Of a stretch of 64,000 nucleotides of DNA, positions 1 to 64,000 are shown one piece after another (the stretch's first letter is position 1; each line of letters starts with the position of its first letter). A model generated the notes under the pieces. It saw only the letters and a list, made by a program, of their open reading frames with translations. It searched no databases and was not told the DNA's origin. Made by a program: the position numbers and the translations under genes. This DNA comes from Bradyrhizobium canariense (GTDB taxonomy: Bacteria; Pseudomonadota; Alphaproteobacteria; Rhizobiales; Xanthobacteraceae): the NCBI RefSeq assembly GCF_019402665.1, contig NZ_VSST01000013.1:1-64000 (forward strand), given 5' to 3'.

Positions 1-23
1 CCGATTTAGGGGAGGCTCAACTC

Positions 24-52
24 TGGATTGCTTCGCTGCGCTCGCAATGACG
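24..52. repeat. Fragment of a dispersed intergenic repeat
   Basis: The bases just left of the nfeD-like stop contain the phrase TGGATTGCTTCGC followed by CGCTCGCAATGACG. It has the look of the short palindromic intergenic repeats of Bradyrhizobium genomes and codes for nothing credible. Only one end is in the window, so the unit cannot be delimited. Confidence 0.35.
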
Positions 53-64
53 GGGAGGCAACAG

Positions 65-511
65 CTACGCCGCCGCCACCGTCAGATTCGCGCCGTCCAC
101 TTGCACCACCTTCACACGCGTGCCTGCCGGCGTATCGGGGCCTGCGACGCGCCAGACGGTGTCGCCAATGCGCATGGTGCCGTTGCCGTCGACGATCGGC
201 TTCTCCAGCGTGAACTCGCGGCCCAAGAGCGCCTCGGAGCGCTTGTTGAGGAAGGGGCTGGCGGCAATTGCATCCGGCTTCGGCCGGGCGAGGCGGCGCC
301 ATACCGGCACGGCGGCGGCGGCGAAGATCGCGAACATCACGAGCTGGATCTGCCAGGATATCGCTACTCCGAACGAGATCAGCCCGACCAGCAGCGCGGC
401 GAGTCCGAGCCAGAACAGGAAGACTCCCGGCGCCAGCACCTCCAGCGCCATCAGGATGAAGCCGAAGATCAGCCAGTTCCAGGTGCCGAGCGATACGAAC
501 ATGTCGGTCAT
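65..511 (-). CDS. NfeD-like membrane protein
   Basis: A 148-residue protein with three hydrophobic segments near residues 5-28, 30-50 and 53-72, then a soluble C-terminal domain (about 85-148) of the NfeD OB-fold type. This is the short NfeD form without the ClpP-like protease domain. Such proteins typically pair with an SPFH/stomatin protein and help organise or turn over membrane proteins. That partner lies directly upstream on the same strand, 70 bp away, which supports the call. The start has GAGG about 7 bp ahead of the ATG. A second ATG three codons in is possible. Confidence 0.85.
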   Translation of the reverse strand: MTDMFVSLGTWNWLIFGFILMALEVLAPGVFLFWLGLAALLVGLISFGVAISWQIQLVMFAIFAAAAVPVWRRLARPKPDAIAASPFLNKRSEALLGREFTLEKPIVDGNGTMRIGDTVWRVAGPDTPAGTRVKVVQVDGANLTVAAA

Positions 512-533
512 GACACGACCTCTTTGAAATGAC

Positions 534-578
534 GCATGCCCTTATCGGAAAACCGGTGTCCACTTTTCCGGGGCATGC
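534..578. repeat. Palindromic repeat between SPFH and NfeD genes
   Basis: GCATGCCC at the left and GGGCATGC at the right bracket an inner inverted pair CGGAAAA / TTTTCCG. This GGAAAACCGG...CCACTTTTCCGG pattern is a familiar dispersed palindrome in Bradyrhizobium and relatives. Lying between two co-directional genes, it could form a stable hairpin in their shared mRNA and shift the ratio of the two products. Confidence 0.6.
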
Positions 579-581
579 GCT

Positions 582-1583
582 TTACCCCTGACGCGGCGGC
601 ACCGCGGGTGGCGTGCTGCCGGTCGTCGGCACCGAGCCGCGGCGGGCGGCAGCGGCCGCGGACGCCGCGCTTTCACCGAACGTTGCCTTTGCAATCTCGC
701 CGATGCCGGCGAGCGAGCCCAGCATGCTCATGGCTTCGACCGGAAGCATGATGACCTTCTGGTTCGGCGATTCAGCCAGTTGCCCGAACGCCTTGATATA
801 CTTGTCGGCGATAAAATAGTTCAGCGCCGCGACGTCGCCCTTGGCGATGGCTTCACTGACCATCTGCGTCGCCTTGGCCTCAGCTTCCGCCGACCGCTCG
901 CGTGCTTCGGCGTCGCGGAAGGCGGCCTCGCGGCGACCTTCTGCCTGGAGAATTTGGCCCTGCTTGGCACCCTCGGCGCGCAGGATCTCGGACTGGCGTG
1001 CACCTTCAGCCTGAAGGATGTCGGCGCGTTTGACGCGCTCGGCCTTCATCTGTCGGCCCATGGCTTCGACGAGGTCCGCCGGCGGCACGATGTCCTTGAT
1101 CTCGATACGATTGACCTTAAGGCCCCAGGGCGAGACGGCGGCATCGACCACACGCAGCAGGCGCTCGTTGATTTCGTCGCGATGCGACAACACCTGGTCG
1201 AGATCCATCGACCCCATCACCGAACGGATGTTAGTCATGGTCAGCACGGTGACGGCTTGGGTCAGGTTTGAGACCTCGTAGCTCGCCTTGGCGGCGTCGA
1301 ACACCTGAAAGAAGGCGACGCCGTCGACCGTCACGGTGGCGTTGTCCTTGGTGATCACCTCTTGCTCGGGAATGTCGATCACCTGCTCCATCATGTTGAT
1401 CTTGCGTCCGACGCGATCGAAATAGGGCACGATCAGATTGAGCCCGGGGCTCAGCGTCTGGGTGTATTTGCCGAACCGCTCGATGGTCCAGTCATAGCCC
1501 TGCGGCACCGTCTTTACGCCGGCCACCAGCGTGACGATGACGAGCAAAACCAGGACAATCGCGAAAATGTCGAAACCGCTCAT
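582..1583 (-). CDS. SPFH/Band 7 domain protein (paraslipin type)
   Basis: A 333-residue stomatin-like protein. One N-terminal membrane anchor (about residues 5-24) is followed by the SPFH domain with the typical [15 protein letters not shown] opening, then an Ala/Glu-rich coiled coil with repeated AEG units (about 195-255) and a flexible Ala/Pro tail. Family members form large ring assemblies on the inner membrane with an NfeD protein and modulate membrane proteases such as FtsH. I chose the ATG at 1583 because GGAGGAAAT stands immediately before it. The open frame reaches 1637, but that extension lacks a ribosome site and would put polar residues before the anchor. Confidence 0.88.
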
Positions 1584-1595
1584 ATTTCCTCCAAG

Positions 1596-1629
1596 GCGGA
1601 AAAGATTGTCGGAAAAGGCCCTTTTCCGC
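1596..1629. repeat. Inverted repeat upstream of the SPFH gene
   Basis: GCGGAAAAG and CTTTTCCGC form perfect 9-base arms with a second GGAAAAGG copy in the loop. It resembles the inner part of the palindrome at 534-578. Nothing else identifiable lies in the roughly 260 bp between the SPFH start and the next gene. Confidence 0.5.
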
Positions 1630-1846
1630 GCTGTCATTGGTCGGGATCACGACCCCAAGGGTTCAGTAAAGCGTATCCAGTGTTCAGCGGTCGTAGATGA
1701 TTTCGGCATCGGCAGGATTCTACACAAGACGCCGGGAGAGGGAATGGTCGCGATTATGTATTTGCGAGGCGCTCTTGAAAGCGTGCAGGCACGGACCTAG
1801 CGACGACGTTAACGAATCCGGCCATGCCGGCGGTCGCAGCCAAATC

Positions 1847-2818
1847 CTACTCGATGACTTCGTTCGCGGTTGCGAGCAGGCTTGGCGAAAGCGTGACGCC
1901 GATCGCCCTGGCCGTCTTCAAGTTGATCGCCAGCTCGAACGTGGTTGGATTTTGGACCGGCAGGTCGGCCGCCCGCGCCCCCTTCAGGATGCGATCGATA
2001 TAGGAGGCGGCGCGGCGGAGCTGCTCGGCGCTGTCGGTGCTGTAGGACATCAAGCCACCCTCGTCGACGAAGGTACGGCTCCAGAACACCGCCGGCACGC
2101 GCGCTTCATTGATGGCCGCCAGCAGAAGCGCACGGTTGGACAGGGTGAAGAAGTCCGGCAGCACCAGCAGGCCGCCGTCGTTCCGCGAAGCCAGGGCGAC
2201 GATCGAGACCGTGTCATGGATCGGCGCCGGCTCCACCGTCACATCGAGCGCGCGGCCAGCGTCCTCGATCGTACCCAGCATCAGCGGCGCGAACGGCGCG
2301 GTGGCGGGATTGTAGACCACGAAGACACGGGACGGTCTTGGCACGACCTGCGTCAGCATCTCGAGCCATTTTCCGGCCAGCGGGCCGTCGTAATCGGTGA
2401 AGCCGGTGACATTGCCGCCGGGATGGGCGAGATTCTGGACAAAGCCCTGGCTGACCGGATCGGTGACGACGGCGAAAACGATCGGGATCGTCGTCGTGCG
2501 CCGGCGCAGCTCCTCGAGCGAGGGCGTACCGACCGCAAGCAGGATGTCGGGCTTGAGCGCCACGAGTTCGTCAGCGAATTGCGCGATCCGTGCGCGGTCG
2601 CCGCCGCCGTTGCGCCAATCGGTCTTGAGGTTGTCGCGCTCCTTCCAGCCATGGCCGGCAAGCGCCTGGACCAGGACCGCGCTACGCGTCTGCCCGATCG
2701 CATCGTCGGCCGCCGTGACCGAGAGCACGCCGAGCCGGCGCGTCGGCTGCTGCGCCAGCACTGAGGCCGGCAGCGCAGCGGCCACCCCAAGAAGCGCCAG
2801 AACCTCGCGGCGGTTCAT
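1847..2818 (-). CDS. ABC transporter substrate-binding protein (TrpX/DUF534-like)
   Basis: A 323-residue periplasmic binding protein of the ABC_sub_bind family. It begins with a signal peptide (MNRREVLALLG...LAQQ, cleavage near residue 22) and continues with the two-lobed family core including LKPDILLAVGTPS, IPIVFAVVTDPV and the late PTTFELAINLKTA segment. No permease or ATPase gene is adjacent, which is common for this expanded family in Bradyrhizobium, so the ligand cannot be inferred. The gene follows hemH by 22 bp on the same strand and is probably cotranscribed. GAGGAG lies 8 bp before the ATG. Confidence 0.85.
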   Translation of the reverse strand: MNRREVLALLGVAAALPASVLAQQPTRRLGVLSVTAADDAIGQTRSAVLVQALAGHGWKERDNLKTDWRNGGGDRARIAQFADELVALKPDILLAVGTPSLEELRRRTTTIPIVFAVVTDPVSQGFVQNLAHPGGNVTGFTDYDGPLAGKWLEMLTQVVPRPSRVFVVYNPATAPFAPLMLGTIEDAGRALDVTVEPAPIHDTVSIVALASRNDGGLLVLPDFFTLSNRALLLAAINEARVPAVFWSRTFVDEGGLMSYSTDSAEQLRRAASYIDRILKGARAADLPVQNPTTFELAINLKTARAIGVTLSPSLLATANEVIE

Positions 2819-2840
2819 GGGGCGCTCCTCGGATCCAGGC

Positions 2841-3881
2841 TCACTCTATCCAGCCCTGGAGTTCGCGCAGCACCAGCGTTCGGATCACATCCATGCCGGG
2901 GTTGCTGTCGTTGAGGCAGGGGATCGCGGAAAACTGCTCGCCACCATTGTGCTCGAAGATCTCGGCATTCTCCTGCGCGATCTCCTCCAGCGTCTCGAGG
3001 CAGTCGGCGGAAAAACCCGGCGTGATCACCGCGATGCGGCGCACGCCCTCTTTCGCCAGACGCTCCATGGTCTTGTCGGTGTAGGGCTGCAGCCACTCGT
3101 CGAATCCGAAGCGCGACTGGAAGGTCAGCAGCAACTTTGTCTCGTCCATCCCCAGCCGGCGGCGCAGCGCCTCCGTCGTGGCCACGCATTGGTCCTGATA
3201 GGGATCGCCCTTGTCGACATAGGCCTTCGGCATGCCGTGGAAGGAGGCGACGATCAGCTCCGGCTTGAACGGCAGGCTCGCCAGATGCGTCTCGACCGAG
3301 GTGGCGAGCGCCTCGATATAGGCTTCGTCCTCGTAATAAGGCGGCGTCACCCGCAGCGTCGGCTGCGCGCGCAGCCGCGCAAGCACGCGAAACACCTCGT
3401 CGCAGACGGTGGCCGACGTCGCAGCCGAATATTGCGGATAGAGGGGTACGGCAAGAATGCGATCGCAGCCCTTCGCAATCAGCGCATCGACGCCCGACTT
3501 GATCGAGGGGTTACCGTAGCGCATCGCCCATTCCACCGTCACCTGCTCGCGGTCCGACAGCATGGCTCCGAGCTTGTCGCTCTGCGAGCGCGTGATGGTC
3601 TTGAGCGGCGACTCGTTCTTCTCGGTGTTCCAGATCTTGAGATAGTCGCGCGCCTTGGCGCGGGGGCGGGTGCGCAGGATGATGCCGTTCAGCACCAGCT
3701 TCCAGATCAAGCCCTGATCCTCGATGACACGGGCGTCCGAGAGGAACTCCTTCAGATAGACCCGCACGCCGCGCGCGTCGGCGGTATCGGGCGTGCCGAG
3801 ATTGACCAGGAGCACGCCGACGCGCGAGGGGGCGGGCTGCGTGGCCGGCATCGCGGTCTTGAGAGGGGCTAGGGTTGTCAT
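2841..3881 (-). CDS. hemH: Ferrochelatase
   Basis: The 346-residue protein inserts ferrous iron into protoporphyrin IX, the last step of protoheme synthesis. Recognisable family blocks are VLLVNLGTPD near residue 22, LAVPLYPQYS near 143, ASFHGMPKAY with the metal-contacting His at about 215, and a late DCLETLEEI segment carrying the conserved acidic residues. Length matches proteobacterial HemH. The ATG at 3881 is preferred. The frame can be opened at a TTG at 3917, but that adds only residues atypical for the family. No Irr or iron-control element is obvious upstream. It leads a two-gene unit with the orphan binding protein. Confidence 0.95.
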   Translation of the reverse strand: MTTLAPLKTAMPATQPAPSRVGVLLVNLGTPDTADARGVRVYLKEFLSDARVIEDQGLIWKLVLNGIILRTRPRAKARDYLKIWNTEKNESPLKTITRSQSDKLGAMLSDREQVTVEWAMRYGNPSIKSGVDALIAKGCDRILAVPLYPQYSAATSATVCDEVFRVLARLRAQPTLRVTPPYYEDEAYIEALATSVETHLASLPFKPELIVASFHGMPKAYVDKGDPYQDQCVATTEALRRRLGMDETKLLLTFQSRFGFDEWLQPYTDKTMERLAKEGVRRIAVITPGFSADCLETLEEIAQENAEIFEHNGGEQFSAIPCLNDSNPGMDVIRTLVLRELQGWIE

Positions 3882-3963
3882 GCCTCGTTGGGTCGCGCGT
3901 TGCCCCGAGCTTGTCAAGATCAGGCCGGTTTCGCTAGGGTCGCACCGAGGCGGGGGAGGAAAG

Positions 3964-4362
3964 ATGACACTCGCGGAATGGTGCGTCTTCGGAGCATTGC
4001 TGCTCTATTTGGTGACGATCGTCTCGGTCAAATGGATCAGGTTTCGCGGGTTCGACAATTCACGCCCGCGCGATCCCGCCTTCTACGAAGACGCCATCGC
4101 GCAGCGCGCGCTCGGCGCGCACCAGAACGGCATCGAGACCTTTCCGTTCTTCGCCTTCGCCGTGCTGCTCGCCGAATACAGGGATTCGCCGCAGCGCCTG
4201 ATCGACGAGCTCGCGGTACTGTTCCTGATCGTACGGATCGCCTACGTGCTGACCTATCTCGGCAACCGCCCGACGCTGCGCTCGATCCTCTGGAGCATCG
4301 GCTTTGCGATCAATCTCGGGATATTCTTCATGCCGGCGTTGAAGCAGTTTCTGCCGGTGTGA
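3964..4362 (+). CDS. MAPEG family membrane protein
   Basis: A 132-residue integral membrane protein with four hydrophobic segments. It shows the MAPEG hallmark of an early RA..AHQNGIETFPFFAFAVLLA stretch at about residues 48-70 and a later YLGNRPTLRSILW loop. MAPEG proteins include glutathione transferases and peroxidases of the membrane, but bacterial members of this size mostly have no assigned reaction. GGAGGAAAG precedes the ATG at 3964. The gene diverges from hemH and is alone on this strand, ending against a palindromic repeat. Confidence 0.85.
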   Translation: MTLAEWCVFGALLLYLVTIVSVKWIRFRGFDNSRPRDPAFYEDAIAQRALGAHQNGIETFPFFAFAVLLAEYRDSPQRLIDELAVLFLIVRIAYVLTYLGNRPTLRSILWSIGFAINLGIFFMPALKQFLPV

Positions 4363-4371
4363 CTCTTTTTC

Positions 4372-4525
4372 TTCCTTCTCCCCTTGTGGGAGAAGGTGGG
4401 GCGAAGCGCCGGATGAGGGGTTCTATCCGCGAACGCAGCTGCAAGAGGATCGCTCGCGGAGACAACCCCTCACCCGTCTCGCCGCTACGCGGCGAGCCAC
4501 CCTCTCCCACAAGGGGCGAGGGAAA
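4372..4525. repeat. REP-like long inverted repeat between convergent genes
   Basis: CCTTCTCCCCTTGTGGGAGAAGGTGG at the left (written here as its two halves, CCTTCTCCCCTTG and TGGGAGAAGGTGG) recurs inverted at the right end as CCACCCTCTCCCAC and AAGGGG. Related copies stand at 30697-30837 and 49757-49890. It fills the space between two convergent genes and probably also ends transcription from both sides. Small open frames inside it are artefacts. Confidence 0.75.
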
Positions 4526-4528
4526 AAC

Positions 4529-5599
4529 TCAAAAACACGTCGTCCGTTCGGCCGCGACGTAACCCAACAACAGGCCTGCGCCGAACAGCAGCACGAGGCC
4601 GGCGGCGGCGAATTCGATGCCGCGCATGAACAGTGCGCCGCTGCCGTCGCGTCCGGCGCTCAGGCGGGCGACGATGTCCTTGGCGGAGACGGCGACCACC
4701 GCAATGGCCGCGACCGTGATCGCGGTGCCGAGCCCCATCAGCAAGGTCGCGGCGATGCCGGCCCAGAACAGGCCCTGGGCCAGCGCGAACACCAGCACCA
4801 GGATCGCGCCCGAACAGGGACGGATGCCGACGGTCAGGATCGCGGCAAAGCCGCGCCCCCAGCCACCGGGGCCGGCGAGCTCGCTCGGGGTGGGGCCGTG
4901 GGAATGGCCGCAATGCTCGTCATGGACGTGGTTATGCTGGTGGTGATGATGGGCGTGCGCATGGTGATGGTCGTGATCATGGTCATGCGGCACGCCCGCG
5001 ATCGCCGGCACCGGTTGAACCGCCTGCAGCGCACGGATGAAAGTGCGGCCCTTGACCCAGACCAGGCGCAGACCGAACAGCGCGATCAACGCGTAGCTCG
5101 CGATCTCGATCACGCCCTCCGCCTTGCACATGGTCTTGGCGGTCGCATTCAGCACCCAGGCCGAGATGCCGACGATCAGGATCGCCACCAGCGACTGCAT
5201 CAACGCCGAGGCAAACGACAGCGCGATGCCCCGCCGGGCGGTCTCGCGATTGGCGACGAGATAGGAGGCGATCACCGCCTTGCCGTGGCCCGGGCCGGCC
5301 GCGTGGAAAATGCCATAGGCAAAGGAAATGAACAGCAGCGTCCACACCGCGGAGCCATCGGACTTCGCGGCGCGGATGGTCGCCGACATCTGCCGATAGA
5401 ATTCCGACTGTTTTGCCAACAGCCAGCCGATCAAGCCGCCGGCCTCGGGCTGGGCAGCTTGTGGCGAACGCGGCGCGCCGAACGGGTTCTGCGCGAGGAG
5501 ATCGTGGAGCGCCGCATCGGTCACGCCCACGACGAGAAGAACGCCGGCGCAGACAGCGAGCCCGCGTGCCATGGGCGTGAGTTGCCGCTTCACGGGCAA
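4529..5599 (-). CDS. NicO-family nickel/cobalt exporter
   Basis: A 356-residue polytopic membrane protein of the NicO/RcnA class. The metal-site helix FHAAGPGHGK is at about residues 98-107, a cytoplasmic or periplasmic His/Asp-rich loop spans about 205-235 (more than 15 histidines), and GIRPCSGA follows near 256. Family members move Ni, Co or related divalent metals. The partner DUF1007 protein is directly upstream and overlaps by 10 bp, the usual genomic arrangement for this exporter type. Transport direction and metal are inferred from family, not shown by the sequence. Confidence 0.88.
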   Translation of the reverse strand: MPVKRQLTPMARGLAVCAGVLLVVGVTDAALHDLLAQNPFGAPRSPQAAQPEAGGLIGWLLAKQSEFYRQMSATIRAAKSDGSAVWTLLFISFAYGIFHAAGPGHGKAVIASYLVANRETARRGIALSFASALMQSLVAILIVGISAWVLNATAKTMCKAEGVIEIASYALIALFGLRLVWVKGRTFIRALQAVQPVPAIAGVPHDHDHDHHHAHAHHHHQHNHVHDEHCGHSHGPTPSELAGPGGWGRGFAAILTVGIRPCSGAILVLVFALAQGLFWAGIAATLLMGLGTAITVAAIAVVAVSAKDIVARLSAGRDGSGALFMRGIEFAAAGLVLLFGAGLLLGYVAAERTTCF

Positions 5600-6228
5600 T
5601 CCACCGTGATCTTGTTGGCGAACATCATGCCGAAATTGGAATTCTCGCCGTTCATGAAGGTCTGCTCGTTGAGCTTCTGCGCACTCGCGGTGCCGTCGCT
5701 CGGCCGCTCCAGCTTCATCTGGCAGCCGGCGGGCGCGCCGACCAGCTTGACCGGATTGTCCTTGGCCATCTGGAAGTCGATGAAGAAGGAGCGGTCGAAC
5801 ACTTCGAGCATCAATTGCTTGGGCTTGACCGGGTTCTTCAGCGGCAGCGTGAAGTGCAGGGTCAGCACGCTATCCTTGTAGTCGAGGAAATAGTCGACCG
5901 GCTCCTGGAATCGCTCCTTCTTGCCGTCGGCTCGCGCGAAGGTGAAGTAGGCATATTCCTTCAGCGACTCGACATTGGTCTGCGCCAGCGGCCCCAGCTC
6001 CTCGCGGGTGTAGGCGCCCTTGGTCTTGCTCTCGAGCCCCTGCACCGCATAGGCCGAGAACATGTCGTCAAACGTCCAGGCGTGGCGCACGCCGGTGATG
6101 CTGCCGTCCGCGGCATAGAGCAACTCGCTGGTCGCAGTGATCCAGACATGCGGATGCGCCCGCGCCGCGCCTGCCGCGAGCGACAGGGCGACACCGAGCA
6201 GCAGCCCCAACAGGGCCCGCATGCCCAT
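5590..6228 (-). CDS. DUF1007 periplasmic protein
   Basis: A 212-residue secreted protein: signal peptide with cleavage after AARA (about residue 24), mature part opening HPHVWI, the conserved DUF1007 start, followed by WTFDDMFSAY. DUF1007 proteins accompany NicO exporters and are thought to handle metal in the periplasm, for which the N-terminal His-Pro-His-X-Trp is a plausible ligand set. Its ATG shares one base with the TGA of the upstream M3 peptidase (TGATG), which fixes the start and indicates translational coupling. It overlaps the exporter gene by 10 bp. Confidence 0.85.
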   Translation of the reverse strand: MGMRALLGLLLGVALSLAAGAARAHPHVWITATSELLYAADGSITGVRHAWTFDDMFSAYAVQGLESKTKGAYTREELGPLAQTNVESLKEYAYFTFARADGKKERFQEPVDYFLDYKDSVLTLHFTLPLKNPVKPKQLMLEVFDRSFFIDFQMAKDNPVKLVGAPAGCQMKLERPSDGTASAQKLNEQTFMNGENSNFGMMFANKITVDCP

Positions 6229-8309
6229 CAGGCCGCCTTCGGAGCGTCGAGCAGGCCGCGGCGACGCAAGAGCGCGTCGGGCTCCGGCGGGCGGCCGCGG
6301 AAGGCCTCATAGGCGGCTTCCGGATCGACCGATCCGCCGCTCGAGTAGATGTCATCGTGCAGGCGTTTTGCGACGGCGGGATCGAAGATGTCGCCGGCTT
6401 CCTCGAACGCGCCGAAGGCGTCGGCATCCATCACCTCCGACCACATGTAGCTGTAATAGCCGGCGGCATAGTGATCGCCGGTGAAGATGTGACCGAATTG
6501 CGTGGGACGGTGACGCAGCGAGATCTCCTCGGGCATGCCGATCTTTTCCAGCTCGCGTCTCTCGAAGGCGCGGACATCCTGCGCGGCGGAGGCCGGCTGG
6601 GTGTGGAATTCGAGATCGATCAGCGCCGAGGAGACGAACTCGACGGTGGCAAAACCCTGGTTGAATTTTCGCGCGGCCAGGAACCGTTGCAGCAGATCGT
6701 CCGGCAGCGGCTCGCCGGTCTGGTAGTGGCGGGCGAATTGCTGCAGCACCTCGGGCCGCTCCTGCCAGTGCTCGTAGAGCTGCGACGGCAACTCGACGAA
6801 ATCGGTGAACACGGAGGTGCCCGACAGCGACGGATAGGTCACGTTGGAGAGCATGCCGTGCAGGCCGTGGCCGAACTCGTGGAACAGGGTGCGGGCGTCG
6901 TCCGGCGACAGCAGCGAGGGTTCCCCATCCGCGCCCTTTGAGAAGTTGCAGATGTTGAGGATCAGGGGTGCGACCTCGCCGTCGAGCTTCTGCTGGTCGC
7001 GCAGCGAGGTCATCCAGGCGCCGGAGCGCTTCGACGGCCGGGCGAAGTAGTCGCCATAGAACAGCGCCTTGTGCTTGCCGTCCTGCCCCTTTATCTCCCA
7101 AACCCGGACGTCCGGATGCCAGACCGGCACGTTCTTGCGCTCCTCGAAGGTGACGCCGAACAGGCGCGTGGCACAGTCGAAGGCGGCGGCGATCATGTGA
7201 TCGAGCGCCAGATACGGCTTGATCGCGGCGTCGTCGAAATTGGCGCGCTGAAGGCGGAGCTTTTCGGCATAGAAGCGCCAGTCCCAGGGGGCGAGCTTGA
7301 AATTGCCACCCTCCTCCGTGATCAGCGCCTGCATGTCGTCGCGATCGGCGAGCGCCCGCGCCCGCGCCGGCTTCCAGACCCGCTCCAGAAGGCCGCGCAC
7401 GGCTTCCGGCGTCTTGGCCATGGAATCCTCGAGCCGGTACGCCGCGAAGGTCGGGTAGCCCAGGAGATTGGCGCTTTCCTCGCGCAGCTTCAGGACCTCG
7501 ACGATGGTCGCGTTGTTGTCGTTGGCGTTGCCGTTGTCGCCCCGCGCGGTGAAGGCCTTGTAGACCTTCTCGCGCAGGTCACGCCGGGCCGAGCTCTTCA
7601 GGAACTGTTCGACCGAGGAGCGCGACAGGGTGACGATGGCCTTGCCGGCCATGCCGCGTTCTTCCGCCGCAGCCTTGGCACTGGCGACAAAACTCTCCGG
7701 CAGGCCCTGGCGGTCGGCTTCGCCGAGCTCCATGAACCATTCCTGCTCGTCGCCGAGCAGATGATGACTGAAGCTGGTGCCGAGCTGGGCGAGTCTCTCG
7801 TTGATCTCCGCCATCCGCGTCTTGGCCTCTTCGGAGAGGCCGGCGCCGGAACGGTGGAAGCGGGTGTAGGTACGCTCGAGCAGGCGGAGCTGTTCCGGTG
7901 TCAGACCGAGATTGGCGCGGTTCTCGTGCAGCTGGGCGATGCGGCCAAACAGCACGGCGTTCATCATGATGGGATTCCAGTGCCGCGCCATCCGCAAGGA
8001 AACCTCCTTGTCGATCTCCAGGATGGCCGGGTTGGAATGCGCCGAGACGAGGTCGTAAAAGACTGACGCAACCTTGCTGAGCAGCTTGCCCGAGCGCTCC
8101 AGCGCCGTGATGGTGTTGGCGAAGTCGGGCGCAGTCGGGTCGTTGGTGATCGCAGCGATCTCGGCGGAGTGGTCCGCGAAGGCCTGCTCGAAGGCCGGGA
8201 GGAAGTGCTCCGGCCTGATCTCGTCGAAGGGCGGGGTCGCAAATGGCGTCACCCAGGCCTTCAGCAGCGGGTTGGTCTCGGAGTCCGTAGTTTGGCGGGT
8301 TTCTGACAT
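6228..8309 (-). CDS. M3 family zinc metallopeptidase (oligopeptidase)
   Basis: A 693-residue cytoplasmic oligopeptidase of the PrlC/Dcp type. The zinc motif HEFGH is at residues 477-481, with downstream family blocks including TSVFTDFVELPSQLYEHW and FGHIFTGDHYAAGYYSYMWS. These enzymes degrade short peptides. The ATG at 8309 opens the usual MSE...NPLL N-terminus. The frame continues upstream to 8606, but that part is unlike the family and overlaps a plausible gene on the other strand. No signal peptide is present. The stop overlaps the DUF1007 start, so the peptidase leads a three-gene unit with the metal exporter. Confidence 0.92.
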   Translation of the reverse strand: MSETRQTTDSETNPLLKAWVTPFATPPFDEIRPEHFLPAFEQAFADHSAEIAAITNDPTAPDFANTITALERSGKLLSKVASVFYDLVSAHSNPAILEIDKEVSLRMARHWNPIMMNAVLFGRIAQLHENRANLGLTPEQLRLLERTYTRFHRSGAGLSEEAKTRMAEINERLAQLGTSFSHHLLGDEQEWFMELGEADRQGLPESFVASAKAAAEERGMAGKAIVTLSRSSVEQFLKSSARRDLREKVYKAFTARGDNGNANDNNATIVEVLKLREESANLLGYPTFAAYRLEDSMAKTPEAVRGLLERVWKPARARALADRDDMQALITEEGGNFKLAPWDWRFYAEKLRLQRANFDDAAIKPYLALDHMIAAAFDCATRLFGVTFEERKNVPVWHPDVRVWEIKGQDGKHKALFYGDYFARPSKRSGAWMTSLRDQQKLDGEVAPLILNICNFSKGADGEPSLLSPDDARTLFHEFGHGLHGMLSNVTYPSLSGTSVFTDFVELPSQLYEHWQERPEVLQQFARHYQTGEPLPDDLLQRFLAARKFNQGFATVEFVSSALIDLEFHTQPASAAQDVRAFERRELEKIGMPEEISLRHRPTQFGHIFTGDHYAAGYYSYMWSEVMDADAFGAFEEAGDIFDPAVAKRLHDDIYSSGGSVDPEAAYEAFRGRPPEPDALLRRRGLLDAPKAA

Positions 8310-8445
8310 TACAAGTCCCGATTTGTGGCTCGATTGTTGCGGCCAGCTATAGCACGCGATGGGGCTTTTTTGGGCCATTTGCCCTTGCTCCCGGCTGCCT
8401 TTTCGGGGAGATTGCGGCCCTTCAAAGCCTAGGACCCCTGAGCTC

Positions 8446-8700
8446 ATGAACGCGACTTCCTCGTCTTCCCGTCGGATCGTCTGGCCGAGCGTCATCACCG
8501 TCATCAGCGCCGCCATCCTGATCGGCGCCGAGGTGTTCGGCGCGGCGTTTGCCGGCGGCTGGGCGCTCGCGATCCTGTTCGGGCTGGGCGAGCAGGGCAC
8601 GCACATCCTTCAGGCCGCGCTGTTCGCGCTCGGCGTGCTCGTCATGACTGCCTTCATCCGCGCCGCTCAGCGCGTCGAGCCGTTCACGAAGCGCGGCTGA
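8446..8700 (+). CDS. Small two-helix membrane protein, unknown function
   Basis: An 84-residue protein with a short Ser-rich N-terminus, hydrophobic segments at about 12-43 and 51-70, and a basic C-terminus (RAAQRVEPFTKRG). I do not recognise a named family beyond the frequent small alphaproteobacterial membrane proteins. The ATG at 8446 is preferred to one at 8359, which would prepend a Cys/Pro-rich stretch. The gene diverges from the M3 peptidase and is followed by a 670-bp gene-free leader region. Confidence 0.6.
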   Translation: MNATSSSSRRIVWPSVITVISAAILIGAEVFGAAFAGGWALAILFGLGEQGTHILQAALFALGVLVMTAFIRAAQRVEPFTKRG

Positions 8701-8789
8701 AGCGCGCACGCGCGCGAGTGACGCGCGCCGCACAGAAAACTTAACGCGCGTTCATCTTCCGCGTCGCTCGCGCAACACTGCGCAAGCAG

Positions 8790-8987
8790 ATGTTAGGCAA
8801 TTCTGTTCGCAGCCTAAAAAATCTCTTGCGAAGCAGAGTCAAAACACTTATGTGCGGATTGCCCAATTTCGCACGTGCCTGTGGTCGTGTGTCAGTCGGT
8901 AGGTATCCGGACAAGAGGCCGGACAGCCGCCAAGGGGCGAAGAAGCCGAGGGGCTCTTCGGAAGTGTGGAAGTCGGAAGGCTCATAG
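8790..8987 (+). CDS. Possible leader peptide upstream of ornithine decarboxylase
   Basis: A 65-codon open frame, with an internal ATG at 8850 that would give 45 residues, ends inside the structured leader of the decarboxylase gene. The peptide is strongly basic, with many Arg and Lys, and shows no domain. Enterobacterial speF is controlled by an Arg-containing leader peptide (SpeFL) that senses ornithine, so a sensing peptide here is conceivable. The same stretch may be purely structural RNA, and no convincing ribosome site is seen at 8790. Confidence 0.25.
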   Translation: MLGNSVRSLKNLLRSRVKTLMCGLPNFARACGRVSVGRYPDKRPDSRQGAKKPRGSSEVWKSEGS

Positions 8988-9153
8988 CCGGAAGACGAAA
9001 GCAAACCCGGAGCGTCCAGCATCTCTCTCAAAGAGATGCCTTGTCGAAGGTGACTTTGCTCTTTGCAACCGTGACTGGCAGCCGGAGGCGAACCGGCGCA
9101 CCCCGCTCTCAACGGGGGACGCGACTTAAAGCAACGACGGATCGGGCTTTTTT
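8905..9153 (+). ncRNA. speF-type structured leader RNA (candidate)
   Basis: About 670 bp without a credible gene separates the small membrane protein from ornithine decarboxylase. Its middle is dense with hairpins: GCATCTCT/AGAGATGC (9019-9039), GCCGG/CCGGC (9081-9097), CCCCG/CGGGG (9101-9117), plus purine-rich loops such as GAAGACGAAAG. A T6 run at 9148-9153 could be an attenuator end. The speF RNA motif is a known alphaproteobacterial element found in front of this decarboxylase class, and position and texture fit. I could not align it to the published model, so the family name and exact ends are inferred. Confidence 0.6.
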
Positions 9154-9372
9154 GGTCTCTACCGGCAGTCCAACGCCGGCGCGGGCTACTGAAAAGGCTT
9201 GTCCTTCATTGCCAGGTGTGCGGGCGGGAACATTCCCAACCAATCCACGGCAGCACAGTCTGATCTGAGTCTTTGGCTCGTCGCGCCTCCATCGCGCGAT
9301 CTGGCCGGAGCGCTCTTATCCGACGTCATTTTTTGAACGGATCCCCGTCGCTGGGCCGTTTGGGAGAGTGCT

Positions 9373-10515
9373 ATGACCGACCGTATCCAGGAATTCCTGC
9401 GCAACCGCCGCAGCGAGGGCCTCGACACCGAACCGTGCCTCGTCGTCGACCTCGAAGTCGTGCGCGACAATTACCAGACCTTTGCCAAGGCGCTGCCCGA
9501 CAGCCGCGTGTTCTATGCGGTCAAGGCGAACCCGGCGCCGGAAGTGCTGGCTTTGCTCGCCTCCATGGGCTCCTGCTTCGACACCGCCACGGTCGCCGAG
9601 ATCGAGATGGCGTTGGCCGCCGGTGCGACGCCCGACCGCATCTCCTTCGGCAACACGATCAAGAAGGAGCGCGACATCGCGCGTGCCTTCGCGCTCGGCA
9701 TTCGGCTGTTCGCGGTCGATTGCGCCGCCGAAGTCGAGAAGGTCGCCCGTGCCGCTCCCGGCGCAAAGGTGTTCTGCCGCATCCTCTATGACTGCGCCGG
9801 CGCCGAATGGCCGCTGTCGCGCAAGTTCGGCTGCGACCCGGAGATGGCCGTCGACGTGCTCGACGTTGCCAAGCGTCTGGGCCTGGAGCCGTGCGGCATC
9901 TCCTTCCATGTCGGGTCGCAGCAGCGCAAGGTGAAGGCGTGGGACCGTGCGCTGGCGATGGCCTCGCAGGTGTTCCGCGACTGCGCGGAGCGCGGTATCA
10001 ACCTGACCATGGTCAACATGGGCGGCGGTTTCCCGACCAAGTACCTGAAGGACGTGCCGCCGGTGGTCACCTACGGGCGCTCGATCTTCCGCGCGCTGCG
10101 CAAGCACTTCGGCAACCAGATTCCGGAGACCATCATCGAGCCGGGCCGCGGCATGGTGGGCAACGCCGGCATCATCGAGTCCGAGGTCGTGCTCATCTCC
10201 AAGAAGAGCGACGAGGACGAGGTGCGCTGGGTCTATCTGGACATCGGCAAGTTCGGCGGTCTCGCCGAGACCATGGACGAGTCGATCCGTTACGCCATCC
10301 GCACCCCGCATGACGGTGCGGACATGACACCGTGCGTGCTCGCTGGGCCAACCTGCGACAGCGCCGACGTGCTGTACGAGAAGAACCCGTATCCGCTTCC
10401 GGTGACGCTCGAGATCGGCGACAAGCTGCTGATCGAAGGCACCGGGGCCTATACGTCGACCTACTCGGCGGTGGCGTTCAACGGCATCCCGCCGCTGAAG
10501 ACCTACCATATCTGA
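9373..10515 (+). CDS. Ornithine/lysine decarboxylase, alanine-racemase fold
   Basis: A 380-residue PLP decarboxylase of the fold-type III family that makes putrescine (or cadaverine) from ornithine (or lysine). The PLP lysine is K51 in YAVKANP. SFHVGSQ lies at about 177-183, GGGFP at 217-221, the phosphate loop EPGRG at 256-260, and the catalytic Cys-Asp pair at 328-329 in GPTCDSAD. GGGAGAG precedes the ATG at 9373. Homospermidine synthase, which uses putrescine, lies downstream on the same strand. Ornithine is therefore the likely main substrate, though many alphaproteobacterial enzymes accept both amino acids. A structured leader upstream suggests polyamine feedback. Confidence 0.92.
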   Translation: MTDRIQEFLRNRRSEGLDTEPCLVVDLEVVRDNYQTFAKALPDSRVFYAVKANPAPEVLALLASMGSCFDTATVAEIEMALAAGATPDRISFGNTIKKERDIARAFALGIRLFAVDCAAEVEKVARAAPGAKVFCRILYDCAGAEWPLSRKFGCDPEMAVDVLDVAKRLGLEPCGISFHVGSQQRKVKAWDRALAMASQVFRDCAERGINLTMVNMGGGFPTKYLKDVPPVVTYGRSIFRALRKHFGNQIPETIIEPGRGMVGNAGIIESEVVLISKKSDEDEVRWVYLDIGKFGGLAETMDESIRYAIRTPHDGADMTPCVLAGPTCDSADVLYEKNPYPLPVTLEIGDKLLIEGTGAYTSTYSAVAFNGIPPLKTYHI

Positions 10516-10545
10516 TCGCCTCTCTTTCCGAGGCCTGACGAACCC

Positions 10546-10567
10546 GGGAGCCGGCTTGCCGGCTCCT
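10546..10567 (+). terminator. Hairpin after the decarboxylase gene
   Basis: GGAGCCGGC and GCCGGCTCC are perfect 9-base arms separated by two bases, so the innermost pairs must open. It sits about 30 bp after the stop codon. There is no T-run after it, so termination efficiency is uncertain. Confidence 0.5.
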
Positions 10568-10644
10568 CCCTGACATTTCGATCTGACGACGCCTTGGACC
10601 GGCGTGCTTTGCGCACGTCGGTTTCAAGCGGGGACTGACGCGCC

Positions 10645-11232
10645 ATGACTGCTCTTCGGAAGACACAGGTTGACTCCACCTCGAAAGCCGCTCCGTTCGC
10701 GATCCGTGCGGAGCGTGCTGGCGACGTTGCGATGCGTGAAGCGCTGCTCGATGCGTCCTTTGGCGATAACCGCCATGGCCGCACCTGCCAGCGCCTGCGC
10801 GACGGACGCGCACCCGCAGCCGGCCTTGCGCTGGCCGCGATGCGCGAGGGGAAGCTCGTGGGAACCGTGCGGCTGTGGCACGTCAGCGCCGGAGGCAGGC
10901 CCGCTCTGGTCCTCGGACCGCTGGCGGTGGACCCTGCTTGCCGCGAGCTCGGGATCGGCGCCGCGCTGATGCAACAAGCGCTGGCTGCCGCCCGGGCGCG
11001 CGGGCATGCCGCCGTGATCCTGCTTGGCGATGCCCCTTATTACGCCCGCTTCGGCTTCTCAGCCGCCAACACCGGCGAGCTGTCGCTGCCCGGTCCGTTC
11101 GAGCGCGACCGCCTGCTGGCGATCGAATTCGAAGCGGGTGCGCTGGATGGCGCCGCCGGGATGATCGTCCCGACTGGCGCGGCCCTACCCAAACGGAGGC
11201 TAGTTCGCGGCCTCGAGGCGCGCGCGGCGTAA
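10645..11232 (+). CDS. GNAT family N-acetyltransferase (YhbS-like)
   Basis: A 195-residue acetyltransferase. The acetyl-CoA segment is visible as LGPLAVDPACRELGIGAAL (about 92-110), followed by the short-helix motif APYYARFGF near 133-141. This pattern matches the YhbS/COG3153 branch, whose substrates are mostly unknown. Its place between ornithine decarboxylase and homospermidine synthase makes a polyamine or related amine an obvious candidate acceptor, but that is inference from context only. GGGAC about 10 bp before the ATG may serve as ribosome site. Confidence 0.85.
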   Translation: MTALRKTQVDSTSKAAPFAIRAERAGDVAMREALLDASFGDNRHGRTCQRLRDGRAPAAGLALAAMREGKLVGTVRLWHVSAGGRPALVLGPLAVDPACRELGIGAALMQQALAAARARGHAAVILLGDAPYYARFGFSAANTGELSLPGPFERDRLLAIEFEAGALDGAAGMIVPTGAALPKRRLVRGLEARAA

Positions 11233-11280
11233 GGGATTGCCATGATCGCGATGACCAAAGCCGCGGCGAGCGGAGATGCT

Positions 11281-11309
11281 CGCGCGACCCTTTGCTTTAG
11301 GGTTGCGCG
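11281..11309 (+). terminator. Strong hairpin between GNAT and RidA genes
   Basis: CGCGCGACCCT and AGGGTTGCGCG pair over 11 positions (one G-T) around a 7-base loop. No T-run follows, as is frequent in GC-rich alphaproteobacteria. It may end the decarboxylase-GNAT transcript, leaving RidA and homospermidine synthase to a separate promoter, or it may simply be a processing site. Confidence 0.45.
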
Positions 11310-11366
11310 GGCCTGAGAAACGCCCTTTAACCCGCCAAACGCCCCCTTCAGTCGAGGCCCAAGACC

Positions 11367-11756
11367 ATGTCCCGTCGCCTGATCTCCACCGGCTCTCCGC
11401 TTGAGAAGACCGTCGGCTACAGCCGCGCCGTGATCGACGGCGAGTTCGCCTTCGTCGCGGGCACCACCGGCTATGACTACACGACGATGGCCATGCCGGC
11501 CGATGTCACGAGCCAGTCACGCAACTGCTTCAAGACCATCGAAGCCGCCCTGCAGGAGGGCGGATTCGAGATGGCCGATATCGTCCGCGCGACCTATTAC
11601 GTCACCGACGCTAGCTATATCGATGCCCATTTCGCCGTCTGCGGCGAGGTTCTCGGTGACATCAGGCCGGCCGCGACCTTGGTGGTCGTCAGCGGCCTCG
11701 CCAAGCCCGAGATGAAGGTCGAGATCGAAGTCACCGCCAAGCGCCGTAGCGCTTGA
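11367..11756 (+). CDS. RidA family protein
   Basis: A 129-residue member of the RidA/YjgF superfamily (trimer, chorismate-mutase-like fold). Typical features are YSRAVIDGEFAFVAGTTGYD early, TIEAALQEGGFEMADIVRATYYVTD in the middle and PAATLVVVSGLAKPEMKVEIE at the end. Canonical RidA hydrolyses enamine/imine intermediates made by PLP enzymes. This protein lacks the usual late Arg-X-X-Val context (it reads RPAATLVVV), so it may belong to a side branch. It sits 45 bp ahead of homospermidine synthase, whose reaction runs through imines, which makes a housekeeping role there plausible. Confidence 0.85.
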   Translation: MSRRLISTGSPLEKTVGYSRAVIDGEFAFVAGTTGYDYTTMAMPADVTSQSRNCFKTIEAALQEGGFEMADIVRATYYVTDASYIDAHFAVCGEVLGDIRPAATLVVVSGLAKPEMKVEIEVTAKRRSA

Positions 11757-11801
11757 TCCACCCACCCTTTGTCCGCCAGCACGTTCCGGAGAAACCATCC
11801 C

Positions 11802-13244
11802 ATGAGCCCCGCCTCGCAGATCTACGCGAAGATCACTGGTCCCATCATCATGGTCGGCTTCGGCTCCATCGGGAAAGGCACGTTGCCGCTGATCGAGCGG
11901 CATCTCGATTACGACAAGTCGCGCGTCACCGTGATCGATCCCAAGGACGAGGGCCGCAAGGCGCATTGCGAGAAGCACAATGTGCGTTTCATCCAGAAGG
12001 CCGTGACCAGGGACAATTATCGCGAGTTGCTGACCCCGCTGCTCACTGAGGGCGGCGGCCAGGGCTTTTGCGTCAATCTCTCGGTCGATACCGGTTCCAC
12101 CGACATCATGGAGCTCTGCAACGAGCTCGGCGCTCTCTATATCGACACCGTCAACGAGCCCTGGCTCGGCTTCTATTTCGACTCCTCGAAAGGCCCGGAA
12201 GCGCGCTCCAATTACGCCCTTCGCGAAGCGACGCTGGCTGCCAAGAAGGCGCGCCCTGCAGGCTCGACGACGGCGGTCTCCTGCTGTGGCGCCAATCCCG
12301 GCATGGTCTCGTTTTTCGTGAAGCAGGCGCTGCTCAATGTCGCCGCCGATCTGAAGCTCAATGCCCCCAAGCCGAAAACCAAAGCCGAATGGGCGGACTT
12401 GATGCGACAGGCCGGCATCAAGGGCATCCACATCGCTGAACGCGACACCCAGCGCTCCAAGAAGCCGAAAGAGCCGGATGTCTTCGTCAACACCTGGTCG
12501 GTGGAAGGTTTTCTGTCGGAAGGCGTGCAGCCATCAGAACTCGGCTGGGGCACCCATGAAAAATGGATGCCCGAAAATGCGCGGACTCACGAAGCCGGCT
12601 GTGGCGCTGCCATCTATCTGATGCAGCCCGGCGCCAACACGCGCGTGCGCACCTGGTGCCCGACCCGCGGCGCGCAGTATGGCTTCCTCGTCACCCACAA
12701 CGAGTCGATCTCGATCGCCGACTATTTCACCGTGCGCGACGCATCGGGGACGGCGGTGTACCGTCCGACCTGCCACTATGCCTATCATCCGGCTGACGAC
12801 GCCGTGCTGTCACTGCATGAAATGTTCGGCCGCGCCGCGAAGATGCAGGAGAAGCACCACATCCTCGACGAGAACGAGATCGTCGACGGTATCGACGAAC
12901 TCGGCGTGCTGCTGTTCGGCCATGACAACAATGCCTATTGGTACGGCTCGCAGCTCTCCATCGAAGAGACCCGCAAGCTCGCGCCCTACCAGAACGCCAC
13001 TGGCCTGCAAGTGACCTCCGCCGTGCTCGGCGGCATGGTGTGGGCGCTCGAAAACCCGAAGGAAGGCATCGTCGAAGCCGACGAGATGGATTTCGATCGC
13101 CTGCTGGAAATTCAGCTGCCGTATCTCGGCCCGGTGAAGGGGTTTTATACCGACTGGACGCCGCTGACGGATCGTCCGGGACTGTTTCCGGAGGATATCG
13201 ATACGTCAGATCCGTGGCAGTTCCGGAACGTTCTGGTGCGGTGA
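11802..13244 (+). CDS. hss: Homospermidine synthase
   Basis: A 480-residue NAD-dependent enzyme that joins two putrescine units (or putrescine with spermidine) to form sym-homospermidine, the major polyamine of many alphaproteobacteria. The Rossmann segment IIMVGFGSIGKGTLP is at about 15-29. Further family blocks are YIDTVNEPW, CCGANPGMVSFFVKQAL, and AGCGAAIYLMQPGANTRV. The ATG at 11802 has GGAG about 11 bp ahead. A TTG at 11769 in the same frame is less likely. With the upstream decarboxylase it forms a complete ornithine-to-homospermidine route. Confidence 0.95.
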   Translation: MSPASQIYAKITGPIIMVGFGSIGKGTLPLIERHLDYDKSRVTVIDPKDEGRKAHCEKHNVRFIQKAVTRDNYRELLTPLLTEGGGQGFCVNLSVDTGSTDIMELCNELGALYIDTVNEPWLGFYFDSSKGPEARSNYALREATLAAKKARPAGSTTAVSCCGANPGMVSFFVKQALLNVAADLKLNAPKPKTKAEWADLMRQAGIKGIHIAERDTQRSKKPKEPDVFVNTWSVEGFLSEGVQPSELGWGTHEKWMPENARTHEAGCGAAIYLMQPGANTRVRTWCPTRGAQYGFLVTHNESISIADYFTVRDASGTAVYRPTCHYAYHPADDAVLSLHEMFGRAAKMQEKHHILDENEIVDGIDELGVLLFGHDNNAYWYGSQLSIEETRKLAPYQNATGLQVTSAVLGGMVWALENPKEGIVEADEMDFDRLLEIQLPYLGPVKGFYTDWTPLTDRPGLFPEDIDTSDPWQFRNVLVR

Positions 13245-13268
13245 GAGCCGTCACCCAACTCTCCGCTC

Positions 13269-13309
13269 GTCATTCCGAGGCGCGCCACTTGGCGCGAGCC
13301 CGGAATGAC
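13269..13309. repeat. Short palindromic repeat between convergent genes
   Basis: GTCATTCCGAGGCGCG at one end and the inverted CGCGAGCCCGGAATGAC at the other. This is the minimal version of a repeat family also present at 20684, 45711, 57518 and 58447. It lies between the convergent hss gene and the small membrane-anchored protein gene and may double as a terminator. Confidence 0.75.
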
Positions 13310-13317
13310 AGGGGAGC

Positions 13318-13653
13318 CTACTTCCTCTCAATCGGCGGCGCGATCTTCTCGGCTGGCGCTGGCGGCAATGCTGGTTTAGCCGCACCGGCAGCCCCTTGCG
13401 TCTGTGGGTCGGGTCGCGCCGGCTCTGGGGCGGGCGTGGTCGGCCGGTCGCCGCCGGGCTTGGCTTCCGCGGGCTTGTTCTGATCGTCGGACGGCGTGCC
13501 CTGAAGGGGTTGCGTCGCCTGGGCCGTCTGCATCCGGGTCTCGGCGCGGATTTGCGCCAGCGACATGCCTGACACCACGACGCCTGCCGCGAACAGCGAG
13601 CAGGCAACCATCAGGTCGAGCTTCAGTCTGCGCTTGTCATATTGGCCGGGCAT
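13318..13653 (-). CDS. Small membrane-anchored Pro/Ala-rich protein, stress regulated
   Basis: A 111-residue protein: a short basic N-terminus (MPGQYDKRRLKLD), one hydrophobic helix at about 14-36, then an extended low-complexity tail rich in Pro, Ala, Gln and charged residues ending PPIERK. No domain is recognised. The tail most likely projects into the periplasm. Upstream is a full match to an EcfG promoter ending about 29 bp before this ATG, so the gene is probably induced in the general stress response. The longer frame to 13815 is rejected because it runs through that promoter. Confidence 0.65.
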   Translation of the reverse strand: MPGQYDKRRLKLDLMVACSLFAAGVVVSGMSLAQIRAETRMQTAQATQPLQGTPSDDQNKPAEAKPGGDRPTTPAPEPARPDPQTQGAAGAAKPALPPAPAEKIAPPIERK

Positions 13654-13681
13654 GTCGATCACCGCCTTTGTCCAGGGGATC

Positions 13682-13706
13682 AACGAAATCGCCGGTCTGC
13701 GGTTCC
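13682..13706 (-). promoter_or_regulatory. EcfG-type promoter
   Basis: On the minus strand GGAAC (13706-13702) and CGTT (13685-13682) are separated by exactly 16 bases, the EcfG consensus of Bradyrhizobium and Methylobacterium. Transcription would start near 13675, giving a leader of about 20 bases before the ATG at 13653. The ecfG gene itself is at 41548 in this window. Confidence 0.65.
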
Positions 13707-13741
13707 CTGCCCGTGACGGCCGGAACTCGACGCCTGCGCGC

Positions 13742-14458
13742 TCAATCCGTGGTGCTGACTTCCCAGGTGGCGTGGCGGACGCCGGGCAGGTGCTGGAGAT
13801 CGGTCGCCACCGCATTCAGCTCGTTCGGATCGACGGCGCTCGCGACCAGCTTTGCCACGATCTCGATCAGATCGTCCCCAGTCTCGACCATTTCGATATC
13901 GGCCACCAGATATTTTGCGCCCTCGAGCTTCTCGACCAGGCGGTCGCGCATGTCGGGCAAGGCGTCCGGTGCGACCGCGAGTTTGAAGTAATAGGTCGCC
14001 TCGGAGGTCTTCTCGTTCAGCGGAATGCGGTTGATGGCGTTGACCAATGGCCGCAACATGGTGTTGCCGGCAATCACGAACACCGTCAGCGCCGCCGCCT
14101 GGGCAATCATGTCGGCGCCCGCGCAGGAGCCGACCGCGGCCGAAGCCCATAGCGTCGCCGCGGTATTGAGCCCGCGCACGTCCATCCCCTGCTTCATGAT
14201 GACGCCGGCGCCGAGAAAGCCGATGCCCGAGACGACGTAGGAGATCACCCGCACCGCGCCGTCGGCGCCGGTCAGGTGCATGGCGAGATCGACGAAAGCG
14301 GCGGCGCCGACCGCGACCAGCACGTTCGTACGCAGGCCCGCGGTGCGCTGGCGGTACTGCCGCTCGGCACCGATCAGCGTGCCCAGCACGAAGGCCGTGA
14401 ACAGACTGACCAGCGTGTCCGCAAAGTCAGCGATCTGGAAGGTCGTCAGAAACCGCAT
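13742..14458 (-). CDS. MgtC/SapB family membrane protein
   Basis: A 238-residue protein with an MgtC-type membrane half and a C-terminal ACT-like half. Family signatures are LGTLIGAERQYRQRTAGLRTN at about 25-45, SGIGFLGAGVIMK near 77-89 and GLNTAATLWASAAVG at about 95-109. Helices run to about residue 145, then the soluble domain follows (about 150-238). MgtC proteins support growth in low magnesium and in acid, in part by affecting ATP synthase. The gene is followed on the same strand by the EcfG-linked small protein, and the intervening EcfG promoter lies just past its stop. Confidence 0.88.
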   Translation of the reverse strand: MRFLTTFQIADFADTLVSLFTAFVLGTLIGAERQYRQRTAGLRTNVLVAVGAAAFVDLAMHLTGADGAVRVISYVVSGIGFLGAGVIMKQGMDVRGLNTAATLWASAAVGSCAGADMIAQAAALTVFVIAGNTMLRPLVNAINRIPLNEKTSEATYYFKLAVAPDALPDMRDRLVEKLEGAKYLVADIEMVETGDDLIEIVAKLVASAVDPNELNAVATDLQHLPGVRHATWEVSTTD

Positions 14459-14488
14459 GGCCCCATCTACGGCCGGAACAATGACAGA

Positions 14489-15508
14489 TCAAAGCTCCAG
14501 CAGCCCGCCATCCCCATTTTCGTCGGCGAACGCCAGCAGCGTCCCCTTGGCGTTCCAGGCGAGCGCGGCCACCGGCGGCGTGCCATTGCGGCGGACAAGG
14601 ATCTCGGCGCCGTCCTCCAGACGCACCATCAGCACGGTGCCGTCGCTATAGCCGGCGGCGAAGATGTCGTTCCTGGGATGGCATGCGACGACCGACACGC
14701 GCGCCTGGAGCGGCGCGAGCATCGCGGGCTCCTTGCCCATCGGGCCGTCCTTGCTGGCAAACGGCCACAGGATCACCGTGTCGGCGCCCGAGGTCGCCAG
14801 CGCCTTGCCGCCCGCGCTCCACGACATCGAGCGGACGCGGCCGGGATAGCCGGTCATACGCATGTGCCTGTTGTCGGCAAGCCGCCACCCGTGCAGCGCG
14901 GATTCGTGCATCGTGGTGACCAGGAATTTGTTGTCCGGGCTGAAGGTGACGCCGAGATGCGAGCCAGCCCAGGGCAGGAATTCGGCCGATCCCGCCATGT
15001 TGGGAAACCACAGCGTCGCGCCGTTGTAATGGGCGATCGCGAGACGCTGGCCCTTCGGCGCAAACGCGAGGCCGCCAACGGTTGAGGGCACCTCAAGCGA
15101 CTTCTCCTCGCTCTTGCCGCTCTTGAAGAAAGCGGTCTTGCCGGCCGACCAGGCGTAGGCACCGTCCGGATGCAGCGCCACCGCATCGATCCAGCGCCGC
15201 TTCGGGTCGGTCGCAAGCAGCGTCACTTCGCCCTTGGCGTCGAGCGACACGACTTTTCCATCGTCGCCGCCCATCACGAGGCGCTTGCCGTCGGAGGCGG
15301 CGGAGAGAATGCCGCCGCTGTGCACCGCGACCTTGCTGATCTCGCCCTGGCCATCCACGAACGCGACAGTCTCCTCGCCGCCGACGAAGGCGGCGCGGGG
15401 CCCAAGGAAATGCACGGAGGTCACGACCATCCCGAGCGCGAGCGGCTTGACGCGCTCGGTGACGGAGACGATCGAGGCGGAATCGGCGGGCGGCGTAAAC
15501 TCTTTCAT
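14489..15508 (-). CDS. WD40-type beta-propeller protein of the zinc operon
   Basis: A 339-residue protein made of WD40-like blades, for example GKRLVMGGDDGKVVSLDAKG, ADTVILWPFA and GYSDGTVLMVRLEDG. No signal peptide or membrane segment is present, so it should act in the cytoplasm, unlike the secreted propeller AztD of some zinc systems. Its ATG shares one base with the TGA of the CobW-type GTPase (TGATG), so the two are translationally coupled. It closes an operon that starts at the Zur-type box at 19369. A scaffold or sensor role in zinc allocation is inference. Biochemical function is unknown. Confidence 0.8.
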   Translation of the reverse strand: MKEFTPPADSASIVSVTERVKPLALGMVVTSVHFLGPRAAFVGGEETVAFVDGQGEISKVAVHSGGILSAASDGKRLVMGGDDGKVVSLDAKGEVTLLATDPKRRWIDAVALHPDGAYAWSAGKTAFFKSGKSEEKSLEVPSTVGGLAFAPKGQRLAIAHYNGATLWFPNMAGSAEFLPWAGSHLGVTFSPDNKFLVTTMHESALHGWRLADNRHMRMTGYPGRVRSMSWSAGGKALATSGADTVILWPFASKDGPMGKEPAMLAPLQARVSVVACHPRNDIFAAGYSDGTVLMVRLEDGAEILVRRNGTPPVAALAWNAKGTLLAFADENGDGGLLEL

Positions 15509-16557
15509 CACGAGACGATGCAGCTCTCAAAACCCTGGCGAATGAGATCTTGCGGCAATTCGCGGCCGATGAAGACGAGGCGGCTCTCGCGCGGCTCGCC
15601 GTCCTTCCACTTCCGCTGGTGGTTGCCCTCCAGCATCATGTGGACGCCCTGGAAGACGTAACGGTCGTCGTCGTCGTGGAAGGCGAGGATGCCCTTGGAG
15701 CGCAGGATCTTGCCGCCCTCCACCTGCACCAGATTCTGGAGCCAGGGCATGAACACGTTGGGATCGAGCGGCTTGTCGGTCTTGAGCGACAGCGATTGCA
15801 TATCCTCGTCGTGATAGTGCTTCAGGCCGTGGCCGTGATCATGATCGTGATGATGGTCGTGGCCGTGGTGATGATGATCATGGTCGTGGTCATGATCATC
15901 GGCATTCAGGAAGTCCGGCTCGATGTCGAGGATGCGATCGAGGTCGAAGGCGCCGCGGTCGAGCACGTCGGCCAAAGCCACCGAGCAGCGCTCGGTGCGG
16001 TGCAGCTTCGCATAGGGGTTGATGGCACGGATGCGGGCCTCGACCTCGGCAAGCTCGCCCTTGGTGACGAGATCGGTCTTGTTCAGCACGATGACGTCGG
16101 CAAAGGCGATCTGGTTCTTGGCCTCGGGCGCGTCCTTGAGACGGTCGGACAGCCATTTTGCGTCCGCAACCGTGACCACCGCATCGAGACGCGCGTTCTT
16201 CTGCACGTCCTCGTCGACGAAGAAGGTCTGGGCCACCGGTGCCGGATCGGCAAGACCGGTGGTCTCGACGATGATGGCGTCGAACTTGCCCTTGCGCTTC
16301 ATCAGGCCTTCCATGATGCGCACGAGATCGCCACGCACGGTGCAGCAGATGCAGCCGTTGTTCATCTCGAACACTTCCTCATCGGCGCCGATGATGAGGT
16401 CGTTGTCGATGCCGATCTCGCCGAATTCGTTGACGATGACGGCGTACTTCTTGCCGTGGTTTTCCGACAGGATGCGGTTCAACAGCGTGGTCTTGCCGGC
16501 ACCGAGATAGCCGGTCAGGACGGTCACGGGAATTTTTGGGGCGGTCGCTTCAGACAT
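15508..16557 (-). CDS. CobW/COG0523 GTPase, probable zinc chaperone
   Basis: A 349-residue metal-handling GTPase. The P-loop is GYLGAGKTT at 16-24, the metal motif CICC has its cysteines at about 69, 71 and 72, and the guanine specificity motif NKTD is at 159-162. A His/Asp-rich insertion occupies about 221-249, followed by the CobW C-terminal domain. Zur-regulated COG0523 proteins (ZigA/ZNG1 type) deliver zinc to client enzymes under limitation, and the position behind znuCBA points to that branch rather than cobalamin synthesis. GGAGTTGTT stands before the ATG. It lies 54 bp after znuA. Confidence 0.92.
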   Translation of the reverse strand: MSEATAPKIPVTVLTGYLGAGKTTLLNRILSENHGKKYAVIVNEFGEIGIDNDLIIGADEEVFEMNNGCICCTVRGDLVRIMEGLMKRKGKFDAIIVETTGLADPAPVAQTFFVDEDVQKNARLDAVVTVADAKWLSDRLKDAPEAKNQIAFADVIVLNKTDLVTKGELAEVEARIRAINPYAKLHRTERCSVALADVLDRGAFDLDRILDIEPDFLNADDHDHDHDHHHHGHDHHHDHDHGHGLKHYHDEDMQSLSLKTDKPLDPNVFMPWLQNLVQVEGGKILRSKGILAFHDDDDRYVFQGVHMMLEGNHQRKWKDGEPRESRLVFIGRELPQDLIRQGFESCIVS

Positions 16558-16611
16558 AACAACTCCGGACTTCGGGCTTTTCGCGCGACGCGAGGCGGGG
16601 TGGCCCCTGCC

Positions 16612-17475
16612 CTAGTGGTCAAGCGCGCTGGTCAGGGCCTTTATATTGTGCCTGACCATATCAATGTAAGTGGGTGCAGGCCCCTTTTCGCCGGTCAAAC
16701 CGTCCGAAATCAGGGTCCCGCCGACTTTTGAGCCGGTCTCCGCCGCGATCCGCCGGATCAGCCGGTCGTCGCTGATATTTTCCAGGAACACGGCTGGGAT
16801 TTTCTGGGCCTTGATCTGGCCGATGATGGTGGCGATGTCCCGCGCGCTGGGCTCGGTTTCCGTGGAGACGCCGAGCGGCGCGATGAATTGGACGCCGTAT
16901 TCGGCGGCGAAATAGCCGAAGGCGTCATGGGTCGAGATCACCTTGCGCCGCTCCTGCGGGATTTTGGCCACGGCATCGCGGACCTCGCGGTCAAGCGTTT
17001 CGAGCTTTTCCAGATAGGCCTTGGCCTGGGCGCGGAAGAGCTCCGCGTCATCAGGGTCGGCCGCGGCCAGCGCATTGGCGATGTCGGTGACGTAGATTTT
17101 GGCGTTGGGAACGGACTGCCAGCCATGCGGGTCGGCGGCCGAACCGAGCTTGAGCGGCGCGATGCCGGCGCTCGCGGTGATCACCTGCGCCTTGGATCCG
17201 GAGGACTGCACGAGGCGCGGCAGCCAGCCCTCGAGACCAAGGCCGTTGACGATGACCAGCTTTGCGTCCGCGATCCGCTTCGCATCGCTGGGCGCGGGCG
17301 TGTAGACGTGGACGTCGCTGTCGGCCCCGACCAGCGTCGTCAGATTGATCCGGTCGCCGCCGACATTACGGACGAAATCGGCGAGGATCGAGAAGCTCGC
17401 GACGACCTTCAGCTGCTCCGCAGCGTGCAGCGGCGAGGCGATCAGCAAGAGCACACAAAGCAGGATGCGCCGCAT
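16612..17475 (-). CDS. znuA: Zinc ABC transporter, substrate-binding protein
   Basis: A 287-residue cluster A-I binding protein with signal peptide (about 1-18). Four candidate metal ligands are visible: His56 (HVYTPAPSD), His117 (DPHGW), His183 (THDAFGYF) and Asp258 (ISDG), a three-His/one-Asp site as in zinc binders such as AztC. The long His-rich loop of enteric ZnuA is missing. That role may be carried by the His-rich protein encoded at the head of the operon. The ATG at 17475 is preferred. A GTG at 17484 overlaps the znuB stop and would give a three-residue longer protein. Confidence 0.9.
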   Translation of the reverse strand: MRRILLCVLLLIASPLHAAEQLKVVASFSILADFVRNVGGDRINLTTLVGADSDVHVYTPAPSDAKRIADAKLVIVNGLGLEGWLPRLVQSSGSKAQVITASAGIAPLKLGSAADPHGWQSVPNAKIYVTDIANALAAADPDDAELFRAQAKAYLEKLETLDREVRDAVAKIPQERRKVISTHDAFGYFAAEYGVQFIAPLGVSTETEPSARDIATIIGQIKAQKIPAVFLENISDDRLIRRIAAETGSKVGGTLISDGLTGEKGPAPTYIDMVRHNIKALTSALDH

Positions 17476-17480
17476 CGCTG

Positions 17481-18350
17481 TCACGCTTCCAGATGCCGGC
17501 CGGGAAACAGCTGCCTGACGACGCCGCCGACCCGGCCGAACAGGACGGAGACGGTGTAGAGCGCGCTCGCCACCAGAATGATCGCAGGGCCCGAGGGCAC
17601 ACGGGTCTGGAACGACAGCACAAGACCTGCATAGCCGGAGACGGCGGCAGCGACGACCGCGATGCAGATCATGACGGTGAGATCGCGCGACCAGAACCGC
17701 GCGATGCCGGCCGGCAGGATCATCAGGCCGACCGCGAGCAGCGTGCCGAGCGCCTGAAAGCCGTTGACGAGGTTGATCACGACCAGCGCAAGGAAAGCGA
17801 GATGCGCAGGCCCGCCAGCCCGGCTCACGGTGCGCAAGAACAAGGGATCGACGCTCTCGATCACCAGCGGGCGATAGATCACGGCGAGCACCAGCAGCGT
17901 CACCGTGGCGTTGAAGGCGACGACCAGCAGCGTCTGATCGTCCATCGCGAGGATATTGCCGAACAGCACGTGCAGCAGGTCGATATTGGTGCCCTTGATC
18001 GAGACGATGGTCACGCCCAGTGCCAGCGAGGCCAGATAGAAGGTCGCGAGCGAGGCATCCTCCTTCAACCCGGTCGAGCGTGCGACGAGGCCTGCGAGGA
18101 TCGCGACGGCAAAACCCGCGATCAGGCCGCCGGCCGTCATCGCGAACAGGTTGAGACCGGAAAGCAGGAAACCGACAGCGGCGCCGGGGAGGATGGCATG
18201 CGCCATGGCGTCGCCGACCAGGCTCATTCGCCGCAACATCAGGAACACGCCGATCGGCGCGCCCGCGAGCGACAGCGCGATGACGGCCGCGAGCGCACGT
18301 CGCATGAACTCGAATTCGGTGAACGGGCCGATCAGCGCGTCATAGAGCAT
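17481..18350 (-). CDS. znuB: Zinc ABC transporter, permease
   Basis: A 289-residue inner-membrane permease of the ABC-3 family with about eight helices. Conserved blocks include PIGVFLMLRRMSLVGDAMAHA (about 32-52), the helix segment FGNILAM and the late QALGTLLAVGLMILPAG. It forms the channel for the metal delivered by the upstream-operon ZnuA homologue. The gene begins 6 bp after znuC and its stop codon abuts the znuA start, so the three are one transcription unit. Metal specificity (Zn rather than Mn) is inferred from the Zur-type box and CobW neighbour. Confidence 0.92.
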   Translation of the reverse strand: MLYDALIGPFTEFEFMRRALAAVIALSLAGAPIGVFLMLRRMSLVGDAMAHAILPGAAVGFLLSGLNLFAMTAGGLIAGFAVAILAGLVARSTGLKEDASLATFYLASLALGVTIVSIKGTNIDLLHVLFGNILAMDDQTLLVVAFNATVTLLVLAVIYRPLVIESVDPLFLRTVSRAGGPAHLAFLALVVINLVNGFQALGTLLAVGLMILPAGIARFWSRDLTVMICIAVVAAAVSGYAGLVLSFQTRVPSGPAIILVASALYTVSVLFGRVGGVVRQLFPGRHLEA

Positions 18351-18356
18351 CGGATA

Positions 18357-19112
18357 TCAAGCCGCCCGTGAGCGGGCATCATCGGCCGAGCAGGCGGCGG
18401 CGCTGTCGTCGAAGGCTTCGCACATCCGCATCGCGACCATAAGGTTTTCCGGCGTCAGCACCTCTGCCGTCGGGCCCCACGCCACGGGCCCGCGCGCCAG
18501 CACCAGCGTCTCGCTGAAATGGGTGCGCACCATCTCCATGTCGTGCAGCGCGGCGAGGACGGTGCGGCCCTCGCCATGCCAGTGCTTCACCAGCGCCAGC
18601 AGATCGGCCGTGGTCTTGCTGTCGATGGCGTTGAAGGGCTCGTCCAGCACGATCAGCCGCGCGTCCTGGAGCAGCACGCGCGCAAACAGCACGCGCTGCA
18701 TCTGGCCGCCCGAGAGTGTGCCGATCGGGCGGTTTTCGAAACCGTTGAGACCGACGGAAGCGATCGCGCGGAGGATCTTTTCGCGCGCCGCCTTGCCGAT
18801 GCCGCCGAACAGGCCGGTCCCGCGCCATAGCCCGGTGGCAACGAAGTCCAGCACCGAAATCGGGAAGCTGCGGTCGATCTCCGCACTCTGCGGCAGATAG
18901 GCGATATCGCGGCTGTCGAGCCCGCCGAGATGGATGCTGCCGTCGAGTGGTCTGAGGATGCCGACAATGCCGCGCAGCAGTGTCGACTTGCCGGCCCCGT
19001 TCGGGCCGATCACGGCCAGCAACGCGCCCGGGGCGACCTCACCATTGAGGTGGTGCACGGCCGGGTGACGGTCATAGCCGAGCGTAACGTTGTGGAAATG
19101 CAGCGCCGCCAT
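18357..19112 (-). CDS. znuC: Zinc ABC transporter, ATP-binding protein
   Basis: A 251-residue ABC ATPase: Walker A GPNGAGKST at 36-44, Q-loop YLPQ, signature LSGGQMQR, Walker B LIVLDEP and switch His in AALHDME. The ATG at 19112 begins the family-typical MAALHFHNVTLGY. The frame extends to 19211, but that extension overlaps the His-rich gene and is unlike the family. The last residues contain two Cys near an acidic patch (EAFDDSAAACSADD), an unusual tail for this family. It starts two bases after the stop of the His-rich membrane protein. Confidence 0.92.
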   Translation of the reverse strand: MAALHFHNVTLGYDRHPAVHHLNGEVAPGALLAVIGPNGAGKSTLLRGIVGILRPLDGSIHLGGLDSRDIAYLPQSAEIDRSFPISVLDFVATGLWRGTGLFGGIGKAAREKILRAIASVGLNGFENRPIGTLSGGQMQRVLFARVLLQDARLIVLDEPFNAIDSKTTADLLALVKHWHGEGRTVLAALHDMEMVRTHFSETLVLARGPVAWGPTAEVLTPENLMVAMRMCEAFDDSAAACSADDARSRAA

Positions 19113-19114
19113 GG

Positions 19115-19363
19115 TCACCTCATCGCCAGGAAGACCACGCCCCAGAGCACGGCACAGACCGAGAGCGCGGCCGCGAGGCGGGCGGCCATCGTCATGCGCA
19201 GGATCGACCAATGCGCCGCCTGAGCCGGATGCGGAGAGGCCGCACCATGGATGTGTGCGTGGGTATGATCGTGTCCATGCGAATGCCCGTGGTCACGGGA
19301 ATGATCATGGGAATGGCCATGAGCATGATCGTGATGATGGGCTTGGGACGCGGCGGGAACCAT
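19115..19363 (-). CDS. Small His-rich membrane protein heading the zinc operon
   Basis: An 82-residue protein with a remarkable N-terminus: residues 9-40 are almost entirely His, Asp, Gly and Ser in HxH/HxHxH patterns, followed by a linker and one C-terminal helix (about 58-80). I know no characterised homologue. It could hold zinc at the membrane beside the ZnuCB channel or act as a zinc-responsive regulator of it. It is the first gene behind the Zur-type palindrome, with only 2 bp to znuC. Orientation is uncertain: there is no signal peptide, so an N-in tail anchor is the simplest reading. Confidence 0.75.
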   Translation of the reverse strand: MVPAASQAHHHDHAHGHSHDHSRDHGHSHGHDHTHAHIHGAASPHPAQAAHWSILRMTMAARLAAALSVCAVLWGVVFLAMR

Positions 19364-19368
19364 GCCGA

Positions 19369-19387
19369 AACGTTATATTATAACATT
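19369..19387. promoter_or_regulatory. Zur-type operator
   Basis: GTTATA-T-TATAAC is a perfect 13-base inverted repeat centred at 19378, and one step further out the arms still match at 8 of 9 positions. This agrees with the AT-rich palindrome bound by alphaproteobacterial Zur. It is only a few bases upstream of the ATG at 19363, in a region otherwise rich in GC, and heads the operon 19363 to 14489. No zur gene is in the window. Confidence 0.75.
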
Positions 19388-19407
19388 ACCTCTGTCCACG
19401 CCGGGCT

Positions 19408-19908
19408 CTAGGGCTTCCCGATCACCATGGCGATGGCGGCGGCGACGAACGGGAACGGCACCGAAACCGCACAGCGGAACCAGACGAAACGGGCCGGCAT
19501 GAACGGAATTTCCCACAAAATCACCCGCTGGAAGGCAAACAGCGCCCAAGCGACGACATAGGCGACCACCTGCGGTACCCCACCGCCCGATTTCAGCGCC
19601 ACCGTACCGATCGAGAACCCGATCACCGGGCCGCCGGGGGTCGCGGCCCCGGCGACCACGGCAGTCGCGACCCCGAGCCAACCGCTGTCCGGGCCGAGCC
19701 AGCCGCTGATCACCTCCTGCGGGATGATGGCGGCGATGTAGCCGGAGCCGATCACCCCCAGCGCGATCCGGGGCACGATGTTGATGAAGTCCATGGAGCC
19801 TTCGCGCAGCGAGGCCTTGAACACCGGTGGGCCGCGGCGAAAGGCGATCAGGCCGACGCCGAACACCGAGCCCCACAACAGGATGTCGATTAGAAGCGCG
19901 GCGCTCAA
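19408..19908 (-). CDS. Half-size permease, second of a pair
   Basis: A 166-residue membrane protein with about four to five helices and a central PGGPVIGF motif in AGAATPGGPVIGFSIG. It resembles one half of the two-repeat permeases of the COG0701/ArsP (DUF318) type. The preceding gene encodes a similar half. The start is a TTG at 19908 that overlaps the upstream TGA (TTGA). No ATG is suitably placed, and the frame upstream of it is not permease-like. The two halves probably form a heterodimer. The substrate is unknown, and the zinc operon adjacent on the same strand is only suggestive. Confidence 0.75.
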   Translation of the reverse strand: MSAALLIDILLWGSVFGVGLIAFRRGPPVFKASLREGSMDFINIVPRIALGVIGSGYIAAIIPQEVISGWLGPDSGWLGVATAVVAGAATPGGPVIGFSIGTVALKSGGGVPQVVAYVVAWALFAFQRVILWEIPFMPARFVWFRCAVSVPFPFVAAAIAMVIGKP

Positions 19909-20516
19909 TTCTCGTCGTCCTTCAGGGCTGGCTTCGGATAGAGCCGGACATAGACGAAGCGGCCGAGCGCGCCTGCGAGCACCGGCAACGGCAGCGAGAT
20001 GACGATGCGCCACAGCGTGAAGTCGGTACCCATGATCGGGATTTCCCAAGCCACCGCCCGGCCATAGCCGATCAAGGTCCAGCTCACGACCATGGCGATG
20101 GTGGCACCGAAATCGGCACCGACCGCCAGCAGCGCACTCGCCACGGGATAGGCGGTGAAGGGACCGCCGGGCAGGATCGCGCCGAAGGCAGTGCCGATCA
20201 GAAGGCCTTTCAGGCCCGATTTCGGCCCGAGCGCGCGCGAGACTTTTTCGTGCGGCAGGATTTCCGAGATGAAGGCGCCGAGCAGGCACCCGGCCAGCAC
20301 GCGCGGCAGGATGCCGCCGAACAGCGAGAGATCGTGGGTCAGGATCTCGAGAACACCGTCGGTGCCGTCACGCCGCCAGACCAGACCCGCGCTCACCGCC
20401 ACCAGCGCTGCGATGATGATGGTCGACCAGCCGATCGGCTTGCGCACGCGCCCCGGCCGTGGCTCGGAGTCCGCGTCCTCGGCGGGCGCCGGGTCTTTCG
20501 GGGAGGGTTCTGACAA
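19905..20516 (-). CDS. Half-size permease, first of a pair
   Basis: A 203-residue protein: an acidic, Pro-rich cytoplasmic N-terminus (about 1-28), then hydrophobic helices with the motif ILPGGPFTAYPVASALL near 115-131, a Pro-Gly-Gly-Pro site matching the one in the second half. In COG0701-type permeases two such repeats lie in one chain of over 300 residues. Here they are separate genes joined by a TTGA stop-start overlap. It ends KPALKDDEN. Function is inferred only from fold class: metal, metalloid or organic-acid export are all possible. Confidence 0.75.
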   Translation of the reverse strand: MSEPSPKDPAPAEDADSEPRPGRVRKPIGWSTIIIAALVAVSAGLVWRRDGTDGVLEILTHDLSLFGGILPRVLAGCLLGAFISEILPHEKVSRALGPKSGLKGLLIGTAFGAILPGGPFTAYPVASALLAVGADFGATIAMVVSWTLIGYGRAVAWEIPIMGTDFTLWRIVISLPLPVLAGALGRFVYVRLYPKPALKDDEN

Positions 20517-20642
20517 CGGGCGCGTTCGGCTCGAGGGTGATGCCCGTCCTGATTAAGGGCGCCGCAGATGCGATGCAAACAGTACGATGACGGGAGCGAT
20601 GCGCACCTCGCGCAGGGCCATGCGGGGCCGAATTCCGCACAG

Positions 20643-20672
20643 CAAAAAGGCGGCCGCACGTGCGACCGCCTT
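20643..20672 (-). terminator. Rho-independent terminator of sodB
   Basis: Read on the minus strand, AAGGCGG and CCGCCTT enclose an inner GCACGTGC palindrome, followed directly by TTTTT. It is about 100 bp beyond the sodB stop, past a dispersed repeat, and is the clearest classical terminator in the window. Confidence 0.75.
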
Positions 20673-20683
20673 CCGTTGTTTCC

Positions 20684-20760
20684 GTCATTCCGGGGCGGCG
20701 AAGCCGAACCCGGAATCTCGAGATTCCGGGTCTGGTGCTAGCGCACCATCCCGGAATGGT
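20684..20760. repeat. Palindromic repeat downstream of sodB
   Basis: GTCATTCCGGGGCGGCG at the left and CATCCCGGAATGG at the right are near-inverted, with a second inner hairpin GGAATCTCGAGATTCC. Same family as the units at 13269, 45711, 57518 and 58447. Confidence 0.75.
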
Positions 20761-20771
20761 GGCGTAAAATC

Positions 20772-21368
20772 TTACGCCTTGTCGAACAGGGACTCGACGT
20801 ATTCCCAGTTCACGAGGTTCTCGACGAACGCCTTGAGATAGTCCGGACGGCGGTTGCGATAGTCGATGTAGTAGGAGTGCTCCCAGACGTCGCAGCCGAG
20901 GATCGGGGTGGCGCCGTGCACCAGCGGATTCTCGCCGTTCGGGGTCTTGGATATCTCGAGCTTGCCGTTCTTGACTTGGAGCCAGCACCAGCCGGAGCCG
21001 AACTGGCCGACGCCGGCCGCCTGGAAGTCGGTCTTGAACTTCTCGAAGCCGCCGAGATCCTCGTTGATCTTCTTCTCGATCTTGCCCGGCAGCTTGGTGC
21101 CGCCGCCATTGGGCTTCATCCAGCTCCAGAAATGGATGTGGTTGTAGTGCTGGCCGGCATTGTTGAACACCGCGGGGTTCTTGCCGAACGAGCCCTTGAC
21201 GATCTCCTCAAGGGACTTGCCTTCCCATTCGGTGCCCTTGAGCGCGTTGTTGCCGTTGGTGACATAGGCCTGATGATGCTTGTCGTGGTGGAATTCGAGC
21301 GTTTCCTTCGACATGAATTGCCCGAGGGCGTCATAGGCGTAGGGGAGTGGGGGCAGCGTAAAGGTCAT
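20772..21368 (-). CDS. sodB: Superoxide dismutase, Fe type
   Basis: A 198-residue enzyme that converts superoxide to peroxide and oxygen. Metal ligands are recognisable as His27, His77, Asp160 and His164 (DVWEHSYY). A Gln in the NNAGQ segment near residue 73, where Mn enzymes have Gly, favours iron or a cambialistic metal. There is no signal peptide, so it is cytoplasmic. A perfect EcfG promoter (GGAAC-N17-CGTT) ends 36 bp upstream of the ATG, which ties the gene to the general stress response encoded at 40-42 kb. A terminator follows the gene. Confidence 0.95.
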   Translation of the reverse strand: MTFTLPPLPYAYDALGQFMSKETLEFHHDKHHQAYVTNGNNALKGTEWEGKSLEEIVKGSFGKNPAVFNNAGQHYNHIHFWSWMKPNGGGTKLPGKIEKKINEDLGGFEKFKTDFQAAGVGQFGSGWCWLQVKNGKLEISKTPNGENPLVHGATPILGCDVWEHSYYIDYRNRRPDYLKAFVENLVNWEYVESLFDKA

Positions 21369-21403
21369 GGGTGTTGTCCGCGACTGATGGGGGAACGAGA
21401 CTT

Positions 21404-21429
21404 AACGGTCACCCCTTATAGAAGGTTCC
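21404..21429 (-). promoter_or_regulatory. EcfG-type promoter of sodB
   Basis: On the minus strand GGAAC (21429-21425) and CGTT (21407-21404) are exactly 17 bases apart, matching the EcfG consensus. The expected start near 21397 gives a 5' leader of about 30 bases. It lies in an otherwise gene-free stretch between sodB and a divergent acetyltransferase gene. Confidence 0.7.
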
Positions 21430-21606
21430 GTGGCCGTTAAATACCGCGAATTTTCCAGAAGGCATGGTGCGGCGGCTTGGCCGGATTGCATAAAATCGTC
21501 GCAAGGATGTCGGTCGTTTCAACCGGGCCGTAAAATATCGTTGCCTTTGAGGTGCTTATGGCAGAACGAAACGCACCCACGGCGCGGAGATGCGAAAGAG
21601 AGAGCG

Positions 21607-22134
21607 ATGAGCATCGAGATCGACATTTTGAACGGCGACGCCTCATGGCCGATCGCACAGCCCCTGCTCAGCGCCGTCTGGGGACGCGACGCCGTCGAGA
21701 AGCCCTCCTGGGCTCACGTCAAATGGGCCAATGCCGATTTGCGCGTGCTGATCGAGACGCCCGAGGATGGTCTCGTCTGCCATGTCGGCATCTATTTCCG
21801 CACCGTCACCTGGAACGGGCAGAAGGTTCACATCGGCGGCATCGGCGGCGTCTGCACGCGGGAGGACCGGCGCGGCCGCGGCTATGCCACCATGGCGATC
21901 GACGCCGCGCTGCATACCATGCGTGCCAACGAGGCGGTCCGCTTCGCGCTGCTGTTCTGCGAGCCGCACAATGTCGCGTTCTACCAGAACCGCAGCTGGC
22001 TCCCCTTCAAGGGCGAGGTCTATTGCGAGCAGCCGGAGGGGCGGATCCGCTTCACCCACATGGCGCCCTATGTCTGCAACATCGTCAGCGCGCCGACGCT
22101 GGGCACCATCGACCTCTGCGGCCTGCCCTGGTGA
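21607..22134 (+). CDS. GNAT family acetyltransferase
   Basis: A 175-residue acyltransferase. The core acetyl-CoA segment is GGIGGVCTREDRRGRGYATMAI at about 76-97 (given here in two halves by its key residues: V..R..RGRGYA), followed by the FCEPHNVAFYQNRSW helix. Substrate is unknown. The ATG at 21607 has GAGAGAG ahead and begins the family-like MSIEIDIL. The frame extends to 21430 without support. The enzyme class is related in fold to the nodulation acyltransferase NodA, but sequence blocks of NodA are not present. Confidence 0.8.
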   Translation: MSIEIDILNGDASWPIAQPLLSAVWGRDAVEKPSWAHVKWANADLRVLIETPEDGLVCHVGIYFRTVTWNGQKVHIGGIGGVCTREDRRGRGYATMAIDAALHTMRANEAVRFALLFCEPHNVAFYQNRSWLPFKGEVYCEQPEGRIRFTHMAPYVCNIVSAPTLGTIDLCGLPW

Positions 22135-22216
22135 GCCCTGCGTGAAGCGAGGCTGGCGCCGGCGCCGCACGCCATATAATATGTCGGTCATCATCCAATA
22201 TTCCGCGCGGTGACAC

Positions 22217-23602
22217 ATGACGATCGACGCCTCGATAGACGCCGTGCCGCCGCCTGCCCCGGTCGCCTCCCCCATCGCCGGCTTGCTGACGGCACCGATC
22301 CTGCCCACACTGCTGCGGCTTGCGATCCCCAACATGATCGCGATGGTCGGCAGCACGCTGGTTGCGGTCGCCGAGACCTCCTATATCGGCCGGCTCGGCA
22401 CCATCCCGCTCGCAGCGATCGCGCTGGCGTTTCCGTTCGCCATGCTGACGCAGATGATGAGCGCGGGCGCGATGGGCGGCGGCGTCTCGTCTGCGATCAG
22501 CCGCGCGCTCGGCGCAGGCGACCGGACCCGTGCGGCGACGCTGGCGCTGCATGCCGCCATCATCGGCCTCTGCGGCGGGCTTTTCTTCACGGTGACGATG
22601 CTCGTCTTCGGCCGCTCGTTCTTTACGCTGCTGGGCGGGCGCGAGCGCGTGCTCGAGGAAGCCAGCGGCTATTCGCAAATGCTGTTCTCCGGCGCGGTCG
22701 CGATCTGGCTCGTCAACACGTTGGCCTCGGTGATCCGCGGCACCGGCGACATGCGTCTGCCCTCGATGGCGCTGATCGGGACGAGCGTGCTCCAGATCGC
22801 GCTCGGCGGCACGCTGGGGCTCGGCCTGTTCGGCGTGCCGCAATTCGGCATGCCCGGCGTCGCCGCCGGTCAGTTGATCGCGTTCACCTGTGCTGCGATC
22901 TTTTTCCTCTGGTATCTCTGGTCCGGCCGCAGCCGGCTGCCGCTGGATTTCCGCGCCTTCCATTTCGATCGCGCGTTGTTCTTCGACATCCTCAAGGTCG
23001 GCGCGGTCGCCTGCCTGTCGCCGCTCCAGACCGTGCTCACCATTTTGATCTTCACCAAGATCCTGGCGACCTTCGGCACCGAGATGTTGGCCGGTTACGG
23101 CATCGGCTCGCGACTGGAATTCTTGCTGATCCCGATCACCTTCGCCTTCGGCATCGCATCGGTGCCGATGGTCGGCATGGCGATGGGCGCCGGACAGGTG
23201 AAACGCGCGCGGCGCGTGGCCTGGACCGCGGCCGCGGCCTCGGGAATTACGGTCGGCCTGATCGGCCTCGTCATCGCGCTCGATCCGTCTCTGTGGGTTT
23301 CGCTCTTCACCAGGGATGCCGGCGTCGCCGCCGCCGCGCACAGCTACTTCCACTGGGCGGGCCCGACCTTTGTGTTCTTCGGCATGGGCGTGTCGCTGTA
23401 TTTCTCCTCGCAAGGCGCGGCGCGGGTCGGCGGTCCCGTGCTCGCCTCCACCGCGCGGCTTCTGATCGTCGCGATCGGGGGCGGCGGCCTCATGTTGGCA
23501 CAGGCTCCAGCCTGGACCCTGTTCGCGCTGGTCGGCGGCGCCATGGCGGTATTCGGGCTGTCGACCGCGGCCTCGGTCGCCTTCGTGCGCTGGGGCAAAT
23601 GA
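22217..23602 (+). CDS. MATE family efflux transporter
   Basis: A 461-residue, twelve-helix multidrug/toxin exporter. The MATE signature is seen in IPNMIAMVGSTLVAVAETSYIGRLG (quoted by its core VGSTLVAVAETSYIG, about 43-57) and repeated in the second half near FGIASVPMVGMAMGAGQ. It uses a sodium or proton gradient to expel organic cations. It stands alone on the plus strand about 80 bp after the GNAT gene. No regulator is adjacent and no ribosome site is distinctive. Large antisense open frames across it are GC artefacts. Confidence 0.92.
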   Translation: MTIDASIDAVPPPAPVASPIAGLLTAPILPTLLRLAIPNMIAMVGSTLVAVAETSYIGRLGTIPLAAIALAFPFAMLTQMMSAGAMGGGVSSAISRALGAGDRTRAATLALHAAIIGLCGGLFFTVTMLVFGRSFFTLLGGRERVLEEASGYSQMLFSGAVAIWLVNTLASVIRGTGDMRLPSMALIGTSVLQIALGGTLGLGLFGVPQFGMPGVAAGQLIAFTCAAIFFLWYLWSGRSRLPLDFRAFHFDRALFFDILKVGAVACLSPLQTVLTILIFTKILATFGTEMLAGYGIGSRLEFLLIPITFAFGIASVPMVGMAMGAGQVKRARRVAWTAAAASGITVGLIGLVIALDPSLWVSLFTRDAGVAAAAHSYFHWAGPTFVFFGMGVSLYFSSQGAARVGGPVLASTARLLIVAIGGGGLMLAQAPAWTLFALVGGAMAVFGLSTAASVAFVRWGK

Positions 23603-23709
23603 GCCCAGGTCGTTGCACGCAGGCAAATAAACCCAGGAATGTGATTCCATCCAGCGTTGCACTATCCTGCTAGGCTGCTATGGAGGCGCTCCACTTCGGG
23701 GCTCTCTCC

Positions 23710-24144
23710 ATGACTTCCAGATTCGCTGCTCTCATCGTCCTTCTGGCTGCGCTCCTCGGCGCGACTGCCGCCCATGCGCAGAGCGCCGACGGGACCTGGC
23801 TGACCCAGGCCGGCGATGCCCGCGTCAAGATCGGCAAATGCGGCAGCGGCATTTGCGGCAATGTCGTCTGGCTGCGTGAACCCCACGACACCGCGACCGG
23901 CCAGCCCGCCACCGACAGCAAGAATCCCAATCCCGCCCTCGCCAGGCGCCCGATGATCGGCTTGCCATTGTTCAGCGGCATGCAGCCTTCCGGGCCGAAC
24001 AAATGGTCGGGCCAGATCTACAATGCCGACGACGGCAGCACCTATGCGAGCAGCGTGACCGTGATATCAGCGGATTCGCTGCGGGTCGAAGGCTGCGTCG
24101 GCGCGCTCTGCGGCGGCGAAACCTGGACGCGGGCGGGGCGCTAG
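23710..24144 (+). CDS. DUF2147 secreted protein
   Basis: A 144-residue protein with a cleavable signal peptide (about 1-23, ending AHAQ) and a DUF2147 domain: DGTWLTQAGDARVKIGKCG, CGNVVWLREPHD, and the late pair EGCVGALCGGETWTR. Four conserved cysteines may form disulfides in the periplasm. Function of the family is unknown. It belongs to a lipocalin/FABP-like small beta-barrel group. The ATG at 23710 puts the signal peptide at the start. An ATG ten codons earlier (23680) is possible but adds residues before the signal. Confidence 0.85.
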   Translation: MTSRFAALIVLLAALLGATAAHAQSADGTWLTQAGDARVKIGKCGSGICGNVVWLREPHDTATGQPATDSKNPNPALARRPMIGLPLFSGMQPSGPNKWSGQIYNADDGSTYASSVTVISADSLRVEGCVGALCGGETWTRAGR

Positions 24145-24148
24145 CGCT

Positions 24149-25288
24149 TCACGCCGTCATCGCCTTCAGCGCCGTCGCCGCCGAGGCGTAGCCGCCCCGC
24201 GCACCGTCGATGAAATGGACGTGGTCGCTGCGGAGCGCCGACGGGGTGAAGCAGGTCATCATTGCGGCGTCCTGCTGGTGGAGACCGTAACGCACGATGC
24301 CATCGCGCGCGGCAGCTGCGAGACGATCGCTGAGCGCGCGTTCGAGCTCCGGCGTACAGTCGAGGATCATGCGCAGGCCGTCGTCATATTTCCGGAAATC
24401 GGAGTTCTCCACGACCTGTCGTGTATAGAGCTTCGGCACGAAGCCGCCGACCTTGATGTCGAAGCGCATGATCAGATAGACGAAAAGCGTGTAGGCCAGC
24501 ACGCGGGCGCGGCGCCCGAGCAGCGGACCTCCGCGCATGGTGCGCGCCTCATATTCCAGCCCCTGCGGCGGCCATGTCAGCGGTGGCCCCTGCGGCGGCA
24601 CGGGCCGACCGGCATCCGGGCTGCGCTCGACGAGGTGGATGATGTCCTCGATCACGTTGCGGAATGCCGAGGGATCGGCGCCCTGGGCCGGCATGACCAG
24701 CACGGACAGGATCAGGCCGCGCGCAGCCGGAATCACCTCGAAGCGGCAGGACAGGCCGGAGAGATCGGGCTGCGTGCCCGCGGGCGCTTCGATGATCGCA
24801 AACTCGCCGCGCTTCATCGCTGCGTCCGCCCAGGCGAGCCCGCCGCCAGAAAACATCGCATAGGACAAATTGGCCGACGGGCCGAAGCGCGCGACGCGCA
24901 CGTCGAGGCCCTGCGCGCGAATGGCGCTCACCGGCACCAGCGCGACGCGCATCCGCAAATCGAGATCTTCCCGCACCCAGGTCGCGGTCGCAGCCAAAGC
25001 CTCGCGGGCCAGTTCGAGATCATTAGGCGCGACCGCAAAACTCGCGCCGTCTCCGCCGAACACGAAGGGAAATTCGCGTCCCTCCAATGCGTTCGTCACC
25101 GCCGCGATCACGGCGGCACCGGCCATGTTCACCGCCTTGTAGCGCTGCGCCGCGATGGCCTTGGTGGAATCCACGATGTCGGCAACGCCGATGCTCCAGT
25201 CGTCGGGCAGCGGCGAATACAAAGCGGGGTCCATCAGGCTGGTGAAGCCGCGAAAGACCGGAATGCCGCTATAGAACGCTGATGTCAT
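24149..25288 (-). CDS. DUF3095 protein with nucleotide-cyclase-like core
   Basis: A 379-residue protein of the DUF3095 family. The first half reads like a class III nucleotide cyclase or GGDEF core: VADIVDSTKAIA near residue 35 (metal Asp and Ser-Thr), then FPFVFGGDGASFAV near 70-83, as in the FGGDG hairpin. The C-terminal half (about 230-379) is specific to the family. Whether it makes or binds a cyclic nucleotide is not established. The ATG at 25288 gives the family-like MTSAFYSGIPVFRGF opening. Upstream codons to 25450 are not supported. Confidence 0.8.
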   Translation of the reverse strand: MTSAFYSGIPVFRGFTSLMDPALYSPLPDDWSIGVADIVDSTKAIAAQRYKAVNMAGAAVIAAVTNALEGREFPFVFGGDGASFAVAPNDLELAREALAATATWVREDLDLRMRVALVPVSAIRAQGLDVRVARFGPSANLSYAMFSGGGLAWADAAMKRGEFAIIEAPAGTQPDLSGLSCRFEVIPAARGLILSVLVMPAQGADPSAFRNVIEDIIHLVERSPDAGRPVPPQGPPLTWPPQGLEYEARTMRGGPLLGRRARVLAYTLFVYLIMRFDIKVGGFVPKLYTRQVVENSDFRKYDDGLRMILDCTPELERALSDRLAAAARDGIVRYGLHQQDAAMMTCFTPSALRSDHVHFIDGARGGYASAATALKAMTA

Positions 25289-25464
25289 CGGATGATGCCG
25301 GATAGTTGGGACGCACGTCCAAAGAGACATACGTGGAAGAACCGATTCGGGTTCGCCGGGGGGCGCCCTTGCAACCATTGGCCGAAATGGACCCGGACAA
25401 CAAGATGAGGGCGCGCTGCAATGCCACAGAAGGTCATTGATCGGCATCAAACAGTTGGCCGTAA

Positions 25465-25890
25465 ATGGCGTCTAGTCTCGATGATCTCACACGGTTGCGC
25501 GGGAACATCGACGTGTCCGACTTCGACAGGAAGGACTCCATCGCTCCGGTAAGCCGGCGCACTGGCCGTGATCCGATCAGCGCGGTGAAGATGCCGGAAA
25601 GCCTGACCGCGGCCGTCGATAGCTGGGCGGAAACCCATCACCTGTCGCGCTCCGATGCCATTCGTACGCTGGTCGAGCTGGGCCTAAAGGTCGCGCCCCC
25701 GGCACTCCCGCCAGGGCACCCGCTCGCCTCGGATGCCACCAGGATCGAAGAGCTTGCAGTGCATGAACTCGAGGCGCTGCTCGATCCTGCCCTGTCTGAA
25801 GACGAACGCGAGCGCCGGATCCGCCGCCTGACCGACGGCCCGCCGGAGTTCTCACACGAACGGATTGACCTGCCGAAGCACCGGACCTGA
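25465..25890 (+). CDS. Ribbon-helix-helix domain protein
   Basis: A 141-residue protein. Residues about 37-76 read DPISAVKMPESLTAAVDSWA followed by SRSDAIRTLVELGL, a MetJ/CopG-type ribbon-helix-helix DNA-binding unit. The remainder is charged and helical, without a toxin-like partner gene next to it, so it is more likely a stand-alone regulator than an antitoxin. It diverges from DUF3095 over about 175 bp, which may hold its target site. No palindromic operator stood out. Confidence 0.65.
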   Translation: MASSLDDLTRLRGNIDVSDFDRKDSIAPVSRRTGRDPISAVKMPESLTAAVDSWAETHHLSRSDAIRTLVELGLKVAPPALPPGHPLASDATRIEELAVHELEALLDPALSEDERERRIRRLTDGPPEFSHERIDLPKHRT

Positions 25891-25894
25891 ACGT

Positions 25895-26110
25895 CTAGTG
25901 CAACTTCTCGACCTCGCGCTTGCGTAGCGCGGATGAGGGTACGTCATGGCAGCCGACCAGACGCACGAATTTCTGCGGATACATTTCGTAACCGTGATCA
26001 CCTGAATTTTGATGAGACATCGGTTGGCAGTGAACGGTCTGGCAGTGGACGTCGCTTTGCTGTGCGGAAGATGGCTTTGCCGACGCCTTGTCCGGGCTCG
26101 CAGCGGTCAT
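25895..26110 (-). CDS. Hypothetical small protein
   Basis: A possible 71-residue product, Ser/Gln/His-rich at the N-terminus with a CxxxxxC pair (HCQTVHCQ) and a more ordered end (GYEMYPQKFVRLVGCHDVPS). The ATG at 26110 has GGGAG 6 bp ahead, which favours a real gene. No family is recognised and base composition is lower in GC than the surroundings. It could equally be noncoding. Confidence 0.4.
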   Translation of the reverse strand: MTAASPDKASAKPSSAQQSDVHCQTVHCQPMSHQNSGDHGYEMYPQKFVRLVGCHDVPSSALRKREVEKLH

Positions 26111-26235
26111 GGACTGCTCCCTGTCGATTAGGGCAGATCGATTGACGTAAGCCAATCAATTGCGCGGCATCTTAGGACCAAATCCGGATGATGTCATTGC
26201 GCCGGATCAATGCAATTGTGGCAGTAGAGTTCCGC

Positions 26236-26958
26236 CTACGCCGTGTTGCCCGCGTCGACCGTGAACACGCTACCCGTCACGTTGCGCCCGCCCTCGCCCA
26301 GCAGATATTCCACCATGCGCGCGACGTCGTCGGTCTCCGGCAGGCGCCGCAGCGCGCTGCGGCCGGCGATGCGCTTTCGGCTATCGTCGGAGAGATTGTG
26401 CGTCAGCTCGGTGTCGATGAAACCGGGCGCGATCGCGTTCACGGTGATGCCGAGCTTGCCGACCTCGCGCGCAAGCGAACGGGTGAAGCCGGTAGCGGCG
26501 GCCTTGGTCGCACCGTAAACGGAGAGGCCGTTATAGCCGGTGGTCGCGATGATCGACGAGATGTTGATGATGCGGCCGGCACCGTCGGCCATCATCTGCC
26601 GTGCGACATATTTGGTGAGAATGATCGGTGACAGCACGTTGAGCTGCACCAGCGCCTCGATCTCGGAATTGTGCATGGTCGCGAGCAGGCCTTCGGTGCC
26701 GAGGCCGGCATTGTTGACGAGGCCGTAGATCGGGCCGAATTCATCGCGCACGAGTTTTGCGAAAGCGGGAATCGCGTCGATCACGGCGAGGTCGCAGGCG
26801 CGGAAATGCAGGCGCCCCTCCGACCCGGCAATCGCCGCCTTGAGCGCGTCGCTCTCGCGCCGCGCCGCCGCGATCACGTTGTAGCCGCCATCAACAAGCC
26901 GCTGGCCGATTGCAAGGCCGATGCCGCGGCTACCACCCGTGACGAGAACATTATGCAT
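26236..26958 (-). CDS. Short-chain dehydrogenase/reductase (FabG-like)
   Basis: A 240-residue NAD(P)-dependent reductase: cofactor loop TGGSRGIG at 7-14, NNAG near 88-91, catalytic Ser in INISSI and the YxxxK pair in VYGATKAA. Proline-containing IAPGFIDTEL after it is typical of FabG-type enzymes. It overlaps the AMP ligase gene by 8 bp and forms the last gene of a carrier protein - ligase - reductase cassette. A 3-oxoacyl-carrier-protein or related thioester is therefore the likely substrate. That is inference from context. Confidence 0.88.
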   Translation of the reverse strand: MHNVLVTGGSRGIGLAIGQRLVDGGYNVIAAARRESDALKAAIAGSEGRLHFRACDLAVIDAIPAFAKLVRDEFGPIYGLVNNAGLGTEGLLATMHNSEIEALVQLNVLSPIILTKYVARQMMADGAGRIINISSIIATTGYNGLSVYGATKAAATGFTRSLAREVGKLGITVNAIAPGFIDTELTHNLSDDSRKRIAGRSALRRLPETDDVARMVEYLLGEGGRNVTGSVFTVDAGNTA

Positions 26959-28333
26959 CGGTGCGCGCCAGTTTGCCGGCCGGGGTGACGTCGAGCGCCT
27001 CGACGAAGCGGATCACCGCCGGCACCTTGTGGGACGCGAGCTGCGCGCGGCACTGATCCAGGATCTGGTCGCGGATCTCTTTCGCGCGCGCCGTATCGGT
27101 ACCGTCGGCGAGGATCGCGTCGGCGACGACGATGCCGCCGGTGATCGGGCTCTTGCGTGACTTCGCCCGCGACATCCGTACGTCGGGATGACGGTTGATC
27201 ACCGCCTCGATCTCTTCGGGGTGAACCTTCAGCCCACCGATATTGATGATGCCGCCGCGGCGGCCGACGAAATAGTAGCGGTCGCCGCGCAATTCGACGA
27301 TATCGCCGCTATCGACATACCCGTCCGCATCGGTGAGCGCGGCCGCGTCGCGGCCGATATAGGCGTGCGCTGTGCGGGTCGAACGGATGCGTAGCGAGCC
27401 GTCGACGACCTTCATTTCGACGCCGTTGCGGTTGCCGAGATAGTCCGCCGGAAAGCCTTCCAGCCCGTCATTGACGGCAAAGCCGACGCCGGCCTCGGTT
27501 GATGCATAGGCATGGCCGACGGAGGAATTCGGGAACGCCGCCTTCAGGCCGTCCAGCACCGCCTGGTCGGCGATCTCGCCGGAGAGGCGGACATAGCGCG
27601 GCGCGAACTGCGCGGCCGAGCCGCTCATCAACAATTTGCGCCAGTGCGAGGGCGTGCCGGAGATATGGGAGACGCCGCGCGCGTTCAGCCGCGTGACGTG
27701 ATCGCCGAGCGCCTCATGCGGATCGGACAGCACCATCGAGCCGCCCGAGAGGACGGCGCGGAGGAATATCTGCAGGCCGCCATAGCGGCGGATGTCGTAG
27801 AACGTCGCCCATATTGGCGCGGGTCCGCGCGCCGGGCCTTCGGCGACGATGGCGCCGGTGAGTGCTTCCAGCGTATGGCCGACGATTTTCGGCACGCCCG
27901 ACGTGCCCGAAGTGAGCATCAGCCACTCCGTGGCACATTCGGTCCTGGCCGGCGCAGTGGCTTGAAGCGGCAGTTGTGCGGTGACGACCAGCGGCACGCC
28001 GGTCTCGGCCCAGCGATCGGGCTCGTCGGTGACGACGGCATCGATCCCGGCATCCGCCATCAGCGCATCGAGATGCGCGGGGTTGAGATCGGGCGGGCAT
28101 AGCAGCATGCGGCGGGCAATACCGTCGAGCTCGATCATGGCAAGACCCGATCGGAGCTGGTCGGACAATTTCAGCAGCACGGCGCGGCCGGACAGCTCGC
28201 CCAGGCGGCCAGCCAGGACCGTCTGCGACAGGATATCCGTCAGCGACACGACATCCTGCGCGTCCGACAGCGTGCGTCCGGTCAGCTCCGCGCCAAGATG
28301 GTCGCGGAGCGCAAAGATCTCACGCGGGGACAT
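26951..28333 (-). CDS. AMP-dependent acyl ligase, carrier-protein associated
   Basis: A 460-residue ANL-superfamily adenylating enzyme, shorter than typical acyl-CoA synthetases. Core motifs are intact: P-loop LTSGTSGVPK, YASTEAG, DSGD followed by GGIINIGGLKVHPEEIE, and the C-terminal TPAGKLART with the catalytic Lys. It overlaps the upstream carrier protein gene by 14 bp and the downstream reductase by 8 bp, so the three are coupled. The simplest role is loading an acid onto that carrier protein. The acid is unknown, and no ketosynthase or thioesterase is nearby. Confidence 0.85.
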   Translation of the reverse strand: MSPREIFALRDHLGAELTGRTLSDAQDVVSLTDILSQTVLAGRLGELSGRAVLLKLSDQLRSGLAMIELDGIARRMLLCPPDLNPAHLDALMADAGIDAVVTDEPDRWAETGVPLVVTAQLPLQATAPARTECATEWLMLTSGTSGVPKIVGHTLEALTGAIVAEGPARGPAPIWATFYDIRRYGGLQIFLRAVLSGGSMVLSDPHEALGDHVTRLNARGVSHISGTPSHWRKLLMSGSAAQFAPRYVRLSGEIADQAVLDGLKAAFPNSSVGHAYASTEAGVGFAVNDGLEGFPADYLGNRNGVEMKVVDGSLRIRSTRTAHAYIGRDAAALTDADGYVDSGDIVELRGDRYYFVGRRGGIINIGGLKVHPEEIEAVINRHPDVRMSRAKSRKSPITGGIVVADAILADGTDTARAKEIRDQILDQCRAQLASHKVPAVIRFVEALDVTPAGKLARTDA

Positions 28334-28565
28334 TTTCGTAGGCCCGCACGAAATCGCCCACGGTGGCAGGGAACGCTGCGTCCTCGGAAATGGTGAAAGG
28401 GTCGACGCCGGTCTCGTCCTCGAGGCGCGCCACCAGGATGGCGAAGGCGAGCGAGTCGAAGCCCGTCTCGTGCAGGGACAGATCGTCCGAGAGTGCGGGA
28501 AGCGCGACGTGCTGTTCCTTGGCGATCTGCTGGATCGCTTCGATGACCTTAGACCGTACCGACAT
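28320..28565 (-). CDS. Acyl carrier protein
   Basis: An 81-residue carrier protein. The phosphopantetheine serine is in TGFDSLAFAIL (Ser about 38), and the four-helix pattern and acidity fit, though the usual DSL is followed by AFA rather than DTV, so it is not the fatty-acid-synthesis AcpP. It heads a tightly overlapping cassette with an AMP ligase and a reductase. A gene-free stretch of 141 bp, AT-rich around 28630-28690, precedes it and likely carries the promoter. Confidence 0.88.
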   Translation of the reverse strand: MSVRSKVIEAIQQIAKEQHVALPALSDDLSLHETGFDSLAFAILVARLEDETGVDPFTISEDAAFPATVGDFVRAYENVPA

Positions 28566-28706
28566 GGCTGGCTCGCTTCTGTTGTCGTTCGTGTTCCGGC
28601 GGCTCTTGATGACCGCCTCCCTTGGCCGCTTGTTTACCCGACAGAAGTAAATGGCTTCTTGGACAATTCGGATAAAATTGGACCTATCTGGCGGATTTTC
28701 GCGCGG

Positions 28707-30521
28707 CTAGAGCCGGATCGTACCCTCGTTGATTTGCGCATATGTCTCTGCGTCCAGCGCGACATAGGCGCCGGTTTTCGGGTCCAGCATGAACAGCGGA
28801 TCGGAGACCGCGCCCGGATCAAATCCCTCGCGCGCGAGCTCGGCCTTTTTTTGCTTGAACGTCTCGGTCGCATCGAGCTCGCGCGAGATGCGTATGAAGA
28901 CGGGGTGAGCATAGGCCGGCAGGCGCTGTGCGAGATGGGCGGGCAGCGCCTCGACAGCAAAGCCCTCGTTCACCACGATCGCGCTCATGCCGGCGCGGCC
29001 ATCGGTGCCGGGGATGTTGACGCCGTAGGTGGTGGCGTCGATCACGCCGGTGAAATCGCGAACGGCGTCATTGACCTCCGAGGTCGCGACGTTCTCGCCC
29101 TTCCAGCGGAAGGTGTCGCCAATGCGGTCGACGAAGTGGAAGAATCCCTTCTCGTCGAGCCGCATCAGGTCGCCGGTGCGGAACCAGGAATCGCCCTTGG
29201 CAAAGACATCGCGCAGGATCTTCTTCTCGGTCTCGCTCGCCTCGGTGTAGCCCTCGAAGCGGCCGCCGCCCTCATCCGCCGTGCCGATGCGGCCTATGGC
29301 TTCGCCGGGCTCGCCGCGCGCGCAGGCGATGCAAAACCCCTCTGCATTGCGCAGCGGCGCGCCGTTATCGGGATCGAGCTTGACGAGACCGGCAGGGAAA
29401 CGATGCGCGAGCAGCGGCGGAACGCGGCCGATCGCGCCGGGCTGGCCCTCGACGTTGAACAGCGAGAAATTGCCTTCCGTCGCCGCGTAGAATTCGAGGA
29501 TGCGCGGAATGGCGAAACGCGCCTGAAAATCGTCCCAGATATCACCGCGCAGGCCGTTGCCGCAGACGAGCCGCAGGCGATGCCGGTTCTCGTATTCCGA
29601 CGGCGGCGCCTTGAGCAGGTAGCGACAGAGCTCGCCGATATACTGAAACAGCGTACAGTCGTGGCGCACAATGTCGGGCCAGAAATTCGAGGCCGAGAAT
29701 TTTTCCGCGATCACCACCGCACCGCCGGCAGCGAGCATGCTGCATGGCGCGACGATGCCGCCGACCGAGTGGAACAGCGGCAGGCAATCGTAGAGCCGAT
29801 CCTGCGGCGTCGCGCCGGTGAGGCCGGCGAACCAAAAGCCCCAATTGAGGATGCGGCGGTGGCTGATGCTGGCGGCTTTCGGCAGGCCGGTCGTCCCGGA
29901 CGTGTAGATCAGCAGGGCCCGGTCGTCGATGGTGACGTCGCCACGCTCGTCCGGCGAAAGCGGCCCGTCGTCGAGGGCGGCAAGCGCGACATCGATCGCA
30001 CGTTCGCTGCGGGCATCGCCATGAGTCCAGACCTTTGCTTCCGTGTTCAGGGGTGGCGACGCGCCGTCTAGCGCATCCTTGAGCTCGTGCGCGACAATGA
30101 TGTGAGCGGGCCTTGCGACACCGATGCAATGCGCGAGCGACCGGCCGACGAGCTTGGTGTTGATCAGCGCGACCACGCCACCGACCCGGCTGATGCCGAG
30201 CCAGGCCGCGACATAGTCGATGCCGTTCGGCATGATCAGCGCGACACTGTCGCCCTTGGCCACACCGGCCGAGCGCGCCCACCGCGCATAGCGATTGATG
30301 CGTTTCGAAAGCCCCTCATAGTCGAGGCTCGCGTCATCGGTGGCCAGCGCAATGCGATCGGGCTGGCGCTGCGCCCAATCATCGACGACGTCGGCGAACA
30401 GCCGGCCCGGCAACGTCTCGATCCGTGCGGTGAGCTCGATCGCCTTCAGCCAGATTTTCGAAGCCGAAGGTGCGCGCGCGGCTTTCGGTTGCTCGATGAC
30501 GCCGGTTGTCATGCCGTTCAT
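28707..30521 (-). CDS. FATP-type very-long-chain acyl-CoA synthetase
   Basis: A 604-residue acyl-CoA synthetase. The AMP loop is IYTSGTTGLPKA, followed by FYAATEGN, WFRTGDLMRLDEKGFFHFVDRIGDTFRWKGENV (quoted by its cores RTGDLMR and DRIGDTFRWKGEN) and VNIPGTDGRAGM. These are features of the fatty-acid transport protein/very-long-chain branch. It activates long or very-long-chain acids to CoA esters, often during uptake. It lies upstream of the carrier protein cassette on the same strand, 141 bp away. A second ATG three codons in is also possible. Confidence 0.88.
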   Translation of the reverse strand: MNGMTTGVIEQPKAARAPSASKIWLKAIELTARIETLPGRLFADVVDDWAQRQPDRIALATDDASLDYEGLSKRINRYARWARSAGVAKGDSVALIMPNGIDYVAAWLGISRVGGVVALINTKLVGRSLAHCIGVARPAHIIVAHELKDALDGASPPLNTEAKVWTHGDARSERAIDVALAALDDGPLSPDERGDVTIDDRALLIYTSGTTGLPKAASISHRRILNWGFWFAGLTGATPQDRLYDCLPLFHSVGGIVAPCSMLAAGGAVVIAEKFSASNFWPDIVRHDCTLFQYIGELCRYLLKAPPSEYENRHRLRLVCGNGLRGDIWDDFQARFAIPRILEFYAATEGNFSLFNVEGQPGAIGRVPPLLAHRFPAGLVKLDPDNGAPLRNAEGFCIACARGEPGEAIGRIGTADEGGGRFEGYTEASETEKKILRDVFAKGDSWFRTGDLMRLDEKGFFHFVDRIGDTFRWKGENVATSEVNDAVRDFTGVIDATTYGVNIPGTDGRAGMSAIVVNEGFAVEALPAHLAQRLPAYAHPVFIRISRELDATETFKQKKAELAREGFDPGAVSDPLFMLDPKTGAYVALDAETYAQINEGTIRL

Positions 30522-30696
30522 TCTTTCGGAACGTGTCTGCTGGTTCCGAGAGCTTAGCTCGCACGCCCTGCCCAGGTGTTAAGAGACAAGGTAAAACCGG
30601 GTTAGTGCGCGATTAACTCTAGTCATCCTTTACCAAACCGGTGGGATGGGCGTGCGCAGCCACAGCCTTTGCAGTATCTCATCGTGCGTGGAAGCT

Positions 30697-30837
30697 TCCC
30701 CTCTCGCCTTGTTGGAGAGGGTGGCTCGCCGCATAGCGGCGAGACGGGTGAGGGGGCACTCTCCGCGAGTTCACGTGCGGAGAGTGACCCCTCATCCGGC
30801 GCTTCGCGCCACCTTCTCCCACAACAAGGGGAGAAGG
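30697..30837. repeat. REP-like inverted repeat
   Basis: Left end CCCCTCTCGCCTTG, right end CAAGGGGAGAAGG, with inner paired blocks GGCTCGCCGC/GCGGCGAG and CCCCTCATCCGGCGC. Same family as 4372-4525 and 49757-49890. It occupies most of the 330 bp between the acyl-CoA synthetase and the divergent TTT gene. The rest of that interval shows no gene. Confidence 0.75.
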
Positions 30838-30849
30838 AAGAAGAGCGGG

Positions 30850-31839
30850 ATGCATGCATTGATCAACAAGCGACATTTCCTTCAGGCTGCAGCCTCTGCC
30901 GCAACCGTGCTCGCCACGCCACGCGCCTTTGCGATCGGCAATCCCTCCTATCCCTCGCGCAGCGTGAAATGGGTGGTACCCTATGCGCCGGGTGGGGCCA
31001 CCGACGTGCTGTCGCGGCTGCTCTGCCAGCGCCTCTCCGACCGGCTCGGCCAGACCTTCGTCGTCGAGAACAAGCCCGGCGCCGGCAGCAATATCGGGAC
31101 ACAGGCGGTGATTACGTCCGCCCCCGATGGTCACACCCTGCTGTTGACCTCGACCGCCAACGCCATCAACGCCTCGTTCGACCCGGCGCTGCCGTATGAT
31201 TTCGCCAAGGGCATCGCGCCGGTCGCCGGCGTCGCGCGAATTCCGCTGGTGCTGGTCGTCAACAACGACCTGCCGGTGAACAGCGTCGCCGACTTCATCG
31301 CCTACGCCAAGACCAATCCCGGCAAGATGTCGATTGCCTCTTCCGGCATCGGCACCTCGCTGCATCTCTCCGGCGAGCTGTTCAAGTCGCTGGCCGGCGT
31401 GCAGTTCATCCACGTGCCCTATCGCGGCTCGGCTCCCGGATTGACCGACGTGATGAGCGGCCAGATTCAGGGCATGTTCGACAACGTCACTTCATCCTTC
31501 GAGCTCGTGCGCGCCGGCAAGCTGCGCGCACTCGGCGTCACCACGCGCGAGCGTTCGGAGATTTTGCCGGACGCGCCGCCGATCGCGGACACGCTCAGCG
31601 GCTACGAGACGAGTTCATTCTACGGTGTCGGCGCTCCACACGACACGCCGCGCGAGATCATCGACCTGCTCAATCGCGAAATCGACGCCGCGCTGTCCGA
31701 TGCGGAGATCAAGTCCCGCATCGCCGGGCTCGGCGCGATCCCGCTGCACGGCAATGCCAGCGAATTCGGCGGCATGCTGACGGCGGAGACCGACCGTTGG
31801 CGCAAGGTGGTGGAGCTGTCAGGCATCCGGAAGCAATAG
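30850..31839 (+). CDS. TTT family (Bug) substrate-binding protein
   Basis: A 329-residue periplasmic receptor of the tripartite tricarboxylate type. A Tat-like or Sec signal (about 1-28, KRHFLQAAASAATVLA) leads into PSRSVKWVVPYAPGGATD, the family opening, then VENKPGAGSNIG and IHVPYRGSAPGLTDVMSGQI. Bug receptors bind small organic acids or amides. No TctA/TctB membrane genes are adjacent, as usual for this large family in Bradyrhizobium. The ATG at 30850 follows GGAAGAAGAG. Upstream codons belong to the repeat. Confidence 0.88.
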   Translation: MHALINKRHFLQAAASAATVLATPRAFAIGNPSYPSRSVKWVVPYAPGGATDVLSRLLCQRLSDRLGQTFVVENKPGAGSNIGTQAVITSAPDGHTLLLTSTANAINASFDPALPYDFAKGIAPVAGVARIPLVLVVNNDLPVNSVADFIAYAKTNPGKMSIASSGIGTSLHLSGELFKSLAGVQFIHVPYRGSAPGLTDVMSGQIQGMFDNVTSSFELVRAGKLRALGVTTRERSEILPDAPPIADTLSGYETSSFYGVGAPHDTPREIIDLLNREIDAALSDAEIKSRIAGLGAIPLHGNASEFGGMLTAETDRWRKVVELSGIRKQ

Positions 31840-31927
31840 CAAGCGGGCCTCGCGACGCTAGGTGACCTCGGGGAAACGGGCTATTCTTTCTGCCGGCGTT
31901 GTTCTGGCTGCGAAAGGAAAGCGACCC

Positions 31928-32629
31928 GTGGCTCTCGATCCCTTAGAGTTTCCCGTCCGGGCCGCGCCTTTCGAGCAGCCGCTGACAAATTTTGCTCACC
32001 GAGTGAAGGGCGGACAGGCCAGGCTGGTCGCGATCGGCTCGTCGACCACGGCGGGCGAAGGGGGTATTGCGCCCTATCCGCAGCGGCTGCTGTCGGACCT
32101 TCGGATAAAATTTCCAAACGTCGCAATCGAGGTGATCAACCGCGGCGTCGGCGGCGAAGATGCTCGTTTGGAGTTGAATCGGTTCGAGCATGACGTCTTC
32201 GATCTGAAGCCCGATCTGGTGATCTGGCAGGTCGGTACCAATTCAGTGTGGCAATCCGCCGGTCCCTCGTTCGAGGACACCACGCAAGCGATCCGCGAGG
32301 GTGTTGACCGGCTGCTCGACGCCAAGCAGATCGATGTGATCCTGATGGACCTTCAATATGTGCCGGCGCTGCTGACACCGGCCAAGGCCAGGAAGGCGAG
32401 CGCCATGGTCGAGGCGATCAGCCAGATCGCGCAGGAGAAGCGCGTCAACGTCTTCGGCCGTTTCGCGCTGATGAAGCGCTGGCATGATGTCGCCGAGATT
32501 TCGTTCGACCGCACGGTCGACCCAGGCGACGACGACAGGCTGCACGCAAGCGACTGGACCACGGACAAGATGACGTGGCAATTGACCAACGCAATCGTCG
32601 ACGCTGTCAACATGGCGCCGCGCTCCTAA
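31928..32629 (+). CDS. SGNH/GDSL-family hydrolase
   Basis: A 233-residue esterase-like protein. Block I is VAIGSSTTAGEG with the nucleophile Ser (GSS instead of GDS), block II the Gly in NRGVGGED, block III WQVGTNSVW with the oxyanion Asn, and a late Asp-x-x-His in DDDRLHASDW. It probably removes acyl or acetyl groups from a sugar or lipid. No signal peptide is evident from this start. I chose the GTG at 31928 because AAGGAAAG precedes it. An upstream GTG at 31862 would add 22 residues. Confidence 0.8.
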   Translation: MALDPLEFPVRAAPFEQPLTNFAHRVKGGQARLVAIGSSTTAGEGGIAPYPQRLLSDLRIKFPNVAIEVINRGVGGEDARLELNRFEHDVFDLKPDLVIWQVGTNSVWQSAGPSFEDTTQAIREGVDRLLDAKQIDVILMDLQYVPALLTPAKARKASAMVEAISQIAQEKRVNVFGRFALMKRWHDVAEISFDRTVDPGDDDRLHASDWTTDKMTWQLTNAIVDAVNMAPRS

Positions 32630-32688
32630 AGGCACGCGGCGGCTCATCCGCGATGCCCCATGGACCGCCGGGACGTAATTGCCCAGCG

Positions 32689-32958
32689 CTAGCCGCCTCG
32701 CTGATGGCGTAAGCGCTGCGGCGGTGCGTTGAACGGATAATACGGATTGAGATCGCAGCTGGCGGAGCGGCCTGAAGCGGTAGCTCGGCACTGAGGCACG
32801 GAGGTGAAGGAGCAATCGTACCACTCCCCGCCACCCCCGTTCGCACCGGAATAGACGTGCATGCAGACGGGATAGCGCGGATCGAAGGTCTGTGCATGCG
32901 ATGGCGCGGCCGTGAGCAGGGCACCGACGGTCATGATCAGGCCGAATAAGCGACGCAT
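32689..32958 (-). CDS. DUF3551 secreted protein, copy 2
   Basis: An 89-residue exported protein: signal peptide about 1-22 (cleavage after SHAQ), then the DUF3551 pattern DPRYPVCMHVY, DCSFTSVPQCRATASGRSASCDLNPYY (cores DCSFTS, PQCRATASGRSA, CDLNPYY), with four cysteines likely paired in the periplasm. Function is unknown. The family is expanded in Bradyrhizobium. GGGGGAA precedes the ATG at 32958. The gene follows a close paralogue by 33 bp. Confidence 0.85.
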   Translation of the reverse strand: MRRLFGLIMTVGALLTAAPSHAQTFDPRYPVCMHVYSGANGGGGEWYDCSFTSVPQCRATASGRSASCDLNPYYPFNAPPQRLRHQRGG

Positions 32959-32991
32959 GAAAATTCCCCCTGAAGGCCGCATTGCGGATCG

Positions 32992-33273
32992 CTAGTGCAC
33001 GTTCTTGTGGCGCCGGCGCGGCGGCGGCGGGGGTTGGTCGAACGCGTAGTAGGGATTGACGTCGCAGCTTGCCGAGCGGCCCGAAGCCGTGGCGCGGCAC
33101 TGCGGCAGCGAGGTGAAGGAGCAGTCGAAATAGTCGCCGCCACCACCGCCAAAACCGCCGGGCATGTAGACGTGCATGCAGACCGGGTAACGCGGATCGT
33201 AGGTCTGGGCGCTGGCATCTGCCGCCGCGAACAGCGTGACAATTGCGGTGAGGGTCAGGATCGGCAGGCGCAT
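32992..33273 (-). CDS. DUF3551 secreted protein, copy 1
   Basis: A 93-residue paralogue of the next gene: signal peptide about 1-22, the same DPRYPVCMHVY and PQCRATASGRSASCD cores, a Gly-rich insertion (GGFGGGGGDYF) and a basic Pro-rich tail (PPPPPRRRHKNVH). The two genes are a recent tandem duplication. An EcfG-like promoter with one mismatch lies about 57 bp upstream (33330-33355), so stress induction is possible. Confidence 0.85.
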   Translation of the reverse strand: MRLPILTLTAIVTLFAAADASAQTYDPRYPVCMHVYMPGGFGGGGGDYFDCSFTSLPQCRATASGRSASCDVNPYYAFDQPPPPPRRRHKNVH

Positions 33274-33329
33274 CGGACATTCCTCGAATCGGTGGCAACG
33301 GCACGCGTTATGTCATTTCGATATGGCAC

Positions 33330-33355
33330 AACTGCGCGGCAGAAGCGATTGTTCC
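33330..33355 (-). promoter_or_regulatory. Possible EcfG-like promoter of the DUF3551 pair
   Basis: On the minus strand GGAAC (33355-33351), 17 bases, then AGTT (33333-33330), one base off the CGTT consensus. It is correctly placed for the gene at 33273, but a single weak match can arise by chance. Confidence 0.3.
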
Positions 33356-33692
33356 TATTTCATACCTCTCCGGCTTGTGACACGCGACGAAATGAGTGAG
33401 ACACAGCGCCGCAAAGATGCGGAAGCGGAAAGCACCCAGTTTTCCGGCCTGCGCGGAACGCATAACTCGCTGCAGCTCTCCTTCGACAAAGGTCGCAAAG
33501 CATCCAGCGCAGGAATCCGTTCGCTGGCCCAAGCGAACGTACTAGTCTTTCTATCACAACGCCGGCCCGGACCGACGACGTTCCAGGGCAATGAACAAGC
33601 AAATGGGCTGAAGGAAACGCACTTGCGCTCTCGGGCGCGACTCCGCTGTGCGCGGGGAGAAGATGCGCTGGCCAGGGCTGTGGTGTCAGGGC
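33356..33692. other. Gene-free interval before the RND gene
   Basis: About 340 bp with no credible coding region on either strand. The long plus-strand frame that crosses it into the pump gene is in the wrong frame for that gene. I see no repeat of the families found elsewhere and no clear operator. GGGGAG at 33654-33659 may be the ribosome site for an ATG at 33663. Confidence 0.5.
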
Positions 33693-36600
33693 ATGCAAGA
33701 GAGCTTCTCGTCTCCGTTCATCCGCTATCCGATCGGCACCTCACTGCTGATGGCGGGCATCCTGTTCGTAGGCCTCGTGGCCTATCCTCTGCTGCCGGTT
33801 GCACCGCTGCCCCAGGTCGACTTTCCGACCATTCAGCTCTCGGCCTCGCTCCCCGGCGGCAGCCCCGAGACCATGGCCTCTTCCGTGGCGCAGCCGCTCG
33901 AACGCCAGCTCGCACAGATCCCCGGCATCACGCAGATGACGTCGACCAGCTCGCTGGGTTCGGCGTCGATCACGATCCAGTTCGACCTCAACCGGAAGAT
34001 CGACGCCGCCGCCAACGATGTGCAGGCAGCGATCAATGCAGCGAGCGGCCAATTGCCGAAGAACCTGCCCTCGCCTCCCACCTATCGCAAGGTCAACCCG
34101 GCGGATTCGCCGGTGATGATCCTGTCCGCGACGTCCGACACGCTGCCGCTGACCGTCGTCAGCGACCGCACCGATGCGCAGCTCGCGCAACAGATCAGCC
34201 AGTTATCCGGCGTCGCCCAAGTGTTCGTCGGCGGACAGCAGAAACCCTCGGTACGCATACAGATCGATCCGGCCAAGCTCGTCGCCAAGGGCCTGTCGCT
34301 GGAAGACGTGCGCGCCCAGATCGCGGCTGCGACCACCGACAGCCCGAAGGGCAGCATCGACGGGGCCAAGCGCGCCTACACGATCTACGCCAACGACCAG
34401 CTCACCCAGGCCCAGCATTGGCAGGACGTCATCGTCGCCTATCGCAACGGCGCTCCATTGCGGATCCGCGACATCGGTGAGGCCGTGGCAGGGCCGGAGG
34501 ACATGAAGACGGCGGCCTGGGCCGACGGCAAGCGCGGCGTGTTCCTCGTCATCTTCAAGCAACCCGGCGCCAACGTCATCGAGACCGTCGATCGCATCAA
34601 GGCGCAGCTGCCGCGGCTGATCGCGGCCATCCCGCCCGCGATCTCGATCAAGATCATCAGCGACCGCACCATCACCATCCGCGCCGCCGTCGAGGACGTA
34701 CAGATCACGCTCATGACCACTATCGCGCTCGTGGTGATGGTGATCTTCATCTTCCTCCGCAGCTTCTGGGCGACGATCATCCCGAGCATCACTGTGCCGC
34801 TAGCGCTACTGGGAGCCTGCTCGCTGATGTGGGTCTTCGGCTATTCGCTGGATAACCTCTCCTTGATGGCGCTGACGATCGCGGTCGGCTTCGTGGTGGA
34901 CGACGCCATTGTGATGCTGGAGAACATCACCCGTTACGTCGAGCAGGGCGAGAGGCCGCTTGCTGCGGCCTACAAGGGCGCGGCCGAAATCGGCTTTACG
35001 ATCGTCTCGATCAGCATATCTCTGATCGCGGTGCTGATCCCGTTGCTCCTGATGGGCGGCATCATCGGCCGGCTGTTCCGCGAATTCGCGGTCACGCTGG
35101 CGATGGCGATCCTTGTTTCTCTGGTGGTGTCGCTGACCCTGACGCCGATGATGGCCTCGCGCTTCCTGCGCGCCAACCACGAGGCTCGGCACGGCCGCTT
35201 TTACCAGTGGAGCGAGCGGATGTTCGAAAGGGTGCTCGGCGCCTACGAACGCGGGCTCGACGTCGCGCTGCGCCACAGTTTCGTCACCCTTTGCATCTTC
35301 TTCGCGACCGTAGCACTCTCGATCTACCTCTTCATCCTGATCCCGAAGGGTTTCTTCCCGCAGCAGGACAACGGCTTCCTCACAGCCGTGTCCGAGATGC
35401 CCCAGGACATCTCCTTTGCCGAGATGAAACGGCGCCAGGTGGAGCTCAACACCATCGTGCAGGCCGACCCCGCCGTCGCTTCGATCGCGATGTTCATCGG
35501 CGGCGGCGGTACGGCACTGAACTCGGGGCGCATGTACATCACCTTGAAACCGCTGGAGGAGCGCGATGCCGGCGCACAGCAGATCATCGCGCGGCTGCGG
35601 CCCAAGATCGCCAAGGTGGAGGGCGCCAAGCTCTATATGCAGGCCTCGCAGGACGTTCGTCTCGGCGGCCGCGCCACCCGCACTCAGTTCGAATTCACGC
35701 TCCAGGACGCTAACCTCGCCGAACTGAACGAATGGGCGCCGAAAATCCTCGATGCGATGAAGACGCTGCCGCAACTGCGCGACGTCGCGACCGACCAGCA
35801 AACCGAAGGCACGACGGTTCAACTCAGGATCAATCGCGACACCGCCGCACGCTACGGCATTCAGCCGCAGCTGATCGACGACACCCTCTATGACGCGTTC
35901 GGCCAGCGTCAGGTCGCGCAATATTTTACCCAGACCAACAGCTATCACATCGTCCTGGAGATCACACCAGACCTGCAAGGCCAGCTCGGTACGCTCGACA
36001 AGATCTACCTCAAATCACCGCTTACCGGCGACGAGGTGCCGCTCTCGGTGTTCTGCAACTGGACCAATGTGCCCGTGCGACCGCTTGCGATCTCGCATCA
36101 AGGCCAATTTCCGTCGGTGACAATCAGCTTTAATCTCGCCGAGGGCGTGGCGCTGGGACAGGCGACCGACGCGGTGCTGCACGCGGTCCGCGAGATGCGC
36201 GCGCCGCCGGCGCTGGCAACAAGTTTTCAGGGTACCGCGCAGGCATTCCAGCAATCGCTCGGCACCGTGCCGTTGCTGATCCTCGCCGCACTGGTCGTGG
36301 TCTATTTGATTCTGGGCGTGCTCTACGAGAGCTACGTCCATCCTCTGACCATCCTGTCCACGTTGCCCTCGGCTGGCGTCGGCGCCGTCGCGATCCTGAT
36401 GATCTTCGGCTTCGACTTCAGTCTCATTGCCCTGATCGGGGTCATTCTCCTGATCGGCATCGTCAAGAAGAACGGCATCATGATGGTGGATTTCGCCATC
36501 GCGGCCGAACGCGAGCAGCATCTCACCCCGGAGCAATCGATCCGCCAGGCGGCGCTGCTGCGCTTTCGCCCGATCATGATGACAACGATGGCCGCCCTGC

Positions 36601-36830
36601 TAGGCGGCGTGCCGCTGATGCTCGGAAGCGGCACCGGCTCCGAAATCCGCCAACCGCTCGGTTATGCGATGGTCGGCGGCCTTCTCGTGAGCCAGGCGCT
36701 GACGCTGTTCACGACCCCGGTCGTCTACCTCTACCTCGACCGCTTCTCCGACCTGCTCTCGCGCTGGATGGAGAAGAAGCCGCAAGCCACCGTCGCGTGC
36801 GATGAGCGGAAGGATCACGCGGCGGAATGA
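33693..36830 (+). CDS. RND multidrug efflux pump inner-membrane protein (MdtB/C-like)
   Basis: A transporter of about 1045 residues with the HAE1-type RND layout: helix 1, large periplasmic loop, helices 2-7 with a DD pair in GFVVDDAIVMLENI, second loop, and helices 8-12 with GIVKKNGIMMVDFAI. It should expel drugs or detergents in exchange for protons. The usual membrane fusion and outer-membrane genes are absent on both sides, so partners must be encoded elsewhere. The ATG at 33693 gives the family-like N-terminus (SSPFIRYPIGTS). An ATG at 33663 with GGGGAG close ahead is an alternative adding 10 residues. Confidence 0.92.
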   Translation: MQESFSSPFIRYPIGTSLLMAGILFVGLVAYPLLPVAPLPQVDFPTIQLSASLPGGSPETMASSVAQPLERQLAQIPGITQMTSTSSLGSASITIQFDLNRKIDAAANDVQAAINAASGQLPKNLPSPPTYRKVNPADSPVMILSATSDTLPLTVVSDRTDAQLAQQISQLSGVAQVFVGGQQKPSVRIQIDPAKLVAKGLSLEDVRAQIAAATTDSPKGSIDGAKRAYTIYANDQLTQAQHWQDVIVAYRNGAPLRIRDIGEAVAGPEDMKTAAWADGKRGVFLVIFKQPGANVIETVDRIKAQLPRLIAAIPPAISIKIISDRTITIRAAVEDVQITLMTTIALVVMVIFIFLRSFWATIIPSITVPLALLGACSLMWVFGYSLDNLSLMALTIAVGFVVDDAIVMLENITRYVEQGERPLAAAYKGAAEIGFTIVSISISLIAVLIPLLLMGGIIGRLFREFAVTLAMAILVSLVVSLTLTPMMASRFLRANHEARHGRFYQWSERMFERVLGAYERGLDVALRHSFVTLCIFFATVALSIYLFILIPKGFFPQQDNGFLTAVSEMPQDISFAEMKRRQVELNTIVQADPAVASIAMFIGGGGTALNSGRMYITLKPLEERDAGAQQIIARLRPKIAKVEGAKLYMQASQDVRLGGRATRTQFEFTLQDANLAELNEWAPKILDAMKTLPQLRDVATDQQTEGTTVQLRINRDTAARYGIQPQLIDDTLYDAFGQRQVAQYFTQTNSYHIVLEITPDLQGQLGTLDKIYLKSPLTGDEVPLSVFCNWTNVPVRPLAISHQGQFPSVTISFNLAEGVALGQATDAVLHAVREMRAPPALATSFQGTAQAFQQSLGTVPLLILAALVVVYLILGVLYESYVHPLTILSTLPSAGVGAVAILMIFGFDFSLIALIGVILLIGIVKKNGIMMVDFAIAAEREQHLTPEQSIRQAALLRFRPIMMTTMAALLGGVPLMLGSGTGSEIRQPLGYAMVGGLLVSQALTLFTTPVVYLYLDRFSDLLSRWMEKKPQATVACDERKDHAAE

Positions 36831-36858
36831 GCGCGGCGGCACATATGGCCTGCGCCGG

Positions 36859-38736
36859 CTACCCGCCGAGCCCCTGCAATACCAGCCGGTTCAACCTTGC
36901 CGCAAACGCAGCAGGGTCCTCCGGCAGTTCTCCGTCCAGGATCTGCGCCTGTTCGAGCAGGAGCAGGCTAAGATCGTCGACCGCCTTCGAGCCGGCCTGA
37001 GCCTTCGTGATCGCCGTGACCAGCGGATGGCGCAGGTTGATCTCGAGGATCGGCTTGGTGCGCATGCCACGGTTCTGCTGAGACAGGATGCGCTCGAGCT
37101 CGCGGCTCGGGCCCTGGCTGTCGGCGACGAGGCAGGAAGCGGAGCTGGTCAGACGCGTCGAGGCCTTGACGTCGCTGACGCGCTCGCCGAGCGCGGCCTT
37201 GATCACCGCGATGGTGGCGGCCTCGTCGGCGGCCGGCTCGTCCTTGTTCGCCTCGTCGGCCTCGTCGACGCGCGGGATCAGGTCGAGATTGAGATCGCCC
37301 TGGCTCAGCGACTTCAGCGGCTTGCCGTCAAACTCCGAGGGCATCGAGGTCCAGAAGGCGTCGACGGGATCGGACAGCAGCAGCACTTCGATGCCGCGCG
37401 CAGTCGCCGCCTCGAGCCGGGGGTTCGACTTCAGCCGCTCGATACTGTCGCCGACGAGGTAATAGATCTCGGTCTGGTTCGGCTTGAAATCGGCGATGAC
37501 GTCCTTGAGCGAGCGCTTCTCGCCCGAGGTCGTGGTGAAACGCGACAGCGCGAGCAGCTTTTCGCGGCGCTCGAAATCCTCGTAGATGCCTTCCTTCAGC
37601 ACCGCGCCGAAGGCCTCCCAGATTTTCGCGAAGTTCTCCGGATCCTTCTCCGCAAGGCTTTCGAGCTCGGACAGTACGCGGGTCGCTACGGCCTTGCGGA
37701 TCTGCGCGAGTTGCGGATTGTTCTGAAGCATCTCGCGGGAGATGTTGAGCGGGAGATCCTCGCTGTCGACGACGCCGCGGATGAAGCGGAGATAGCCCGG
37801 CAGCAGATCGGCATCGTCGGTGATGAACACGCGGCGGACATAGAGCTTGACGCGCCCCTTGCGGTTTGGCTCGAACAGGTCGAACGGCTTTGTCGATGGC
37901 GCGAACAGCAGCACGGCGTAGGAGTAACGCCCCTCCGCGCGATAATGCAGCGTCATCGCGGGATCGTCGAAGGCGGAGGCGATCTGCTGATAGGCCTTCT
38001 TGTAGTCTTCCGGCGTGAGCTCGGATTTCGAGCGCTGCCATAGCGCGCTCGCAGAATTGATCTGACGCGGCTCACCCTCTTCGGGCACGAGCTCGATGGG
38101 GAAGAGAATGTTGTCGGAATAAGCGCCGACGATACGCTCGATCTCGTAGGCTTCGAGATATTTCTTCGCTTCGTCCTTGAGATGCAGGACGATCTCGGTG
38201 CCGCGCTGCACGCGGGCCGCATCCTCCTCGCTGGCACGCGCGATCTCGAAGCCCGAGCCGCCCGAGGACGTCCAGGTCCAGACGTCGCTCTCGCCGGCGC
38301 GGCGGCTCACCACGACGATCTTGTCGGCGACCATGAAGGCGGAATAGAAGCCGACGCCGAACTGGCCGATCAGGCCCAGACCATCCTTGGCCTCCTTGAG
38401 CTTCGACACGAAGGCCTTGGTGCCGGAGCGGGCGATGGTGCCGAGGTGGTCGATCAGCTCCTGCCGCTCCATGCCGATGCCATTGTCGGCGATCGCAAGC
38501 GTTCCGGCCGTCTTGTTCGGAATGATCCGGATCTTGAGCGCGTCGCCGTCACCCAGCAGCGCCGGAGTAGCGATAGCCTCATAGCGCAGCTTGTCGCAGG
38601 CGTCCGATGCGTTCGAGACGAGCTCGCGCAGGAAGATGTCGGTCTCGGAATAGACGGAGTGCACCATCAGGTGCAGAAGCTCGGAAACCTCGGCCTGGAA
38701 GGGCTGCGTATGCACAGCCGTGTCTGACGTCGTCAT
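36859..38736 (-). CDS. htpG: Molecular chaperone HtpG (Hsp90)
   Basis: A 625-residue bacterial Hsp90. N-terminal ATP site motifs are [18 protein letters not shown], and [11 protein letters not shown]. The middle domain carries the conserved [13 protein letters not shown] stretch with the catalytic Arg-containing segment, and the C-terminal dimer domain ends in [15 protein letters not shown]. It remodels client proteins with DnaK. It converges with the RND gene, with only 28 bp between stops. No heat-shock control element is clear in the 120 bp upstream. Confidence 0.97.
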
Positions 38737-38858
38737 GCGTTTACCCGGTCAATCGAAAGGGGAAGAAACCCGGGATATAACGCGAGGGGGCAGGGGATCA
38801 AGTGGACGGCAGCAATCGCCCTCCGGACGGAGGGCGACTTGTCCGTGGCAAATGCCGG

Positions 38859-39272
38859 TCAGGTCACGCAGCGGCCGGGCTGGAGCAGTTTTGCGACCTC
38901 GGTCAGGGAGCTGACCATCGGCTCGCAGGCGATCGTCGGCTTTTTGCGGCTCTGCTTCTGGTCCGGGAGCAACACCGGCGGCTTGGCGTTACCGGCCTCG
39001 ATCACTGCGGGGACCCGCAACAGCACCGACGTGTCGGCCAGATCGTTCAGCCGCATCGACACGGTGCGGGTCGGAACCTCAGCCTGCTTGATGTCGGCCA
39101 GCCGGTCGGCTTTGCTGGCGCGATTGACGTTATGGCCCGGCTTGTCAGCGACCGCCTGCCAGCGGTCGGCCAGATCATGGCCGGAGGCCAGCTGCACGGC
39201 GCCCACCTGGACAGCGCCAAGCGTCGCGGCGATCGCGACCGCGCCTAAAAATACCTTTTGAATCTGTGACAT
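38859..39272 (-). CDS. Exported hypothetical protein
   Basis: A 137-residue protein with an N-terminal hydrophobic signal or anchor (about 5-27: KVFLGAVAIAATLGAVQVGA) and a charged remainder ending with two cysteines (IACEPMVSSL... and PGRCVT) that could form a disulfide. Similar small exported proteins are common in Bradyrhizobium, but I cannot name a family. The ATG at 39272 is preferred. The frame continues to 39311 with residues that do not fit a signal. Confidence 0.65.
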   Translation of the reverse strand: MSQIQKVFLGAVAIAATLGAVQVGAVQLASGHDLADRWQAVADKPGHNVNRASKADRLADIKQAEVPTRTVSMRLNDLADTSVLLRVPAVIEAGNAKPPVLLPDQKQSRKKPTIACEPMVSSLTEVAKLLQPGRCVT

Positions 39273-39340
39273 GGCTGTCGGTCCCTCGCCCCATGGCGAT
39301 CGCGGGAACAACGCGAGGAGAGGACCCAGAGTTCTCAGTC

Positions 39341-39396
39341 GTTAAGATCACTTAACCGTGTGCGAAAGGGCACTGTCCCCGCGAAAAAAATTTCGC
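39341..39396. other. Two short AT-rich palindromes
   Basis: GTTAAG-ATCA-CTTAAC (39341-39356) and GCGAAA-AAAA-TTTCGC (39381-39396) stand in the 250-bp interval upstream of the exported hypothetical protein. They are too short for terminators and could be regulator sites. Nothing else is recognised in the interval apart from the hairpin at 39478. Confidence 0.35.
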
Positions 39397-39477
39397 AACC
39401 GCCTGGAACGACTTTCGCGGACGGGAGTCGTCTCAACAGCCGGCTATTCCCCCCTGCCCCATAAGCCGGTGACGTAG

Positions 39478-39506
39478 GGCGCGACTGTGGTGATGCCAGT
39501 CGCGCC
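39478..39506. terminator. Hairpin after the NTF2-like gene
   Basis: GGCGCGACTG and CAGTCGCGCC are perfect 10-base arms around a 9-base loop, 18 bp past the stop of the minus-strand gene at 39524. TTACTTTTG follows on the plus side, so the T-run favours plus-strand reading. On the minus side it is a strong hairpin without T-run. Confidence 0.65.
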
Positions 39507-39523
39507 TTACTTTTGTCTGGAGT

Positions 39524-40123
39524 TCAGTTCGCCTTCCCCGCCAGCCAATCCCGACCCTCGGCATAGAGCTTCTCGACCTCAGGCCCGGTCAGGCCCGGCA
39601 TGTCGCGCTTGACCTTGTAGCCGATCAGCTCCTGCATGTAGGCGAGGTGGCGGTAGCCTTCCGGGAGCGCGGCAAGGGCTTTCTGGTCGAGCTGAAGTGT
39701 CGCGGCGGGATCGACCGGGTCGATCCGGTCCTTCTCGTAGATCGGCTGGCGGCGGACGATGCCCCATTTTCCCTGCCGCTTCTCCAGGAAATCGTAGAAG
39801 CGCCCGGTGCAGACCACGTCGCAGGGCACGTCGTGCACCGGCGCGCGCTGCGAGATGGTCATCTTGGTCTGCGCGATGGCGCGCGCCCCCTCGAGGTCGA
39901 TACTGGTGCCGCCGAGGAAATGCAGGATGCGCACGCCCTTGGCGAACCCTTCCTGGCTGACCCGCATGAAATCCCGCGCCGGCCCCTGAAACCAGGTGGC
40001 GGACATCCAGCCTTCCTCGTGCCAGACGGTGGCAAAGCGCTCCCAGTCGCCGGCATCGCGCCACACCGCCCAGTTCTCGACGAGGTCGCGGATGGCGAGA
40101 CGATCGAGGAGTTGCTGGTCCAT
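39524..40123 (-). CDS. NTF2/SnoaL-like protein
   Basis: A 199-residue protein with a cone-shaped NTF2-like domain: LAIRDLVENWAVWRDAGDWERFATVWHEEGWM near the N-terminus (core RDLVENWAVWRDAGDW), then THFLGG-like HFLGGTSIDLEG and FYDFLEKRQGKWGIVRRQPIYEKD. Such domains occur in small isomerases, dehydratases and dioxygenase subunits. The catalytic identity here is open. The ATG at 40123 has GGAG 9 bp ahead. The frame to 40234 is not supported. No neighbouring pathway gene suggests a role. Confidence 0.75.
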   Translation of the reverse strand: MDQQLLDRLAIRDLVENWAVWRDAGDWERFATVWHEEGWMSATWFQGPARDFMRVSQEGFAKGVRILHFLGGTSIDLEGARAIAQTKMTISQRAPVHDVPCDVVCTGRFYDFLEKRQGKWGIVRRQPIYEKDRIDPVDPAATLQLDQKALAALPEGYRHLAYMQELIGYKVKRDMPGLTGPEVEKLYAEGRDWLAGKAN

Positions 40124-40286
40124 GAACACGTCTCCGATGGCACCGCGGCTGCAACGCGGCCGCTGCACGAGGTATGAGCGGCGAATTCGATGGCCGTCAA
40201 GCGTGGCAACCCGGTCAACGAAAATCCGGCGCACCTTGCGGCACGCCGGATCGGGATTTCGTCAAATGCCGGGCGCAGGCGCTTCC

Positions 40287-41093
40287 TTACGCCGCCGGCA
40301 CTTTCGGCGCGCGGTTGCGCGAGTTGCGCTGGAAGAACAGCGCCTGGCTCGCCACCGCCGACACCATAGCCGGCTGGAATGGCTTTGAGATCAGGAACGC
40401 CGGCTCGGGACGCTCGCCGGTGAGGAAGCGCTCAGGGTATGCCGTGATGAACACTACCGGCACCTCGAAGGTGCGGAGCAGCTCGTTGACGGCGTCGAGG
40501 CCCGACGAACCATCGGCGAGCTGGATGTCGGCGAGGATCAGGCCGGGTCGCTTGTTCTTTGCCAGCGCGACCGCATCGGCGTGGGTGCGGGCGACGCCGA
40601 CGACATTGTGGCCGAGGTTCTTCACCAGGCTTTCGAGGTCCATGGCGATGAAGGTCTCATCCTCGATGATCAGCACGTCGGTGGCGATCTCGGCGGCCAT
40701 CTCACGCCCTGCGGCATCCGCAAGCCGGCGCGTCTCGCCGACGTCGGTGCCGAGAATGTAGCCGACCTCTTCTTCCGAGAATCCCTCGAGCGAGAGCAGC
40801 AGGAAGGCTTGCCGCGGCAACGGCGTGATGTTGGACAGCCGTCGCTCCGGGGGCATCGGCAGGTTCGTCACTTCCGAATCGTCGTTGACGGAAACGGAAT
40901 TCCAGATTTGGGTGAACAGCCGGAAGAGGCCGGCGCGCGGCCCGTGGCTCTCGTCGAGCACCGACGGATCCCCCAGCATGGCTTCCAACATGGCTGCGAC
41001 ATAGGCGTCACCGGAGGACTGGCTGCCCGTCAGGGCGCGTGCATACCGGCGCAACAACGGCAAGTGTTCAGCAACGAGCTGTGAACGGGACAT
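40287..41093 (-). CDS. phyR: Anti-anti-sigma response regulator PhyR
   Basis: A 268-residue regulator with an ECF-sigma-like N-terminal part (about 1-130, including FSEEEVGYILGTDVGETRRLA) and a receiver domain (about 138-255) with acidic pair E144/D145, phosphoacceptor Asp189 in LILADIQLADG, Thr in VVFITAYP and Lys in ISKPF. When phosphorylated, PhyR binds NepR and frees EcfG to start the general stress response. The ATG at 41093 has GGAG 5 bp ahead. A GTG at 41099 is an alternative. It is divergent from nepR-ecfG. No PhyK-type histidine kinase is next to it. Confidence 0.96.
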   Translation of the reverse strand: MSRSQLVAEHLPLLRRYARALTGSQSSGDAYVAAMLEAMLGDPSVLDESHGPRAGLFRLFTQIWNSVSVNDDSEVTNLPMPPERRLSNITPLPRQAFLLLSLEGFSEEEVGYILGTDVGETRRLADAAGREMAAEIATDVLIIEDETFIAMDLESLVKNLGHNVVGVARTHADAVALAKNKRPGLILADIQLADGSSGLDAVNELLRTFEVPVVFITAYPERFLTGERPEPAFLISKPFQPAMVSAVASQALFFQRNSRNRAPKVPAA

Positions 41094-41172
41094 CCCCACT
41101 CCATATCATCTTCGGGCCGACCTTGACGTGCAGGCGTTAGGCGGGGGGCCCGGGTTCCCCTGCTGGGCTGAT

Positions 41173-41232
41173 TACGCCTCAGACTGAGAAAAGTTCCGCA
41201 TGGGGGCGGAACTTTTTCTCGCAACTCGCATT
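41173..41232. promoter_or_regulatory. Divergent EcfG-like promoters between phyR and nepR
   Basis: An inverted repeat AAAAGTTCCGC (41189-41199) / GCGGAACTTTT (41206-41216) places a GGAAC box on each strand. Leftward: GGAAC, 16 bases, CGTA (41176-41173), toward phyR. Rightward: GGAAC, 16 bases, CATT (41229-41232), toward nepR-ecfG. Both -10 elements deviate by one base from CGTT, consistent with autoregulated promoters. Confidence 0.5.
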
Positions 41233-41314
41233 GAGCCTATCCAGGGAACGGCTCCCGGTTGAGAGAACTTCTCGATTTTACAGCTACTTAACTCGGGGAA
41301 ACGTGGAACAGGTC

Positions 41315-41548
41315 ATGAAAGATCTCAAGTCTCAAGCCAGCAAAAGCACGACCCCCGGCAAGGGAGGGCTCACTCCGGAGATTCAGTCCCGGATCGGGCA
41401 CCAGCTGCGCGCCATGTACGACGACGTGGTGCGGCAGGGGGTTCCGGACCGGTTCGCGGAACTGATCAAGAAACTTGATGCGCCGGGAGCGACACCCCAA
41501 GTGGAAAATGGTGGCGGCTCCAACGACAACAACAATGGGAGGGATTGA
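41315..41548 (+). CDS. nepR: Anti-sigma factor NepR
   Basis: A 77-residue anti-sigma factor. The two-helix core is recognisable in LTPEIQSRIGHQLRAMYDDVV and PDRFAELIKKLD, flanked by a flexible N-terminus and an Asn/Gly-rich tail. NepR binds EcfG until phospho-PhyR displaces it. Start choice is uncertain: a GTG at 41303 preceded by CGGGGAAAC would add four residues. Its stop shares a base with the ecfG ATG (TGATG), so anti-sigma and sigma factor are made in a coupled ratio. Confidence 0.92.
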   Translation: MKDLKSQASKSTTPGKGGLTPEIQSRIGHQLRAMYDDVVRQGVPDRFAELIKKLDAPGATPQVENGGGSNDNNNGRD

Positions 41549-42096
41549 TGCCTCTCACGGACTCCCTGCGTAACGACATCCTGGCGGCCGTGCCCAGTCT
41601 GCGCGCGTTCGCCATCTCGCTCAGCGGCAATGCCGATCGCGCCGACGATCTTGTCCAGGAGACGCTGTTGCGCGCGCTCGCCAACATCGACTCGTTCCAG
41701 CCCGGCTCCAATCTGCCGGCGTGGCTGTTCACGATCCTGCGCAACCTGTTCCGCTCCGACTATCGCAAGCGGCGGCGGGAAGTCGAGGATGCCGAAGGCA
41801 ACTATGCCAAGACGCTGAAGACGCAGCCCTCGCAGAACGCCCATCTCGAGTTCGAGGAATTCCGCACGGCGCTCGACAAGCTTCCGCAGGACCAGCGTGA
41901 AGCGCTGATCCTCGTCGGCGCCTCCGGCTTCTCCTATGAGGATGCGGCCTCGATCTGCGGCTGCGCGGTGGGCACGATCAAGAGCCGCGTCAACCGCGCG
42001 CGCTCCAAGCTCGCGGCGCTGCTCTATGTCGACGGCGCGGAGGATTTCGGGCCCGACGAGACCATTCGCGCCGTGATCGGCGGCAGCGGCGGCTGA
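41548..42096 (+). CDS. ecfG: ECF sigma factor EcfG
   Basis: A 182-residue sigma factor of the ECF15/EcfG group. Region 2 includes ADRADDLVQETLLRALANIDSF and PAWLFTILRNLFRSDYRK. Region 4 includes LPQDQREALILVGASGFSYEDAA and VGTIKSRVNRARSKL (cores given). It directs RNA polymerase to GGAAC-N16/17-CGTT promoters for resistance to desiccation, heat and oxidants. GGGAGGG precedes the ATG at 41548. A TTG at 41545 is possible but unlikely. Candidate targets in this window are sodB and the gene at 13653. Confidence 0.96.
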   Translation: MPLTDSLRNDILAAVPSLRAFAISLSGNADRADDLVQETLLRALANIDSFQPGSNLPAWLFTILRNLFRSDYRKRRREVEDAEGNYAKTLKTQPSQNAHLEFEEFRTALDKLPQDQREALILVGASGFSYEDAASICGCAVGTIKSRVNRARSKLAALLYVDGAEDFGPDETIRAVIGGSGG

Positions 42097-42127
42097 CGGC
42101 GGGCGTTATTCGGATTGAGACCGCGAT

Positions 42128-42155
42128 GAAGGCGGCCGCTTCCGCGGCCGTCTTC
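42128..42155 (+). terminator. Terminator hairpin after ecfG
   Basis: GAAGGCGGCCGC and GCGGCCGTCTTC pair over 12 positions (one G-T) around a TTCC tetraloop, 32 bp past the ecfG stop. No T-run follows. It sits between convergent ecfG and the nitroreductase gene and may serve both. Confidence 0.6.
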
Positions 42156-42227
42156 GTATGTCTGACGTGATCGCGTCTGAAACGTGATGCGGGGCGTGCG
42201 CCGCCTCGATCACCGGTCCACGCCTGA

Positions 42228-42926
42228 TTACTTGTCCACGAAGGTCACGGTCTCGGCCACGCTCGCACGCGACGTGCGGTAGCTGTTGACCTTATGGGCG
42301 TTGTCGGCATAGCCGAACGAAATGCCGCAAACGATGCGGCGATCATCAGGCAGATTGAAATGGCGGCGGATCAGGCCGGAGTGGCGCGCGAGCGCCGCCT
42401 GCGGAATCGTACCGAGCCCGAGCGCCTGCGCGGCCAGCATGAAGTTCGAGACATAGGCGCCGCAATCGATCGCACCGTAGATGCCGAGCGGCTCGTCGGT
42501 GTGGATGATGGCCACATGCGGCGCACCGAAGAAATTGTAGTTCTCTAGCGCCTGCTTCGCGTACGCCGTCTTGTCTCCGCGCACGATGCCGAGCGTGTTG
42601 TAGAGCTGAAAACCGCTCTCGCGGCGGCGTTCGAGGTACGCGCCGAGATATTCGCGTGGCGGCGGGAAATCATAGTCGTCCCCGAGACCGCCCGAAGCCT
42701 CCTTATAAATCAGATTGCGGAAACGCTCCTTGGCCTCGCCGCTGGCGATGACGATCTGCCAGGGCTGGCTGTTGCACCAGGACGCCGTGCGCTGCGCGGT
42801 GGTCAGCAAATGTTCGATCGTCGCGCGATCGACCTCCTTGGCCAGGAAGGCACGGACCGAGTAGCGCTCGTTGAGCAGCTCTTCGAGCACGCCGATGCGG
42901 TCGTCTTGCTTTACTTGTGCGTCCAT
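42228..42926 (-). CDS. Nitroreductase family protein
   Basis: A 232-residue FMN flavoprotein of the nitroreductase fold: RYSVRAFLAKEVDRATIEHLL near residue 21 with the FMN-phosphate Arg-Ser-x-Arg (core RYSVRAF), ASWCNSQPWQIVIA near 48-61, and GAYVSNFMLAAQALGLGTIP near 155-174. It reduces nitro groups, quinones or related electrophiles with NAD(P)H. It is the last gene before a cluster of acyl-CoA genes on the same strand, separated from it by a dispersed repeat, so cotranscription is uncertain. Confidence 0.88.
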   Translation of the reverse strand: MDAQVKQDDRIGVLEELLNERYSVRAFLAKEVDRATIEHLLTTAQRTASWCNSQPWQIVIASGEAKERFRNLIYKEASGGLGDDYDFPPPREYLGAYLERRRESGFQLYNTLGIVRGDKTAYAKQALENYNFFGAPHVAIIHTDEPLGIYGAIDCGAYVSNFMLAAQALGLGTIPQAALARHSGLIRRHFNLPDDRRIVCGISFGYADNAHKVNSYRTSRASVAETVTFVDK

Positions 42927-42947
42927 GGATCAACTCGCGCCTTCTCT

Positions 42948-43044
42948 ACGTAAGGTGGGCAAAGGCGCATAGCGCCGTGCCCACCGACAGACTTACCTCG
43001 GCGCATCTGCATATGGTGGGCACGCTTCGCTTTGCCCACCCTAC
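42948..43044. repeat. Double inverted repeat of the GGTGGGC family
   Basis: Two hairpin units, GGTGGGC...GCCGTGCCCACC and GGTGGGCACGC...GCTTTGCCCACC, in tandem. This GTGGGCA/TGCCCAC repeat is a second dispersed family, different from the CATTCCGG and TTGTGGGAG types. Confidence 0.7.
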
Positions 43045-43065
43045 AAGATACAGCGAGAGGCTAGA

Positions 43066-44310
43066 TCACCGTCCCTTGGTCGGAATCTTGTTATACGGCA
43101 CGTCCTTGTCGACGCGGATGTCGCCCGGCAATCCCAGCACGCGCTCGGCGATGATGTTGCGCAAGATCTCGTCTGTGCCGCCCGCGATACGCATCGAGGG
43201 CGAGGACAGCAGCATCTGCTGAAACTGGCCCTGCACGGTTTCCTCGTCGCTGCCTGTAAGAACGCCGGCCGCGCCCTGGAGGTCCATGGCATAGGTCGCG
43301 ATGTCCTGCAGCATCATGCCGGACACGAGCTTGCCGATCGAATTCTCCGGCCCCGGCCGTTCACCCTTGGACAGCGCCGAGATCGCTCGGTAGCTGGTGT
43401 ATTTCAACCCGCTCGACTTCACGGCCCAGCTCGCAAGTTTTGAGCGCACGGCGGGATCGTCGATGGCGAGGCCATCCTCCATCATCAGATTGGAGCAGAA
43501 CTCGAACATCTCGGGCACGCCGGTCGCAAGCCGCGAGCCGATCGACATCCGCTCGTTCATCAACGTGGTCAGCGACACGCTCCAGCCCTCGCCGACGGCG
43601 CCGAGGCGCTGGCTGTCGGGAATGACGACGTCGGTGAAATAGACCTCGTTGAACTCCTGCATGCCGTTGGCCTGCTTGATCGGCCGCACCTCGACGCCAG
43701 GGCTCTTCATGTCCAGGAAGAACATGGTGAGACCCTTGTGCTTGGGCACATTGGGATCGGTGCGCGCGATCAAAAGTCCGTAGTCGGAATAGTGCGCGCC
43801 GGAGGTCCAGATCTTCTGGCCGTTGACGACCCAATTGTCGCCCTTCTTCTCCGCGCGCGTGCGCAAGCCCGCGACGTCGGAGCCCGCCGACGGCTCGGAG
43901 AACAGCTGGCACCAGATCTCCTCGCCTGCGGCCAGCTTCGGCAAATGGCGCCGCTTGGCGTCCTCGCTGCCAAAAGCCATCACGGTTGGGCCGCACATGC
44001 CCTCGCCGATCTGGAACGGCTGCGTCAGCTTGCCATAGACGCCTTCCTCCTGCTGCCAGATCACCCGCTCGATCGGCGTTGCACCCCGGCCGCCATATTC
44101 CTTGGGCCAATGTAGGCAGGCCCAATTGCCTTCGGCCTTCTTCTTCTGCCAGGCCTTGCCGACATCGACGATGTCGTGGTTGGCGAGCCGGATACGGCCG
44201 AGCGAGGATTTTGACAGCTCGGCCAAAAACTCCTTCGGCGCGTTGGCCTCGACCCATTTGCGCGCGGTCTCGCGGAATGCGGCTTCCTGCGGGGTGTCGT
44301 CGAAATTCAT
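43066..44310 (-). CDS. Acyl-CoA dehydrogenase, tandem copy A
   Basis: A 414-residue FAD enzyme that introduces the alpha-beta double bond into an acyl-CoA. Landmarks are YGGRGATPIERVIWQ, QLFSEPSAGSDVAGLRTRA (core SEPSAGSDVAGL), VNGQKIWTSGAHYSDY and GGTDEILRNIIAERVLGLPG. The stretch before the last motif reads MRIAGGTDE, so the position occupied by the catalytic Glu in medium-chain enzymes is not Glu here. The next gene is a very close paralogue. The two may form a mixed oligomer. Confidence 0.9.
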   Translation of the reverse strand: MNFDDTPQEAAFRETARKWVEANAPKEFLAELSKSSLGRIRLANHDIVDVGKAWQKKKAEGNWACLHWPKEYGGRGATPIERVIWQQEEGVYGKLTQPFQIGEGMCGPTVMAFGSEDAKRRHLPKLAAGEEIWCQLFSEPSAGSDVAGLRTRAEKKGDNWVVNGQKIWTSGAHYSDYGLLIARTDPNVPKHKGLTMFFLDMKSPGVEVRPIKQANGMQEFNEVYFTDVVIPDSQRLGAVGEGWSVSLTTLMNERMSIGSRLATGVPEMFEFCSNLMMEDGLAIDDPAVRSKLASWAVKSSGLKYTSYRAISALSKGERPGPENSIGKLVSGMMLQDIATYAMDLQGAAGVLTGSDEETVQGQFQQMLLSSPSMRIAGGTDEILRNIIAERVLGLPGDIRVDKDVPYNKIPTKGR

Positions 44311-44343
44311 GGCGGACCTCTTCGTTCTTGCTCTGTCTTAGTC

Positions 44344-44443
44344 CCTCATGGTGAGGAGGCGCGCAGCGCCGTCTCAAACCACGAGGCCCCAGTCGGGCCT
44401 GCATCCTTCGAGACGCCGCGTTCCGCGGCTCCTCAGGATGAGG
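44344..44443. repeat. Dispersed inverted repeat between acyl-CoA dehydrogenase genes
   Basis: CCTCATGGTGAGGAG at the left and CTCCTCAGGATGAGG at the right are imperfect inverted ends, with inner hairpins GGCGCGCAGCGCC and CGCGTTCCGCG. This is a third repeat family of the Bradyrhizobium type. Confidence 0.7.
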
Positions 44444-44447
44444 ATCA

Positions 44448-45695
44448 TCAACCTCTTCCCTTCGTCGGGATCTTGTTGAACGGCACGTCCTTGTCCACCC
44501 GGATGTCGCCGGGCAGGCCCAACACCCGCTCGGCGATGATGTTGCGCATGATCTCGTCGGTGCCGCCTTCGACACGCGTGCCCGGCGCGCGCAGCAGCAT
44601 CGCCTGGAAACGGCCGGCGAGTTCGGAATCTTCAGGACCGCTGATCACACCGGCGGCGCCTTGCAGATCCAGCGCATAGGTCGCGACATCCTGGATCATC
44701 GAGCCCGCGACCAGCTTGCCGATGGAATTTTCCGGCCCCGGGCGCTCGCCCTTAGACAGCGCGGAGATCGCGCGCATGCTGGTGTAGCGCAACCCGCTCG
44801 CCTTCACCGCCCAGCTCGCCAGCTTCGCGCGCACCGCGCGGTCCTCGATTGCCGGGCCATCGTCCAGCATCAGGCTGGAGCAATATTCGAACAGCTCGGG
44901 GAAGCCTGTCGAGACGGCCGCGCCGATCGCGCTGCGCTCGTTCATCAGCGTGGTCAGCGAGACGTTCCAGCCGTCACCGACCTCGCCGAGGCGCTGATGA
45001 TCGGGAATGCGAACATTGGTGAAATAGACCTCGTTGAAGTCGGAAGCGCCGCTGGCCTGCTTGATCGGCCGCACCTCGACGCCGGGGCTCTTCATGTCCA
45101 GGAAGAACATGGTCAGGCCCTTGTGCTTGGGCACGGTCGGATCGGTGCGGGTGAGCAAAATGCCGTAATCGGAATAGTGCGCGCCCGACGTCCAGATCTT
45201 CTGGCCGTTGATGACCCACTCGTCGCCGTCTTTCTCCGCGCGCGTGCGCAGGCCCGCAACGTCGGAGCCGCCCGCGGGCTCGGAGAACAGCTGGCACCAG
45301 ACCTTTTCGCCGGAGGCGAGCGGCGGCAGATAGGCGCGCTTGTGCTCCTCGCGCGCGAACGCCATCATGGTCGGCCCGCACATGCCGTGGCCGATGATGA
45401 ACATGCGGGATAGCTGGCCGAACGGCCCCTCTTCCTGCTGCCAGATCACACGCTCGATCGGCGACGAGCCGCGGCCGCCATACTCCTTCGGCCAGTGCAG
45501 GCAGGCCCAGCCGGCATCGGCCTTCTTCTTTTGCCAGGCCTTTGCCACTTCCAGAATGTTGGCGTTCTTCAATTGCGTGCGGCCGAGCGAAGACTTGCGA
45601 AGCTCCTCCTCGTACTGCTTCGGTGCATTGGCCGCGATCCAGGCGCGAGCAGTGGCGCGAAATTCAGCTTCCTGCGGGGTATCGTCGAAGTTCAT
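44448..45695 (-). CDS. Acyl-CoA dehydrogenase, tandem copy B
   Basis: A 415-residue paralogue of copy A with the same start (MNFDDTPQEA), YGGRGSSPIERVIWQ, SEPAGGSDVAGL, IWTSGAHYSDY and the same C-terminal VDKDVPFNKIPTKGRG. It differs from A near the end, reading TRVEGGTDE where A has MRIAGGTDE, so an acidic residue sits one position before the medium-chain catalytic site. A difference between nearly identical copies may mean distinct roles in one complex. It lies behind acyl-CoA dehydrogenase C in the same orientation. Confidence 0.9.
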   Translation of the reverse strand: MNFDDTPQEAEFRATARAWIAANAPKQYEEELRKSSLGRTQLKNANILEVAKAWQKKKADAGWACLHWPKEYGGRGSSPIERVIWQQEEGPFGQLSRMFIIGHGMCGPTMMAFAREEHKRAYLPPLASGEKVWCQLFSEPAGGSDVAGLRTRAEKDGDEWVINGQKIWTSGAHYSDYGILLTRTDPTVPKHKGLTMFFLDMKSPGVEVRPIKQASGASDFNEVYFTNVRIPDHQRLGEVGDGWNVSLTTLMNERSAIGAAVSTGFPELFEYCSSLMLDDGPAIEDRAVRAKLASWAVKASGLRYTSMRAISALSKGERPGPENSIGKLVAGSMIQDVATYALDLQGAAGVISGPEDSELAGRFQAMLLRAPGTRVEGGTDEIMRNIIAERVLGLPGDIRVDKDVPFNKIPTKGRG

Positions 45696-45710
45696 GGTTC
45701 TATTCTCTCT

Positions 45711-45829
45711 GTCATTCCGGGGCGCGCGAAGCGCGAACCCGGAATCTCGACGTTATTCACTCATCTCTGGATTCTCGGATGTGCAATTGCACATCATAGT
45801 TCGCCGCTCTGCGGCGCCCCTGAATGACG
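45711..45829. repeat. Palindromic repeat of the GTCATTCCGG family
   Basis: GTCATTCCGGGGCGCGCG opens and CGGCGCCCCTGAATGAC closes the unit. Inside is a perfect TGTGCAATTGCACA palindrome. Same family as 13269, 20684, 57518 and 58447. Confidence 0.75.
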
Positions 45830-45835
45830 ATAACG

Positions 45836-46963
45836 TCACGCCGCGTTCTTCTTGCGCATACGGTCGATCAACTGGTCTTCCCAATAGGACAGGCTGCCGA
45901 GCCCGAGCGCCATGGCGTTGGCACGGCGGTAGTACATGTGGCAGTCGAACTCCCAGGTGAAACCCATGCCGCCGTGAACCTGGATGTTGTTCTTGGCGCA
46001 GTGCTGGAACGCCTGCGTCGCGCTGATGCGCGCGGCTGCAGCCGCTTCCGGCAATTCGGATGCATTGGTCGAGAGCGCCCAAGCGCCGTAATAGCTGTTG
46101 GAACGTGCCAGCGTCGCCGACACGTACATGTCTGCCAGCATGTGCTTGACGGCCTGGAACGAGCCGATCTGTCGGCCGAAGGCGATGCGGTCGAGCGCGT
46201 AGTCGCGGCCCATCTCCAGCGCGCGGTCGGAGCCGCCCACCTGCTCGAACGCGCAGAGCACCGCGGCGCGATCGAGCACTTGAGTCAAGATGCTCCAGCC
46301 TTCGCCGGCCGCGCCTAGCGGCTCTGCCTTGCAATCCCTGAAAGTGATCTCGGCCTGTCCGCGGGTCGGATCGAGGTTGGTCAGGCTTTTCACCTCGACG
46401 CCGCCGTCCTTGAGATCGACGATGAATAAGGAGATGTCGCCGTCGCGCCCGCTCGATCCCGTGCGTGCCGCGACCACCGCGAAGTCGGCGATCGCGCCAT
46501 CGGGGACCGGCTTCTTGACACCGTTGAGCACGCCGTTCGCAGCCGTCAGCTTGACGTTCTTCGGCGACGGATTGCCCTTGCCCTCGAACAGCGCCAGCGT
46601 TCCGATCGCCTCGCCCGAGGCAATTGCCGGCAACCATTTCTTCTTCTGCGCGTCGCTGCCGGCGATCAGCAGCGCTTCGGCTGCGAGATAGACGGTGGAG
46701 GAAAACGGCACCGGTGCGTTCGCCCGGCCCATCTCTTCAGCGATCACGCAAAGTTCGAGATGACCGGCGCCCGCGCCGCCAAAATCCTCGGGAATGGCGA
46801 CACCGAGAAAACCCATCTCGGCGAGGCTCTTCCACAGCTCCTTGTCGTATGGCGCCTTGCCGTCGAGAACCATGCGCACAGCTTTGGGTGGGCACTTCTC
46901 GGTGAGGAATTTGCGCGCCTGATCGCGGAGCTGCTTTTGGTCGTCGGAGAAATCGAAGTTCAT
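45836..46963 (-). CDS. Acyl-CoA dehydrogenase C
   Basis: A 375-residue member of a shorter acyl-CoA dehydrogenase branch: MNFDFSDDQKQLRDQARKFL start, FGGAGAGHLELCVIAEEMGR, RDCKAEPLGAAGEGW, and the late QVHGGMGFTWEFDCHMYYRR block. It differs clearly from copies A and B and resembles the partner subunits of heteromeric acyl-CoA dehydrogenases known from steroid-degrading actinobacteria. That pairing is inference. The gene follows the feruloyl-CoA-synthetase-like ligase by 27 bp. Confidence 0.9.
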   Translation of the reverse strand: MNFDFSDDQKQLRDQARKFLTEKCPPKAVRMVLDGKAPYDKELWKSLAEMGFLGVAIPEDFGGAGAGHLELCVIAEEMGRANAPVPFSSTVYLAAEALLIAGSDAQKKKWLPAIASGEAIGTLALFEGKGNPSPKNVKLTAANGVLNGVKKPVPDGAIADFAVVAARTGSSGRDGDISLFIVDLKDGGVEVKSLTNLDPTRGQAEITFRDCKAEPLGAAGEGWSILTQVLDRAAVLCAFEQVGGSDRALEMGRDYALDRIAFGRQIGSFQAVKHMLADMYVSATLARSNSYYGAWALSTNASELPEAAAAARISATQAFQHCAKNNIQVHGGMGFTWEFDCHMYYRRANAMALGLGSLSYWEDQLIDRMRKKNAA

Positions 46964-46990
46964 GGCGCGTATCCGTGTTGATGATGTCGA

Positions 46991-48862
46991 TTACTTGAGA
47001 ATGATGACGTCCCGGTCGAGCTTGTCGGCATAAAGCCGCTCCACCAGGGCGGCACGGCGCTCCAGGCCGGCGCGCTGGTTGATGTAGCCCTTGTCGGTGA
47101 GCTCGTTGCCGTCGATCGAGGGCGGTTCCGCCATCAGCATGGCGCGCGCGATGATACGGCTGCTGGCGCCTTCGCACTCCTTGTTGTGAGCCTCCAGCCC
47201 GCGCCTGAAGCAGGCGATCACCTCGGGATGCTTCACTGCGTCTCCGAAGCTGAGATCGGGATTGCCGACGAGCTGGCGGCAGGCATGCAGATTCGGCCAG
47301 GCCAGCAGGCCGATGAAGGCGCGATCCTGCCCCGCGACCAGCGCATCATGCACGACCGGCGTCGCGGCGGCGATCGCATCGGTGCGCAGCGAGCCGACAT
47401 GGACGAAGGTGCCGGTGGTCAGCTTGAAATCCTCGACCACGCGCCCGGCAAAGATGATTCCCTTCACCGGATCGGAATCGTCGACGAAGATGCCGGCGTC
47501 ACCGATGCAATAAAAACCTTCCTCGTCGAACATTTTCTTCGTCAGGTCAGGCTGGCCGAAATATCCCGGCGTGACGTTGACGCCGCGCAGACGCAGCTCG
47601 TATTTCGAGCCGCAAGGCACCATCTTCAACTCGACGCCGGGGAACGGCAGGCCGATCAGGCCGACGCGCTCGGTGTCCCAATAGGTGCCGGTCGAGGTCG
47701 GCGCGGTCTCGGTCGAGCCCCAGCCGGTGTAGAACACGATGCGCTCGCCAGTGGTCTTCACGGCCAAAGCCTGCATGCGGTCGTAGAGATCATCCGGCAG
47801 TCGTGCGCCGCCATAGGCCATGATCGAGAGGTTCTTGAAGAAGGACCGGCACAGCGCCTCGTCCTTCTCCATGGCCGCGGCGAGCGCGGCATAGCCGGCG
47901 GGCACGTTGGCGTAATAGGTCGGCGAGATCTCGCGCAGATTGCGCAGCGTCTCATCGAACTGGCCCGGCATCGGCCGGCCGTCGTCGATATAGAGTGTGC
48001 CGCCGTCGACCAGGATCGGGTGGAACGCCGCATTGCCGCCCATCGTGTGGTTCCAGGGCATCCAGTCCAGCATGGTCGAGATCGGACCGCCGGGATCGCG
48101 CGGCCGCACCTGCATCATCATCGCCGCATTGGCGCACATCATCGCTTGCGTGTTGATGACGGCCTTGGGCATGCCGGTCGAGCCTGACGTGAACAGCAGT
48201 TTGCCGACGGTCTCAGGCGTGATCTTTGCAATCGACGTTTCGACATCGGCAGTCACGGCCGTCGCCGCGAGCGCGGCAAAGCTGACGCTCTCGATGTCCT
48301 CGCAGGGTCGCAAGACGTGAACGACGGTGACGCCGGTGAGATCGAGCGCTTTCAGCGCCTTCTCGAAGGTCGGGCCGTCCTGCACCATCACCACGCCGGG
48401 CTTGATCAGGTCGAACAAATATTTCAGCTTGACGTGATCATGGCTCATTAAGGAGTAGGCCGGCGAGACCGGCGCGGCGGGGACGCGAGCCTGCATCGCG
48501 GCCTGCGTCATCAGCGCGTGCTCGATCGAATTGCCGGAGAGGATCGTGACCGGGCGGCCGTCGAGCGCGAGATTGAGCAGGCCTTGCGTCAGCGCATCCA
48601 CGGTGCGCTTGGCCTCCCCATAGGACACCTTACGCCATTCGCGGTTCGGGCCGCCGCGCTGGGCAAGCCAGATCCGCTCGGGCGCTTCCTTCGCCCATTT
48701 TGCCAGCGAAGCCGGGATATGCTTCTCGTAGGTCTGCAGCGGGATGCGCGACTTCAGCACCACCGTGCCGTCGTCGCGGCGCTCGACATCGATGTCGCGC
48801 GCAAGCCACTTGACCTTGCGAAAGGCGGGCTTCGTCATCACCGCCGCCGCGCTTCCACTCAT
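46991..48862 (-). CDS. Feruloyl-CoA-synthetase-like AMP ligase
   Basis: A 623-residue acyl/aryl-CoA ligase. The N-terminus (RKVKWLARDIDVERRDDG) and the ligase motifs LLFTSGSTGMPKA, GWGSTETAPT and IIFAGRVVEDFKL are typical of the feruloyl-CoA synthetase branch (Fcs). The last motif replaces the usual GRxKD-type hinge. It should activate a cinnamate-like or other carboxylic acid to its CoA ester, feeding the dehydrogenase, hydratase and SDR genes beside it. GGGAG precedes the ATG. The actual acid is unknown. Confidence 0.85.
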   Translation of the reverse strand: MSGSAAAVMTKPAFRKVKWLARDIDVERRDDGTVVLKSRIPLQTYEKHIPASLAKWAKEAPERIWLAQRGGPNREWRKVSYGEAKRTVDALTQGLLNLALDGRPVTILSGNSIEHALMTQAAMQARVPAAPVSPAYSLMSHDHVKLKYLFDLIKPGVVMVQDGPTFEKALKALDLTGVTVVHVLRPCEDIESVSFAALAATAVTADVETSIAKITPETVGKLLFTSGSTGMPKAVINTQAMMCANAAMMMQVRPRDPGGPISTMLDWMPWNHTMGGNAAFHPILVDGGTLYIDDGRPMPGQFDETLRNLREISPTYYANVPAGYAALAAAMEKDEALCRSFFKNLSIMAYGGARLPDDLYDRMQALAVKTTGERIVFYTGWGSTETAPTSTGTYWDTERVGLIGLPFPGVELKMVPCGSKYELRLRGVNVTPGYFGQPDLTKKMFDEEGFYCIGDAGIFVDDSDPVKGIIFAGRVVEDFKLTTGTFVHVGSLRTDAIAAATPVVHDALVAGQDRAFIGLLAWPNLHACRQLVGNPDLSFGDAVKHPEVIACFRRGLEAHNKECEGASSRIIARAMLMAEPPSIDGNELTDKGYINQRAGLERRAALVERLYADKLDRDVIILK

Positions 48863-48905
48863 TGTGCGTCTCCCGGAATTTCTCGTCCTTTACGGATCTT
48901 CATTG

Positions 48906-49712
48906 TCAGCGCCTGATATAGACAGGCTTTCGCTTCTCAAGGAAGGCCCTGATGCCTTCCGAAAACTCCTCGGAGCGGCTGCACAGGACCTGGTTGCGAT
49001 CCTCCATCGCGATCACGGCTTCCAGCGATCCGGCATCGACGCTCATGTTGAGACATTCCTTGGACAGGCGTAAGCCCACGGGCGAGGCCGTGATCATCGC
49101 GTCGACATAGGGTTCGGCGGCATCATCGAGCTTGTCCTCCTCGACGACCTCGGAGACCAGCCCGACCGCGAGCGCCCGTTCGGCGCCGATGAAGCGCCCT
49201 GTGAGAATCAGCTCCGAGGCCACGGAGACACCGACCAGGCGCGGTAGGAAATAGCTGGTGCCGATGTCGCAGCCGCCAAGGCCGAGCTTGATGAAAGCGC
49301 AGTTCATCCGCGCCGATCTCGTCGCGATGCGAATGTCGGAGGCGAGCGCCAGCGCAAAGCCGCCGCCGGCCGCCGCGCCCTGTACCAGCGCGAGGATCGG
49401 CTGCGGACAGCGCCGCATCAGCATCACGATGTCGGCGATGCGCCGCTGCGAGTCCAGCGACTCCGTGACACCGGGCGGCTCCTGCTGGCCGGCACGACGC
49501 GCCATCGCCGCCTTGAGATCGAGCCCTGCGCAAAAATTCTTGCCGGCGCCCTTCAGCACCACGACGCGCGTGTCGCGGTTGCGCTGAAGGCCCTGGAAGT
49601 AGACATTGAGCGCGTCGATCAGCGCAGGATCGAGCGCGTTGAGGTGTTCGGGACGATTGAGCGTCACGGTGTCGACGCCGTCGTTGTGCTCGATCAGCAG
49701 CGGTTGGGACAT
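48906..49712 (-). CDS. Enoyl-CoA hydratase/isomerase family protein
   Basis: A 268-residue crotonase-fold enzyme: TLNRPEHLNALDPALIDAL near residue 17 (core NRPEHLNAL), oxyanion segment GAGKNFCAGLDLKA, and GAAAGGGFALALASDIRIA. One catalytic acidic residue position near KLGLGGCDIGTSYFLPR reads Gly/Cys-Asp rather than the common Glu, so hydratase activity is likely but isomerase or other thioester chemistry is possible. The ATG at 49712 has GAGG 7 bp ahead. Upstream codons in frame run through a repeat. Confidence 0.88.
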   Translation of the reverse strand: MSQPLLIEHNDGVDTVTLNRPEHLNALDPALIDALNVYFQGLQRNRDTRVVVLKGAGKNFCAGLDLKAAMARRAGQQEPPGVTESLDSQRRIADIVMLMRRCPQPILALVQGAAAGGGFALALASDIRIATRSARMNCAFIKLGLGGCDIGTSYFLPRLVGVSVASELILTGRFIGAERALAVGLVSEVVEEDKLDDAAEPYVDAMITASPVGLRLSKECLNMSVDAGSLEAVIAMEDRNQVLCSRSEEFSEGIRAFLEKRKPVYIRR

Positions 49713-49756
49713 GAGGCGCCTCGTGCTTGCCGCCATTCGCGGTGCCGATTGCTGCG

Positions 49757-49890
49757 CCCTCTCCCCTTGTGGGAGAGGGCATGTACGCTGTGAGCTCGGA
49801 ATTCGCCTGGGTGAGGGGTCTGTCTCCGTGGATAGAGACCCCTCATCCGGCGCGCTACGCGCGCCACCTTCTCCCACAAGGGGAGAAGGA
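49757..49890. repeat. REP-like inverted repeat between hydratase and SDR genes
   Basis: CCCTCTCCCCTTGTGGGAG at the left and CTTCTCCCACAAGGGGAG at the right, with inner CCCCTCATCCGGCGCGC. Same family as 4372 and 30697. It separates two co-directional genes. Confidence 0.75.
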
Positions 49891-49899
49891 AAAAGAGCC

Positions 49900-50658
49900 C
49901 TAACGCGGCGCCATGCGGATCGCGCCGTCGAGGCGAATTGTCTCGCCATTGAGCATCGGGTTCTCGACGATGTGCACGGCGAGCGAGCCGTATTCATTGG
50001 CGTCGCCGAGTCGCGCGGGATGCGGCACCTGGGCACCGAGGCTCTTGCGGGCCTCTTCGTTCAAGCCCATCAGCAGCGGCGTCAGGAACAGGCCGGGCGC
50101 GATGGTGTTGACGCGGATCTTCTGGCTCGCTAGATCGCGCGCCGCCGGCAGGGTAAGGCCAACGACACCGCCCTTCGACGCCGCATAAGCGATCTGGCCG
50201 ATCTGGCCTTCGTAAGCCGCGACCGACGCCGTGTTGACGATGACGCCGCGCTCTTCACCGACCGGCTCGATCGTGACGAGGCGCTCGGCGAACAGACGCA
50301 GGCAGTTGAAGGTGCCGATCAAATTGACGTTGATGATGCGCGCGAATTTTTCCAGCGGGTAGACGCCGTCGCGGCCGACGATGCGCTGCGATCCGCCGAT
50401 GCCGGCGCAGTTCATCAGCACGCGCGCGACGCCGTGCGCAGCTTCCGCCTTGGCGATCGCCGCCTTGATCTGCTCCTCGCTGGTGACATCGGCGTGGAGC
50501 GCGATGCCCTTCACTTCGGCGGCGACCTTCTCAGCGTTTTCCTTACTCTGGTCGATCACGCCGATCTTGGCGCCCTTGGCGGCCATGGCGCGGGCGGTCG
50601 CGGCACCAAGGCCCGACCCGCCGCCGGTGATAAGAACGGCTACGTCTTTCAACTGCAT
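49900..50658 (-). CDS. Short-chain 3-hydroxyacyl-CoA dehydrogenase (type II-like)
   Basis: A 252-residue SDR enzyme: GGGSGLGAATARAM loop near 12-25, DVTSEEQ, NCAGIGG, Ser in NTASVAAYEG, YxxxK in YAASKGG, and LGAQVPHPARLGDANEYGSL (core PARLGDANEYG) near the C-terminus. This late signature is shared with human HSD17B10 and bacterial 3-hydroxyacyl-CoA dehydrogenases, so oxidation of a 3-hydroxyacyl-CoA with NAD is the likely step. It fits between the hydratase and the thiolase in a beta-oxidation sequence. Confidence 0.9.
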   Translation of the reverse strand: MQLKDVAVLITGGGSGLGAATARAMAAKGAKIGVIDQSKENAEKVAAEVKGIALHADVTSEEQIKAAIAKAEAAHGVARVLMNCAGIGGSQRIVGRDGVYPLEKFARIINVNLIGTFNCLRLFAERLVTIEPVGEERGVIVNTASVAAYEGQIGQIAYAASKGGVVGLTLPAARDLASQKIRVNTIAPGLFLTPLLMGLNEEARKSLGAQVPHPARLGDANEYGSLAVHIVENPMLNGETIRLDGAIRMAPR

Positions 50659-50724
50659 CGCAAATACCTTTCCTCTACCTTTTCCTTGGGCGTTTCTTCT
50701 CTAGACTTCTGCGTTCTGGCCAGA

Positions 50725-51384
50725 TCATCCGGCCGCGGCAGCTTCCTCGCCTTGCGTGAGGATGCCGCCGCAGATCAGCGTTTCCATGTGCTTGATATAT
50801 TGCCGGCAGACGTCGTCGGTGACCGGGCCGACGCCGGTCGCGCGTGACATCGCGTGCCGGCCGAAGAACAAATGATCGCAGGCGCCGATCAGGCTGGTGT
50901 AGAACAACACCGGATCGGTGGCGCGGAATTCGCCCTGACTGACGCCTTCGGCTAGCAGGCGGCGATGGAAATCCAGCAGCGGCGCGACGAAGAATTTCGA
51001 GACTTCGTCCGCGGAGCCCGCGACGCTCTCGTGCAGCAGATAGTGAATCAACCGGTTCATGTAGGGAAACCGGTGATAGGCGCGGATGATGCCGCCGATG
51101 TGCAGCTTCAGCTTCGCGGTCGGCGTGATCGGCTGCGCCAGCAGATATTCGAGATTGGACAGTTCCGTCCCCGCGTCGCGCTCGAGCAGCGCCAACAGTA
51201 GGCCGTCCTTGTTGCCGAAGTGATATTTGACCAGCGCCGCGTTGGCGCCGGACTTCTGGGCGATGTCGCTCAGCGAAATCTCGATCGAGGAGCGTTCGAT
51301 CATCAGCTCGCTCGCGGCCACGAGCAATTTCTCTGCCGTGGAATTCTTTCCGCTGGGGAGCCTGTTCGGTACGCTGGTAGTCAC
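50725..51384 (-). CDS. TetR/AcrR family regulator
   Basis: A 219-residue repressor-type protein. The N-terminal helix-turn-helix is in EISLSDIAQKSGANAALVKYHFGNKDGLL (core IAQKSGANAALVKYHFGNK, about 40-58), followed by a helical ligand domain. It is encoded at the head of the minus-strand acyl-CoA genes and diverges from the thiolase, so it most likely controls both directions in response to an acyl-CoA. An AT-rich near-palindrome in the 150-bp interval is the obvious site. Confidence 0.9.
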   Translation of the reverse strand: MTTSVPNRLPSGKNSTAEKLLVAASELMIERSSIEISLSDIAQKSGANAALVKYHFGNKDGLLLALLERDAGTELSNLEYLLAQPITPTAKLKLHIGGIIRAYHRFPYMNRLIHYLLHESVAGSADEVSKFFVAPLLDFHRRLLAEGVSQGEFRATDPVLFYTSLIGACDHLFFGRHAMSRATGVGPVTDDVCRQYIKHMETLICGGILTQGEEAAAAG

Positions 51385-51447
51385 GGAGATCCCCGATTTA
51401 GCGCGAGAGCCGCCGCAGATAAGCCCAAGCAGCGCCTCTCCACAAGA

Positions 51448-51470
51448 GTTAATTGATCGATTGACTAAAC
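51448..51470. promoter_or_regulatory. Candidate TetR operator between regulator and thiolase
   Basis: GTTAATTGATC and GATTGACTAAAC form an imperfect inverted repeat in a short AT-rich island of the divergent promoter region. The match is 8 of 11 with one base offset. Assignment rests on position. Confidence 0.4.
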
Positions 51471-51535
51471 GACCAGTCGCCCCTTAAATCCGCCCCGACA
51501 ACCAACCATTCAGAATAATCCAGGGAGAAACCGAC

Positions 51536-52708
51536 ATGGCCGAGGCTTACATCGTCGCCGCTGCGCGTACCGCCGGTGGGCGCAAGGGGGGCCGCCTCGC
51601 CGGATGGCATCCGGCCGATCTCGCCGCGAAGGTGCTGGACGAGCTGGTCGACCGCACCAAGGTCGATCCTGCGCTGGTCGAGGACGTGATCATGGGCTGC
51701 GTCATGCAGGTCGGCGAGCAGTCCAACAACGTCGCGCGCAACGCGATTATGGCCTCGAAGCTGCCGGAGAGCGTGCCGGGCACCTCGATCGACCGCCAGT
51801 GCGGCTCCTCGCAGCAGGCGCTGCACTTCGCAGCCCAGGCCGTGATGTCCGGCGCGATGGACGTGGTGATCGCCGCCGGCGTGGAATCGATGACGCGCGT
51901 ACCGATGGGCCTGTCGTCGCAGCTTCCCGCCAAGAACGGCTTTGGCAATTACAAGAGCCCGGGCATCGAGCAGCGTTATCCGAACATCGTGTTCAGCCAG
52001 TTCACCGGCGCCGAGATGATGGCCGAGAAGTACGGCCTCTCCAAGGATGAGCTCGACGAGTACTCCTACAACAGCCATCAGCGCGCGATCGCGGCAACCC
52101 AGGCCGGCCACTTCAAGAAGGAGATCGTGCCGCTCGAGATCACCCGCGCCGACGGCTCCAAGGACACCCACCACATCGACGAAGGCATCCGCTTCGACGC
52201 CACGCTCGACGGCATCAAGGGCGTCAAGCTGATCGCCGAGAACGGCAAGCTTTCCGCGGCCAGCGCCAGCCAGATCTGCGACGGCGCTTCCGGCGTGATG
52301 GTGGTGAACGAGCGTGGCCTGAAGCAGCTTGGCCTGAAGCCGCTGGCGCGCGTCCACCACATGACCATGATGGGCGGCGATCCCGTGATCATGCTCGATG
52401 CTCCGCTGCACGCCACCAAGCGCGCGCTGGAAAAGGCCGGCATGACGATCGACGATATCGACCTGTTCGAAGTCAACGAGGCCTTTGCTTCGGTACCGAC
52501 GGGGTGGTTGAAGACCACCGGCGCCGATCCGGAACGTCTCAACGTCAATGGCGGCGCCATCGCGCTCGGCCATCCGCTCGGCTGCTCCGGCACCAAGCTG
52601 ATGACGACGCTGGTGCATGCCCTGCATCAGCGCGGCAAGCGCTACGGCCTGCAGACCATGTGCGAAGGTGGCGGCATGGCGAACGTGACGATCGTGGAGC
52701 GGCTGTAA
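51536..52708 (+). CDS. Acetyl-CoA acyltransferase (thiolase)
   Basis: A 390-residue thiolase: nucleophile Cys in DRQCGSSQQA (about residue 87), VNEAFASVP, NVNGGAIALGHPLGCSGTKL with the active His, and CEGGGMANV with the second Cys. It cleaves 3-ketoacyl-CoA with CoA, the final step of beta-oxidation, or runs in reverse. GGGAGAAACC precedes the ATG. It starts the rightward arm of the locus and is followed 48 bp later by an acyl-CoA ligase. Confidence 0.94.
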   Translation: MAEAYIVAAARTAGGRKGGRLAGWHPADLAAKVLDELVDRTKVDPALVEDVIMGCVMQVGEQSNNVARNAIMASKLPESVPGTSIDRQCGSSQQALHFAAQAVMSGAMDVVIAAGVESMTRVPMGLSSQLPAKNGFGNYKSPGIEQRYPNIVFSQFTGAEMMAEKYGLSKDELDEYSYNSHQRAIAATQAGHFKKEIVPLEITRADGSKDTHHIDEGIRFDATLDGIKGVKLIAENGKLSAASASQICDGASGVMVVNERGLKQLGLKPLARVHHMTMMGGDPVIMLDAPLHATKRALEKAGMTIDDIDLFEVNEAFASVPTGWLKTTGADPERLNVNGGAIALGHPLGCSGTKLMTTLVHALHQRGKRYGLQTMCEGGGMANVTIVERL

Positions 52709-52756
52709 GCCGTTACTCGCCAATAGTGTCGTCCCGTATGCCTTAGGACCGCGCTT

Positions 52757-54301
52757 ATGACTCACCCCTCCATCTACGCCCGCGCCACACCCGACAAGAT
52801 CGCCTATCAGATGGCCGGGACCGGCAAGGCGATCACCTATCGCGAGCTCGACGAGCTTTCGAACCAGGGGGCGCACCTGTTCCGCTCGCTCGGGCTGAAG
52901 GCCGGCGACCACATCGCGCTGCTGATGGAGAACCGCCTCGCCTTCATGGAGATCTGCTGGGCGGCGCAACGCAGCGGGCTCTATTACACCGCGATCAGCC
53001 GCTATTTGAAGCAGGACGAGATCGACTACATCATCGCCGATTGCGGCGCCAAGGTCGTGATCACGACGCCGAAATGCGCCGACCAAATCAAGGCCCTGAT
53101 CAAGGGTGCGCCCGGCGAGCCGGTCTTCTACATGATGGACGAGCCACTGTCAGGCTTCCGCTCCTACGACAAGGAAGCGGCCGCCCAGCCAACAACGCCG
53201 ATCGCCGACGAGGTCGCCGGCTATGACATGCTATATTCGTCGGGCACCACGGGCCGACCCAAGGGCATCAAGAAGGCGTTCGAGGGCAAGCCGATCGACG
53301 AGCCGAACGCGTTTCTGCGTGTGCTCTGCGCCAGCATGTGCGGCATGAACGCCGAGACTATTTATCTCTCACCGGCTCCGCTTTATCACGCCGCTCCCTT
53401 GCGCTTCAACATGATGGCGATCCTGCTCGGCGGCACTTCCATCATCATGGAGCACTTTGACGCCGAAGATTTCCTGAAGCTGGTCGAAAAGTACAAGGTG
53501 ACCCACGCGCAGCTCGTGCCGACCATGTTCGTGCGCATGCTGAAGCTGCCGGACGAGGTCCGCAACCGCTACGACGTCTCGACACTGAAGGGCGCGATCC
53601 ACGCCGCCGCCCCCTGCCCGGTCGAGGTCAAGGCCAAGATGATCGAATGGTGGGGGCCGATCCTGATCGAGTATTACGCGGGCTCCGAAGGCAACGGCGT
53701 CACCGTCTGCAACTCGAAAGAATGGCTGGAGCACCGCGGCAGCGTCGGCCGCGCCGTGGTCGGCAAGATCAAGATTCTCGACGAGAACGACAAGGAGCAG
53801 CCAACGGGCGAGATCGGCACGGTCTATTTCGCCGATGCGCCGGTTTTCACCTATCACAACGATCCCGAGAAGACGAAGAAGGCCTACAACGCAAAAGGCT
53901 GGTCGACGCTCGGCGACGTCGGTTATCTCGATAAAGACGGCTTTCTCTTTCTCACCGACCGCAAGTCCTACATGATCATCTCGGGCGGCGTGAACATCTA
54001 CCCGCAGGAGACCGAGGACGTACTCATCACCCACCCTGAGGTCGCCGACGTCGCCGTGTTCGGTGTGCCGAACGAGGAGATGGGCGAAGAGGTCAAGGCA
54101 GTGGTGCAGCCGCACGATCCCAAGCGCGCCGGCAGCGAGCTCGAGGCCGATTTGATCGCCTACTGCAAGAGCCGCCTCTCGACGATCAAATGCCCGCGCT
54201 CGATCGATTTCGAAGCCGAGCTGCCGCGGACGCCGACCGGCAAGCTGGTGAAGCGGCATTTGCGCGACAAATATTGGCCGAAGGCGGCGGCGAAGATTTA
54301 G
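52757..54301 (+). CDS. Acyl-CoA synthetase (FadD13-like)
   Basis: A 514-residue ANL ligase: P-loop YSSGTTGRPKGIKK, LSPAPLYHAAPLRF, EYYAGSEGNG, GWSTLGDVGYLDKDGFLFLTDRK (cores TLGDVGYLD and LTDRK) and the Lys in TPTGKLVKR. It forms a CoA ester from a carboxylic acid. Together with the feruloyl-CoA-synthetase-like enzyme this gives the locus two different acid-activating entries. It follows thiolase by 48 bp, with AGGACC near the ATG, and is presumably cotranscribed with it. Confidence 0.9.
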   Translation: MTHPSIYARATPDKIAYQMAGTGKAITYRELDELSNQGAHLFRSLGLKAGDHIALLMENRLAFMEICWAAQRSGLYYTAISRYLKQDEIDYIIADCGAKVVITTPKCADQIKALIKGAPGEPVFYMMDEPLSGFRSYDKEAAAQPTTPIADEVAGYDMLYSSGTTGRPKGIKKAFEGKPIDEPNAFLRVLCASMCGMNAETIYLSPAPLYHAAPLRFNMMAILLGGTSIIMEHFDAEDFLKLVEKYKVTHAQLVPTMFVRMLKLPDEVRNRYDVSTLKGAIHAAAPCPVEVKAKMIEWWGPILIEYYAGSEGNGVTVCNSKEWLEHRGSVGRAVVGKIKILDENDKEQPTGEIGTVYFADAPVFTYHNDPEKTKKAYNAKGWSTLGDVGYLDKDGFLFLTDRKSYMIISGGVNIYPQETEDVLITHPEVADVAVFGVPNEEMGEEVKAVVQPHDPKRAGSELEADLIAYCKSRLSTIKCPRSIDFEAELPRTPTGKLVKRHLRDKYWPKAAAKI

Positions 54302-54318
54302 CCCGCGGCGGCATCGCC

Positions 54319-54861
54319 TCAATCGAACAAGCTCGGCGTGTGGTTCACCAGCGCGCCTTCGATCTCGAGCATCTTCAGCTTCGTCACCACGCCGCCATTC
54401 GCGGAGAAGCCGCCGGGCTTGTTGCCGGCCGCCAGCACGCGATGGCAGGGCACGACGATCGGGCACGGGTTGCGGCCGAGCGCCTGGCCGACGTCACGCG
54501 ACAGCTCGACGCCGCCGAGCTGCCTGGCGATGTCGCCATAGGTGACGGTCTTGCCTGGCGGAATGGTGCGGGCGATGGCGTAGACGCCGCGGTTGAAGTC
54601 GGGCACGCCGTCGAGATCGAGCGGAATGTCGGTGAGGTCATCCGGCTCGCCCGCGAGCAGTTTTGTGATGCGGTCGATCGCCTGCTGCACTTCGGCAGTC
54701 GGCTCGGCTTCGCTGGCGTCAGCATGCCGCTGGCTGATGCGGGTGCGGATCTTCTGCTCACCACCCATCGGCAATTGCGTGCCGTTGATGCCGCGCGGAC
54801 CCCAGGCAATGGCGCAAAGGCCGATCTTGCTATCGAACAGGGCAAAATGCTGGTCGGTCAT
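54319..54861 (-). CDS. ogt: Methylated-DNA--protein-cysteine methyltransferase
   Basis: A 180-residue suicide DNA repair protein that takes O6-alkyl groups from guanine. The acceptor Cys is C139 in VVPCHRVL, preceded by the helix-turn-helix wing GKTVTYGDIARQLG and the Arg finger region RDVGQALGRNPCP. The N-terminal domain is short and lacks Ada-type metal cysteines, so this is an Ogt-like, non-regulatory form. The ATG at 54861 is chosen. Codons up to 54900 are not family-like. It converges with the acyl-CoA ligase. Confidence 0.9.
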   Translation of the reverse strand: MTDQHFALFDSKIGLCAIAWGPRGINGTQLPMGGEQKIRTRISQRHADASEAEPTAEVQQAIDRITKLLAGEPDDLTDIPLDLDGVPDFNRGVYAIARTIPPGKTVTYGDIARQLGGVELSRDVGQALGRNPCPIVVPCHRVLAAGNKPGGFSANGGVVTKLKMLEIEGALVNHTPSLFD

Positions 54862-55000
54862 GGCTTGGTCCCTGGCTTGCGTTCCCTTGCATGCCCCCAA
54901 TGTGAACTGAGCTCAAATCTAAGCTTGGAAATAGTTGCGATCCACCCGGTTTCCGGGAATCTTGCACAGGAGTTCCGCCTCCCCTTTCGCGAGCCCGCAA

Positions 55001-55819
55001 ATGCAAAGTCTCCACGTCAACGGATACGACATGCCCTATCTCGACGTGGGCGAAGACCGGGGCCGACCACCGCTGGTTTGCGTGCATGGTTCGCTCAACG
55101 ACTTCCGTGTCTGGGGCTGCGTGCTCGGGCCGCTATCCCAGCGGCACCGGCTGATCTGCGTCAGCCTGCGGCATTTCTTCCCGGCGCGATGGGATGGCGT
55201 CGGCGACACCTATTCGATCGCCCAGCATGTCGACGACGTCATCGCCTTCATTGAGGAACTCGACCTTGGCCCGATCGATTTGATGGGCCATTCCCGCGGC
55301 GGGCACATCTGCTTCCGCGTGGCGCAGCGGCGGCCGGAGCTGCTCCGGCGGTTGGTGCTGGCCGAGCCCGGCGGGGAGCTCGATGCGAGCCTCGACCCCG
55401 ATTATGCCGGCGACCCCTCGCCACTGCTGGCGCGGTTCACGGCCTCGGCCGAGAAGATCGCGGCCGGCGACATCGACGGCGGCCTTGCCGTCTTCGTCGA
55501 CACGCTGGAAGGGCCCGGCACCTGGCCGCGGCTGCCGGCGCTGGTGAAGCAGAATCTGCGCGACAACGCCTTCACGCTGATCGGCCAGGTCCGCGACAAC
55601 CGCCCGCCGTTCTCGAAGGCGGACGCGGAGTCCATCGGGATGCCGACGCTATTCATCCTGGGCGCGCGGACCAAGGGCCTGCTGCCGAAAGTGCTGCATG
55701 CGCTGGCGGCGCATGTGCCGTATTCCAGGACAGCGGTCATCCCGAACGCGACGCACCCGATGTTCGAGCAGGCGCCGCAGAAATACTCCGAAGTGGTGCT
55801 GGATTTTCTGGCGGGCTGA
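55001..55819 (+). CDS. Alpha/beta hydrolase, tandem copy 1
   Basis: A 272-residue alpha/beta hydrolase. The oxyanion region is VCVHGSLNDFRVW, the nucleophile Ser is in LMGHSRGGH (about residue 98), an acid lies after IPTLFILGA-type MPTLFILGAR, and the His is in ATHPMFEQAP. No signal peptide. The lipid, ester or peptide substrate is unknown. The gene begins a pair with a close homologue two bases downstream. The ATG at 55001 follows a GC-rich stretch without a strong ribosome site. Confidence 0.85.
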   Translation: MQSLHVNGYDMPYLDVGEDRGRPPLVCVHGSLNDFRVWGCVLGPLSQRHRLICVSLRHFFPARWDGVGDTYSIAQHVDDVIAFIEELDLGPIDLMGHSRGGHICFRVAQRRPELLRRLVLAEPGGELDASLDPDYAGDPSPLLARFTASAEKIAAGDIDGGLAVFVDTLEGPGTWPRLPALVKQNLRDNAFTLIGQVRDNRPPFSKADAESIGMPTLFILGARTKGLLPKVLHALAAHVPYSRTAVIPNATHPMFEQAPQKYSEVVLDFLAG

Positions 55820-55821
55820 TC

Positions 55822-56634
55822 ATGCAGACATTTCGCGTCAATGGTTACGACATGGCCTATCTCGAAGTCGGCGAGGGCCATCCGCTGGTCTGCGTGCACG
55901 GCACGCTCGGCGATTTCCGCACCTGGTATCCAGTGCTCGGCCCGCTGTCGAAATCGCATCGCGTGATCTCGGTCAGCCTGCGGCATTTCTTTCCCGAGCA
56001 TTGGGACGCCGTCGGCGACGATTACAAGATGGCCCAGCACGTCGCTGACGTGATCGCTTTCATCGAGCAGGTCAAACCCGCGCCGGTCGATTTGATGGGC
56101 CATTCGCGCGGCGGCCACATCGCGTTTCGCGTGGCGCAGTCGCGGCCCGATCTGTTGCGCAAGCTGGTGCTGGCAGAGCCCGGCGGCGATCTCGATGCAA
56201 GCCTGCCGGTGCCCGCCGGCACGCCCACACATCCGCCGCTGGCCGCGCGCACAGCGCGCTCGGTCGAGATGATCCGTGCCGGCGACATCGAAGGTGCGCT
56301 GCAGAACTTCTATGAAGGCATCGAAGGCGACGGCTCGTGGCGGCGCGTGCCGGCGGCGGCCAAGCAGCAATTGCGCGACAACGCGATCACCTTGCTCGGC
56401 CAGATCAACGAGCAGCGCAGGCCCTACACGCTCGCGGATGCGCAAGCGATCACGACCCCGACGCTCCTGATCGGCGGCGGCGCGACGACGGGGAGCCTGT
56501 CGGTGATGTGGCGCGTGCTGGCCGAGCACATCGCTGGGGCGAAGACGGCCGTGATCCCCAATGCCGGGCACTGGATGTTCGAGCAGGCGCCGCTGGAGTT
56601 CGGCGCGGCGATGAAAGCGTTCCTGGCGGAGTAG
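55822..56634 (+). CDS. Alpha/beta hydrolase, tandem copy 2
   Basis: A 270-residue paralogue of the preceding gene, sharing VNGYDM near the start, VCVHGTLGDFRTW, SVSLRHFFPEHWD, LMGHSRGGHI with the nucleophile and PNAGHWMFEQAP with the catalytic His. It begins two bases after the first copy's stop. Differences lie mostly in the cap region (about 130-190), suggesting the copies act on different relatives of one substrate. Proline- and Thr-rich insertion PAGTPTHPPL marks this copy. Confidence 0.85.
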   Translation: MQTFRVNGYDMAYLEVGEGHPLVCVHGTLGDFRTWYPVLGPLSKSHRVISVSLRHFFPEHWDAVGDDYKMAQHVADVIAFIEQVKPAPVDLMGHSRGGHIAFRVAQSRPDLLRKLVLAEPGGDLDASLPVPAGTPTHPPLAARTARSVEMIRAGDIEGALQNFYEGIEGDGSWRRVPAAAKQQLRDNAITLLGQINEQRRPYTLADAQAITTPTLLIGGGATTGSLSVMWRVLAEHIAGAKTAVIPNAGHWMFEQAPLEFGAAMKAFLAE

Positions 56635-56784
56635 GTGCCTCACCCCTCTTTTTCTTTTTCCTCGAAAACAACCCCATGCACAGTAGCCGACCCTAGCAAT
56701 ATCAAGGGCTTGGCGAAGCGCAAAAAACGAGGTCGGACGCCCACTTGGCCGCGCTTGACGCCCTCGCCCTCGCGCCGTACGTTT

Positions 56785-56804
56785 GAATACGGAATTCCGT
56801 ATTC
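56785..56804. promoter_or_regulatory. Perfect 20-bp palindrome, probable GntR operator
   Basis: GAATACGGAATTCCGTATTC reads identically on both strands and lies 28 bp upstream of the GntR-family start codon, in the right place for autoregulation. FCD-type GntR proteins commonly bind such AT-flanked palindromes. No second copy was found before the dioxygenase gene. Confidence 0.7.
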
Positions 56805-56831
56805 CCTGTTGCCGTTCTGGGAGCTGCCGGC

Positions 56832-57506
56832 GTGATCCCCCTCGACCCGCTTCCGAACTTGATCGACCAGGTCTATGCGCGGATCCTGGAGGCGATCTCC
56901 GACCGCACGCTGCAGCCCGGCCAGCGCATCCGGCAGAACGAGCTCGCCGACAGGCTCGGCGTGTCGCGCCAGCCGGTGTCGCATGCGCTACACCTGCTGC
57001 ACCGGCAGGGGCTCGTCGCGGAAAGCGGCCGGCGCGGTTTTGAAGTCACCCAGCTCGATCCCGCACGCATCCGCCAGCTCTACGAGGTGCGCGGAGCCAT
57101 CGATGCCCTGGCGGCGCGGCTTGCCGGCGAGCGCGCCGCAAGCGATGCGGCGGGACGCGCGCGGCTGGAGGCGGCGCTCGCCGCCGGACGCGGGATCGAC
57201 GGCAAGACCGCGCTCGCCGAGCTGATTGCGCTCGACGTCGCGTTTCATCGCGCGATCTATCGGCTCGCCGGCAATCCCGTGATCGAGGAGACGATCACGC
57301 CGCAATGGCCGCATATGCGCCGCTCGATGGCGACGGTGCTGTCCGAACTCGACTATCGCGGCAGCGCCTGGGCCGAGCATGCCGACATTGCCGGACACAT
57401 TCTCGCGGGCGACGCGAAGGCGGCCGAGCGTGCGGCGCTTGCGCACGCGCAGACGGCGGGACGAATGACCGAAGAGAGATTGAGGGCGACGGAAGAGGCG
57501 GCGTAA
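56832..57506 (+). CDS. GntR family regulator, FCD type
   Basis: A 224-residue regulator with an N-terminal winged helix (IRQNELADRLGVSRQPVSHALHLLHRQGLV, core ELADRLGVSRQPVSHAL at about 37-53) and a C-terminal FCD ligand domain whose metal-binding positions are suggested by DVAFHRAIYRLAGN and EHADIAGHILAGD (His about 140 and two later His). FCD ligands are usually small organic acids. The start is GTG at 56832 with GGGAG ahead. It probably controls itself and the dioxygenase and oxidoreductase genes downstream. Confidence 0.88.
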   Translation: MIPLDPLPNLIDQVYARILEAISDRTLQPGQRIRQNELADRLGVSRQPVSHALHLLHRQGLVAESGRRGFEVTQLDPARIRQLYEVRGAIDALAARLAGERAASDAAGRARLEAALAAGRGIDGKTALAELIALDVAFHRAIYRLAGNPVIEETITPQWPHMRRSMATVLSELDYRGSAWAEHADIAGHILAGDAKAAERAALAHAQTAGRMTEERLRATEEAA

Positions 57507-57517
57507 CCGCACACGCT

Positions 57518-57616
57518 GTCGTTCCGGGGCGATGCGCAGCATCGAGCCCGGAATCCATCGGACGGCCTATGCTGCGGAGATTCCGGGTTCGCGACTTCGT
57601 CGCGCTCCGGAATGAC
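57518..57616. repeat. Palindromic repeat of the GTCATTCCGG family
   Basis: GTCGTTCCGGGGCG begins and CTCCGGAATGAC ends the unit, with an inner pair CCCGGAATCCATCGG / GGAGATTCCGGG. It lies between the GntR gene and the dioxygenase gene. Confidence 0.75.
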
Positions 57617-57643
57617 AAGAAACAAACCAAAGGAGGACGCGCC

Positions 57644-58444
57644 ATGAAACTGTCCCAGGAGCAATTGGAGTTCTTCCACCGCGAGGGCTGGCTGTTCCTG
57701 CCGGAATTGTTCAGCCCGGAGGAGGTCGATCTCCTCGCGCGCGAGGCGGTTGCCATCTATGACGCGAACCGGCCGGAAGTCTGGCGCGAGAAGAGCGGCG
57801 CGCCGCGCACCGCCTTTGCCGCGCATCTCTACAACGAGGCGTTCGGCATTCTGGGTGCGCATCCGCGCATGATCGACCCGGTCGAGCAATTGTTCGGCGA
57901 GCAGGTCTACATGCACCAGTTCAAGATCAACGCAAAATCCGCCTTCACCGGCGACGTCTGGCAATGGCACCAGGATTACGGCACCTGGAAGCGCGACGAC
58001 GGCATGCCGGAGCCGCGCGCGATGAACATCGCGATCTTCCTCGACGAGGTGATGCCGATCAACGGCCCGCTGATGCTGGTGCCGCAGAGCCAGAACGCCG
58101 GCGACCTCAAGGCCTCGCACGACCTCGCGACGACTTCGTATCCGCTGTGGACGCTGGACGAGGAGACCGTGACGCGGCTGGTCAAGCAGGGCGGCATCGT
58201 GGCGCCGACGGGAAAGCCCGGCGGCATGCTGATGTTCCACGGCAATCTCGTGCATGGCTCGGCCGGCAACATCACGCCCTACCCGCGCAAGATCGTGTAC
58301 CTGACGCTGAACGCGGTTTCGAACTACATCCGCACACCGACGCGGCCGGAGTACATCGCGCATCGCGACTTCGCACCGATTAAGACGGTGGACGACGACG
58401 CGCTGGTGCGGCTCGCCCGTGCGCCGCGACAGGCGGCGGAGTAA
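57644..58444 (+). CDS. EctD-like Fe(II)/2-oxoglutarate dioxygenase (PhyH family)
   Basis: A 266-residue PhyH-fold oxygenase. Iron ligands are His109 and Asp111 in WHQDYGTW and His204 in GNLVHGSAGN. An Arg for 2-oxoglutarate follows in ITPYPRK. The arrangement WHxDxxTWxxxDGMP with RAMNIAIFLDE and NGPLMLVPQS is strikingly close to ectoine hydroxylase EctD, and RPEYIAHRDF recalls its C-terminus. No ectABC genes are near and the protein is shorter than EctD, so a different small solute or amino acid is likely. AAAGGAGG precedes the ATG at 57644. Confidence 0.85.
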   Translation: MKLSQEQLEFFHREGWLFLPELFSPEEVDLLAREAVAIYDANRPEVWREKSGAPRTAFAAHLYNEAFGILGAHPRMIDPVEQLFGEQVYMHQFKINAKSAFTGDVWQWHQDYGTWKRDDGMPEPRAMNIAIFLDEVMPINGPLMLVPQSQNAGDLKASHDLATTSYPLWTLDEETVTRLVKQGGIVAPTGKPGGMLMFHGNLVHGSAGNITPYPRKIVYLTLNAVSNYIRTPTRPEYIAHRDFAPIKTVDDDALVRLARAPRQAAE

Positions 58445-58446
58445 GC

Positions 58447-58549
58447 GTCATTCCGGGGCGGCGCGTAGCGTCGAGCCCGGAATCCATCAGGCCGCAGAAG
58501 TCGCGGATGGATGGATTCCGGGCTCGCGCTTCGCGCGCCCCGGAATGAC
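58447..58549. repeat. Palindromic repeat of the GTCATTCCGG family
   Basis: GTCATTCCGGGGCGGCGCG opens and CGCGCCCCGGAATGAC closes, with an inner CCCGGAATCCATC / GATGGATTCCGGG pair. It separates the dioxygenase from the SAF-domain oxidoreductase. Confidence 0.78.
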
Positions 58550-58581
58550 GAGCTTCAATCGTTGCGCTTAGGACAAGCCCC

Positions 58582-59910
58582 ATGAACCTCTTCCGCCTCC
58601 TCCAGGCTCGCGCTTCCGCCGGCAAGCCCGTCCGTGTGGCGCTGATCGGCGCCGGCAAATTCGGCTCGATGTTTCTGGCGCAGGTGCCGCACACGCCGGG
58701 GCTCGTGGTTCCCATCATTGTCGACATCGACCGGGATCGTGCGCGCGAGGCCTGCCGCACGGTCGGGTGGGACGAGGCCCGCATCGCCGCCACCGTCTTC
58801 ACCGATGACGGCGCGCGCGCGATTGCGGGCGGCGCGATGGACGCGGTGGTGGAGGCGACCGGCAATCCGGCCGCCGGCATCAAGCATGCGCGTGCCGCGA
58901 TCGCGGCGGGCAAGCATATCGTGATGGTCAATGTCGAGGCCGACGTGCTGGCGGGCCCGCTGCTCGCCGAGGAAGCCCGCAAAGCCGGCGTGGTCTATTC
59001 GCTCGCCTATGGCGACCAGCCGGCGCTGACCGCGGAGATGGTGGATTGGGCCCGCGCCACCGGTTTTCACGTGGTAGCCGCCGGCAAAGGGACAAAATAT
59101 CTGCCGGCCTATCACGACGTGACGCCTGACAGCGTCTGGCAGCATTACGGGTTGACCGCGGGCGAGGCGCAATCGGCCGGGATGAATCCGCAGATGTTCA
59201 ACTCCTTCCTCGACGGCACCAAATCGGCGATCGAGATGGCCGCGATTGCGAACGCCTGCGGACTGGACGTGCCTGCGGAGGGTCTGCTGTTCCCACCCTG
59301 CGGTGTCGACGACCTCCCGCATATCATGCGGCCGCGCAGCAAGGGCGGCGTGCTGGAGCGATCGGGCGTCGTGGAGGTGGTCTCCTCGCTCGAGCGCGAC
59401 GGAAGGCCGGTGTTTCGCGATCTGCGCTGGGGCGTTTACGTCGTGCTGGAGGCGCCGAACGACTACGCCGCCGACTGCTTCAGGCAATACGGCCTCAAGA
59501 CCGATGGCAGCGGACGGTACGCGGCGATGTACAAGCCCTATCATCTGATCGGCCTCGAGCTGAACATCTCGGTGCTGTCGGCGGCACTGCGGGGCGAGCC
59601 GACCGGGCGGCCCCACGGCTTCCGCGGCGATGTCGCCGCCGTGGCAAAGCGCAATCTGCGCGCCGGCGAGATGCTGGACGGCGAAGGCGGCTACACGGTG
59701 TGGGGCAAGCTCGTGCCGGCAGCCGCGAGCATCAAGGCCGGCGCGCTGCCGATCGGGCTGGCGCATCGCGTGAGGCTGAAGCACGACGTCGCCCATGGCG
59801 AGATCGTGCGCTGGAGTGACGTCGAATTTGACGCGGGCAACGAGACGATCAGGACGCGGCGGGCGATGGAGGCGGCGTTTGCAAGCGCAGAGCAGGCCGC
59901 GCACTCATAG
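58582..59910 (+). CDS. NAD(P)-binding oxidoreductase with C-terminal SAF domain (COG4091-like)
   Basis: A 442-residue protein with an N-terminal Rossmann domain (VRVALIGAGKFGSMFLAQ, about 18-35; VVEATGNPAAG; GKHIVMVNVEADVLAGP) and a C-terminal SAF-like domain (about 345-430, including NLRAGEMLDGEGGYTVWGKL). COG4091 proteins were first annotated as homoserine dehydrogenases, but their neighbourhoods point to catabolism of sugar acids or related compounds. It follows the EctD-like oxygenase in the same direction, and with the GntR regulator may form a small degradation pathway. Confidence 0.85.
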   Translation: MNLFRLLQARASAGKPVRVALIGAGKFGSMFLAQVPHTPGLVVPIIVDIDRDRAREACRTVGWDEARIAATVFTDDGARAIAGGAMDAVVEATGNPAAGIKHARAAIAAGKHIVMVNVEADVLAGPLLAEEARKAGVVYSLAYGDQPALTAEMVDWARATGFHVVAAGKGTKYLPAYHDVTPDSVWQHYGLTAGEAQSAGMNPQMFNSFLDGTKSAIEMAAIANACGLDVPAEGLLFPPCGVDDLPHIMRPRSKGGVLERSGVVEVVSSLERDGRPVFRDLRWGVYVVLEAPNDYAADCFRQYGLKTDGSGRYAAMYKPYHLIGLELNISVLSAALRGEPTGRPHGFRGDVAAVAKRNLRAGEMLDGEGGYTVWGKLVPAAASIKAGALPIGLAHRVRLKHDVAHGEIVRWSDVEFDAGNETIRTRRAMEAAFASAEQAAHS

Positions 59911-60010
59911 ATCGAGATTCATTGATGCGGCCTACTCCGCTGTCCGACGCTTTGCGGACTCAAGCTGAAGATCGACTCAGGGAAGCTATGGGAAGAAGCG
60001 ACATCCTGAG

Positions 60011-60544
60011 TTACGAATCGCTTTGCCGGCACACCGAGCTGTACAGCACTTCGACGGGACGGAAACGCACCAATTCCACGCGATCGAGAAAGCCGGTGGT
60101 TGGTTCCCAGCTTGATAGGAGAGCCATGAGAGCCGGCCCCGGGTCGGGCAAAGCTGCCGATAACGTCACGTGCGGCACCCAAGCTCCCGGTCGATAATGC
60201 GCATCAACTTTAAGATCGGGAAGTGCGGTTTGTATGGCCTGATGCCGCGCAAGCAAATCGCGCGTCACGATCGGCACGGCCCATAGAACGGTGCCGTTAC
60301 CCGGGAAAGCCCCCAATCCGCTCAAGCTCATCGGGAGGGCCTCCCAATTTCGAGAGGTATCTTCTAGCGCGGTGTGTAGCCTCTTGAGGGGGGTCTCGTC
60401 CGGGTAGATCGCCAGGGTAATATGCGGCGCGTACCCAAGTTGGTAGCGATCGGCATCGATTCCGCTGGTCGCAAGCTTGCGCCACATTGCCTCGATAGGA
60501 ACAGCGCTGATGGGGTCTAAGCAGAGTGTAATGGCGAACGGCAT
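60011..60544 (-). CDS. thpR: 2'-5' RNA ligase/cyclic phosphodiesterase family protein
   Basis: A 177-residue protein of the 2H phosphoesterase class. Two His-x-Thr motifs, PHITLAIY (about 40-47) and PHVTLSAAL (about 124-132), form the active site. Members open 2',3'-cyclic phosphates or join 2'-5' RNA ends. Which substrate this one uses is not evident. It is the first minus-strand gene in a stretch of lower GC. The start ATG at 60544 has no strong ribosome site. Confidence 0.8.
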   Translation of the reverse strand: MPFAITLCLDPISAVPIEAMWRKLATSGIDADRYQLGYAPHITLAIYPDETPLKRLHTALEDTSRNWEALPMSLSGLGAFPGNGTVLWAVPIVTRDLLARHQAIQTALPDLKVDAHYRPGAWVPHVTLSAALPDPGPALMALLSSWEPTTGFLDRVELVRFRPVEVLYSSVCRQSDS

Positions 60545-60666
60545 GGGCGCAATACTAACAGCGCCTAGGCGCGCACAGCAACTCGCTCAGTGCTCGCCCA
60601 ATTCTGTATCCATCTGGCCGCTGCTTTCCCGACACGTCCCCAAGCACATCGGAGGGCCAATGACAC

Positions 60667-61113
60667 CTACGGCCGCACTTCGAAGTAAGTCTTGCCGCCT
60701 CGTTCGAATCCTGCTCGCTCGTAGAAGCGCAGGGTCGTCTCACGCTTGGACCCCGTCGCCAAGTGGACCTTATAGCAGTCGGCCTGCGATGCAATCTCAA
60801 GCGCATAGGTGAGAACCCGTCGCCCGAGCCCTGATTTGCGATGGTCGGCGTGGGTGACTACATTCTCAATGACGCCATATGATCGGCCGCTCCGAGACAG
60901 ATTGGGCACAATTGCGAGCGTACACGACGATAGAAGCTTTTCACCTGCTTGCACCACGATCACAGTCATAAACCCCGATGAAAGCAGATTGGACCAGACG
61001 CGCTCAGCCGTAGCTGGCTCCAGTTGAGCTTCGTGCGGATGGAGGTGCCCGTAAAGGTTCAGAACTTCCGAGAGATCGTGTTCTGTTGCACGACGGATAA
61101 TGGCTTCTTTCAT
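60667..61113 (-). CDS. GNAT family acetyltransferase
   Basis: A 148-residue acetyltransferase: IRRATEHDLSEVLNLYGHL start, the acetyl-CoA segment VVTHADHRKSGLGRRVLTYAL (core HRKSGLGRRVL, about 91-101) and the final FYERAGFERGGKTYF block typical of small stand-alone GNAT enzymes. Substrate unknown. GC is lower than in the main part of the window. It has no cotranscribed partner: the neighbour at 60544 is 120 bp away on the same strand. Confidence 0.85.
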   Translation of the reverse strand: MKEAIIRRATEHDLSEVLNLYGHLHPHEAQLEPATAERVWSNLLSSGFMTVIVVQAGEKLLSSCTLAIVPNLSRSGRSYGVIENVVTHADHRKSGLGRRVLTYALEIASQADCYKVHLATGSKRETTLRFYERAGFERGGKTYFEVRP

Positions 61114-61261
61114 GTGCTAGTCCCTTGGATCAATACGAATGGGGCTTCATGCGGCAAAGAATACCAGATGGGGTGCCAAGGGCGAACGCTGAGGCGCAGA
61201 CGCGCGGGACGCCGAGTTCTGCCGCCGACTGTCGCAAAACGACGATTGCGCGTAGCATCGA

Positions 61262-61963
61262 ATGTCGCTCTACTCCGTGACATCGCAAGACTGTTCCCAC
61301 TTGGACCTCGGCGTGACAGAGCTAATTATCTTTGATTCGGACGGCGTTTTGGTCGATAGCGAGACCATTGCGGTGACCGTCTTGGCCAAAGCAGCATCGG
61401 AGGAAGGAGCCGCGATTAGTGTGGAGGAGGCTATCCGGTCTTTCCGAGGGCTAAAGATGACGGATTGCGTACGAGCAATTGAGCGCCGGTTGGGTCGAGA
61501 CGTTCGTGAAACCTTCATTGACGACGTCAGACGAGCAACCGCATTTGCGTTTGATGCCGAACTGAAGCCGATCGACGGAATCCATGCGGCATTAGCTGAA
61601 ATTACCGATCCCATTTGTGTAGCGTCAAACGGGCCGATGGCGAAGCTCACGCACACACTGGGACTGGCGAAACTGCTGGGCCGCTTCGAGGGGCGCATAT
61701 TTAGCGCTTACGAGGTGGGTTCGTGGAAGCCAGATCCAGGCCTGTTCCTGCACGCGGCGCAAACGATGGGCGTTCACCCTTCACGCTGCATCGTCGTTGA
61801 GGACTCGGTGTCCGGAGTTCAGGCAGCAAAGGCCGCAGGGATGCGGGTCTTAGGTTTTACCGGCGGCGATCCGGAAACTGGACTGCAACTGGGAGCAATC
61901 TGCGGAAACCTTTTCCATCGAATGAGTGACCTTCCGGCTTTGCTGCAAGATCGTGTTGGATGA
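61262..61963 (+). CDS. HAD-family hydrolase (phosphatase/phosphomutase type)
   Basis: A 233-residue HAD-IA enzyme. Motif I is FDSDGVLVDSE with nucleophile and acid Asp, motif II Ser/Thr in CVASNGPM, motif III Lys in SWKPDPGLF and motif IV VVEDSVSGVQAA. The VDSE ending fits sugar phosphatase or beta-phosphoglucomutase relatives. Start is uncertain: the ATG at 61262 lacks a ribosome site, and a GTG at 61313 would begin just before motif I, as in most relatives. Lower GC than neighbours on the left. Confidence 0.85.
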   Translation: MSLYSVTSQDCSHLDLGVTELIIFDSDGVLVDSETIAVTVLAKAASEEGAAISVEEAIRSFRGLKMTDCVRAIERRLGRDVRETFIDDVRRATAFAFDAELKPIDGIHAALAEITDPICVASNGPMAKLTHTLGLAKLLGRFEGRIFSAYEVGSWKPDPGLFLHAAQTMGVHPSRCIVVEDSVSGVQAAKAAGMRVLGFTGGDPETGLQLGAICGNLFHRMSDLPALLQDRVG

Positions 61964-62093
61964 TCGCTAAATGGGCTACCTCCGGTATGGGTCAAAACCG
62001 GCCTCGAACCATGCCGCGATGGGTCAGCTAAGGGCCACCAGTATTTCTCTAATCGACAGCAGATCCGTCTTCGTTAGCCTGTAAGTCCGCGCG

Positions 62094-62878
62094 CTAACCT
62101 CCGCTATTGAGGAGGTGAAGGGCCTGTGTATGAAGACCGGCAGTTGCCGAAGCTAAGACCGGGCCACCCTCCTCAGCTCGCCCGCCATCGATCCGCGTCA
62201 CCACTCCCCCGCCTTTTCGATGATCGGGATCAACGCGACGATATCGTGGGGCTGCAGCGAAGGTTCGACGGCGAGGTCGATACGGCCAGCAGCGAGCATT
62301 GCCGTAGCATAGCATTCGCCCCCGTAGCGGGTCATCCGGACCGAAGCGGAAAGGCGATCAAAGCCCTGCTTGAGCTCACCATGATAGTGCTCAGGCGAAG
62401 TCGTATGCAGGATAGCCCGCGACAGGGTGCCGACGTCTCGCGTGGACAGTCGTTGGCGCTTGCCTGCACGTTCGCACCAGGCCCCATCGGAAGTGGCCCA
62501 GAAACGCTCACTCGTGAAGGGCTGGCTCATCATTCCCAGTTCGGCTCGGCCATCGACGGTGAGACCGATCAGCGTGCCCCAGACAGGAAGGCCGCAGATG
62601 AAGGGACGAGTCCCATCCACCGGGTCCAAGACCCAGCGGTAAGAGCCACTTCCGGTTAGACCGAATTCTTCGCCCAGAATGGCATGGTCGGGATATTCGG
62701 TTTCGATCACTGCTCGAATCGCAATCTCGGCTTCCCGGTCAGCCTCGGTCACCGGGTCAAAGTAAGCCTCCCCAGTTTTGGAATCGGCGGCAAGGTCGGT
62801 TCGGAAGCGCGGCAAGGTTTCGCGATCGGCGATATCTGCCAATCGATGAAGGAAATCGGCGCCCGGCAGTTTCGGCAT
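62094..62878 (-). pseudogene. Histidinol-phosphatase-type (inositol monophosphatase fold) gene with frameshift
   Basis: From the ATG at 62878 (GGAG 7 bp ahead) the frame encodes a HisN-like phosphatase with GEEFG, the metal motif DPVDGTRPFICG and WGTLIGL, through the late PHDIVALIPIIEKAG. There it stops prematurely at 62198. The expected continuation, GGVVTRIDGGR...HLLNSGG, is present in the next frame and runs to a stop at 62094. One G too few in the G-run at 62206-62210 explains the break. All catalytic motifs precede it, so a truncated, perhaps inactive enzyme results unless the sequence is in error. Confidence 0.8.
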
Positions 62879-63116
62879 CAAATATCTCCATTGCACGCTC
62901 AGCGCCATCGTATCCGGATGGCGTCGAACTACACCCTATAAACACGTATAAAACAGGACGGTGGTGATCTTGAAGGTCGGCGCCGGGACCCGCTAGACCA
63001 GGGTGAGACCAAACGAAAATGGCACCGTTAAGATGGGCTGCGATGTCTCAAACGGGTCAAAAGCCGCTATTGCACTTTGGGCGGATACGCCCGCTATGCG
63101 GCCAACAGCAGCCACG

Positions 63117-63344
63117 CTAAATCTCTTCGACCCGGAGCGGCACAACTGTCTCCGCTGCATGATTTCTCCCGGGCCAATTCCCCCAAACGACTTTAGCGTC
63201 GAAATTCCTACCGTGGCAGCGAACGTTTATCACATCGCCCACGATGGGCGCGGGCCCCTGAAAATAGTTCTCATCGCGACCAAACTCCTTCTCGGTCACA
63301 AGGTCTCCCGATTTCAGGAGAATTCGTTTGACCCAGTACGGCAC
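63117..63344 (-). CDS. Hypothetical small protein
   Basis: A 75-residue product starting with GTG at 63344, with AAAGGA about 8 bp ahead. It is well mixed in charge and hydrophobicity (PYWVKRILLKSGDLVTEKEF; VGDVINVRCHGR; AKVVWGNWPG), which looks like a small folded beta domain rather than random translation. I recognise no family. About 240 bp on its left and 260 bp on its right show no genes, only fragments of dispersed sequence around 63030-63100. Confidence 0.5.
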   Translation of the reverse strand: MPYWVKRILLKSGDLVTEKEFGRDENYFQGPAPIVGDVINVRCHGRNFDAKVVWGNWPGRNHAAETVVPLRVEEI

Positions 63345-63608
63345 GCCGCAATCCTTTTCTCAGCCACCAGCGTCCATAAATTCCCTCATATGAAGCACGC
63401 AGCGTGCCTGTCTGCACCGGTCAAACGGCGACTTCTAAATTTCCGGCGCAGTTGATCGACGCAAACAGAAGAACGGCCGGATCGCGAACGACAAAACAAT
63501 CCACCAAAAGCCAGACTTGAAGCCGTTCGAACCGGCTCGGCCGGGGGACCGCTCCGGGTCACAATCTGACCTGCGCAACCGTCCCGGAATATCGGCTTTG
63601 GTTGTGCG

Positions 63609-64000
63609 TCAGGGAAGCAGTCGCTCTTGCTTCGCCTGCCTGAACCACTTCCGGAACATGTCCTCGGTATCCATCATCTCGGTGAAGCCGGCGCGGTTGA
63701 TCTTCACGGTCGAGACGATCGAGGGCGGACCGGATTCAGTGTGGCCGTAGCGCAGGCTGTAATCGGCGTATTGGAATGAGAGGCCGACGAATTCCACTAG
63801 CGCTGGCGATGCAAGGTCGTGCTTGCGCCGCAGCGCATCCCAGGGGGCGACCCAGGATGGAGACTCCCTGGTGAGCGACAGCGGGACCGGCTTGCCCGGC
63901 TTCATCTCCAGCGCATCGGCGACCGCAGGCCAGATGTTCTCCCAGGTAAAGACGTCGCCATTGGTCACGTTGAAGGCTTCGTTGCGCGCGGCCTCGGCCT
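63609..64000 (-). CDS. SDR/NAD-dependent epimerase family protein, C-terminal part
   Basis: The window edge cuts this gene. The visible 130 or so residues form the C-terminal part of an extended SDR of the PRISE/progesterone reductase-like type: AFNVTNGDVFTWENIWP, WDALRRKHDL, LVEFVGLSFQYADYSLRYG and KINRAGFTEMMDTEDMFRKWF. A Val-Thr at the apparent start (GTG at 63968) belongs to the ongoing frame, so that is not the true start. High GC resumes here. Confidence 0.75.
   Translation of the reverse strand, partial: AEAARNEAFNVTNGDVFTWENIWPAVADALEMKPGKPVPLSLTRESPSWVAPWDALRRKHDLASPALVEFVGLSFQYADYSLRYGHTESGPPSIVSTVKINRAGFTEMMDTEDMFRKWFRQAKQERLLP

Follow-up and report, generated by a model that had tools for sequence, protein, structure and literature searches.

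A Bradyrhizobium gene trio apparently related to the mupirocin-type priming cassette is co-inherited with a GNAT-like protein and an aa:CP ligase

Three overlapping genes of Bradyrhizobium canariense, encoding a stand-alone acyl carrier protein (ACP), an AMP-forming ligase and an SDR, appear from their sequences to be a hydroxyacyl-ACP cassette, a variant related to the mupirocin/thiomarinol priming set, and they are co-inherited with genes encoded elsewhere in the genome, namely that for the GNAT-like protein P0005 and that for an aa:CP ligase orthologous to Bll0957. While the ACP-ligase-SDR kind of cassette is already known, its link with Bll0957 and P0005 appears to be new; no paper making that link was found in the open-licence literature, outside which earlier gene-context remarks may exist. 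We tentatively suggest, giving it slightly less than an even chance, that the trio and P0005, together with P0006, P0007 and P0008 in most relatives, form one pathway in which two free carriers serve to join short hydroxyacyl and aminoacyl groups.

The trio lies on the minus strand of the window, the whole stretch of 64,000 nucleotides that was analysed. The carrier protein P0003 (28320-28565; 81 aa) has the Pfam PP-binding domain, with Ser38 in a DSL motif, and a DPF motif; P0002 (26951-28333; 460 aa), with AMP-binding and AMP-binding_C domains (Pfam), is taken as the carrier loader; and P0001 (26236-26958; 240 aa; adh_short in Pfam), a MupS/FabG-like SDR, is taken to reduce the carrier-bound group. 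A FATP-type acyl-CoA synthetase, P0004 (28707-30521, minus strand; 604 aa; AMP-binding in Pfam), scores 777.9 bits with NF006134 against a cut-off of 625. Transcription runs from FATP through carrier and ligase to SDR, with a gap of 141 bp between the FATP and carrier genes and overlaps of 14 bp (carrier/ligase) and 8 bp (ligase/SDR), bearing out the description of three overlapping genes beside a FATP-type synthetase in an earlier, sequence-only reading of this DNA. That reading had also described a cassette lacking a ketosynthase, and indeed none was recognised near the trio by Pfam on six window proteins and by eye on the remaining ORFs. A promoter and terminator scan gave nothing exceeding shuffled sequences.

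The window ligase is 77-97% identical to the ligases of named Bradyrhizobium relatives. With distant trios included, Ser38 and the DPF motif of the trio carriers are invariant in 13/13 rows and Lys454 of the ligase in 12/12; the SDR catalytic tetrad Asn107-Ser135-Tyr148-Lys152 and Arg33 are each invariant in 11/11. An arginine at such an SDR position favours NADPH. Neither the ligase nor the SDR reached an NCBIfam cut-off among the 25 families shown for each. The SDR was rejected as a housekeeping FabG (TIGR01830, 197.5 bits against an equivalog cut-off of 297.75) and the ligase as the exosortase-A associated type (TIGR03098, 64.9 bits against 592.35), and a structure model of the ligase (pLDDT 52.5) was too poor for a fold search.

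The best PDB match of the SDR is MupS (4yxf, E 1e-50) and that of the carrier, a weak one, is MacpD (6tg5, E 2.9e-4). On pTML1 of Pseudoalteromonas sp. SANK 73390, which we take to be the thiomarinol plasmid, contiguous ligase, SDR and carrier genes lie ahead of a polyketide synthase, and the window ligase matches the TmlQ-type ligase of pTML1 with E 1.5e-27, as compared with 2e-7 for a FadD, 1e-6 for an exosortase-type ligase and 1.0 for a FATP. A tree of 30 ligases resolved five TmlQ-type (99/98) and 20 trio ligases (100/99) as two clades, which unite at 98/95 against five long-branched outgroups, flagged by the program as unsure; the trio ligases thus form a clade of their own, sister to the TmlQ-type and not inside it. 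MupS, FabG and the trio SDRs are not separated in the SDR tree. The DPF motif is also present in the carriers of pTML1, USDA 123 and Burkholderia and is absent from P0008.

As in the mupirocin-type cassette (MacpD-MupQ-MupS; pTML1), the window has the same three enzyme types encoded by discrete, contiguous genes, although the order is ACP-ligase-SDR here and ligase-SDR-ACP on pTML1. Whereas a ketosynthase or polyketide synthase stands behind the pTML1 and USDA 123 cassettes, none could be recognised next to the window trio or within the compact clusters L159, L161 and L162 of Bradyrhizobium (unlabelled genes judged by eye), and the window trio, unlike the mupirocin-type set, is coupled to P0005 and often to the aa:CP ligase. 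The sequence-only reading knew of no described system with just these genes; macpD-mupQ-mupS and the thiomarinol-plasmid set are exactly that. According to excerpts of PMC10098928, MupQ, MupS and MacpD convert malonyl-CoA to a 3-hydroxypropionate starter, 3-hydroxypropionyl-ACP (there citing earlier work), and the thiomarinol chain starts with a 4-hydroxybutanoyl unit. Because the mupirocin set makes 3-hydroxypropionyl-ACP, a short hydroxyacyl-ACP is by analogy likelier than a long-chain one for the window trio, and the earlier proposal that an acid is captured on the free carrier and reduced there gains support from this homology (PMC10098928, in excerpt).

The trio is conserved as a unit. 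The genome_contigs survey gave 174 relatives of the ligase, of which the best 80 were kept; they are all Bradyrhizobium-like, one under the record title Frankia, and in 80/80 loci the genes for carrier and SDR adjoin that for the ligase. The exact 14 and 8 bp overlaps are repeated in 99 of 116 loci, some of them redundant, including those of g28, whose label 'Rhodopseudomonas-like' is a guess. A strong ligase match (E < 1e-130) was obtained in 24 of the 198 genomes of the family, in four genera. With such conserved linkage and recurring overlaps, the trio arrangement is not a matter of chance, and while the sequence-only reading would have counted unlinked genes in relatives as a refutation, the three were found together in the loci read. 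Some of the regions read were chosen from the matches, a part of these because second copies or exceptions were suggested; in unannotated loci the genes come from in-house ORF calling, and unlabelled genes were judged by eye.

P0005 and the aa:CP ligase module had escaped the sequence-only reading because they are encoded outside the window. P0005, of about 290 residues, belongs to no Pfam or NCBIfam family, has no PDB sequence match and reaches no curated GNAT cut-off; for ten relatives the best GNAT-family match has E 0.013, and RefSeq names one relative a GNAT and another an acyl-CoA acyltransferase. A profile of the family gave chance-level matches in the PDB (best E 0.43), and the structure model of a relative (pLDDT 38.7) was unusable and yielded no fold information. 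DUF1839, found behind the aa:CP ligase in other lineages, was tried as a P0005 relative and discarded, with no meaningful similarity.

In the window's own genome P0005 adjoins the aa:CP ligase, and in other lineages it adjoins the trio, as seen in g28, g3, four further alphaproteobacterial genomes and some Bradyrhizobium; the Bradyrhizobium loci L160, L163, L164 and L166 have P0005 and FATP next to the trio but no aa:CP ligase there. A relative of P0005 on plasmid pT136b of Rhizobium sits between a carrier-like protein (judged by eye) and genes for an SDR and a TmlQ-type ligase, after which comes a gene annotated as a CmlS halogenase. At the Shinella locus L129, a remote P0005 relative is directly ahead of an ACP and an AMP ligase, a likeness to the window set, but the ligase is of the exosortase-A associated (TIGR03098) kind, a PLP decarboxylase takes the place of the SDR, and the locus is one for polysaccharide. 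An acyl-ACP-using transferase would fit these varied neighbourhoods.

Of the aa:CP ligase module, P0006 is the Bll0957 ortholog (NF005479, 485.5 bits against a cut-off of 357; PDB entry of Bll0957, E 3.9e-213), P0008 is the ortholog of the solved aminoacyl carrier protein 1 (4h2s, E 6.2e-46), and P0007 is an acyl-CoA-dehydrogenase-like protein. Bll0957 presumably prefers glycine. Unlike the trio ligase, which is an ANL ligase, Bll0957 is aaRS-derived, uses a separate carrier and is encoded elsewhere, and yet P0006 and P0008, the orthologs of Bll0957 and its carrier, are co-inherited with the trio. Members of this ligase family have been reported to aminoacylate a carrier; in a 2022 review, glycine is among the residues tabulated for the family and the role of these enzymes is called unknown (PMC9437257).

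Another contig of the window's genome carries P0008 and, on the strand opposite to it, P0007-P0006-P0005, where P0006 and P0005 are separated by 37 bp. Elsewhere the two sets of genes meet: the g28 genomes, part of the g3 loci and G337 have the trio, FATP, P0005, P0006, P0007, P0008 and MetZ/MetA-like genes in one neighbourhood, and in the compact clusters L159, L161 and L162, from three Bradyrhizobium genomes chosen from the matches, ACP2-FATP-ACP-ligase-SDR is divergent from ACAD-aaCPL-MetZ-MetA-P0005-BCAT, with L162 having no more than a fragment of P0005 and L159 an SDR called in two pieces. MetZ, MetA, BCAT and ThDP genes are found in these clusters and may be members of the pathway, but MetZ and MetA may be hitchhiking methionine genes. 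For a phaR mutant of B. diazoefficiens, excerpts of PMC10888616 give 45 induced genes in the text and list bll0957, bll0958 (acd), bll1105 (metZ) and bll7459 (a branched-chain aminotransferase) in the table of raised genes; the compact cluster has genes of all four types, with bll1105 and bll7459 matched by type only.

Co-inheritance was followed at three levels. For the genus, where presence lists of 195 genomes were compared by hand and those lacking a match are listed in part, the trio ligase was counted in 129, P0005 in 128 and the aa:CP ligase in 126. The trio ligase and P0005 agree in 192/195 genomes (both in 127, neither in 65), the exceptions being G669 and G700 with the ligase only and G602 with P0005 only. 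The trio ligase and the aa:CP ligase agree in 188/195 (both in 124, neither in 64); G581, G627, G669, G741 and G747 have the former without the latter, and G590 (50%) and G602 the reverse. With ancestry ignored, the Fisher P values are 3e-48 and 9e-43, respectively. A P0005 fragment remains in G700, and G602 has shortened pieces of the aa:CP ligase and P0005 with no trio in the stretch read, remnants such as joint decay would give. In eight genomes, picked because both genes share one contig, the trio ligase and the aa:CP ligase are 0.43-1.4 Mb apart, so that linkage does not explain their co-inheritance in those eight; about 20 of the 195 genomes have a second, linked set.

At the family level, where P0005 was searched with its first 130 residues, the trio ligase and P0005 are both strong in 24 and both not strong in 11 of the 35 genomes of genera g1, g28, g3 and g43, one genome of g43 (G095) having a remote ligase (E 3e-49), and the other genera have weaker P0005-like matches only (best G045, E 2e-27). 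A close aa:CP ligase occurs in 22 of the 24 strong-ligase genomes, being absent from G114 and G115 (88% complete), and in G068 (66% complete) it occurs without a strong trio ligase. Among 385 genomes of the class there are seven strong ligases (E < 1e-130), six of them with P0005, and in all four strong-ligase genomes outside Bradyrhizobium P0005 is at most 0.9 kb from the ligase match; the aa:CP ligase is present in G267 (on another contig) and G337 and absent from G384, G443 and G515.

Several observations count against a single pathway. The aa:CP ligase is missing from the trio-bearing genomes G114, G115, G384, G443 and G515, and G515 has the trio without P0005. Shinella, Methylocystis and a record carrying the name Roseateles have P0005 relatives at 38-44% in polysaccharide loci, near which no trio genes were detected. 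Azospirillum and Rhizobium have the aa:CP ligase without the trio and with DUF1839 behind; among aa:CP ligase relatives at 46-49% in other genomes, DUF1839 is directly behind in two of the three loci read. Also unfavourable are the failure of the SDR tree to part MupS from FabG, the weakness of the carrier's match to MacpD, the lack of a curated GNAT identification for P0005, and co-occurrence figures that ignore ancestry.

Were there a single pathway, the ligase would activate a short acid as its adenylate, or do so at the free carboxylate of a short acyl-CoA, for instance malonyl-CoA, before transferring it to the carrier, and the SDR would reduce the carrier-bound group with NADPH to give hydroxyacyl-ACP. 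No ketosynthase step would come after; the hydroxyacyl-ACP would enter a pathway with P0005, and in most relatives with P0006, P0008 and P0007, where P0005 would most likely join both carrier-bound groups via an amide bond or else transfer just one to an amine acceptor. We consider it very probable that the ligase loads the carrier and, with the same confidence, that P0005 acts in the same pathway as the trio. Reduction on the carrier, in the direction proposed, is probable, and so is participation of the aa:CP ligase in the pathway in Bradyrhizobium. Amide joining by P0005 is a more doubtful proposal, to which we give somewhat less than an even chance. In its most novel form, the pathway would be a miniature assembly line without a ketosynthase or condensation domain. 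Its two stand-alone carriers would receive their groups from adenylating enzymes of unrelated kinds, one an ANL ligase working with a MupS-like reductase and the other an aaRS-derived aa:CP ligase working with a flavin dehydrogenase, and an undescribed GNAT-like protein would join these groups; such a line, its genes scattered along the chromosome in many Bradyrhizobium and inherited as a unit, is in our estimate rather unlikely.

The main rival is glycan decoration, in which the trio makes an acyl-ACP donor, P0005 decorates an amino sugar or other glycan (LPS, EPS or flagellin) and the aa:CP ligase carries out a separate, loosely connected second decoration. The P0005 relatives in polysaccharide loci fit this idea, as do trios in other bacteria. 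Those of the Azospirillum type, a label that is in some cases a guess, lie in pseudaminate/flagellin islands beside pseI, glycosyltransferase and flagellin genes; they likewise have ACP, ligase and SDR in a row, the ligase and SDR being homologous to ours, but besides this glycan setting they differ in a shorter ligase, a KAS III behind the SDR and an alpha/beta hydrolase and an extra small protein ahead of the ACP, and P0005 and the aa:CP ligase are absent from the six loci tabulated. Trios of Rhodobacterales have genes for glycosyltransferase and hexapeptide acyltransferase next to them; the same types of gene are listed for glycosylation islands of Aeromonas (excerpts of PMC7874193), a likeness by gene type only; and DUF1839 has been suggested to process glycans (excerpts of PMC10318531). 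However, neither the surroundings of the window trio nor the compact Bradyrhizobium clusters showed a recognisable glycan gene, and the aa:CP ligase tracks the trio across the genus in the 188 genomes noted above. On balance we regard glycan decoration as rather doubtful, though deserving to be taken seriously.

The FATP neighbour raises the idea of an N-acyl or hydroxyacyl lipid, made by FATP, the trio and P0005, with a long chain from FATP and a hydroxyacyl unit from the trio. FATP is near the trio in 78 of the 80 Bradyrhizobium-like loci (the best 80 of 174; at L079 the contig ends inside FATP and at L080 the flank has none), it is also near in the g28, g3, G267, G337 and G443 loci, and in the compact clusters it is 34-71 bp from the ACP gene on the same strand. 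Against a lipid stand the trios without FATP (L080, L144 and L145) and the short units, C3/C4, used by the characterised relatives (PMC10098928, in excerpt); moreover, FATP adjoins MetZ in several lineages, so its linkage to the trio is perhaps partly incidental. A lipid product seems quite improbable, and of the earlier suggestion that FATP points to long-chain acids, the frequent proximity stands while the inference to chain length is downgraded, FATP not being obligatory. Less probable still is a catabolic acyl-CoA ligase with a FabG-like dehydrogenase and the carrier as a bystander: the best NCBIfam matches of the ligase do include MenE and acyl-CoA synthetases, all 25 shown being far under their cut-offs, but the overlapping carrier and ligase genes stay together, Ser38 of the carrier is invariant, and the co-occurring partners belong to carrier-protein chemistry.

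Returning to the single pathway, the mupirocin cassette provides a characterised template for the function of a widespread, unassigned rhizobial gene set, and what aa:CP ligases do could be approached concretely through the co-inheritance with Bll0957, with the uncharacterised P0005 family pointed to by these data as the candidate joining enzyme. The miniature assembly line, if true, would be the first pathway for the orphan aa:CP ligases.

The FATP-type synthetase gene (28707-30521, minus strand), which lies beside the trio of carrier, AMP ligase and SDR genes (26236-28565, minus strand), is flanked by a divergent gene for a TctC-type binding protein (30646-31839). At the threshold used, 39 of 80 Bradyrhizobium-like loci have a homologue of the latter close to the trio, as do four of seven other Bradyrhizobium copies; the protein could either serve as an acid-binding partner or be no more than a neighbour. 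One related locus comes from a record titled Frankia sp. RB7 (L028), with a ligase 94% identical to that of the window and a gene order identical to that of Bradyrhizobium, and this record is probably mislabelled.

P0008, the aminoacyl carrier of the aa:CP ligase P0006, matches PDB 8zt4 (E 1e-4), the solved chain of which is named "Carrier protein, GNAT family transferase", making this structure a possible precedent for a carrier and a GNAT enzyme working together. Four loci (L123, L130, L151 and L152) carry operons of ACP, acyl-CoA-dehydrogenase-like protein, aa:CP ligase and DUF1839, without the trio. DUF1839, papain-like according to PMC10318531, could be a transferase whose place is taken by P0005, the GNAT-like protein proposed as a partner of the trio.

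A mupirocin-type ligase-SDR-ACP cassette is present on plasmid pUSDA123-1 of B. japonicum USDA 123 (L168:4688-12714), directly followed by a type I polyketide synthase, and four further Bradyrhizobium plasmids gave matches of the same identity. On plasmid pT136b of Rhizobium sp. T136, a gene row (L172:7052-14675) encodes a carrier-like protein, a P0005 relative, an SDR, a TmlQ-type ligase, a protein annotated as CmlS halogenase, an alpha/beta hydrolase and a GNAT protein, and is apparently a small, undescribed biosynthetic cluster.
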